From assembly GCA_008638015.1 (NCBI GenBank), contig VTPD01000009.1, positions 1 to 36,913 on the forward strand: a stretch of DNA of 36,913 bases, in the 5' to 3' direction. The translations under genes were made by a program, and so were the position numbers. Below are positions 1-36,913 of the stretch, in pieces. This DNA is from Pelagibacteraceae bacterium. Its GTDB lineage: Bacteria > Pseudomonadota > Alphaproteobacteria > Pelagibacterales > Pelagibacteraceae. Positions within the stretch are counted from its first letter, which is position 1. Each line of letters begins with the position of its first letter. The notes below the pieces were generated by a model that was not told the origin of the DNA, did no database searches, and worked only from the letters and a program-made list of their open reading frames with translations.

Positions 1-63
1 CCAAAAGGACTAAATCCTGCAAAAGCAATTGGGTCGATTAAAAGGATGTTAGTAAGCGCCTAA
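1..63 (+). CDS. C-terminal end of an unidentified protein (cut by the window edge)
   Basis: Frame 1 is open from the first base and stops with TAA at 61-63, giving a 20-residue tail that ends RMLVSA. The other two plus frames stop early (bases 10-12 and 39-41). The opposite strand has an open frame in register but no start codon in it. I do not recognise the family from so short a tail. It lies 55 bases upstream of mmsA, and a consensus promoter sits in that gap, so mmsA need not be co-transcribed with it. A moderate chance remains that this frame is open by accident. Confidence 0.45.
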   Translation, partial: PKGLNPAKAIGSIKRMLVSA

Positions 64-81
64 GAGCATCCTTACTTTAGT

Positions 82-108
82 TTGACAGTCTGCCATCTAG
101 TATATAAT
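82..108 (+). promoter_or_regulatory. Sigma-70-type promoter for mmsA
   Basis: A perfect -35 hexamer TTGACA lies at 82-87 and a perfect -10 hexamer TATAAT at 103-108. The spacer is 15 bases, shorter than the usual 17; using TAATTT at 105-110 would give 17. Transcription would start near base 115, only about four bases before the mmsA ATG at 119. No purine-rich ribosome-binding site is present. Confidence 0.6.
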
Positions 109-118
109 TTTCATTTAA

Positions 119-1612
119 ATGAATAATATTTATCACTTCGTTGACGGAAAAGAATTCAAGGGTACTTCTCAAAGGACATCGGATGTTTACAATCCAGCTA
201 CAGGTGAAGTTACAGCAAAAGTATATTTAGCCTCCAAAAAAGATCTAGATGAGGTAATTCAGAATTCATTAAAAGCTTCAGTTGGTTGGGCTAATACTCC
301 GGCATTACAAAGAGCTAGAATTCTTTTCAAGTTCAAAGAATTAATTGAAAAAAATGCGGATGAATTAACTAAGCTTATAGTTTCTGAGCATGGAAAAGTT
401 TATAATGATGCACAGGGTTCACTTACAAGAGGGTTAGAGGTAGTTGAGTTTGCGTGTGGTATACCTCATTTATTAAAAGGCGAATTTACTGAAAATGTAG
501 GAAAAGAAGTTGATAGTTGGTCCATGAGACAACCACTCGGTGTTTGTGCTGGAATAACTCCTTTTAATTTTCCTGCGATGGTACCTATGTGGATGTTTCC
601 TATATCAATTGCATGTGGAAATTCCTTCATACTAAAGCCATCTGAAAAAGACCCATCATGTCCTTTGTTATTGGCTAAATTGTTTAAAGAAGCAGGATTG
701 CCAGATGGCGTATTTAATGTTGTGAATGGAGATAAAGAAGTAGTCGATGGTTTATTAGAAAGCAAAGGAGTAAGTGCAATAAGTTTTGTTGGTTCGACTC
801 CAATTGCAAAATATATTTACGAAAACGCTGCAAAAAATGAAAAAAGAGTTCAAGCTTTAGGAGGAGCAAAAAATCATTGTGTAGTCATGCCAGACTCTGA
901 TCTTGATCAAGCAGTGAATGGTTTGATGGGAGCAGCATATGGTTCAGCAGGTGAAAGATGTATGGCACAATCAGTAGCTGTGGCAGTAGGCAATGTAGGA
1001 GATCAGCTGGTTAGTAAATTAAAAACACAAGTAGAAAAATTAAAAGTTGGTCCTGGTATGGATAATAATTCAGAAATGGGTCCTTTAGTTACAAAACAAC
1101 ACTTAGAAAAAGTAAGGGGCTATGTTGATATTGGTGAAAAAGAGGGAGCGAAATTAGTTGTAGATGGAAGAAATATTAAACTCCAAGGATATGAAAATGG
1201 TTTTTATATTGGAGGATGTTTATTTGATCATGTCACAGAAGATATGACTATTTATAAAGAAGAAATTTTCGGACCAGTTTTGTCAGTTGTTAGAGTAAAA
1301 GATTTTGATAGTGCTGTTAAACTTATTAATAATCATGAGTATGGAAATGGTGTAAGTATTTTTACTAGAGACGGAGATTCAGCAAGAACTTTTGCAAGTA
1401 AAATTCAGGTTGGAATGGTAGGAGTTAATATTCCCATTCCCGTACCAATGGCTTTTCATAGCTTTGGAGGCTGGAAAAGATCTTTATTTGGTGATCAACA
1501 TATGCACGGAATGGAAGGTGTACGGTTTTATACTAAGTTAAAAACAATTACTTCTCGTTGGCCATCAGGTTTAAGAACAGACCCTGAGTTTATTATGCCA
1601 ACCATGAAATAA
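119..1612 (+). CDS. mmsA: Methylmalonate-semialdehyde dehydrogenase (CoA-acylating)
   Basis: This 497-residue cytosolic aldehyde dehydrogenase converts methylmalonate semialdehyde (valine breakdown) to propionyl-CoA, and malonate semialdehyde to acetyl-CoA, with NAD and CoA. The length is normal for the family. The catalytic cysteine is C281 in GSAGERCMAQS. The family-specific GGAKNH motif at about 248-253 replaces the ELGG glutamate region of hydrolytic aldehyde dehydrogenases, which fits a CoA-dependent enzyme. The N-terminal NAD-binding fold holds TPFNFPAMVPMWMFP at about 147-161. A consensus promoter lies just upstream with almost no leader. The next gene begins four bases after the stop, so the two are probably co-transcribed. 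Its place beside the TCA genes suggests feeding of CoA esters into the cycle (inference). Confidence 0.95.
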   Translation: MNNIYHFVDGKEFKGTSQRTSDVYNPATGEVTAKVYLASKKDLDEVIQNSLKASVGWANTPALQRARILFKFKELIEKNADELTKLIVSEHGKVYNDAQGSLTRGLEVVEFACGIPHLLKGEFTENVGKEVDSWSMRQPLGVCAGITPFNFPAMVPMWMFPISIACGNSFILKPSEKDPSCPLLLAKLFKEAGLPDGVFNVVNGDKEVVDGLLESKGVSAISFVGSTPIAKYIYENAAKNEKRVQALGGAKNHCVVMPDSDLDQAVNGLMGAAYGSAGERCMAQSVAVAVGNVGDQLVSKLKTQVEKLKVGPGMDNNSEMGPLVTKQHLEKVRGYVDIGEKEGAKLVVDGRNIKLQGYENGFYIGGCLFDHVTEDMTIYKEEIFGPVLSVVRVKDFDSAVKLINNHEYGNGVSIFTRDGDSARTFASKIQVGMVGVNIPIPVPMAFHSFGGWKRSLFGDQHMHGMEGVRFYTKLKTITSRWPSGLRTDPEFIMPTMK

Positions 1613-1616
1613 TTAA

Positions 1617-2051
1617 ATGAAAAAATATTTTTTTTTATTTTTATTTTTTTTTTTAAATTTTAATTTTTCAAAAGCATATTCACAAGAACCTTTATCTGAG
1701 TACTTATCTAAAAATGATCTTGATAAGATAGATGTTCAAATACAAATGTTACATAGATGTAGTGCTGTATATGCCTATGCATCTTTTATCTTGAAAGACA
1801 AAGATTTAATTAATTCAAAAAATTTTATAGAAAAATCTAACAAGATTTTATTTAAAGCAAATGACCTATCTGTTGAGCTCCGTAAGTCAAAACTTGAAGA
1901 TGAACAAAAAAAAGCAGAAAAAATAAGAAATGAGTTATTAGAGAAATATGTTCAATCAGGTAAGGAAAATTGGGAAAAAAATAAATCACATTACAAAAAT
2001 TCCTATATCGAAATAGATATGGGCATTTGTGGAAAACTTACACAAAGTTAA
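1617..2051 (+). CDS. Small secreted protein of unknown function
   Basis: The product is 144 residues. It starts with a lysine pair and a very phenylalanine-rich hydrophobic stretch (about residues 4-17), then a likely signal peptidase site around AYS-QEP (about 22), so it is probably periplasmic. The mature part is lysine- and glutamate-rich, mostly helical in character, with a charged possible coiled coil at about 88-112. It has just two cysteines, C48 in HRCSAVYAYAS and C138 in GICGK, which could form a disulfide. The phenylalanines come from long T runs in the DNA. It starts four bases after mmsA, and a separate promoter-like sequence lies between it and mdh. I do not recognise the family. 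Confidence 0.75.
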   Translation: MKKYFFLFLFFFLNFNFSKAYSQEPLSEYLSKNDLDKIDVQIQMLHRCSAVYAYASFILKDKDLINSKNFIEKSNKILFKANDLSVELRKSKLEDEQKKAEKIRNELLEKYVQSGKENWEKNKSHYKNSYIEIDMGICGKLTQS

Positions 2052-2104
2052 TAAAATTTTACAAAAATACTCGTAAATAAACACATAATAAGTATTAATT
2101 TTTA

Positions 2105-2133
2105 TTGAATGAGTTTTCATAATCCTTTATCTA
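2105..2133 (+). promoter_or_regulatory. Probable promoter for mdh and the TCA operon
   Basis: TTGAAT (2105-2110) and TATCTA (2128-2133) are spaced by 17 bases. Each matches the sigma-70 consensus only in part. The predicted start near 2140 leaves about four bases before the mdh ATG at 2144. The 92-base gap also holds a weak A/T inverted repeat (AATACT at 2066-2071, AGTATT at 2091-2096) that could end the upstream transcript, but this is not convincing. Confidence 0.4.
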
Positions 2134-2143
2134 TGTCCACTTC

Positions 2144-3103
2144 ATGAGAAAAAAAATTTCACTAATCGGAGCTGGTCAAATAGGGGGAACTTTAGCTCAT
2201 TTAATCGCGACCAAAGAACTAGCAGACGTTGTCTTATTTGATGTTGCTGAAGGAATTGCAAAAGGTAAAGCGCTAGATATTTCTCAATCATTAGCTATTG
2301 ACGGTGCCAATGTAAATTTAATTGGAACCAATAATTACGAGGATACAAAAAATTCTGATGTCATAATTATTACTGCTGGTGTTCCAAGAAAGCCAGGTAT
2401 GACTAGAGATGATTTATTGGGGATTAATTTAAAAATTATTAAACAAGTTGCGGAAGGAATTAAAAATACTTCTCCAAATGCTTTTGTGATTTGTATTACA
2501 AATCCTTTAGACGTAATTGTTATGGCTTTACAAAAATACTCAGGCTTACCAAAAAATAAAGTGGTAGGTATGGCAGGTGTCTTGGACTCTTCAAGATTCA
2601 AGCATTTTTTATCCCAAGAATTACAAGTTCCTATTAAAGATATTGATACTTTTGTACTGGGTGGTCACGGCGATACTATGGTTCCAATGCCAAATAGAAC
2701 GAAAGTTAGCGGTAAAGCTTTAATGGATTATGTAAAAGAAGGAAAAATTTCACAAGAAAGATTGAATGAAATTATCGACCGAACAAGAAATGGCGGAGCA
2801 GAAATAGTTAAATATTTAGAAAAAGGATCCGCTTTTTATGCTCCAGCAGCATCAGGTGTGGAGATGGCAGAATCTTATCTTAAAGATCAAAAGAAAAACT
2901 TACCATGTGCTGCGTACTTAGATGGAGAGTATGGTGTTAAAGATTTATACTTGGGTGTTCCAGTTATTATTGGGTCAAATGGAATTGAAAAAGTAGAAAT
3001 ACTAGAATTAGATACAGAGGAAAGAAAATATTTTGATATTTCTTTGGCTGCAGTAAAAGATCTTTTTGAAGCAGCTAAAAAAATTGATCCAAGTCTTTCA
3101 TAA
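2144..3103 (+). CDS. mdh: Malate dehydrogenase (NAD-dependent, LDH-like type)
   Basis: This enzyme oxidises malate to oxaloacetate with NAD in the TCA cycle, in the cytosol. The 319 residues match the LDH-like bacterial family. The NAD-binding motif GAGQIGG is at 9-15, the mobile-loop arginines are in [10 protein letters not shown] (81-90), and the active-site pair is D148 (LDSSRF) and H175 (GGHGDTMVP). The stop codon is followed directly by the sucC ATG with no spacer, which indicates tight translational coupling. It is the first gene of mdh-sucCDAB-lpdA, an arrangement well known in alphaproteobacteria. No ribosome-binding site is visible before its start. Confidence 0.97.
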
Positions 3104-4261
3104 ATGAACATTCACGAGCACCAAGCAAAAAATTTACTTAAAAAATTTGGAGCCCCCGTCCCAGTAGGAGAACCAATTTTTGCTCTGGATGAAATCGATG
3201 AAAAGGTAAAAAAAATCAAAACAAGCAAAATAGTGTTAAAAGCACAAATTCATGCTGGTGGAAGAGGTAAGGCAGGTGGAGTTAAAGTTGTTGATAGTAT
3301 TGAAAAACTAAAAGAAGAAGCTAAAGTTTTGCTGGGAAAGGTTCTTGTCACCCATCAAACTGGACCACAAGGAAGAGAAGTAAAGAGACTTTATATTGAA
3401 GAGGCATCTGAAATTGAAAAAGAATTTTATTTGTCATGCTTAGTAGATAGAGCAAGCTCTAAAATTGCTTTTATTTCTAGTGCTGAAGGCGGAATGGATA
3501 TCGAAGAAGTTGCAAGCAAAACACCTGAAAAAATTATAACTACTAGAGTTAGTCTTGATGGTTTAATCAAAGAAGATATTGAAAAAGTATTAAGCCCTTA
3601 TCATTTGCCAGATGAAGCAAAAGAACAGGCTCATAAATTAGTTCAATCTCTTTATGATGCATTAATAAATACAGACGCAAATCTTATTGAAATCAATCCA
3701 TTAATTTTAACTAAAAATAATCAGGTTCTCTGCTTGGATGCAAAAATGAATTTTGATGACAATGCTCTTTATAGACATCCAGATGTTGTAGAATTAAGGG
3801 ACTTGAATGAAGAAGATCCAATGGAAATTGAAGCAAGTAAATTTGATCTTGCATATATTAAATTAGATGGAGCAATTGGGTGTATGGTCAATGGGGCGGG
3901 TCTTGCGATGGCTACCATGGATATTATTAAGTTATATGGTTCAGAACCTGCAAATTTTTTAGATGTTGGTGGAGGCGCCTCTAAAGAAAAAGTATCAGCA
4001 GCATTTAAAATAATTTTGTCGGATAAAAATGTAAAAGGAATATTAATTAATATTTTTGGTGGGATTATGAGGTGTGATGTGATTGCAGAAGGTGTAATTG
4101 AAGCAGCCAAAGCAACCAACTTATCTGTGCCATTAGTTGTTAGACTTGCAGGAACAAAATTCGAGGAAGGAAAAAAATTATTAGAAACATCTGGCTTGAA
4201 AATTATTCCAGCTAATAATTTAGCAGAGGCTGCAAAAAAAATAGTTGAGGCAATTAAATAA
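3104..4261 (+). CDS. sucC: Succinyl-CoA synthetase (ADP-forming) subunit beta
   Basis: This is the nucleotide- and succinate-binding subunit of succinyl-CoA synthetase, which makes succinate and ATP (or GTP) from succinyl-CoA. The 385 residues match the family. The N-terminal ATP-grasp domain begins with [15 protein letters not shown] and carries the [10 protein letters not shown] nucleotide-binding loop at about residues 50-60. The C-terminal CoA-ligase domain includes the [18 protein letters not shown] segment and the FLDVGGGA and [10 protein letters not shown] motifs. It begins immediately after the mdh stop, and its own stop overlaps the sucD start by one base (TAATG), so the two subunits are translationally coupled, as expected for a stoichiometric complex. 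Confidence 0.97.
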
Positions 4262-5136
4262 TGTCAGTTCTAGTTAATAAAAATACAAAAGTGATTTGCC
4301 AGGGATTCACGGGAGCACATGGTACTTTTCACTCTGAACAAGCTATAGCATATGGAACTAATTTAGTAGGTGGAGTAACTCCTAAAAAAGGAGGACAAAC
4401 ACATTTGGGTAAACCAGTTTTTAATACAGTTGCTGAAGCAGTTAATAAAACACAAGCTGATGCTACAATGATTTATGTTCCTGCAAAATTTGCTGCCGCT
4501 GCAATTATAGAAGCGATAGAAAGTGAAATACCTTTAATTGTATGTATTACAGAGGGAATTCCAATTTTAGATATGATTAAAGTTAAAGAAAAATTAAAAG
4601 GATCTAAATCAAGACTAATTGGTCCAAATTGTCCAGGAATTATAACACCAGATGAATGTAAAATTGGAATTATGCCAGGTCACATTCATAAAAAAGGGTC
4701 CGTGGGAATTGTTTCAAGATCAGGGACATTAACCTATGAAGCTGTTGCGCAAACTTCAGAAATTGGACTTGGCCAATCAACTTGTATTGGCATAGGCGGA
4801 GATCCTATTAACGGAACTAATTTTATTGATTGTTTAGATTTATTTTTAAAAGATGATGAGACACAATCAATCATCATGATCGGAGAAATTGGAGGAACAG
4901 CCGAGGAAGAAGCTGCTCAGTTTATAAAAGATTCAAAAACTACAAAGCCAGTTATTGGCTTTATTGCAGGTCTTACAGCACCTCCAGGAAGAAGAATGGG
5001 TCACGCTGGCGCAATTATAGCTGGCGGAAAAGGTGGCGCGATGGATAAAATTGAAAAAATGAAGTCTTGCGGTATTACAGTTACAGACTCACCAGCAGAA
5101 ATAGGAAAAACATTAAAGACTAAATTACAAGGTTAA
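4261..5136 (+). CDS. sucD: Succinyl-CoA synthetase subunit alpha
   Basis: This CoA-binding subunit carries the histidine that is transiently phosphorylated during catalysis. H248 in [13 protein letters not shown] matches the family position. The N-terminal Rossmann CoA-binding domain has the [15 protein letters not shown] segment (14-28), and [10 protein letters not shown] lies at 121-130. The length of 291 residues is typical. It shares one base with the sucC stop. The gap to sucA is 21 A/T-rich bases with no terminator, so one message most likely continues into sucA. Confidence 0.97.
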
Positions 5137-5157
5137 TATATATTTATAGAAGTAAAA

Positions 5158-8088
5158 ATGTCTTCTTCAAAAAATAAAATTTTCCAAACTACTTCCTTTT
5201 TAGAGGGCAGCAATTCTTCTTACATAGAAGAACTTTATGATAAATATGCCAAGGATCCAAACTCCATTCAAGAAAGTTGGAGAGAGTTTTTTTCTGGCTT
5301 ATCAGAAAGTAAACAGCTTATAGAAAAAGAGGCTTCAGGTGCTTCTTGGAAGCCAACTAATTTAAAAAATAATCAAAATGGAGATCTCGATCATTATGAA
5401 AAACTGCTTCCTGAGATAAATGTATTAGAGTTAAAAAATAAAATTGTTGAAGATAAGCAATTTGATAGTGTTAGCGCTGAAGTTGCCACAAAAGATTCTG
5501 TTAGAGCGATCATGATGATTAGGGCCTACCGAATTAGAGGTCATTTAATTGCAGATTTAGATCCACTTGGTTTAACAAAGAGCGAAAGCCATCCTGAGCT
5601 TAACCCTGAAACCTATGGTTTTTCTGCAAAAGACAGAGACAGAAAAATTTTTTTAGATGATGTATTGGGACTTAAATATGCAACTGTAAATGAAATTTTA
5701 GCTATTCTATTGAGAACCTACTGTTCAAAAGTAGGAGTGGAGTATATGCACATGACAGATCCAGATGAAAAAAGCTGGATACAACATCGAATTGAAGGTG
5801 AAGATAGATATATTTCTTTCACCGTAGAGGGTAAGAAAGCTATTCTGAATCGTTTGTTAGAGTCAGAAGGTTTTGAAAAATATTTACATACTAAATTTGT
5901 TGGAACAAAGAGATTTGGTCTAGACGGTTGCGAGTCATTAATTCCTGCAATGGAACAAATTATTAAGCGTGGTGGTGCATTAGGCGCATTAGAAGTAAAA
6001 ATTGGAATGCCACACAGAGGTAGATTAAATATTCTAACTAATGTTCTTCAAAAACCTTTAAAAAAAATGTTTAAAGAATTTTCTGGGGAACCAGGGCCGG
6101 CAAGTGGAGGAGTATCAGGAGATGTTAAATATCACTTAGGAGCTTCAGCAGACCGTGAATTTGATGGAAATAAAATACATGTGAGTTTAACCGCCAATCC
6201 ATCTCATTTAGAAGCTGTGAACCCTGTAGTTTTAGGACAAACTAGAGGAAAGCAATTTTTTCACAAAGATAAAGAAAGAAAAAAAGTAATACCAATTTTG
6301 TTACATGGTGATGCAGCTTTTGCTGGTCAAGGAGTTGTAGCTGAATGTTTTGCTATGTCCGGTGTTCCAGGACATAATATTGGTGGTACCATTCATATAA
6401 TTGTTAACAATCAAATTGGTTTTACAACAACTCCAACTTTTGCAAGATCTTCACCATACCCATCGGAGGTAGCAAAAATGGTTCAGGCTCCAATTTTTCA
6501 CGTTAATGGCGATGACGCTGAAGCAGTTGTTTATGTTGCTAAAATAGCAACTGAGTATAGGCAAACATTTGGTCGCGATGTTGTAATTGATATCTTTTGT
6601 TACAGAAGATTTGGCCACAATGAAGGAGATGAGCCATCATTTACACAGCCGCTCATGTATAAAAAAATTAAAGATCATCCAACAACCTTAGCTCTATATT
6701 CACAACAATTAATTAAAGAGGGATTATTTTCAAGAGAAGAAATTGAAAAACAAAAATCTGACTATAAGAAGAAATTAGATCAAGATTTTGAACTATCCAA
6801 AAATTATATTTCCAATGAACAAGACTGGTTTACTGGAACATGGTCTAAATTTACCACTGAAGTGGGATCAGATAGACGGGGTATTACAGGAGTTGATCTC
6901 AAAGAAATAAAAAAAGTGGGAAAAAAATTATGTGAAATACCAGATAATTTTAATGCACATCCTACAATAAAAAGAATTTTTGAAGCTAAGAAAAAAATGT
7001 TTGAAACAGGAAAAGGATTTGATTGGGCTACTGCAGAAAGTTTAGCTTTTGGAACATTGTTAGATGAAGGTTATCCTGTAAGACTAGTAGGTCAAGATTC
7101 AGTAAGAGGAACTTTCAGTCAAAGACACGCTGGATTGACTGATCAAGAAACAGGAGAAAAATTTTTTCCATTAAAAAATATAAGTAAAAAACAAGCTAAA
7201 TTAGAAATTATAGATAGTTTGCTATCAGAAATGGGAGTTTTAGGATTTGAATATGGATATTCTTTAGTAGAACCTGATACGTTAGTTGCTTGGGAAGCTC
7301 AATTTGGTGATTTTGCAAATGGCGCCCAAGTTATTTTTGATCAATTTATTAGCTCAGGAGAAAAAAAATGGACTAGAGCTAGCGGTTTAGTGATGTTGCT
7401 CCCCCACGGTTATGAAGGACAAGGACCCGAGCACTCATCTGCAAGAATTGAAAGATATTTACAAGCATGTGCCCAAGAAAATATGCAAGTAGTTAATTGT
7501 ACAACCCCGGCAAATTATTTTCATGCATTAAGAAGACAGATTCATAGAACTTTTAGAAAACCACTAATAATATTTACTCCTAAGTCCTTACTAAGGCATA
7601 AAAAGTGTGTTTCAGAAATTGAAGATTTTTCTAAACATAATTCATTTCATCGAGTGTTGCCAGATCATGCTGAGTTTCCAGAATATAAACTTATTAAATT
7701 AGCTCCTGATAAAGAAATTAAAAGAGTGGTACTTTGTTCGGGTAAGGTTTATTTTGATTTACTAGAGGAAAGACAAAAAGTTAAAGACAATAGAGTTCAA
7801 CTTGTTAGAATTGAACAGCTATATCCTTTCCCAGCAAAAACATTAGCTAAACATATAAAAAGATTTGTAAATGCTGATCAATATATTTGGTGCCAAGAGG
7901 AGCCACAAAATATGGGTTGTTGGAATACAGTTGAAAGATATATAAATTGGACACTAGATTATATAAATGCAAAAACAAAAACAGTTAAGTACGTTGGTCG
8001 TAAACCATCTGCTTCTACTGCAACAGGATATTTAAAAAAACATGTTGCTCAACAACAAGAAATTGTTACAAAAGCTTTAACTATATAA
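5158..8088 (+). CDS. sucA: 2-oxoglutarate dehydrogenase E1 component
   Basis: This thiamine diphosphate enzyme decarboxylates 2-oxoglutarate and passes the succinyl group to the lipoyl arm of SucB. The 976 residues are slightly longer than the E. coli enzyme and normal for alphaproteobacteria. The N-terminal E2-binding segment FLEGSNSSYIEELYDKYAKDP is followed by GMPHRGRLN (283-291) and the cofactor-binding HGDAAFAGQG (383-392). The C-terminal transketolase-like part contains GQDSVRGTFSQRHAG and the LPHGYEGQGPEHSSAR motif. An AGAAG-like purine tract just upstream is a weak ribosome-binding site. Its stop abuts the sucB ATG with no spacer. Confidence 0.97.
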   Translation: MSSSKNKIFQTTSFLEGSNSSYIEELYDKYAKDPNSIQESWREFFSGLSESKQLIEKEASGASWKPTNLKNNQNGDLDHYEKLLPEINVLELKNKIVEDKQFDSVSAEVATKDSVRAIMMIRAYRIRGHLIADLDPLGLTKSESHPELNPETYGFSAKDRDRKIFLDDVLGLKYATVNEILAILLRTYCSKVGVEYMHMTDPDEKSWIQHRIEGEDRYISFTVEGKKAILNRLLESEGFEKYLHTKFVGTKRFGLDGCESLIPAMEQIIKRGGALGALEVKIGMPHRGRLNILTNVLQKPLKKMFKEFSGEPGPASGGVSGDVKYHLGASADREFDGNKIHVSLTANPSHLEAVNPVVLGQTRGKQFFHKDKERKKVIPILLHGDAAFAGQGVVAECFAMSGVPGHNIGGTIHIIVNNQIGFTTTPTFARSSPYPSEVAKMVQAPIFHVNGDDAEAVVYVAKIATEYRQTFGRDVVIDIFCYRRFGHNEGDEPSFTQPLMYKKIKDHPTTLALYSQQLIKEGLFSREEIEKQKSDYKKKLDQDFELSKNYISNEQDWFTGTWSKFTTEVGSDRRGITGVDLKEIKKVGKKLCEIPDNFNAHPTIKRIFEAKKKMFETGKGFDWATAESLAFGTLLDEGYPVRLVGQDSVRGTFSQRHAGLTDQETGEKFFPLKNISKKQAKLEIIDSLLSEMGVLGFEYGYSLVEPDTLVAWEAQFGDFANGAQVIFDQFISSGEKKWTRASGLVMLLPHGYEGQGPEHSSARIERYLQACAQENMQVVNCTTPANYFHALRRQIHRTFRKPLIIFTPKSLLRHKKCVSEIEDFSKHNSFHRVLPDHAEFPEYKLIKLAPDKEIKRVVLCSGKVYFDLLEERQKVKDNRVQLVRIEQLYPFPAKTLAKHIKRFVNADQYIWCQEEPQNMGCWNTVERYINWTLDYINAKTKTVKYVGRKPSASTATGYLKKHVAQQQEIVTKALTI

Positions 8089-9273
8089 ATGGCTGATAAA
8101 ATTATTGTTCCAACATTAGGTGAATCTTTAACTGAAGCAACAGTTGCTAAGTGGTTAAAAAAAGTTGGAGATCCAGTTCAAATGGATGAGGCAATTGTTG
8201 AGTTAGAAACTGACAAAGTAAGTGTTGAAGTAACCGCTCCTAAGTCTGGAGTTATTAGTTCAATTATTGCAAAGGAAGGTTCTACTGTAAAAGTAGGCGG
8301 AGAACTTGGACAAGTAGATACATCGGCAAAAGCAGGAAGTAGTCCAAAAAAAGTTGAAGCTGACAATGTACCTTCTGTAAAAACTGAAGCTCAACCAATT
8401 AAAGCAGCTAGTAAAAAGGATGAGTTATCACCTGCAGTAAAAAGAATTGTAGAAGAAAAGAAAATTGACATTTCCTCTATTGAAGGCACGGGTAAAGATG
8501 GAAGAATTTTAAAAGGAGACTTAGTTGGATTGATGGGCTTTAGTCCTTCGCCAAATAAGAAAAAAATAGAAAAAGGTGAAGAAGAAAGAGTTAAAATGAC
8601 TCGTCTCCGATCCACAATAGCAAAAAGACTTAAAGAAGCTCAAAATAATGCAGCAATGTTAACGACTTTTAACGAAGTCGATATGTCAATGATTATTCAA
8701 ATTAGAAAAGATAATAAAGAGGAATTTGAAAAAAGATATGGAACCAAACTGGGTTTCATGTCATTTTTTGTAAAAGCTTGTGTGAATGCATTACAGACAT
8801 ACCCATCTGTGAATGCAGAAATTCAAGGTGAGGATATTGTATACAAAAATTATTATAATATTGGTGTAGCTGTAGGAACAGATAAAGGACTAGTTGTTCC
8901 AGTTTTAACAAATGCCGATGAGCTGAGTTTTGCAGAAATAGAAAAAGAAATTATTAATTTAGGTAACAAAGCTAAAAATAATCAACTTACAATTGATGAG
9001 TTACAAGGTGGAACCTTTACCATTACAAATGGTGGAATATATGGCTCTATGTTGTCTACCCCCATTATTAATCCTCCACAGTCTGGAGTGTTAGGAATGC
9101 ATAACATTGTCCAAAGGGCAGTAGTCATAAATGGAAAAATTGAAATTAGACCAATAATGTATTTGGCTTTATCTTATGATCACAGACTGATTGATGGCAA
9201 AGAGGCAGTTTCGTTCTTAGTAAGAGTTAAAGAAATTTTAGAAGATCCAAGAAGATTATTTTTAAATTTATAA
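8089..9273 (+). CDS. sucB: Dihydrolipoyl succinyltransferase (2-oxoglutarate dehydrogenase E2)
   Basis: This is the core of the 2-oxoglutarate dehydrogenase complex; it moves the succinyl group from SucA to CoA. In order, it has one lipoyl domain (about 3-76) with the lipoylated lysine K43 in ETDKVSVEV, an Ala/Pro/Lys-containing linker, a peripheral-subunit-binding domain (about 108-145, [20 protein letters not shown]), and a catalytic domain ending with [12 protein letters not shown], where H365 and D369 are the active-site residues. The 394 residues with a single lipoyl domain are typical of succinyltransferases. It starts at the base after the sucA stop, and lpdA follows after a three-base gap. 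Confidence 0.96.
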
Positions 9274-9276
9274 ATT

Positions 9277-10674
9277 ATGGAAGAATTTGATGTAGTAGTA
9301 ATAGGTGGAGGTCCCGGTGGCTACGTTTGTGCCATTAGAGCCGCTCAATTAGGAAATAAAACAGCATGCATTGAATCTAGAGGAGCTCTTGGTGGAACAT
9401 GCTTAAATGTAGGATGTATACCATCTAAATCTTTATTGCATGCTTCAGAAATGTATAGCAAAGCACAAAATGAATTTAAGCATATTGGAATTAATACCGG
9501 AACACTTTCATTAGATCTTGCAAAGATGATGGATCATAAAGCAAAGTCAGTAGAGGGATTAACAAAAGGAATAGAATTTTTATTTAAAAAAAACAAAGTT
9601 TCATATTTAAAAGGTCATGGTAGCTTTAAAGATAATAATACGATTACAGTTAAAGAATCCAACGGATCTACAAAAGAAATAAAAGCAAAAAATATTGTCA
9701 TTGCAACAGGTTCGTCAGTACTCTCTTTGCCTAATATCAAAGTTGATGAAGAAATTATTGTATCGTCCACTGGAGCATTATCTTTGAAGCAAGTTCCTAA
9801 AAAAATGATCATCATCGGAGGCGGAGTAATTGGCTTAGAAATGGGTTCTGTTTGGTTAAGATTAGGAGCGGAAGTAGAAGTGATAGAATATATGGATCAT
9901 ATTACTCCAGGAATGGATAGAGAAATTTGTGACAATTTTTTAAAAATTTTAAAAAAACAAGGAATGAAGTTCCACTTATCTAGCAAGGTTTTGGATGTAA
10001 AAAAACACTCAAATGGTGCGATTGTTACTGTTGAAACTGGTGGAAAAACAGTAGAAATGGAAAGTGATATTGTCCTCATGTCTGTTGGAAGAAAACCAAA
10101 CACCGATGGCTTAAACTTAGAAGCTGTTGGAATTAAAACAGATCCTAAGGGAAGAATTTCAGTGGATAAAAAATTAAAAACAAGTGTTGGAAATATTTAT
10201 GCAATCGGCGATGTAATTGAGGGTCCAATGTTAGCCCACAAAGCTGAAGATGAAGGAATGGCAGTTGCAGAATTTATTTCAGGAAAATTTGGACATATTA
10301 ATTATGATACTATACCTGGCGTAGTTTACACGGCACCAGAAGTTGCTGCTGTTGGAAAAACAGAGGAAGAACTAAAAAAAGCAGGTATCGAATACAATGT
10401 TGGTAAATTTCCATTCATGGCAAATTCTAGGGCAAAGATTAATAATGATGCTGATGGATTTATTAAAATTTTAGCTGATAAAGTTACAGACAAAGTTCTA
10501 GGTGTTCATATGATTGGTCCTGATGTTGGAACCATGATTGCAGAAGTTGTTTTAGCTATGGAATTTGGAGCAAGTGCCGAAGATATCGCTAGAACTTGTC
10601 ATGCGCATCCAACTCTAACTGAAGCTGTCAGAGAGGCAGCGTTAGCAGTTGATAAAAGAGCTATACATTTTTAA
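9277..10674 (+). CDS. lpdA: Dihydrolipoyl dehydrogenase (E3)
   Basis: This FAD enzyme reoxidises the dihydrolipoyl arm of SucB and makes NADH. The FAD-binding GGGPGGYV is at 10-17, the redox-active disulfide pair C42/C47 is in GGTCLNVGCIPSK, an NAD-binding GGGVIGLEMGS follows, and the C-terminal dimer-interface active-site motif HAHPTLTEAVREA is present. The length of 465 is normal. It is last in mdh-sucCDAB-lpdA. Its TAA stop (10672-10674) shares the palindrome TTAA with the stop of the convergent transaldolase gene, and no terminator hairpin is visible between them. It could also serve pyruvate or branched-chain complexes. Confidence 0.97.
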   Translation: MEEFDVVVIGGGPGGYVCAIRAAQLGNKTACIESRGALGGTCLNVGCIPSKSLLHASEMYSKAQNEFKHIGINTGTLSLDLAKMMDHKAKSVEGLTKGIEFLFKKNKVSYLKGHGSFKDNNTITVKESNGSTKEIKAKNIVIATGSSVLSLPNIKVDEEIIVSSTGALSLKQVPKKMIIIGGGVIGLEMGSVWLRLGAEVEVIEYMDHITPGMDREICDNFLKILKKQGMKFHLSSKVLDVKKHSNGAIVTVETGGKTVEMESDIVLMSVGRKPNTDGLNLEAVGIKTDPKGRISVDKKLKTSVGNIYAIGDVIEGPMLAHKAEDEGMAVAEFISGKFGHINYDTIPGVVYTAPEVAAVGKTEEELKKAGIEYNVGKFPFMANSRAKINNDADGFIKILADKVTDKVLGVHMIGPDVGTMIAEVVLAMEFGASAEDIARTCHAHPTLTEAVREAALAVDKRAIHF

Positions 10675-11324
10675 CTAATTTGTTTTCCGCTTTTTTTCCA
10701 ATCAGATAAAAACATTTCTAAACCCTGATCAGTTAACTCATGCTTAATAAGTTGTTTAAATATTTTTGGAGGTAATGTTACTACATCTGCTCCAATTTTT
10801 GCGACTTCTGTAACATGTTCTGCAGATCTAATAGATGCTGCTAAAATTTGAGTTTTAAAATTATAATTTTGATAAATTGTTTTTATATTTCTAATAAGTT
10901 CTATTCCGCTCTCTCCAATATCATCTAATCTTCCCATAAATGGAGATACATAGGTTGCACCCGCTTTGGCAGCTAAGATTGCCTGACTTGGAGAAAAACA
11001 AAGCGTTACATTAGTTTTAATTTTCTTTTTAGCAAGATAGTTGCAAGCAAGAAGCCCATCATCTGTAAGAGGTATTTTAATAATAATATTTTTTGCAATT
11101 TTTCTCAAAATATTTGCTTCTATAATCATTTTATCAAATTTGGTTGCTGTAACTTCTGCACTAATAGGACCTTTAACTTCTGATGCAATTGCTTTTAAAA
11201 TTGTTTTAAAATTTCCACTTTGTTTTGCTAATAAAGAGGGGTTTGTTGTAACACCATCGATTAAATTACTTTTATTTAAAGGTTTTATCTCTTGAATATC
11301 TGAGGAGTCTAAAAATATTTTCAT
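10671..11324 (-). CDS. tal: Transaldolase (small single-domain type)
   Basis: The 217-residue protein belongs to the small transaldolase/fructose-6-phosphate aldolase group. The Schiff-base lysine is K83 in IIIKIPLTDDG. The NPS motif (GVTTNPSLLAK, 24-34) and the CFSPSQAILAAKAGATYVSPFMGRLDD region are typical. It transfers a dihydroxyacetone unit between sugar phosphates in the non-oxidative pentose phosphate pathway. Fructose-6-phosphate aldolase activity cannot be excluded by eye. The gene is transcribed away from priA across a 44-base A/T-rich gap, and it overlaps the lpdA end by four bases in convergent orientation. Confidence 0.9.
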   Translation of the reverse strand: MKIFLDSSDIQEIKPLNKSNLIDGVTTNPSLLAKQSGNFKTILKAIASEVKGPISAEVTATKFDKMIIEANILRKIAKNIIIKIPLTDDGLLACNYLAKKKIKTNVTLCFSPSQAILAAKAGATYVSPFMGRLDDIGESGIELIRNIKTIYQNYNFKTQILAASIRSAEHVTEVAKIGADVVTLPPKIFKQLIKHELTDQGLEMFLSDWKKSGKQIS

Positions 11325-11368
11325 AATGGTAACTTATTCTTTAAAAATATATAAATCAATTTTTATAT

Positions 11369-13333
11369 ATGAAATTAGATATTTTATTACCTTTAAAATT
11401 TAATCATCCATTTACTTATGAGAGTGACCTGCAAACTAAATTGAAAAAAGGAGATTATGTAGTTGTTCCATTTAGAAATAAAAAAATAATGGGTATTGTT
11501 TGGGACTGTAATCCAAAAGTCCCATCTAATATTAAAATTAAGAAAATTGTTTCAATATTAAATATACCGGCCATATCTATTTCTAATATAAATTTTATTA
11601 AAAAATTTTCTCACTACAATTTAACCAGTCTGGGAATGACACTGAAGCTATTTTTGTATAGCAAGGGTTTAGAAAGTTTCGATAAAAAATTTAATTTTGA
11701 ACAATTCATCATTAAAAGTTTTAATAATAAAAAATTAAATAAAATTCAGCAGCAGTCTATTAAAAATATAAACAAGTACCTCTCATTTAATGAATACTCC
11801 ACTACTTTGCTACATGGAATTACTGGATCTGGGAAAACTTTGGTTTATTTTCATTATATTAAAGAAGCTATAACAAAAGGTTTTCAAGTCCTAGTTTTGC
11901 TGCCAGAAATTGCATTAACTAAGCAAATTTCTGATCGATTTAAAGAATTTATAGGTCATGAACCTGCGACTTGGCACTCAGGTATAAAAGATAAAGATAA
12001 GAAACTAATCTGGAATGGCATCATTCAAAATAAAATTCCTCTTGTAATTGGAGCAAGGTCTTCGATATTTCTTCCATTTCAAAATTTAAAACTAATCATT
12101 ATCGATGAAGAGCATGACTCATCTTATAAACAAGACGAGGGAGTTATTTACAATGCTAGAGATATGTCGATACTCAAAGCATCAATTGAAAAAATACCAA
12201 TTTTTTTAATTTCGGCAACACCATCTATAGAAAGTTTTTACAATGCTAAAAAAAGTAAATATCAATATATCCCACTTTCAGAAAGATATAAAAATGTACA
12301 ATTGGCAAAAACAAAAATTATTAACCTAATATCTTCCCCGCCCTTAAAAGGAAAGTTTGTATCGCAAAGTATTATTCCAGAATTAAGAGGTTTGCTTGAA
12401 AAGAAAAATCAAATATTATTTTTTTTAAATCGAAGAGGTTATTCAACCTATATTATTTGTTATCAATGTAATCAAAGATTAATCTGTCCAAATTGTTCTA
12501 TTGGACTTGTCTATCATCAAGAAAATAATCAAGCCCTCTGTCACTATTGTGATTTTCAAATGCCTCTAAAACGAAAATGCAAGGATGATAAAGATTGCAA
12601 ATTCAGTTTTTATGGTCTTGGGGTTGAAAAAATATTTGAAGAAGTGAAGGATATTTTTCCTGAAAAAAAAATTCAAATTTTTTCTTCAGACGTAATGCAT
12701 AGCAACAGTAAATCTAATAATATTATTAATGCAATTGAAAAGGGGGACATTCCTATTTTAGTCGGAACTCAATTAATTTCTAAAGGATTTCATTTTCCAA
12801 ACTTAAATTGCATTGTTGTTATAAACTCAGATACTAATTTTTTAGGTAGTGATATTAGGGCATCAGAAAAAAATTTTCAGTTATTGCAACAGCTATCAGG
12901 AAGAGCTGGTCGTGAAAGTAATGATTCAATTGTTTATTTACAAACTAATGATCCTAAAAATAAAATTTTACGCTCATTATCCAAAGCTGACGTTAATGAA
13001 TTTTACAAAGAGGAACTAGATTTTAGAAAAAATGCAAATTTACCACCTTTTTCTAAGCTTATTTCTATTATTGTTTCTGGAGCAAATCGTTTTGAAGTGG
13101 ACAAGGTTTGTAGAAATTTAAAAAATTCTTTTATCATTCAGGATGGTATTCGTATTTATGGACCGGTAACTGCTCCAATTTTTCGTATTAGAAATAAATT
13201 TCGAATGAGATTGCTTATTAAATATGATGTAAAATTATCCCCACAAGAGTTTTTAATGAAATGGATTAATAAAAATAAAATAGAGGCAAATATTAAACTA
13301 GAGGTTGATGTTGACCCTATTAATTTCCTTTAA
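11369..13333 (+). CDS. priA: Primosomal protein N' (replication restart helicase)
   Basis: PriA reloads the replisome at stalled forks by unwinding the lagging strand 3' to 5'. The N-terminal DNA-binding domain holds KKGDYVVVPFRNKKIMGIVWD. The helicase core has Walker A GITGSGKT, DEEHDSSYKQDEG and the GTQLISKGFHFPNL and QLSGRAGR motifs. A zinc-binding insert has the cysteine pairs C364/C367, C373/C376, C391/C394 and C404/C410. The last pair is separated by five residues rather than the usual two. At 654 residues it is shorter than the E. coli protein (732). It lies directly before the F1 ATP synthase genes, an order seen in other alphaproteobacteria. Its ATG is in a T/A tract without a clear ribosome-binding site. 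Confidence 0.95.
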   Translation: MKLDILLPLKFNHPFTYESDLQTKLKKGDYVVVPFRNKKIMGIVWDCNPKVPSNIKIKKIVSILNIPAISISNINFIKKFSHYNLTSLGMTLKLFLYSKGLESFDKKFNFEQFIIKSFNNKKLNKIQQQSIKNINKYLSFNEYSTTLLHGITGSGKTLVYFHYIKEAITKGFQVLVLLPEIALTKQISDRFKEFIGHEPATWHSGIKDKDKKLIWNGIIQNKIPLVIGARSSIFLPFQNLKLIIIDEEHDSSYKQDEGVIYNARDMSILKASIEKIPIFLISATPSIESFYNAKKSKYQYIPLSERYKNVQLAKTKIINLISSPPLKGKFVSQSIIPELRGLLEKKNQILFFLNRRGYSTYIICYQCNQRLICPNCSIGLVYHQENNQALCHYCDFQMPLKRKCKDDKDCKFSFYGLGVEKIFEEVKDIFPEKKIQIFSSDVMHSNSKSNNIINAIEKGDIPILVGTQLISKGFHFPNLNCIVVINSDTNFLGSDIRASEKNFQLLQQLSGRAGRESNDSIVYLQTNDPKNKILRSLSKADVNEFYKEELDFRKNANLPPFSKLISIIVSGANRFEVDKVCRNLKNSFIIQDGIRIYGPVTAPIFRIRNKFRMRLLIKYDVKLSPQEFLMKWINKNKIEANIKLEVDVDPINFL

Positions 13334-13412
13334 AAAGGCTGATTTACCAAAATATCACACTTGATCAGCACTTTTCATTATGCTACCTACAGCCACGCAA
13401 TAAAGGATTATC

Positions 13413-13961
13413 TTGGAAAACCAGTCAAATTCATTCTCAGACACAACAGGTAGATATGCAAAGTCTATTTTTCAATTCTCACAAGAAAAGGGAATTTTAA
13501 ATGAAGTTGAAAATGATTTTATAAAGATTAATGATTGTTTTAAAAATTCTCAAGACTTTAAAAAATTTGTTACCAATCCAACTGTAAAAAAAACTGCAAG
13601 ATTAAAGATTATTGAAAATTTATCTCAAAAACTTAATTTTAATATTTTTTTTACTAATTTTTTAAAGTTGATAAATGAAAAAGGAAGATTTTTCTTTTTA
13701 GAAAGAATTGTAAAAGATTTTTTTTCAATTTTATCTATTAATAAAGGAGAGATCATTGCTGAATTAATTATGGCTAATGAGATTTCTGATGAAAAAAAAG
13801 AAGAGATAAAAAAAGATCTTTCGAATATTTATAAAAAAGATATTAAGCTTAATTTTATAATTGACGAAAGTTTAATTACTGGTTCAATTTTAAAAGTTGG
13901 CAGTAAAATGATTGATAATTCAGCAAAAAGTAAATTTAACAAGATTTTAAATAATATTTAG
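13413..13961 (+). CDS. atpH: ATP synthase F1 subunit delta
   Basis: The delta subunit (OSCP homologue) ties the F1 head to the peripheral stalk of the F0 sector. The 182 residues match the family: a helical N-terminal domain starting with [16 protein letters not shown] and a C-terminal segment ending [30 protein letters not shown]. The start is TTG at 13413, chosen because AAGGA lies six bases upstream and no other usable start occurs before the conserved N-terminus. It heads atpHAGDC. The F0 genes are not in this window, as is usual for alphaproteobacteria, where F0 and F1 operons are separate. Confidence 0.95.
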
Positions 13962-13969
13962 GAGATAAA

Positions 13970-15505
13970 ATGAAAATAAACCCATCAGAAGTTACGCAAG
14001 TTATTAAAGAACAAATAGCAAATTTTGGTACGGAATCAGAAGTATCTGAAGTTGGCCAGGTCTTATCTGTCGGTGACGGAATTTCAAGGATTTATGGTCT
14101 AGATAATGTTCAGGCTGGAGAAATGGTCGAGTTTTCTGATGGTACCAAAGGAATGGCGCTTAACTTAGAAAATGACAACGTGGGTGTCGTTATTTTTGGT
14201 GATGACTCAAAAATTAAAGAAGGAGATGTGGTTAAAAGAACAGGTAGCATTGTTGATGTTGCTGTAGGAAAATCTTTATTAGGAAGAGTAGTTGACGGAT
14301 TGGGAAATCCCATTGATGGCAAGGGTCCAATTGATCCAAACTCAGAAAGAAAAAGGGTAGAAGTTAAAGCTCCTGGAATTATTCCTAGAAAATCGGTTCA
14401 TGAACCAATGCAAACTGGCTTAAAAGCAATTGATAGTTTAATACCAGTAGGTAGAGGTCAGCGAGAACTTATTATTGGAGACAGACAAACAGGTAAAACA
14501 GCTATCGCAATTGATACCATTATTAATCAAAAAGAAATTAATAAATCTGATGACGAATCTAAGAAGCTTTATTGTATTTACGTTGCAATCGGTCAAAAAA
14601 GATCAACCGTTGCTCAAATTGTTAAAACTTTAGAAGATTCTGGTGCAATGGATTATACAATTGTAGTTGCGGCTACTGCTTCAGATCCTGCTCCTTTGCA
14701 ATTTTTAGCTCCTTACATTGGATGTACAATGGGTGAGTATTTCAGAGATAACGGAATGCATGGCTTAATTGTTTATGACGATTTATCAAAACAAGCTGTT
14801 GCTTATAGACAGATGTCTTTATTATTAAGAAGACCGCCAGGACGTGAAGCATTTCCTGGAGATGTTTTTTATCTACATAGTCGTTTATTAGAAAGAGCAT
14901 GTAAACTAAACGATGCTAGTGGCGGTGGATCATTAACAGCATTACCAATTATCGAAACACAAGCAAGTGACGTTTCAGCTTATATTCCAACAAACGTAAT
15001 ATCCATTACAGATGGACAAATATTTTTAGAAACCGAACTATTCTTTAAAGGTATTAGACCTGCTGTTAACGTTGGTATTTCAGTTTCAAGGGTTGGATCT
15101 GCAGCACAAATTAAAGCAATGAAACAAGTAGCTGGATCTATTAAATTAGAGTTAGCTCAGTATCGAGAGATGGCTGCATTTGCACAATTTGGTTCAGATT
15201 TAGATGCCTCTACTCAGCAGTTATTAAATAGAGGTGCTAAACTTACAGAGCTTTTAAAACAAGGACAATATTCTCCTCTAAAAGTTGAAGAGCAAGTTGT
15301 TTCTATTTTTTGTGGTGTGAAAGGTTATTTAGATAATCTTGATATTAATAAAATTAAAGATTTTGAAAGTCAGCTTTTAAGTGAAATTAAATCTAGCGCA
15401 CCAGAAATTTTGCAAAAAATTAGCTCATCTGGAAAATTAGATGAAGAAAACGAACAAAACCTTAGAACTTTTATTGAGAATTTTAAAAATAAATTTCAAA
15501 AATAA
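13970..15505 (+). CDS. atpA: ATP synthase F1 subunit alpha
   Basis: This is the non-catalytic nucleotide-binding subunit of the F1 hexamer on the cytoplasmic side. The N-terminal beta-barrel is followed by the P-loop GDRQTGKT (170-177) and the signature [17 protein letters not shown] near 364-380. The length of 511 is standard. A good ribosome-binding site (TTAGGAGA) lies just upstream, overlapping the atpH stop. Its stop shares one base with the atpG ATG (TAATG), so translation of alpha and gamma is coupled. Confidence 0.98.
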
Positions 15506-16386
15506 TGGCTACTTTAAAAGATCTTAGAAATAGAATTAAGAGTGTTAAGTCTACGCAAAAGATCACTAAAGCTATGAAAATGGTTGCAGCTGCTAAATTA
15601 AGAAAAGCACAAGAAAGGGCAGAAAAAGGAAGACCATATTCTGATAAAATGAATAGCATTATTTCAAATTTAAAAAATTCTATTACTGATATTAATTCTG
15701 CACCAAAGCTTTTAGTTGGGAATGGAAAAGACAAAATCCATTTATGTGTAGTAATGACAGCTGATAGAGGTTTGTGTGGCGGATTTAATACAAATATTTG
15801 TCGTAAAGCTAGAACTTTTTTTAATGAAATTATTAAAGCTGGAAAAGAATTAAAAATTATTACAATAGGTAGCAAGGGAAATGATCAGTTAAAAAGAGTA
15901 TACGGAAAATACATTATTGATAAAATTAGTTTTAAAGATTTAAAACAAATAACGATTAACGAGTCTGATCAAGTTACATCTAAAATAATAGAAATGTTTA
16001 ATAACGAACAGTTTGATATTTGTACTATTTTCTACAATAAATTTAAAAGTGTAATTTCACAAGAGCCACAAGCTCAACAAATTATTCCTATACAATCCAA
16101 TGAAGAAACTATTGGCAACGAACAAGATAAAGCTTCATATGAGTATGAGCCTGAAGAGGAAGAAATTTTAGAGAATTTATTGCCAAAAAATATTTCTACT
16201 CAAATATTCAAAGCATTTTTAGAAAATGCAGCTAGTGAACAAGGATCAAGAATGTCAGCAATGGATAACGCGACAAGAAATGCAGGGGAATTAATCAATA
16301 AATTAACTATAAATTACAACAGAAGCAGACAAGCGGTGATTACTAAAGAACTAATAGAAATCATATCTGGTGCTGAATCTTTGTAG
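15505..16386 (+). CDS. atpG: ATP synthase F1 subunit gamma
   Basis: Gamma is the central rotor shaft. The N-terminal helix LRNRIKSVKSTQKITKAMKMVAAAKLRKAQ and the C-terminal helix with MDNATRNAGELINKLTINYNRSRQAVITKELIEI are the two diagnostic coiled-coil segments, and TADRGLCGGFN is the conserved Rossmann-like centre. The length of 293 is normal. Around residues 200-222 there is an acidic insert (NEQDKASYEYEPEEEE), common in alphaproteobacterial gamma subunits. It overlaps atpA by one base; atpD follows after 23 bases that include AAGGAG. Confidence 0.97.
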   Translation: MATLKDLRNRIKSVKSTQKITKAMKMVAAAKLRKAQERAEKGRPYSDKMNSIISNLKNSITDINSAPKLLVGNGKDKIHLCVVMTADRGLCGGFNTNICRKARTFFNEIIKAGKELKIITIGSKGNDQLKRVYGKYIIDKISFKDLKQITINESDQVTSKIIEMFNNEQFDICTIFYNKFKSVISQEPQAQQIIPIQSNEETIGNEQDKASYEYEPEEEEILENLLPKNISTQIFKAFLENAASEQGSRMSAMDNATRNAGELINKLTINYNRSRQAVITKELIEIISGAESL

Positions 16387-16394
16387 AAAATTAA

Positions 16395-17834
<1,440 letters not shown>

Positions 17835-18236
17835 ATGAGCGAGACTATACAGTTAGATATTGTAACTCCTGAAAAAAAAATTTTTTCAGATAAGGGAATC
17901 GAGAGTGTTACAGTACCTGGGATAGAAGGTGACATGGGTATTTTGCCCAATCATATTCCTATTATTACATTTTTAAAATCTGGAAAAATTTTTATAGAAA
18001 GTTCTGGAAAGCAGATATCTTATTTTATTTCAGATGGTGTTTTAGAGTTTAATAATAACTTGCTAACTATTTTAGCTTCTGAAATTTATGATTTAGAAAG
18101 TATTAGCGCCAAGGATATTGAATATCTAAAAATTAAAGCAAAAGAAAAAAATAGTAAACAAGATTTGACTGACAATGAAATATTTTTAGCTAATAAATTT
18201 CAAGAGGAAGTTGAGTTGTTATCTAGTTCTAAATAA
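17835..18236 (+). CDS. atpC: ATP synthase F1 subunit epsilon
   Basis: Epsilon links gamma to the c-ring and inhibits ATP hydrolysis. The N-terminal beta-sandwich has QLDIVTPEKKIFSDKGIESVTVPGIEGDMGILPNHIPIIT, the family signature. A helical C-terminal part of about 45 residues (SAKDIEYLKIKAKEKN onwards) is present, giving 133 residues. It is the last gene of the operon. Its final eight bases overlap the end of rppH on the opposite strand, with no hairpin terminator in the junction. Confidence 0.95.
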   Translation: MSETIQLDIVTPEKKIFSDKGIESVTVPGIEGDMGILPNHIPIITFLKSGKIFIESSGKQISYFISDGVLEFNNNLLTILASEIYDLESISAKDIEYLKIKAKEKNSKQDLTDNEIFLANKFQEEVELLSSSK

Positions 18237-18696
18237 ATTCTTTAAATTCAAGAATAAGTTTCTCATAAAGTCCTCTTTTAAAAGGAACAATAAGTTCGGG
18301 AAGTTTTTTTGCCTCTATCCATCTCCACTCTTTAAATTCCGGATGTTTTTGATTTAGGTTAATTTCTTTTTCATCTCCTGTGAATTGAACTAAAAACCAA
18401 GTCTGATTTTGACCTCCATATTTGCCCTTCCATAATTTGCCTATTAAATTTTTAGGTAGATCATAGATATGTTCGAAAGCAGATTGTTTGATTATTTTTA
18501 TAGACGATATTCCTGTTTCTTCCTTTAATTCCCTCTTCATCGCATTAATAACATTTTCACCCTTATCAATTCCACCTTGTGGCATTTGCCATGCTTCTGC
18601 ATTATCAATTCTTTTACCAACAAAAACTTTTTTTTGTTTATTAATAAGCATTATTCCAACACCCTTACGATAGGGTAATTTTTTTTTATCTGTCAT
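18229..18696 (-). CDS. rppH: RNA pyrophosphohydrolase (Nudix)
   Basis: The 155-residue Nudix hydrolase removes pyrophosphate from 5'-triphosphate mRNA ends and so triggers decay, or hydrolyses dinucleoside polyphosphates (the older name is NudH/IalA). The Nudix box G-x5-E-x7-RELxEETGI runs from G41 to I63 with every key residue present, and PYRKGVGIML at 8-17 plus WQMPQGG fit the RppH subfamily. It is the last gene of the ten-gene minus-strand operon that begins with rplU. It starts nine bases after the ctpA stop and overlaps the atpC end in convergent orientation. Confidence 0.93.
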   Translation of the reverse strand: MTDKKKLPYRKGVGIMLINKQKKVFVGKRIDNAEAWQMPQGGIDKGENVINAMKRELKEETGISSIKIIKQSAFEHIYDLPKNLIGKLWKGKYGGQNQTWFLVQFTGDEKEINLNQKHPEFKEWRWIEAKKLPELIVPFKRGLYEKLILEFKEFI

Positions 18697-18705
18697 TTAA
18701 ATTAA

Positions 18706-19842
18706 TTACCCTCTAAAAAGATTTAAAGCATATTCCAGCTGGTTATCATTCATTCCGTCTCCAATCTTAAAATTTTCTTTTTTTTCTTTGACGGTAATAT
18801 CTGGATCAACACCCACTTCCGAAATCGATGTTCCCGATGGTAAATAATATTTGGCAGTTGTAAGTCTTAATGCGCCTTTATTTTTTAAAGGCATAATAGT
18901 TTGCACTGAACCTTTTCCAAACGTTTTTTCTCCAAGTAAAATTGCTCTTTTATTATCTTTAAGTGCTCCAGACACTATTTCTGAAGCTGAAGCAGACCCT
19001 TTATTTATTAAGACTATCAATGGCTTTTCATTGATAAGGTCTCCCTTGCGAGCAGTATAAATACGAATATCATTTTTATCTCTTCCACGAGTCGATACAA
19101 TTTCACCGCTATCTAAAAATACGTCGGTAATTTTAACAGCTTGAGAAAGTAAGCCTCCAGGGTTATTTCTTAGATCTAAAATATAACCAGTTAAATTTTT
19201 ATTTTTTTTATTAAGATCTTTAATTTTATTTATTAGCTGGTCACCGCTTTGTTCATTAAAAGCTCTTAGTCTAATGTAGCCAACATTTTCTTTTATTGCT
19301 GAGGATACTTCTCGAACTTTAATTTTATCCCTTGTAATTGTAAATTTTAAGTCCTCTTCAACATCAACCCTTCTTACTGTTAAATTAATAGATGTCCCAA
19401 TTTTTCCTCGCATTAAATTTACTGCCTCCATTAAATTTAACCCTTTAACTTGCTTGCCATTAATTTGAATTATGTAGTCTCCTGCCTTCATGCCAGCCTT
19501 ATCTGCTGGAGTGCCTTCGATAGGTGTAATTACTTTTACAAATCCACTCTCCATTGTAATTTCTATTCCTAAACCACCAAATTCTCCTTTGGTTTCAATA
19601 TTCATATTTTTAAAACTTTCAGGACTCATGTAAGCAGAAAAGGGGTCTAGAGATTGTAGCATTCCATTAATAGCAGAATCTATCACCTCGCTTTGGTCAA
19701 CTTCTGTTACGTACTCTTTTTTTATTGTTTCAAGCACATCGCTAAACAAATCTAATTTTTCATAAAGAGGATGACTTGTTTGGGCCAAAGTGGAAGATGA
19801 GAAAAAAAAATATACTATAATTAATTTTAAAAAATATTTCAT
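18706..19842 (-). CDS. ctpA: Carboxy-terminal processing protease (S41 family)
   Basis: This periplasmic serine protease trims or degrades exported proteins. I chose the ATG at 19842 (378 residues) because it gives a clean signal peptide (MKYFLKLIIVYFFFSSSTLAQ) and a seven-base gap to rlmH; a longer in-frame start at 19908 would run into rlmH and bury the signal peptide. In order it has a short helical part, a PDZ domain (about 88-165, with GLGIEI and PADKAGMKAGDYIIQINGKQV), and an S41 domain with catalytic S285 in GSASASEI and K310 in EKTFGKGSVQ. The order rlmH-ctpA-rppH recurs in alphaproteobacteria. Confidence 0.94.
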   Translation of the reverse strand: MKYFLKLIIVYFFFSSSTLAQTSHPLYEKLDLFSDVLETIKKEYVTEVDQSEVIDSAINGMLQSLDPFSAYMSPESFKNMNIETKGEFGGLGIEITMESGFVKVITPIEGTPADKAGMKAGDYIIQINGKQVKGLNLMEAVNLMRGKIGTSINLTVRRVDVEEDLKFTITRDKIKVREVSSAIKENVGYIRLRAFNEQSGDQLINKIKDLNKKNKNLTGYILDLRNNPGGLLSQAVKITDVFLDSGEIVSTRGRDKNDIRIYTARKGDLINEKPLIVLINKGSASASEIVSGALKDNKRAILLGEKTFGKGSVQTIMPLKNKGALRLTTAKYYLPSGTSISEVGVDPDITVKEKKENFKIGDGMNDNQLEYALNLFRG

Positions 19843-19849
19843 AATAGTT

Positions 19850-20290
19850 TTAATCTTTGTGGTACGGATGATTTGTAAGTATTGTAGCACATCTGTAAAA
19901 TTGTTCACATAAAATTACTCTAGTTAAAGAATGAGAAAAAGTAAAATTACTTAAAGAAATAGTTTCAACATCTTGAAAATTAAATGAAATACCTTCTGGT
20001 CTTCCTATAAAAAGATATAAATTTTTAATATTTTCTTTTAAATAGGACTGAATTTTTTTTGCAAAATTTATACTTGAATACATTTTTCCTTTTTCATCTA
20101 AAACAATGAATGTTGTTTGAGGATTTTTTTTACTTAAAATATTATTAATTTCTTTTTTTGAAGCTTGTTTTATTTCAAAAAAACTAATCCCGCTGTTTTT
20201 GATTGAGTTAATTCTTTCCGAGTATAGATTGCACAACTCCTTTTCAGGATTTTTATTTATCCTTCCTTCACAAATAACCCATACTTTCAT
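19850..20290 (-). CDS. rlmH: 23S rRNA pseudouridine-1915 N3-methyltransferase
   Basis: RlmH is a SPOUT-fold enzyme that methylates pseudouridine 1915 in helix 69 of 23S rRNA on assembled ribosomes. The 146 residues and the C-terminal knot HSLTRVILCEQFYRCATILTNHPYHK (120-145) are diagnostic. The SAM-binding glycine motif, usually IGG(P/A)(E/D)G, reads FIGRPEG (94-100), so the second glycine is arginine at position 97. The gene shares one base with the rsfS stop and lies seven bases before ctpA. The pairing rsfS-rlmH is widespread in bacteria. Confidence 0.95.
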   Translation of the reverse strand: MKVWVICEGRINKNPEKELCNLYSERINSIKNSGISFFEIKQASKKEINNILSKKNPQTTFIVLDEKGKMYSSINFAKKIQSYLKENIKNLYLFIGRPEGISFNFQDVETISLSNFTFSHSLTRVILCEQFYRCATILTNHPYHKD

Positions 20291-20646
20291 TAAGCGTTTA
20301 TATTTTGCTTAGGAAGTACGTTTTCCCACATTTTTTCTAAATTATATAAAGATCTTTTTTCAGGATGAAAAATATGCACAACCACTTCAATGGCATCGAT
20401 TAATTTCCAATCATCACTTTCTTTTCCTTCTATTGTGCAATGTTTTAATCCTGATTGTTTTAATTGTTGTAATAAAATTTCTGATACTGCTTGAATATGT
20501 CTTGATGAGGTTCCGCTCGCCACAACCATATAGTCAGCTATAGAGCTTTTATCTTTCAGGTCAATGGTGGTAATATTGGTTGCTTTGTTATCGTCTAAAA
20601 TTTTTTTTATTTGTATTAATAGTTCTGTATTTTGATTATTATCCAT
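20290..20646 (-). CDS. rsfS: Ribosomal silencing factor
   Basis: RsfS binds ribosomal protein uL14 and blocks subunit joining when nutrients are short. The 118-residue protein has the family core DYMVVASGTSSRHIQAVSE, the GKESDDWKLIDAIEVVVHIFHPEKRSLYNLEKMW stretch and a short N-terminal helix. It lies between nadD and rlmH, the order found in many bacteria. The gap from nadD is 13 bases; its stop shares one base with the rlmH start. Confidence 0.95.
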   Translation of the reverse strand: MDNNQNTELLIQIKKILDDNKATNITTIDLKDKSSIADYMVVASGTSSRHIQAVSEILLQQLKQSGLKHCTIEGKESDDWKLIDAIEVVVHIFHPEKRSLYNLEKMWENVLPKQNINA

Positions 20647-20659
20647 TATCTATTTTAAT

Positions 20660-21238
20660 CTATAAACTATTTCTTATCATTGAAGAAGATAGATTAATTC
20701 CTTTAATATTTAAATAAATCCACTTATTCTCAGTATAATTATTTTCTTTTAGTTGTGTTAAATTTATTTTTAATTTTTTGTGTTGTTTGGCTAATTTAGA
20801 TTGTAAAGCTTTTATTTTATAACCTGGCCGATGCATTACTATAATTATACACTTTTTTAAAATTGTTTTATAATTTTTCCATTTATGAAAATGAACTAAG
20901 TTATCTGCTCCAATGATAAAAAATAAGACTGAATTTTTTTCTATTTCTTTTATGAAATTTATTTCATTAATACTGTAATTCAATTTTTGAGATTTATTTT
21001 TTTTTAAAACTAAAATTTTTTTATTTTTTTTTATAATTTTTTTTGCAAGTAGCATCCTTTGATTGATGGTTAGTTTTGGCTTTAACTGTTTTAAAGGATT
21101 TTGATTTGCAATACTCCAGTATAGGTTATGAAGCTTTAAAATATTTATTGCCGCACGAGATATATGTAAGTGTCCTTTGTGAGGAGGATCAAATGTTCCG
21201 CCCAACAATCCAATTTTATGCTTGTTTATAATTTTCAA
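20660..21238 (-). CDS. nadD: Nicotinate-nucleotide adenylyltransferase
   Basis: NadD joins nicotinate mononucleotide and ATP to make deamido-NAD in NAD synthesis. The nucleotidyltransferase signature GGTFDPPHKGH is at 13-23 and the second motif (SSSMIR) at about 184-189. The length of 192 is normal. The middle is very lysine- and asparagine-rich, in keeping with the A/T bias. The start overlaps the proA stop by four bases (ATGA), so the two are coupled. An alternative start would cut into the GGTFDPPH motif, so the start is secure. Confidence 0.94.
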   Translation of the reverse strand: MKIINKHKIGLLGGTFDPPHKGHLHISRAAINILKLHNLYWSIANQNPLKQLKPKLTINQRMLLAKKIIKKNKKILVLKKNKSQKLNYSINEINFIKEIEKNSVLFFIIGADNLVHFHKWKNYKTILKKCIIIVMHRPGYKIKALQSKLAKQHKKLKINLTQLKENNYTENKWIYLNIKGINLSSSMIRNSL

Positions 21239-22494
21239 GGTCTAATTGCACCTTTGCTTTTCACAATATACTTATATGTTGTGAGCTGTTCTAGTCCCAC
21301 CGGTCCTCTAGGATGCATTTTATTGGTAGAAATTCCTACTTCTGCACCAAGTCCAAATTCATAACCATCAGCAAATTGTGTGGATGTATTGTGCATTACA
21401 ATAGCGCTAGTTACCTGATTTAAAAACTGTTTAGCGGACTGTTGATTGTTAGTTACAATAGACTCAGTATGGTTTGTTCCATATTTTTTTATATGTGCAA
21501 TTGCCTCATCAATATTATTTACTATTTTTACCGAGATAATTGAATCTAGATATTCTGTTTTCCAATCATTCTCCTTAGCAGCTGTGGCTAATTTAAAATA
21601 TTTTTTTACTATCTTATCTCCAATAATTTTACATTTATTTTTATGTAATAAATTTAGTATTGGCAAAAGATGTGTTTTAACTATTTTTTTATGAATCAAC
21701 AATGTTTCTGTAGCTCCACAAATGCTAGTTCTACGCATTTTTGCGTTTAAAGTTATTTTTTTTGCCATCTCTAAATTTGCATCTTGATCGATGTATAAAT
21801 GACAAAGACCTTCAAGGTGACCAATAACAGGAACTGTCGAAAATTTTAATACCTTTGCTACTAAATTTTTTCCACCCCTTGGCACAATAACATCAATATA
21901 CGATTTCATATTGGACAATAAATAATCCACGTAAGTTCTGTCAGTTTTATTAATAAGTTGAATACAATTTGGGTTTATTTTATTTTTTTTTAAAACCTCT
22001 CTAAATAAATTTGACAAAATAGTATTAGAGTAAAAAGCTTCAGAGCCACCTCTTAAAATAGCTGTATTACCTGATTTAAAGCATAAGATTGAAATATCTG
22101 CAGTTACATTTGGTCTTGCCTCATAAATGACTCCAATAACACCAATTGGCATAGTTATTTTTTGGATATGAAGTCCATTTTTTCTTTTGGAGGTACTTAT
22201 TATTTTGCCACAAGGATCTTTAAGTTTAATAACTTCTTTTATAGATTTGATTATAGAGTTAATTCTAGATTCATCTAAAATAGATCTTTCTATTAAGTTT
22301 GATTTAATCTTCTTTTTTTTAGCATTCTTAATATCAATTTTATTTTGGTTAATAATTTTATTTTTATTACTATTTATAATTTTAATATAATCATACAAAA
22401 CTTTATTTTTTATTTTTTCATCAAGATTAAATATTGACTTTGAAGCCTCTAGTGATTTTTTACCTAATTGATCTAAATATAAATTGCGTTTCAT
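21235..22494 (-). CDS. proA: Glutamate-5-semialdehyde dehydrogenase
   Basis: ProA reduces glutamyl-5-phosphate to glutamate semialdehyde with NADPH, the second step of proline synthesis. The 419-residue aldehyde-dehydrogenase-like protein has PIGVIGVIYEARPNVTAD at about 116-133 and the catalytic C259 in RRTSICGATETLL. The C-terminal LGAEVGISTNKMHPRGPVGLEQLTTYKY segment is a family hallmark. The start overlaps the proB stop by four bases, and nadD overlaps its end. Confidence 0.96.
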   Translation of the reverse strand: MKRNLYLDQLGKKSLEASKSIFNLDEKIKNKVLYDYIKIINSNKNKIINQNKIDIKNAKKKKIKSNLIERSILDESRINSIIKSIKEVIKLKDPCGKIISTSKRKNGLHIQKITMPIGVIGVIYEARPNVTADISILCFKSGNTAILRGGSEAFYSNTILSNLFREVLKKNKINPNCIQLINKTDRTYVDYLLSNMKSYIDVIVPRGGKNLVAKVLKFSTVPVIGHLEGLCHLYIDQDANLEMAKKITLNAKMRRTSICGATETLLIHKKIVKTHLLPILNLLHKNKCKIIGDKIVKKYFKLATAAKENDWKTEYLDSIISVKIVNNIDEAIAHIKKYGTNHTESIVTNNQQSAKQFLNQVTSAIVMHNTSTQFADGYEFGLGAEVGISTNKMHPRGPVGLEQLTTYKYIVKSKGAIRP

Positions 22495-23605
22495 ATATTT
22501 TTTTCTTTTACTAAATTGTCAATATGAATTACCTCACCGCGTGAAGAATATCCTAAAATAACATTAATCTGCTGGCTTTTTAAACCTTTAATTTTTTGAA
22601 TATCTTCACTTGAATACGAAGTAACGCCAACACCTAATTTTTTTTTATCAAGATTTAAAATGGTTACAGTATCACCTCTTTGAAAAGACCCTGAAACGTT
22701 AACAATTCCAACTGGTAATAAACTTTTTCCGTTAAGCAGTGCATTTGCAGCTCCAGCATCTACTTCTAAAGATCCTTTAGTTTTGATTGTTCCCAAAATC
22801 CACTTTTGTTTTGCGTTAAATGAATTAATTTGAGGTACAAACCAAGTATATTTTTTTTTCTTAATAATATTTTTGATTGGGTGATTAACTTTTCCTGAAG
22901 CAATAATCATATTACATCCAGAATTAACACAAATTTTAGCTGCTTCAATTTTAGTAATCATGCCACCTGATCCATAGTCACTAGTACTTTTGGTTGCTAT
23001 TTTTTCTATAGAAGAATCAATGGTAGTTACTTTTTGAATTAATTCTGCATTTTTATTTTTATTTGGATTACTTGTGTAAAGTCCTTCAATATCCGATAAC
23101 ATAATTAAAGTGTCAGCATTGGAAATTTGAGCTACTCTTGCAGCTAATCTGTCATTATCGCCATATCTAATTTCACTTGTAGCAGTCGTGTCATTTTCAT
23201 TAACGATTGGTACAATGTTCATTTTTAAAAGATTAAAAATAGTATCTTTGGCATTTAAAGAACGTCTTCTATTTTCCGTATCATCTAAGGTTAATAAAAT
23301 TTGACCTATTTTAATTTTTTTTTTTAAAAATGATTTTTTAAAAAGGTTCATTAATTCAATCTGACCAACGGCAGCCACTGCCTGAAACTCATTCAATTTT
23401 AATTTTTTTTTATTTTTTTTTAAAAACTTACATCCCAAAGCGATAGCACCTGAAGTAACAATTATAATTTGTATTTTTTTTTTAATTAAATAAAAAACAT
23501 CTTCAATTAATTTATCTACCCAGTTAGTTTTTAAGTTTCCTGACTCATTAATTAATATTGAAGATCCAATTTTAATTACGATTTTTTTTGAATTAAGAAT
23601 TTCCA

Positions 23606-23606
<1 letters not shown>
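22491..23606 (-). CDS. proB: Glutamate 5-kinase
   Basis: ProB phosphorylates glutamate in the first, feedback-inhibited step of proline synthesis. The amino-acid kinase domain (about 1-255) starts VIKIGSSILI and includes VTSGAIALGC, VNENDTTATSEIRYGDNDRLAA and LSDIEGLYTSNP. A C-terminal PUA domain (about 280-360) contains GSLEVDAGAANALLNGKSLLPVGI. The 371 residues match the two-domain form. Start and stop overlap obgE by one base and proA by four. Control by proline binding is known for the family, and no separate regulatory site is seen here. Confidence 0.96.
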
Positions 23607-24615
<1,009 letters not shown>

Positions 24616-24622
24616 ATTTAAT

Positions 24623-24877
24623 TTAGTGAGGGATAACTGAAATATATTTTTTTCCAAACTTTTTAGTCTGAAATTTTACTCGTCCGCTTACTTTAGCGTA
24701 TATTGTATGATCTTTTCCCATGCCAACATTTAGACCTGGGTACATTTTTGTTCCTCTTTGTCTAAGAATGATGTTACCTGGAATTACGACTTGCTCGCCG
24801 TACTTTTTAACTCCAAGTCTTCGACCAGCACTATCTCTTCCGTTTCTAGTTGATCCGCCTGCTTTTTTCGTTGCCAT
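24623..24877 (-). CDS. rpmA: 50S ribosomal protein L27 (bL27)
   Basis: L27 reaches into the peptidyl-transferase centre with its N-terminal tail. The 84-residue protein begins [21 protein letters not shown], the highly conserved tail, with no N-terminal prepeptide as found in Firmicutes. The [21 protein letters not shown] core is typical. It follows rplU with an 18-base gap. Confidence 0.98.
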
Positions 24878-24895
24878 AGTAAAATCTTATATCAG

Positions 24896-25309
24896 TTATT
24901 TTGTGGTTTTTTCAACCGTTTTATTTTCTTTATCTTCTTTAGTTTTAACAGTTTCTTTTTTTTCTAAACTTGCCTCAGATAATAATTTTCCATTTTTTCC
25001 AAAAATTTTCATGATTTGAACTACAGAAATTTGTTGTCTGTGCCCTTTTTTTCTTCGAGAATTTTGTCTTCTTCTTTTTTTAAATACGATTACAGTTCTA
25101 TTTTTAGTTTGATTTAGGATTTTTCCTTGGACTTTTGCTCCTTCAACTATTGGTTCTCCGATATCAATTTCATTATCTTTGTTAGTTAACAAAACCTGAT
25201 CAAACTCTACTACTTCGCCCTCGTTAGTTGATAGTTTTTCTAACCTAAGCTTGTCATTAGCTGAAACTTTATATTGTTTACCACCTGTATTGATTACTGC
25301 GAATGTCAT
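24896..25309 (-). CDS. rplU: 50S ribosomal protein L21 (bL21) with a charged C-terminal tail
   Basis: L21 is an early-assembling 23S rRNA-binding protein. The first 100 or so residues are the usual domain (FAVINTGGKQYKVSANDKL at the start, then KKRRRQNSRRKKGHRQQ). Residues about 110-137 are a Lys/Glu/Thr-rich extension (KKETVKTKEDKENKTVEK). Extended L21 tails are common in alphaproteobacteria; the role is unknown. It has a clear AAGGA ribosome-binding site six bases before the ATG and a strong promoter. It leads the ten-gene operon down to rppH. Confidence 0.97.
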   Translation of the reverse strand: MTFAVINTGGKQYKVSANDKLRLEKLSTNEGEVVEFDQVLLTNKDNEIDIGEPIVEGAKVQGKILNQTKNRTVIVFKKRRRQNSRRKKGHRQQISVVQIMKIFGKNGKLLSEASLEKKETVKTKEDKENKTVEKTTK

Positions 25310-25332
25310 TATTTATCCTTTAAAGTAGGGGC

Positions 25333-25360
25333 AATATATCCAGCAAGGTTATCATGTCAA
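25333..25360 (-). promoter_or_regulatory. Strong promoter for the rplU operon
   Basis: On the minus strand TTGACA (25360-25355) and TATATT (25338-25333) are separated by 16 bases. Transcription would start near 25326, followed by AAGGA (25320-25316) and the ATG at 25309. This is one of the clearest full promoters in the window and the only obvious one for the genes down to rppH. Confidence 0.65.
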
Positions 25361-25379
25361 GTTGATAGATCTTAAAAAA

Positions 25380-26141
25380 CTAAAAATTATCCTTGAGTTT
25401 CCTCAATTTTATGAAGACTTCTATGTCAGAGCTATTTTCTAGACTTAGATTTTTTCTTATTTCCCTATTATCACAACGTAAAAAAATATTGGTATCTATT
25501 TCATTTTTAATAGTTGTTGGAATAGTAGGTAGATTTTTTGATCTAAGTGTTTTTATTTCATTAACTCTTTTTTCAAGCGTCTTATTACTTGGATCATATG
25601 CTATACAAAATTTTGCATTTGAGGCAGTATATTCATGGCCGCAATAAATTATTGTTTCTGCCGGTAGCTTTTTAACTTTCATTACTGAGTGAAACATTTC
25701 TTCATAACTTCCTTCAAATACTCTTCCACAACCTAAAGAGAAAAGAGTGTCACCAACAAAGGCAATTTTACTTTTAGTAAAATGAAAAAAAATATGGCCC
25801 ATTGTGTGCCCGGGAACATGATGAATTTTAATTTCTTCATTTCCAAACATCCACGTCTCTTGGTCTTTTAATGTTATATCAATACCAGGTATTCTAGATT
25901 TGTCTTTTTCAAAACCTACAATTTTACATTTATATTTTTCTTTTAATTGCAAATTACCATCTACGTGATCAGCATGATGATGTGTATTTAAAATATAATC
26001 AACTGTTAGCTTATTTTTTGTAATAAAATTATCTAATGCACCAAACTCAGCTGGGTCGACAATGCATGTTTTTTTACTATCAGGATCAATAACAAAATAG
26101 CTATAGTTGTCAGATAAACATGGAATTAAATTTACATTCAT
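25380..26141 (-). CDS. gloB: Hydroxyacylglutathione hydrolase (glyoxalase II)
   Basis: GloB hydrolyses S-lactoylglutathione to lactate and glutathione, the second step of methylglyoxal detoxification. The metallo-beta-lactamase motif THHHADH is at 53-59 (metal ligands H54, H56, D58, H59), with further ligands in VPGHTMGH and FVGDTLFSLGCGR. YCGHEYT and a C-terminal glutathione-site segment (NEIDTNIFLRCDN) fit glyoxalase II rather than a generic hydrolase. The length of 253 is normal. It is transcribed divergently from a methyltransferase gene, a pairing common in alphaproteobacteria. Confidence 0.94.
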   Translation of the reverse strand: MNVNLIPCLSDNYSYFVIDPDSKKTCIVDPAEFGALDNFITKNKLTVDYILNTHHHADHVDGNLQLKEKYKCKIVGFEKDKSRIPGIDITLKDQETWMFGNEEIKIHHVPGHTMGHIFFHFTKSKIAFVGDTLFSLGCGRVFEGSYEEMFHSVMKVKKLPAETIIYCGHEYTASNAKFCIAYDPSNKTLEKRVNEIKTLRSKNLPTIPTTIKNEIDTNIFLRCDNREIRKNLSLENSSDIEVFIKLRKLKDNF

Positions 26142-26160
26142 TTTTTTTTTGTATTATAAT
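26131..26160 (+). promoter_or_regulatory. Promoter for the methyltransferase gene, probably giving a leaderless mRNA
   Basis: TTTACA (26131-26136) and a perfect TATAAT (26155-26160) are spaced by 18 bases. Transcription would begin at about 26167, one base before the ATG at 26168. The -35 element lies inside the gloB start region on the other strand. Confidence 0.5.
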
Positions 26161-26167
26161 AATTAGC

Positions 26168-26878
26168 ATGTATCAAGATTTTAATAATTTAAGCGATTTT
26201 TACAAAACGAATATTGGTCGAAGTCTAAAAAACTTGATATCAGAAAAAATTAAAAAATATGTTTTTTTGTATGATCATGAGCATGTAGGATTTTTTGGTT
26301 TTTCAGAACCGTACTCAGATTTACTTAAAAATAAAAAAATAAAAGTTTTTAATTTTTATCCAGCTAAGTTAGGAATATCAAAAAATAATCCTAAGGAAAA
26401 TTCTTTAAATATCTTACATGACGAAGAGCAATTACCTGCTGAAGATTTATTTTTTAATCATTTGGTTGGTGTTCATTATATTGAAAATACTAGTAATTTA
26501 AAAAAAACTTTAAGGGAGTTATGGAGAGTTTTGGCGCCTGAGGGAAAAATTTATCTTATTATTCCAAATAAAAAATCTTCATGGTCTATGTCTGCGACTA
26601 GTCCATTTTCATCAGGATTTGGATTTTCAAAAAAACAAATTTCTGATTTACTAGAAGAAAACTTTTATGATATTCAATTTATTGATAGGTTAGTATACTT
26701 CCCGCCATGGAAGCTAAAAATTTTATCCAATCATTATTTATTATTTGAAAAATTAGGATCTTATTTTTGGCGTTTTTTTAATGGAGTTTATTTATGTGTT
26801 GCCAAAAAAAGAATTTATTCAACTACTTCCTTAAAACCTTCAGGCATATTACGAAAGACTAAAGTTATTAGTAGATAA
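26168..26878 (+). CDS. SAM-dependent methyltransferase-like protein next to gloB
   Basis: This is a 236-residue class I methyltransferase-like protein (Methyltransf_11 type). The core LRELWRVLAPEGKIYLIIPNKKSSW is the family's motif after strand 4 and is followed by a GFSKKQISDLLEENFYDI region. The glycine-rich motif I is degenerate (VGFFGFSEPYSDLL), which is usual in the alphaproteobacterial group that neighbours gloB. The start at 26168 was chosen because it begins right after a TATAAT box; the longer start at 26120 would extend back into gloB and add an unlikely hydrophobic tail. The C-terminus is basic. The substrate is unknown. Confidence 0.8.
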   Translation: MYQDFNNLSDFYKTNIGRSLKNLISEKIKKYVFLYDHEHVGFFGFSEPYSDLLKNKKIKVFNFYPAKLGISKNNPKENSLNILHDEEQLPAEDLFFNHLVGVHYIENTSNLKKTLRELWRVLAPEGKIYLIIPNKKSSWSMSATSPFSSGFGFSKKQISDLLEENFYDIQFIDRLVYFPPWKLKILSNHYLLFEKLGSYFWRFFNGVYLCVAKKRIYSTTSLKPSGILRKTKVISR

Positions 26879-26881
26879 ATT

Positions 26882-27478
26882 TTATTTTTGAATTAAAAAT
26901 ATTCCTAATTCAGAAACTAAATTTTTAATTTCCAAATTACTTTTTTGAATATCACTTATTTTTTCTGAAGATACTGATATAGATTTTACAATCTTAATAT
27001 TATCCAACGCACAAAGATTATAAAAATCTTTAATAGTACACATATGAAGATTGGGCGTATTATACCATGTATAGGGTAGGGTTTTCGTGACTGGCATTTG
27101 ACCTCCAATGAGAAGGCTTAATCGAACTTTCCAATAACCAAAATTAGGAATGGTGACTATGGCATTTTTAGCAATTCTTAATAACTCATTAATTACTTTT
27201 CTTGGATCATAAAATTGTTGAAGTGATTGATTTAAAATTGCAAAGTCAAAAGATGTATCTGGATAGTTTATGAGATCTTTTTCTGCATCTCCTTCAATAA
27301 CAGCTAGACCTTTGGCCACACTTTCTTGTACTTTTATTTGGTCGATTTCAATTCCCCGACCATCAACTCTTTTGTTTTTCTTTAGGTGCAATAATAATGA
27401 TCCATCTCCACAACCAACATCAAGAACTCTTGAATTAATATCTATTAAACCAGCAAGAACATCATCTTCAATTTTCAT
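26882..27478 (-). CDS. metW: Methionine biosynthesis protein MetW
   Basis: MetW is a methyltransferase-like protein paired with MetX in many proteobacteria and needed with it for efficient homoserine acylation in some species. The 198-residue protein has motif I VLDVGCGDGSLL at 18-29, GIEIDQIKVQESVAKG, and the family-typical NFGYWKVRLSLLIGGQMPVTKTLPYTWYNTPN. It overlaps the end of metX by 11 bases and ends three bases from the convergent methyltransferase gene. It shares the SAM-II-controlled message of metX. Confidence 0.93.
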   Translation of the reverse strand: MKIEDDVLAGLIDINSRVLDVGCGDGSLLLHLKKNKRVDGRGIEIDQIKVQESVAKGLAVIEGDAEKDLINYPDTSFDFAILNQSLQQFYDPRKVINELLRIAKNAIVTIPNFGYWKVRLSLLIGGQMPVTKTLPYTWYNTPNLHMCTIKDFYNLCALDNIKIVKSISVSSEKISDIQKSNLEIKNLVSELGIFLIQK

Positions 27479-28601
27479 TTTTAAATTCCTCGTAGGTTGA
27501 GTCTATAAATCCCTTTAATGTATTAAAAAACGCAGGTTCATTTACTAAAAATGAGTCATGTCCATTATTGGTAACAATTTCAACAAAACTTACTTCTGCG
27601 CCAATCGCATTTAACGCAATAACTATTTTTTTACTTTCTGATGTTGGATAAAGCCAATCCGTCGAAAAAGATATAATACAAAATTTAATTTTTGATCCTT
27701 CAAAAGCTTTAGCTAAATTACCATTATTTTGTTTATATAAATCAAAATAATCCATAGCTCTTGTAATATAAAGGTATGAGTTAGCATCAAATCTATCAAC
27801 AAAAGAATAGCCTTGATATTTTAAATAGCTCTCAACTTCAAAATCTGCATCAAAAGAAAATTTTAAATCACCTTTTTCCTGTAATTTTCTTCCAAACTTA
27901 TTTTGTAGACCTTGTTCTGACAAATAACTTATGTGTCCAGCCATTCTTGCAATAGCCAAACCTTTTCTGGGAACTTTTCCTGATGATATATAATTTCCAC
28001 TATCCCACTCAGGGTCAGCCATAATTGCCTGTCTAGCCAATTCATTAAATGCTATATTTTGAGCAGAATGACTTGCAGCACATGCAATAGGGATTGCAGA
28101 ATAAGTTCTTTCTGGAAATAACGTACAAAATTGCAAAGCTTGCATTCCACCCATAGATCCACCTAGCACTGCTAGTGTTTTTTTTATTCCTAATAGATCC
28201 AAAAGATGAACTTGAGCAGTAACCATATCCTTTATAGTTACTACAGGAAAATTTAATCCATAGGGTTTATTGGTAGATGGGTCAATTTCTTTAGGACCCG
28301 TTGTACCCATACATCCGCCTAGAACATTAGCGCAAATAACAAAATATTTATTGGTATCAATGGCTTTATTTTTTCCTACAGTAAAAGTCCACCATCCTTC
28401 TTTTGAGGTTACTGTATTAGTTTCGCAAACAAATTGATCACCAGAAAGTGCATGAAAAACTAAAATAGCATTTGTTTTTGTCTCATTTAATTTGCCATAA
28501 GTTTCATAGGCAAGATCAAAACCTTTTAATACAGTTCCACAATCTAATTGAAGGTCTTTATCTATTCTGACTTTTTTTATATTTTCAAAATTTAAATTCA
28601 T
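27468..28601 (-). CDS. metX: Homoserine O-acyltransferase (MetX type)
   Basis: MetX acylates homoserine (acetyl-CoA or succinyl-CoA) to start methionine synthesis. It is an alpha/beta hydrolase fold of 377 residues with nucleophile S149 in GGSMGGMQAL, D315 in STDWLYP and H348 in NNGHDSFL; the oxyanion region is FHALSGD. Acetyl versus succinyl specificity cannot be told by eye, since MetX proteins of both kinds exist. A SAM-II riboswitch precedes it, so expression should fall when SAM is plentiful. No alternative in-frame start exists between the ATG at 28601 and the TAA at 28640-28638. Confidence 0.95.
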   Translation of the reverse strand: MNLNFENIKKVRIDKDLQLDCGTVLKGFDLAYETYGKLNETKTNAILVFHALSGDQFVCETNTVTSKEGWWTFTVGKNKAIDTNKYFVICANVLGGCMGTTGPKEIDPSTNKPYGLNFPVVTIKDMVTAQVHLLDLLGIKKTLAVLGGSMGGMQALQFCTLFPERTYSAIPIACAASHSAQNIAFNELARQAIMADPEWDSGNYISSGKVPRKGLAIARMAGHISYLSEQGLQNKFGRKLQEKGDLKFSFDADFEVESYLKYQGYSFVDRFDANSYLYITRAMDYFDLYKQNNGNLAKAFEGSKIKFCIISFSTDWLYPTSESKKIVIALNAIGAEVSFVEIVTNNGHDSFLVNEPAFFNTLKGFIDSTYEEFKNEN

Positions 28602-28609
28602 TTTTTTAA

Positions 28610-28630
28610 AACTATACTTATCGTATAGTT
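28610..28630 (-). promoter_or_regulatory. Hairpin between the metX ribosome-binding site and its start codon
   Basis: On the minus strand AACTATAC (28630-28623) pairs perfectly with GTATAGTT (28617-28610) around the loop GATAA. A31-T09 (28631/28609) extends it to nine pairs. Only three Ts follow, then six As and the ATG, so it is a poor intrinsic terminator. It may instead act as a structured spacer. Confidence 0.6.
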
Positions 28631-28680
28631 TCCCTTTTTAGCAGTTTGATCGCTCGCAATACGGTTAAATCAGCGCTCGC
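28631..28680 (-). promoter_or_regulatory. SAM-II riboswitch controlling metX-metW
   Basis: The minus strand carries the conserved core GCTGATTTAACCGTATTGC (28674-28656) followed by GAGCG, an eight-base linker and GCTAAAAAGGG (28642-28632), in the order and spacing of the SAM-II (metA) family. The P1 stem is CGCT (28675-28672) with AGCG (28654-28651), extended by two pairs beyond one G-A mismatch (GAG with ATC). The 3' pseudoknot strand AAAAAGGG also serves as the ribosome-binding site in this family. SAM binding is expected to hide it and shut off translation. It lies directly upstream of metX on the same strand. Confidence 0.95.
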
Positions 28681-28682
28681 TA

Positions 28683-28711
28683 GTTGTACTAAATGCTAAT
28701 TTTATTGTCAA
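28683..28711 (-). promoter_or_regulatory. Promoter for the SAM-II riboswitch and metX-metW
   Basis: On the minus strand TTGACA (28711-28706) and TACAAC (28688-28683) are separated by 17 bases. The predicted start near 28676 falls at the first bases of the riboswitch P1 stem, so the message would begin almost exactly with the aptamer. Confidence 0.6.
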
Positions 28712-28726
28712 ACTCTGCCTGATTTT

Positions 28727-28755
28727 TTGATAAAGAATAATAACTATTGTATTAA
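28727..28755 (+). promoter_or_regulatory. Promoter for hisC-tyrC
   Basis: TTGATA (28727-28732) and TATTAA (28750-28755) are separated by 17 bases. The start near 28762 would give a leader of about 19 bases before the hisC ATG at 28781. The site lies back to back with the metX promoter. Confidence 0.45.
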
Positions 28756-28780
28756 AGCGGATATTTTAAAACATAATTAA

Positions 28781-29857
28781 ATGAACTTACCAAAAGCAAA
28801 AAAAATAGATATTCAAAAATATGAAGGAGGCTTGTCTAAGCTTGCCAATATAACAGATGCTATTAAATTGTCTGCTAATGAGTCTGCATTAGGCTGCTCA
28901 CCAAATGCAAAAAAAGCATTTTATGATTGCCAAAGTATTATTTCTAAATATCCAGATACAAGTTCACAGGCATTAAAAAATAAAATATCGGAAAAATTTA
29001 ATTTAGATTTAAATAATATCATTATTGGTTCAGGTTCTGATGAGATTATAAGTTTTGCTTGTCAGGCTTTTTTAAATCCAGGAGATGAAGTGGTCGTTTC
29101 GGAGTTTGGATTTTTAATGTACAAAATTTATTCTAAAATTAATGGAGCCAATGTCGTTTTTGCTAAAGAAAATAACTATAAAACAAATATAAATACAATT
29201 TTAGATTGTATTAGTGATAAAACAAAATTAGTATTTATTGCAAATCCTAACAATCCTACGGGAACCTTTTTAACAAAAGACGAAGTTTTAGAGTTAAGAA
29301 AAAAATTACGTTCTGATATTTTGTTATTAATTGATGATGCTTACTGCGAGTATGTAACTCATAAAGATTATTTGTCTGGTTTAGATCTTTTTAAAAAAAG
29401 TTCTAATGTCTTGGTTACAAGAACATTTTCAAAAATATATGGTTTAGCAAATTTGCGAATTGGTTGGGGATTTGCATCTAAAGAAATTATTGATGCATTG
29501 TCAATTTTTAAACCTCCATTTAATATAACGGGACCTGCGGAGCAGGCAGCAGTAGCTGCTTTAGACGATGATCTTTGGTTAAAAAAAAATATAGAGCACA
29601 ATACATATTGGAGTAATAAAATTTTTGAAACATTATCTAAAAAAAATATTACTTGTAATTTGCCATTGGCTAATTTTTTTTTAATGAGATTTGAAAATAA
29701 TAAATTAAATAGCGATCAAATTTTTGATGAATTTGCAAAAAATAAAATTATTTTAAGAAAAATGCATGCTTATAAAATTAACAATGCATTAAGGGTTACG
29801 GTTGGATCAAAAGAAGAATGTGAGCTTTTTATCCAACTTATAGATAAAATTTTATGA
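28781..29857 (+). CDS. hisC: Histidinol-phosphate/aromatic aminotransferase
   Basis: This PLP aminotransferase of fold type I has 358 residues, with the cofactor lysine K218 in TRTFSKIYGLANLRIGW, ANPNNPTGT at 154-162 and DDAYCEY at 185-191. It is annotated HisC, but its neighbour tyrC suggests use for tyrosine or phenylalanine synthesis; HisC-type enzymes often act on both imidazole-acetol phosphate and aromatic 2-oxo acids. Its stop overlaps the tyrC start by four bases (ATGA), so the two are coupled. Confidence 0.92.
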   Translation: MNLPKAKKIDIQKYEGGLSKLANITDAIKLSANESALGCSPNAKKAFYDCQSIISKYPDTSSQALKNKISEKFNLDLNNIIIGSGSDEIISFACQAFLNPGDEVVVSEFGFLMYKIYSKINGANVVFAKENNYKTNINTILDCISDKTKLVFIANPNNPTGTFLTKDEVLELRKKLRSDILLLIDDAYCEYVTHKDYLSGLDLFKKSSNVLVTRTFSKIYGLANLRIGWGFASKEIIDALSIFKPPFNITGPAEQAAVAALDDDLWLKKNIEHNTYWSNKIFETLSKKNITCNLPLANFFLMRFENNKLNSDQIFDEFAKNKIILRKMHAYKINNALRVTVGSKEECELFIQLIDKIL

Positions 29858-30759
29858 TGTTCAAAAAAATTACCATAGTTGGCTTTGGATTGATTGGATC
29901 TTCTATTGCTCGTGAAATTAAAAAGCATAAATTATCTAAATTTGTTAGTGCGTGTGATATTTCATCCAAACATTTAACTGAAATCAAAAAACTCAAACTT
30001 GCTGATGAAGTGACACCTAATTTAAAACAATCTATGATTGGATCAGATTTAATAATAATTAGCACTCCCTTAAGCGCCTATAAGGAAATATTTGTAACCA
30101 TAAAAAAATTTGCAAACAAAAATGTATTAGTTACCGATGTCGGATCATCAAAATTAGAAGTGGTACAAATGGGAGAAAAAATATTGAAAAATCATGCTTA
30201 TTTTGTACCGGCGCATCCAATTGCTGGAACTGAACAAAGTGGACCAACAGCAGGATTTGTAAATCTTTTTAAAAATCGATGGTGCATTATTACTCCATGC
30301 AAACTTACAAATCAGCATAGTAAAAATAAAATTAAAAAATTGTGGGAAATATTTGGATCCAATGTAACAACAATGAATCCAAAAAATCATGACAACACAA
30401 TGGCTATTACTAGCCACATTCCGCATTTAATTGCTTATAATATTGTTGGCACGGCAGCAAAATTAGAATCAAAAACTAAATCTGAAGTCATTAAGTTTAG
30501 TGCCAGTGGATTTAGAGACTTCACTAGAATAGCATCATCTGACCCCACTATGTGGAGAGATATTATGATTAGTAATAAAAAACAAATTTTATTTATGCTG
30601 AAAAGATTTAATCAAGACTTGAATAATCTTAAAAAAGCTATTGAGGGAAATAATAAAAAAAAATTGTTCAATACATTTAGAACAACTAGAAATATTAGAA
30701 AAAAAATCATTGAAGCAGGTCAAGATATTAATCAGCCTAACTTTGGTAGAAAAAATTAG
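29854..30759 (+). CDS. tyrC: Prephenate/arogenate dehydrogenase
   Basis: This enzyme oxidises and decarboxylates prephenate (to 4-hydroxyphenylpyruvate) or arogenate (to tyrosine). The 301 residues begin with the NAD(P)-binding GFGLIGSSIAREI (9-21). The active-site segment PAHPIAGTEQSGPTAG follows near 122-137, and TSHIPHLIAYNI and KFSASGFRDFTRIASSDPTMW are typical of TyrA-family C-terminal domains. No chorismate mutase or ACT domain is fused. Two adjacent ATGs are possible (29854 and 29857); the first gives the ATGA overlap with hisC. It ends with a four-base convergent overlap with plsC. Confidence 0.92.
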   Translation: MMFKKITIVGFGLIGSSIAREIKKHKLSKFVSACDISSKHLTEIKKLKLADEVTPNLKQSMIGSDLIIISTPLSAYKEIFVTIKKFANKNVLVTDVGSSKLEVVQMGEKILKNHAYFVPAHPIAGTEQSGPTAGFVNLFKNRWCIITPCKLTNQHSKNKIKKLWEIFGSNVTTMNPKNHDNTMAITSHIPHLIAYNIVGTAAKLESKTKSEVIKFSASGFRDFTRIASSDPTMWRDIMISNKKQILFMLKRFNQDLNNLKKAIEGNNKKKLFNTFRTTRNIRKKIIEAGQDINQPNFGRKN

Positions 30760-31448
30760 TTATAGATTGCTTTTTCCAAAGCTTCAGTGAACTGAACGTT
30801 ATTTAGTCCCGGTTCAATTAAGTCTTTAATTTCAAATATAATTTCACCTGGATATTTTAAGAAGCTATTTTTAGGCCAAACAGATCCTGTATTTAGTTTT
30901 ATTGGTAAGCAAGGTATATTGAGACTTTGATAAATTCTTGATGTGCCTTTTTTTAAAGGAGGCATTTCTCCATATTTGACCCTGGTTCCTTGGGGAAAAA
31001 TAATAAGAGTTCTATCTGTATTTTTTATATTAGAAAAAATATTATCAAAAAAATTTAAGTTAGATTTAGTTGTTTTGCCTCTATCAATGGAAACATAATC
31101 AAGTTTTTTTAAATATAATCCATACAATGGAATAGATAATAATTCTTTTTTAATAACAAAAATACAATCAGGAATGACTGTATTATAGACAAAGGTTTCA
31201 AACATAGACTGGTGAGCTGAAGCAATAAAAAACTTCCTATCTTTTGGTATTTTTTCTAACCCAATAAAAGTTACTTTGGTATTTAAAATAGTTTTAGTAA
31301 AAAAAATAAATAATTTTCCTAGTATATTGGATAATTTACTTAAATAAGCTTTTCTTGGCAAAGCCAGCATGGGTAATGCTACGATGCAACTTAAAATAAT
31401 TATTAAGTAAATAACAAAGTTAAATATTATTGAACGAAATAAATTCAC
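30756..31448 (-). CDS. plsC: 1-acyl-sn-glycerol-3-phosphate acyltransferase
   Basis: PlsC acylates lysophosphatidic acid to phosphatidic acid at the inner membrane. The 230 residues begin with a hydrophobic segment (about 7-30). The catalytic motif is AHQSMFETF with H79 and E84, that is HX4E rather than the textbook HX4D; related alphaproteobacterial enzymes also carry HQSxxET. The second motif is FPQGTR (151-156). It follows lysA by seven bases in the argH-lptM-lysA-plsC operon. Acyl donor specificity cannot be read from the sequence. Confidence 0.88.
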   Translation of the reverse strand: MNLFRSIIFNFVIYLIIILSCIVALPMLALPRKAYLSKLSNILGKLFIFFTKTILNTKVTFIGLEKIPKDRKFFIASAHQSMFETFVYNTVIPDCIFVIKKELLSIPLYGLYLKKLDYVSIDRGKTTKSNLNFFDNIFSNIKNTDRTLIIFPQGTRVKYGEMPPLKKGTSRIYQSLNIPCLPIKLNTGSVWPKNSFLKYPGEIIFEIKDLIEPGLNNVQFTEALEKAIYN

Positions 31449-31455
31449 AATATTT

Positions 31456-32691
31456 TTATTTGATAAGATCTTTAAGCTTTTGTCTAGGTCTTATAATTTT
31501 ATATGAAGTATTTTGAACAGCCAATTCACCTGCCAATGGTCTTATATTATAAGTTGAGGAAAGCGATCTGCCATATGCACCAACATTGGTGAAACAAACT
31601 AGGTCACCTTGTTTTAAATGTTGATACTTTTTATAAGTAATAAATCTATCTGTGCTCTCACAAATAGGACCAACAAATTCAATGAGATTGCTAGATTTTT
31701 TGTTGTTTTTTCTTACAGGTATTACTTCATGTTTGGCATCATATAATGCAGGTCTCATTAGATCATTCATGCCAGCATCTAAAATAACGAAATTTATACT
31801 TTTAGTTTTCTTTATGTATACCACTCTAGCAACCAATAGACCTGTGTTCGCTGAGATATATCTTCCAGGTTCAAAAATAATTTTTAAATGATGATGACTG
31901 TTAAATTTTTCAACTAATTTACCATACTTAGTTAAGTTGAAAATTGTCTCTGATTTAGAATAGGGTATACCCATGCCCCCACCAATATCTAAATAATTTA
32001 TTTTAATATTTTTTTGTTTTAATTTTTTGAGAAATAGATCAACTACTTTTAATGTTTTTTCAAAAGGATTAATATTTTTTATTTGGCTTCCAATGTGAAC
32101 ACTTATGGCTTGAATAGATATAAATTTATTTAATTTGTATTTATTAAAAATTGCCTCGCAATGATTAATACTAATTCCAAATTTATCACTTTTTTTTCCT
32201 GTTGATATTTTTTTATTTGTTTTAGCTGCAATATCAGGATTTATTCTTATTCCTATTGCGACTTTTACTTTTTTATTTTTTGCTATTTTAATAATCTCAT
32301 CTATTTCATTTTCAGACTCAGTATTTATAAGCAATATCTTTTTTGTTATTGCAAAAGTTAATTCTTCATTTGTTTTTCCGACCCCAGAAAAAACAATTTT
32401 ACTTGGATGAATTCCAGCTTTTAATGCTAGTTGTAATTCACCCATAGAAACCACATCAGCACCAGATCCTAGATTTCTAAGTTTTTTTAAAAAAGTAAGA
32501 TTGGGATTAGACTTGACCGCAAAACATATGGTTGGGTTGGTCGAGGCGAATGTGTGTTTAAAATAAGTAAAATTTTTTTCCAACTGCTTAAAAGAATAGA
32601 GATAAAAAGGCGTTACATTCTTCTTTGCTATTTTTTCAATAGAGGCATTTTCTAGATAGAGAAGATTATCTCTATATTTTAAAAAATTCAT
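31456..32691 (-). CDS. lysA: Diaminopimelate decarboxylase
   Basis: LysA makes lysine from meso-diaminopimelate, the last step of the pathway. It is a PLP enzyme of fold type III with 411 residues. The cofactor lysine is K60 in ICFAVKSNPN; GADVVSMGEL, GIRINPDI, SVHIGSQI, GGGMGIPYS, EPGRYI and GPICESTDRF are family motifs. The ATG at 32691 lies one base past the end of the small lipoprotein gene, so the two are coupled. The argH-lipoprotein-lysA order is conserved in alphaproteobacteria. Confidence 0.96.
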   Translation of the reverse strand: MNFLKYRDNLLYLENASIEKIAKKNVTPFYLYSFKQLEKNFTYFKHTFASTNPTICFAVKSNPNLTFLKKLRNLGSGADVVSMGELQLALKAGIHPSKIVFSGVGKTNEELTFAITKKILLINTESENEIDEIIKIAKNKKVKVAIGIRINPDIAAKTNKKISTGKKSDKFGISINHCEAIFNKYKLNKFISIQAISVHIGSQIKNINPFEKTLKVVDLFLKKLKQKNIKINYLDIGGGMGIPYSKSETIFNLTKYGKLVEKFNSHHHLKIIFEPGRYISANTGLLVARVVYIKKTKSINFVILDAGMNDLMRPALYDAKHEVIPVRKNNKKSSNLIEFVGPICESTDRFITYKKYQHLKQGDLVCFTNVGAYGRSLSSTYNIRPLAGELAVQNTSYKIIRPRQKLKDLIK

Positions 32692-32692
32692 A

Positions 32693-32824
32693 TTAGTTGC
32701 AAAAATTTGGTCTAACTATATTTTTTTCTTTATTTTCTTTACTAATCTCGCAACCTGGCGGTCCTTTTTTTCCACAAGAAAAACTTACAATAGCTAAAGT
32801 TATAAAAATTAAAATTTTTTTCAT
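32693..32824 (-). CDS. lptM: Small LptM-like (YifL family) lipoprotein
   Basis: A 43-residue protein lies exactly between argH and lysA. It starts MKKILIFITLAIVSFS, a short signal sequence, then the lipidated cysteine C17 in the motif CGKKGPP, which matches the LptM/YifL signature CGxKGPL. Family members help the LPS translocon protein LptD acquire its correct disulfides. Its ATG overlaps the argH stop by four bases (ATGA), and its stop lies one base before the lysA ATG. The lipobox (SFS-C) is degenerate. Two further cysteines, C25 and C42, are unusual for such a small lipoprotein. The function is inferred from motif and synteny. Confidence 0.85.
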   Translation of the reverse strand: MKKILIFITLAIVSFSCGKKGPPGCEISKENKEKNIVRPNFCN

Positions 32825-34209
32825 TTAAATTCTTTTTTTACCTTCTTTAGCATTTGTAAAACACTTTTAGTGCCAGTTCCACCATAGGATTTTTTTTGAT
32901 TAATGGAGTATTTTAAATCAAAAATTTTCATAACATCATTTTTTATGGATTTATCTATTTGCTCTACTGTTTTAAAATCTAATTCATCTAATCTTTTCTT
33001 TTGTTTTTCAGCAATATTTACTAATTGTGCAGATTTTTTATATGCCTCTCTAAAAGACATTCCTTTTTTAACAAGATAATCAGCAAAATCTGTTGCTGTT
33101 GTATAACCAGCTTGTGCTGCTTTATACATATTGTCTTTGTTGGGTTTAATTCCTTTAATTAATTGGCAAGCTAATTTAAGGTTTATAGAAAGTGTATCAA
33201 ATGTATCAAATACTCCAGCCTTATCTTCCTGCATATCTTTAAAGTAAGATAATGGGAGACCTTTCATCGTGATTAATAAAGAGTTTAAATTACCATAAAT
33301 TTTTCCCGTTTTTCCTCTTATGAGTTCAGCAGAATCTGGATTTTTTTTCTGTGGCATCATCGAAGATCCAGTAAGCATACTGTCTTCAATATTAATTAAG
33401 TTCACTAAGTCTGAATTCCAAATAATTATTTCTTCAGCTAATCTTGATAAGTGCATAGCACAAAGACTAGAAGCAAATAAAAATTCAATTGCATAATCTC
33501 TATCAGCAACAGAATCGATAGAATTACTTGTTGGTTCTTTAAAGCCAAGAGCTTTAGATGTAAAATGTCTATCAATATTATATGAAGTTCCAGCCAACGC
33601 TCCTGATCCAAGTGGGTTTTGATTTAAATTATTAATAGTATTTTGAAATTTTTGATAATCTCTTTTAAACATTTCGACATAGGCTAATAAATAATGTGCA
33701 AATAATACTGGTTGGGCATTTTTTAAATGAGTGAATCCTGGCATAATTGTTGAAGTATTTTTTTCTGCAAGTCTCACAAATTCTTTTATTAAATTTTTAA
33801 TTAAATATTGAATTTCTTTGCTAGATTTCTTCACCCATAGTTTAAAATCAGTTGTGACCTGATCATTTCTTGATCTAGCTGTATGTAGGTATCCAGCATC
33901 TAATCCAATAATTTCAAATAATCTTTTTTCAATATTTAAATGAATGTCTTCATTTTTGATTTGAAATTTAAATTTATTATTTAAAATTTCAGTTTCAATT
34001 TTTTTTAATCCTTTAATAATTTTTTGTGATTTTTTTTTATCAATAATTTTTTGCTTTGCTAACATGGTGCAGTGAGCAATGGAACCAGCTATATCTTCTT
34101 GAAAAAGTCTTTTATCAATATCAATAGAAGAATTTACAGCTTGCAAAATATTCGAGACATCTTGTTGCATTCTGCCACCCCAAATTGAGTTTTTTTTTGT
34201 TTTTTTCAT
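32821..34209 (-). CDS. argH: Argininosuccinate lyase
   Basis: ArgH splits argininosuccinate into arginine and fumarate. The 462-residue protein of the fumarase/aspartase superfamily has the signature GSSMMPQKKNPD (281-292) with the catalytic serine in the SS pair, H161 in GFTHLKNAQP, HTARSRNDQV (109-118) and DSVADRDYAIEFL. It begins the minus-strand run argH-lptM-lysA-plsC. A TATAGT box (34222-34217) lies eight bases before its ATG and overlaps the -10 box of the divergent thioredoxin-like gene. Confidence 0.96.
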   Translation of the reverse strand: MKKTKKNSIWGGRMQQDVSNILQAVNSSIDIDKRLFQEDIAGSIAHCTMLAKQKIIDKKKSQKIIKGLKKIETEILNNKFKFQIKNEDIHLNIEKRLFEIIGLDAGYLHTARSRNDQVTTDFKLWVKKSSKEIQYLIKNLIKEFVRLAEKNTSTIMPGFTHLKNAQPVLFAHYLLAYVEMFKRDYQKFQNTINNLNQNPLGSGALAGTSYNIDRHFTSKALGFKEPTSNSIDSVADRDYAIEFLFASSLCAMHLSRLAEEIIIWNSDLVNLINIEDSMLTGSSMMPQKKNPDSAELIRGKTGKIYGNLNSLLITMKGLPLSYFKDMQEDKAGVFDTFDTLSINLKLACQLIKGIKPNKDNMYKAAQAGYTTATDFADYLVKKGMSFREAYKKSAQLVNIAEKQKKRLDELDFKTVEQIDKSIKNDVMKIFDLKYSINQKKSYGGTGTKSVLQMLKKVKKEFK

Positions 34210-34216
34210 TTAAAAT

Positions 34217-34224
34217 ACTATAAT
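34217..34224. promoter_or_regulatory. Overlapping divergent -10 boxes of argH and the thioredoxin-like gene
   Basis: The eight bases ACTATAAT read TATAAT on the plus strand (34219-34224) and TATAGT on the minus strand (34222-34217). Each lies six to eight bases from its gene's ATG (34230 plus, 34209 minus). The -35 matches are poor on both sides: TTG-type sequences with off spacing. Confidence 0.4.
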
Positions 34225-34229
34225 TATTG

Positions 34230-34778
34230 ATGATGAATATTTTTTCAATTTTTTCAAAAAAGTTATTTATTTTTACTGCTGTATTATTACTTATTACTAA
34301 TTATGGTTTATCTCAACCAAATATACCAGTGCCTAGTAGGAATATTATTCTTCATGCAGAAACTAAAGATTTTCCAAAAATTGCATTATTAGATAAGAAC
34401 AAAAATACAGAATATTTCATAAATTTTAATAACAAAATTACAGTGATTAATTTTTGGGCTACCTGGTGTGCACCCTGCAAAAAAGAAATGCCATCGCTTA
34501 ATAAGCTAGTAGAAATTGTTGGAAAAAATAATATTCAAGTCATTGGAGTTAATGTAGAGGGAGTAACTTACGATAAAGCCAAGGCTTTTCTTGATGATTT
34601 AAAAGTTACAAATTTTGATACTTTTTTTGATCAAGACTTACAATTGGTTAAGCAATTATCTCTAAGGGGTGTTCCAACTACTCTATTGATAAATAAAGAA
34701 GGAAAAGAATTTGCTAGAGTTGTGGGGTCAATAAATTTTGAGGATAGTAAATTTATTGATTGGATTAAGCAATTTTAA
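34230..34778 (+). CDS. TlpA/ResA-type thioredoxin-like protein, exported or membrane-anchored
   Basis: This is a 182-residue thiol-disulfide protein. An N-terminal hydrophobic segment (about 11-24) acts as signal peptide or anchor, followed by a thioredoxin fold with the active-site pair C80/C83 in NFWATWCAPCKKEMP and the cis-proline region LRGVPTTLLINKEG. TlpA and ResA relatives keep periplasmic cysteines reduced, for example for cytochrome c or copper-site assembly. The exact partner is not visible here. ATGs at 34230 and 34233 are both possible, just downstream of a perfect TATAAT, so the mRNA is probably leaderless. A TTG at 34227 is less likely. Confidence 0.88.
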   Translation: MMNIFSIFSKKLFIFTAVLLLITNYGLSQPNIPVPSRNIILHAETKDFPKIALLDKNKNTEYFINFNNKITVINFWATWCAPCKKEMPSLNKLVEIVGKNNIQVIGVNVEGVTYDKAKAFLDDLKVTNFDTFFDQDLQLVKQLSLRGVPTTLLINKEGKEFARVVGSINFEDSKFIDWIKQF

Positions 34779-34982
34779 TTATTTACCGTAAATAAAAGCA
34801 AGAGCCATTAATATTACGATCGCACAAAACTGAAGAAAAACTCTTAACTGCATTAGTTTGTTACTTTTTCTTTTTTCTTCAATGCCGCCACCTAAAAAAA
34901 AAGATTTCAGGCCACGCAACAAAACCACAAGAACTGCTAGAATTACGAGTATACCTATGAAGCTAACTGTATTTTGATCCAT
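34779..34982 (-). CDS. Small two-helix membrane protein (HIG1-domain/twin transmembrane type)
   Basis: The 67-residue protein has two predicted membrane helices (about 8-24 and 46-64) joined by a basic loop with GGGIEEKRKSNKLMQLRV. The loop and the LMQLRVFLQF transition resemble the hypoxia-induced gene 1 (HIG1) domain proteins of alphaproteobacteria, whose mitochondrial relatives bind respiratory supercomplexes. This assignment is by pattern recognition only. Its stop codon begins at the base after the convergent thioredoxin-like gene ends, so the two genes abut with no spacer. Confidence 0.8.
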   Translation of the reverse strand: MDQNTVSFIGILVILAVLVVLLRGLKSFFLGGGIEEKRKSNKLMQLRVFLQFCAIVILMALAFIYGK

Positions 34983-35007
34983 GAATTATTAATTAACATA
35001 ATATTCT

Positions 35008-35013
35008 TATAAT
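35008..35013 (+). promoter_or_regulatory. -10 box of the carboxylesterase gene
   Basis: A perfect TATAAT lies 15 bases before the ATG at 35029. The predicted start near 35020 leaves a leader of about nine bases. The -35 region is A/T-rich with no good match. Confidence 0.35.
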
Positions 35014-35028
35014 GGTAGATAAATTCTA

Positions 35029-35685
35029 ATGTCTTTGTCTTACGAACAATTGGAACCAGATTCTCAACAAGTAAAAAAAATTGTTATTTTATCCCATGGC
35101 TATGGTGCAGACTGCAAAGATTTATTAAGCATTGCGGAACATTGGAAAAGATTTTTACCTGATTGTTTATTTGTTTGTCCAAATGCTCCCACAGTGTGTC
35201 AAATTAATCCATCTGGTTATGAGTGGTTTGACCTTATGCAGACTTCTCAGGAAAAAATTTTAGAAGAATTTGAAGTTTCCTTAAAAAAATTTATTCAATT
35301 CATGGAAACATTGTTAGAGCAATATAATTTAGAGGAAAAAGATATATTTTTAATGGGTTTCAGCCAAGGAACTATGATGTCATTACAGATAGCCTTAACC
35401 TGCAAAACAAAAATTGCAGGAGTACTAGGTTATTCTGGAAAAATTTTTAATATTCCGTTTTTAGAAAGTAAGATTATTTCCAAACCTCCTATTGTTTTAT
35501 TTCATGGTAATATGGATGATATTATTCCTTTAGAGGAAATGTATGAAACTTATGAGTTTTTAAAAAAAAATTCTTTTACTGTTGAAAATAAAATTTTTGA
35601 AAATTGTGGACACTCTATTACTCCAGAAGGATTAAGCTTGGGGTTAAATTTTATCAAGTCAAAAATTAGTGAAATAAAACTTTAA
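35029..35685 (+). CDS. Alpha/beta hydrolase (phospholipase/carboxylesterase family)
   Basis: The 218 residues match the small carboxylesterase/lysophospholipase family (abhydrolase_2). Visible are LSHGYGADCKDL (21-32), the nucleophile S112 in GFSQGTMMSLQ, the acid D163 in HGNMDDIIP and H195 in NCGHSITPEG, a complete triad. PNAPTVCQINPSGYEWFDL fits the family's substrate-pocket segment. No signal peptide is present, so it is cytosolic. The physiological ester is unknown. It stands alone, 46 bases from the divergent small membrane protein. Confidence 0.87.
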   Translation: MSLSYEQLEPDSQQVKKIVILSHGYGADCKDLLSIAEHWKRFLPDCLFVCPNAPTVCQINPSGYEWFDLMQTSQEKILEEFEVSLKKFIQFMETLLEQYNLEEKDIFLMGFSQGTMMSLQIALTCKTKIAGVLGYSGKIFNIPFLESKIISKPPIVLFHGNMDDIIPLEEMYETYEFLKKNSFTVENKIFENCGHSITPEGLSLGLNFIKSKISEIKL

Positions 35686-35722
35686 CTTGAAGATATCGTA
35701 AAATTTCTATAGTTTTGTATGT

Positions 35723-36292
35723 ATGATAGTAAGTCATGCAAATGAATTGCCATTAGAAAAATGTCCTGCGTTAGTTCTGAACGCTGATTATAGACCTTTG
35801 AGTTATTATCCTTTGTCATTGTGGTGCTGGCAAGATGTTGTTAGAGATGTTTTTTTAGATAGAGTAAATATTGTATCTGAATACGATAGAGAAATACGTA
35901 GCCCATCTTTTTCCATGAAATTACCAAGTGTAATTTCTCTAAAAACGTTTGTTAAACCATCAGAAAATCCTAATTTTACAAGGTTCAATGTTTTTCTTAG
36001 AGATAAGTTTTCTTGTCTATACTGTGGTGATAAAAAAAATTTAACATTTGATCATCTTATTCCAAAATCAAAAGGAGGAATTACTTCTTGGGAAAATGTT
36101 GCAACAGCATGTACGGGTTGTAATGTGAAGAAGGGAAATAGATTGTCAAGCGAGTGCGGAATGTATCCAAAAATAAAGCCCTTCAAACCAACAGATGAAC
36201 AGCTCCACAAAAATGGAAGAAACTTTCCTCCTAATTTTTTGCATCAAAGTTGGTTAGATTATTTGTATTGGGACGTTCGATTAGAGCCTTAA
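35723..36292 (+). CDS. HNH endonuclease family protein
   Basis: The 189-residue protein has a C-terminal HNH nuclease domain: CLYC (98-101) and CTGC (130-133) form the zinc site, D110-H111 and N125 give the catalytic triad region, and NVKKGNR follows (134-140). The N-terminal 90 residues (PALVLNADYRPLSYYPLSLWCWQDVV) are the conserved companion region of a widespread stand-alone HNH family in alphaproteobacteria. Its role is not established; DNA repair or single-strand cleavage is possible. No restriction or phage partner is nearby. A TATAGT box (35708-35713) nine bases before the ATG suggests a very short leader. It ends three bases from coq7, convergently. Confidence 0.9.
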   Translation: MIVSHANELPLEKCPALVLNADYRPLSYYPLSLWCWQDVVRDVFLDRVNIVSEYDREIRSPSFSMKLPSVISLKTFVKPSENPNFTRFNVFLRDKFSCLYCGDKKNLTFDHLIPKSKGGITSWENVATACTGCNVKKGNRLSSECGMYPKIKPFKPTDEQLHKNGRNFPPNFLHQSWLDYLYWDVRLEP

Positions 36293-36295
36293 TAA

Positions 36296-36832
36296 TTATA
36301 TTTTTTTTGAAATTTCAATAGCTGCTTTTGAGCCAATTTTGATAAATGCATCTAATAATCCATAAGGTCCATCTTTATTAGCACCTTCTTCATAGGCAAT
36401 ATCTCTATGATCTAATTCATCTTGTCTAAATTTTTTAACTTTTTTGAGTAATTCTTTTTCTTTCTTTTCATTTTTTTGCAGATAGTCAATTTGATCTAAG
36501 TAGTGTTTATCTATGACTTCCTCGACAGAAGCAGTGCATAGCATTGCAGCTTTTTTACCAAGCATAGCTGTTCCAAATCCTAATGCAGTTCCTAAGAAAT
36601 CCCAAAGAGGTAGTAATAAAGTCGGTCTTATTTTTCTTTCAGCTAATTGTTGCTCGAAGTATTGCAAATGTTCTTTTTCATGTTCTTTCATTTCTGAAAC
36701 TTTTTTTTCAAGATCTGGATCACCTTTTAAAAATTGCAAAGCCAATAATTGACCATCGTATATTTTGATAGCACCACGCTCTCCTGCGTGATCAACTCTG
36801 ATCATTTCTTCAATTTTATTAATTTTTTTCAT
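36296..36832 (-). CDS. coq7: Demethoxyubiquinone hydroxylase
   Basis: Coq7 hydroxylates demethoxyubiquinone, a late step of ubiquinone synthesis, at the inner membrane. The 178-residue protein has the two-fold di-iron pattern: E18 in DHAGERGAI, E52xxH55 in HEKEHLQYF, the glutamate pair E104/E105 in SVEEVIDKHY and E139xxH142 in DELDHRDIAYEEG. The central PLWDFLGTALGFGTAMLGKKAAM is the membrane-contacting helix. It is probably co-transcribed with an upstream minus-strand gene, whose tail overlaps its start by 14 bases. Confidence 0.95.
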   Translation of the reverse strand: MKKINKIEEMIRVDHAGERGAIKIYDGQLLALQFLKGDPDLEKKVSEMKEHEKEHLQYFEQQLAERKIRPTLLLPLWDFLGTALGFGTAMLGKKAAMLCTASVEEVIDKHYLDQIDYLQKNEKKEKELLKKVKKFRQDELDHRDIAYEEGANKDGPYGLLDAFIKIGSKAAIEISKKI

Positions 36833-36911
36833 TTTTTAAAATTATCCAATAAAACATTATTAATATTGTATTTACAATAAAATTTATGGTCGCAAGCGAT
36901 AATCCAAAAAT
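36819..36911 (-). CDS. dsbB: C-terminal end of a membrane protein, probably DsbB-like (cut by the window edge)
   Basis: On the minus strand one frame is open from the window edge to a TAA at 36821-36819, overlapping the coq7 start by 14 bases. The 30-residue tail begins IFGLSLATINFIVN and is hydrophobic, then ends with charged KNEKN, as expected for a last membrane helix with a cytoplasmic tail. The GLSLAxxN pattern resembles the C-terminus of alphaproteobacterial disulfide oxidoreductase DsbB, which I recall lying upstream of coq7 in relatives. A second frame, ending TGA exactly at the coq7 ATG, is also open but is less protein-like. Identity is tentative. Confidence 0.45.
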   Translation of the reverse strand: MFGLSLATINFIVNTILIMFYWIILKNEKN

Positions 36912-36913
36912 TG

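Follow-up and report, generated by a model that had tools for sequence, protein, structure and literature searches.

A hairpin in the leader of metX probably acts as a structured spacer (a split ribosome-binding site) and as part of the expression platform of a translational riboswitch of SAM-II type at metX–metW in a Pelagibacteraceae bacterium. The window analysed was the whole stretch of 36,913 nucleotides forming contig VTPD01000009.1 (assembly GCA_008638015.1). The structured-spacer half of this reading had been put forward in an initial annotation of the DNA and is well supported by 13 of 13 leaders, by a fixed effective spacing and by covariation. SAM binding, translational control and coaxial stacking at metX are steps that we infer. 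The arrangement combines two known ideas, the hairpin spacer and riboswitch occlusion, as a new variant.

The metX leader

metX (homoserine O-acetyltransferase, 377 amino acids) occupies positions 27468..28601 of the minus strand, with its start ATG at 28601, and was assigned using NCBIfam NF001209 (516.9 bits, cut-off 331). metW (26882..27478, minus strand; TIGR02081, 235.3 bits, cut-off 189.5) overlaps the end of metX and belongs to the same transcription unit, the two genes forming a methionine-synthesis pair. A probable promoter, TTGACA-N17-TACAAC (28683..28711, minus strand), was assigned by consensus match only and lies immediately 5' of the aptamer. The SAM-II-type aptamer (28632..28680, minus strand) has a compact P1, an L1 core GATTTAACCGTATTGC at 28656-28671 and the 3' strand GCTAAAAAGGG. 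Its 3' end is the Shine–Dalgarno-like (SD-like) sequence AAAAAGGG (28632..28639, minus strand), the first two Gs of which (28633-28634) are the proposed P2a partners of the CC in L1.

The proposed structured-spacer hairpin, GAAACTATAC-GATAA-GTATAGTTTT (28608..28632, minus strand), is built from arms at 28623-28632 and 28608-28617 with the loop at 28618-28622, and is separated from the start codon by an unpaired AAAAAA (28602..28607, minus strand), a segment of 5-8 nt in each relative. The initial annotation had placed AAAAAGGG at 28639-28632 and the ATG at 28601, and both positions were confirmed on the minus strand. The span that it gave for the hairpin, 28610-28640, slightly missed the base of the stem at 28608-28609.

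The stem contains ten pairs, nine Watson–Crick and one G–U, the latter using the third G of the GGG. The minimum free energy of the hairpin was -10.5 kcal/mol compared with a mean of -2.3 for shuffled sequences (z = -5.9), and none of 200 shuffles was as stable; the hairpin with a GATAA loop that had been reported between the ribosome-binding site and the ATG is thus confirmed. The distance from GG to ATG, described earlier as about 30 bases and too far for a normal site, is 31 nt in the linear sequence, against a genus optimum of 4-9 nt. Folding leaves 6 nt unpaired (7-8 if the terminal pair frays), so that the normal spacing claimed for the folded form holds. No ATG, GTG or TTG was found among the in-frame codons from the first upstream TAA to the metX ATG of the window, which bears out the earlier statement that there is no other in-frame start.

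Identity of the aptamer

The window aptamer scored below the Rfam cut-offs, with 11 bits for RF00521 (cut-off 36), and it is therefore labelled SAM-II-type here and not a SAM-II member. Its best riboswitch match in Rfam was SAM-V (RF01826), with 17.7 bits against a cut-off of 41, while the SAM-V elements that the clade does carry (L151 and L152) score 69 bits. The metX leaders tried from other SAR11 genera reached only 28-33 bits, also below the cut-off of 36, and the Rfam cut-off therefore misses the SAR11 lineage. The SAM-II label of the initial annotation accordingly holds as far as these relatives and synteny are concerned, the window aptamer being syntenic with the metX SAM-II of other SAR11 genera, but not by the Rfam cut-off.

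An H-type pseudoknot core (P1, L1 GAUUU..CC..UUGC, a 3' GCUAAA strand and a methionine gene downstream) was present in 13 leaders. In these 13 leaders the pairs of P1 change yet stay paired (3-6 bp, with just 3 bp in three relatives), and the CC of L1, partner of the SD GG in P2a, is kept in every one. SAM binding by the window aptamer is likely, though the short P1 of some relatives and the sub-cut-off Rfam score speak for caution. It resembles SAM-II (RF00521, RF01726) in its metX gene, in the core GATTTAACC..TTGC..GCTAAA.AGG and in the CC–GG P2a over the SD, and differs from it in the compact P1 and linker, the sub-cut-off score and the hairpin between SD and ATG. With SAM-V (RF01826) it would share a translational OFF logic, a 2-bp P2a on the SD and an occurrence in marine alphaproteobacteria, but its score is far under the SAM-V cut-off.

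Related elements were seen elsewhere. L151 and L152 (reverse strand, approximately 1500-1800) carry a tandem SAM-II – terminator – SAM-V arrangement before bhmT-like (G034) and metE-like (G001) genes; the SAM-V element is followed by a long hairpin TGTTGAACAAA..TTTGTTCAA with an anti-SD (TCTCC/CCTCC) and then by a second SD and an ATG, and this SAM-V platform looks like a relay rather than direct occlusion. A SAM-II-like element with a direct SD, AAAGGAG-AAACA-ATG, precedes an open reading frame of about 60 amino acids (MKQQSKKTTIQIMYETV...) at L002 (G000:C63:349-431) and L160; Pfam gave no match for this frame. Regular expressions applied to other alphaproteobacterial metX loci recognised no SAM-II-like leader at most of them.

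Conservation and covariation

The closest relatives of the window belong to the Pelagibacteraceae. Within the genera g1, g8 and g10, leaders were gathered from those genomes in which metX is present. In the MetX tree g1, g8 and g10 form one clade (100/97), which we take to be SAR11 subclade IIIa; g6 is its sister, and g5 and g2, which bear the terminator, fall outside. The 13 leaders with a readable hairpin were folded, giving 12 distinct sequences, as two g10 leaders are identical; the leader of G014, which is the same as that of G026, was not among the 13. The G059 leader, whose 3' arm includes an N, did not fold, although by eye six of its seven pairs are formed. The MAFFT alignment (A1) failed to register the stems, and for the covariation count the positions in each arm were therefore numbered from the base of the hairpin. 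The promoter pattern TTGACA-N17-TACAA[AC] was present in all 13 IIIa-type leaders checked, and the ATGAA start of metX was kept in the aligned leaders.

In all 13 folded leaders the hairpin begins 0 nt after the GG of the aptamer and leaves 5-8 nt between its end and the ATG, although the GG–ATG distance along the sequence spans 22-32 nt. For the 12 distinct leaders the effective spacing was 6.4 ± 1.0 nt, compared with a linear spacing of 26.7 ± 3.5 nt. The stems are of seven distinct kinds and contain compensatory changes, with one G–A mismatch in G003. Pairs 4-7 from the stem base were paired in 96% of cases within their own arms and in 43% when arms were swapped between species, and at least three standard pair types occur at each of these four positions. 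Permutation of the 3' arms matched the observed pairing in 4 of 20,000 trials. Shuffle tests on single leaders were in part weak (p up to 0.12), with seven distinct stems only. The check proposed with the initial annotation, which asked whether the stem covaries in relatives and the effective spacing stays constant, thus gave a positive result in all 13 leaders with a readable hairpin, and the stems provide strong evidence that pairing rather than sequence is maintained in the metX spacer.

G001 and G004 contain an additional in-frame ATG within the 3' arm, five codons upstream of the start. It was rejected as an alternative start, being 15 nt from the SD and not common to the other species.

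SD spacing in the genus

SD usage was assayed in 792 kb of G001, a genome of the same genus. GGAG, GAGG and AGGA cores peak 4-9 nt before start codons (10-18 per position against a background of about 4), and at 22-32 nt before starts no enrichment was found over the same 792 kb. SD use in this genome is sparse (72 of 723 genes, compared with 33 in the control window). A pattern for the 3' end of 16S rRNA gave no match in three genomes, and the anti-SD was therefore deduced from the SD spacing peak; because of this and of the sparse SD use, the dependence of metX on its SD is presumed. The folded metX spacing is inside the genus optimum of 4-9 nt and the linear spacing is far outside it. In the clade the hairpin brings a distant SD near the start, from 22-32 nt linear to 5-8 nt folded, as in a split (structured-spacer) ribosome-binding site.

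A strict scan for an SD, a flush hairpin, 4-9 nt and an ATG returned a single match, metX, among 1,093 candidate starts, and 2 matches among 7,642 out-of-frame control ATGs. A looser scan gave three further weak candidates, none of which passed the strict test. Structured spacers as a genome-wide habit were thus ruled out, metX being the only case in 792 kb of G001. A chance hairpin was likewise ruled out by the shuffles, the leaders of relatives, the covariation and the strict scan.

Alternatively, metX might initiate without an SD, and the stem might be a decayed terminator relic or a landing site for a protein or RNase that plays no part in initiation. The weak genome-wide SD use, and a position that is the same as that of the probably ancestral terminator, speak for this. 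Pairing would not persist in a relic through repeated wholesale replacement of the stem with constant 3' spacing, and the stems have no common sequence for a protein to read; we consider this alternative very improbable.

Expression platforms in other SAR11 genera

In g2, g3, g5, g7 and g9 the same metX aptamer is followed, after a gap of 4-9 nt, by a near-invariant terminator, GCCCAG-UUUAG-CUGGGC-U7-9. The effective spacing in 33 terminator-type leaders was 15-31 nt and never within the SD range, and tight spacing is therefore special to the IIIa-type clade. The window genome itself has an aptamer of this kind at a metF-like gene (L001, G000:C49:55239-55314, minus strand), where the SAM-II aptamer is followed by the intrinsic terminator ACCACCG...CGGTGGT-T9; the same arrangement of metF is found in the relatives L150 and L153-L157. 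These terminator-type elements resemble the window metX leader in the position of the aptamer and in having a hairpin directly downstream, but have a GC-rich near-invariant stem, U7-9, an effective spacing of 15-31 nt and transcriptional control.

The metX hairpin might by analogy be an intrinsic terminator, or a weak version of one, giving attenuation as in other SAR11. The terminators in the same place in the five groups above and at metF of the same genome are in line with this, as is the frequent association of SAM-II switches with terminators (PMC1273637). However, the hairpin did not show the GC-rich stem and U-tract of an intrinsic terminator, and a terminator scan found none in the window. 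No terminator-type U-tract follows the stem in the clade leaders, where at most 4-5 U occur downstream, including those in stem pairs, and the tails are mostly A-rich; the metX stem is also AT-rich, variable in sequence and nearer to the SD. Since metF in the same genomes keeps its U9 tract, only metX has lost its terminator. Attenuation was rejected on the U-tract check and the terminator scan, and we give it little credence. The earlier remark that too few Ts follow the hairpin for a terminator is right for the IIIa-type clade, whereas other SAR11 genera do have a true terminator there. From the tree, the terminator form is probably ancestral and was replaced by the spacer hairpin in g1, g8 and g10.

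Two further groups differ again. In the g4 metX leaders (L145-L149) a conserved GTTTTTTTCTCACAATTC comes after the SAM-II aptamer, and there is no terminator stem, no SD hairpin and no SD near the ATG; this may represent a third expression platform at metX. In the sister genus g6 the metX loci (L104-L111) are without a SAM-II leader and metX lies in a different gene neighbourhood, the aptamer at metX having been lost.

Exact copies of a 52-nt metX SAM-II aptamer were found in two g5 genomes (L211 and L212; G152:C1:199044-199095 and G093:C3:53503-53554), with the terminator GCCCAG-UUUAG-CUGGGC-U9 beginning 4 nt downstream. This 52-nt aptamer corresponds to the sequence of the crystal structure 2QWY. 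The native switch of the 2QWY aptamer would then be transcriptional; a review takes it as a model of translational occlusion.

Proposed mechanism

Direct occlusion, with P2a formed over the SD, has been described for SAM-II and SAM-V (PMC6061858, PMC10907184). At low SAM the pseudoknot of the metX leader would be open and the GG/GAGG at the 3' end of the aptamer free to pair with 16S rRNA; the hairpin would tuck away 17-25 nt, so that only 5-8 nt separate the SD from the ATG, and translation of metX would proceed. Once SAM is high, closure of the pseudoknot and of the 2-bp P2a (the CC of L1 with the GG of the SD) would block the SD. The leader would thus be an OFF switch in which SAM closes P2a on the GG and, without SAM, the hairpin keeps the SD at a working distance. 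Because P2a and the hairpin meet with a 0-nt junction, they may stack coaxially and so steady the closed state. We see an even chance that a covarying hairpin of no fixed sequence, stacked flush on the pseudoknot, sets the distance from SD to start, that a terminator-to-spacer swap made a transcriptional switch translational and that the hairpin is perhaps also a latch on P2a.

An alternative is that the chief role of the hairpin is to stack on P2a and so stabilize or insulate the aptamer, with spacing secondary. The 5' gap next to the P2a GG is exactly 0 in every leader, which is stricter than pure spacing requires, and the terminator-bearing relatives have a gap of 4-9 nt. Stacking as the main role leaves unexplained the 3' gap fixed at 5-8 nt, within the genus SD window, and is unlikely, if the least so of the alternatives; such a role might operate together with that of a spacer. 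A relay of the kind seen in the SAM-V tandem leaders, with a second SD concealed in the hairpin, was rejected, as the metX hairpins contain no second SD or anti-SD. The competing second switch that the initial annotation had offered, with the hairpin arms competing with the pseudoknot, has adjacency only in its favour and is barely credible: when the whole leader is folded to minimum energy, the hairpin forms a domain of its own, which abuts the two Gs put forward as P2a partners but shares neither of them, and the stem sequences vary without matching changes in the aptamer.

Comparison with known systems

The structured spacer has its closest counterparts in bacteriophage T4, where hairpins between SD and AUG reduce the spacing from 22 to 5 nt in gene 38 and from 27 to 11 nt in gene 25 (PMC3014915). 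Destabilizing these hairpins lowers initiation (Nivinskas, 1999; Malys & Nivinskas, 2009; reviewed in PMC3014915). The metX leader is like them in that an SD–AUG hairpin shortens the gap (22-27 nt to 5-11 nt in T4) and is kept throughout one clade but is missing elsewhere. It is unlike them in that a metabolite aptamer supplies the metX SD with its 3' end, the T4 hairpins being enhancers without a riboswitch; in that its stem sequence has been replaced repeatedly and stands where relatives have a terminator; and in that the function is only predicted at metX. No description of a riboswitch with a hairpin-spaced SD was found in the open-licence papers searched.

The metX leader thus appears to be a cellular, riboswitch-linked split ribosome-binding site, an arrangement known in the literature found from two T4 genes, and has comparative support in an effective spacing that is held while the linear spacing and the stem sequence drift. 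In the IIIa-type clade the metX switch probably controls translation where relatives use a transcription stop signal. It would be a natural case of a riboswitch going from transcriptional to translational control through the exchange of one hairpin, in a highly abundant bacterial group.
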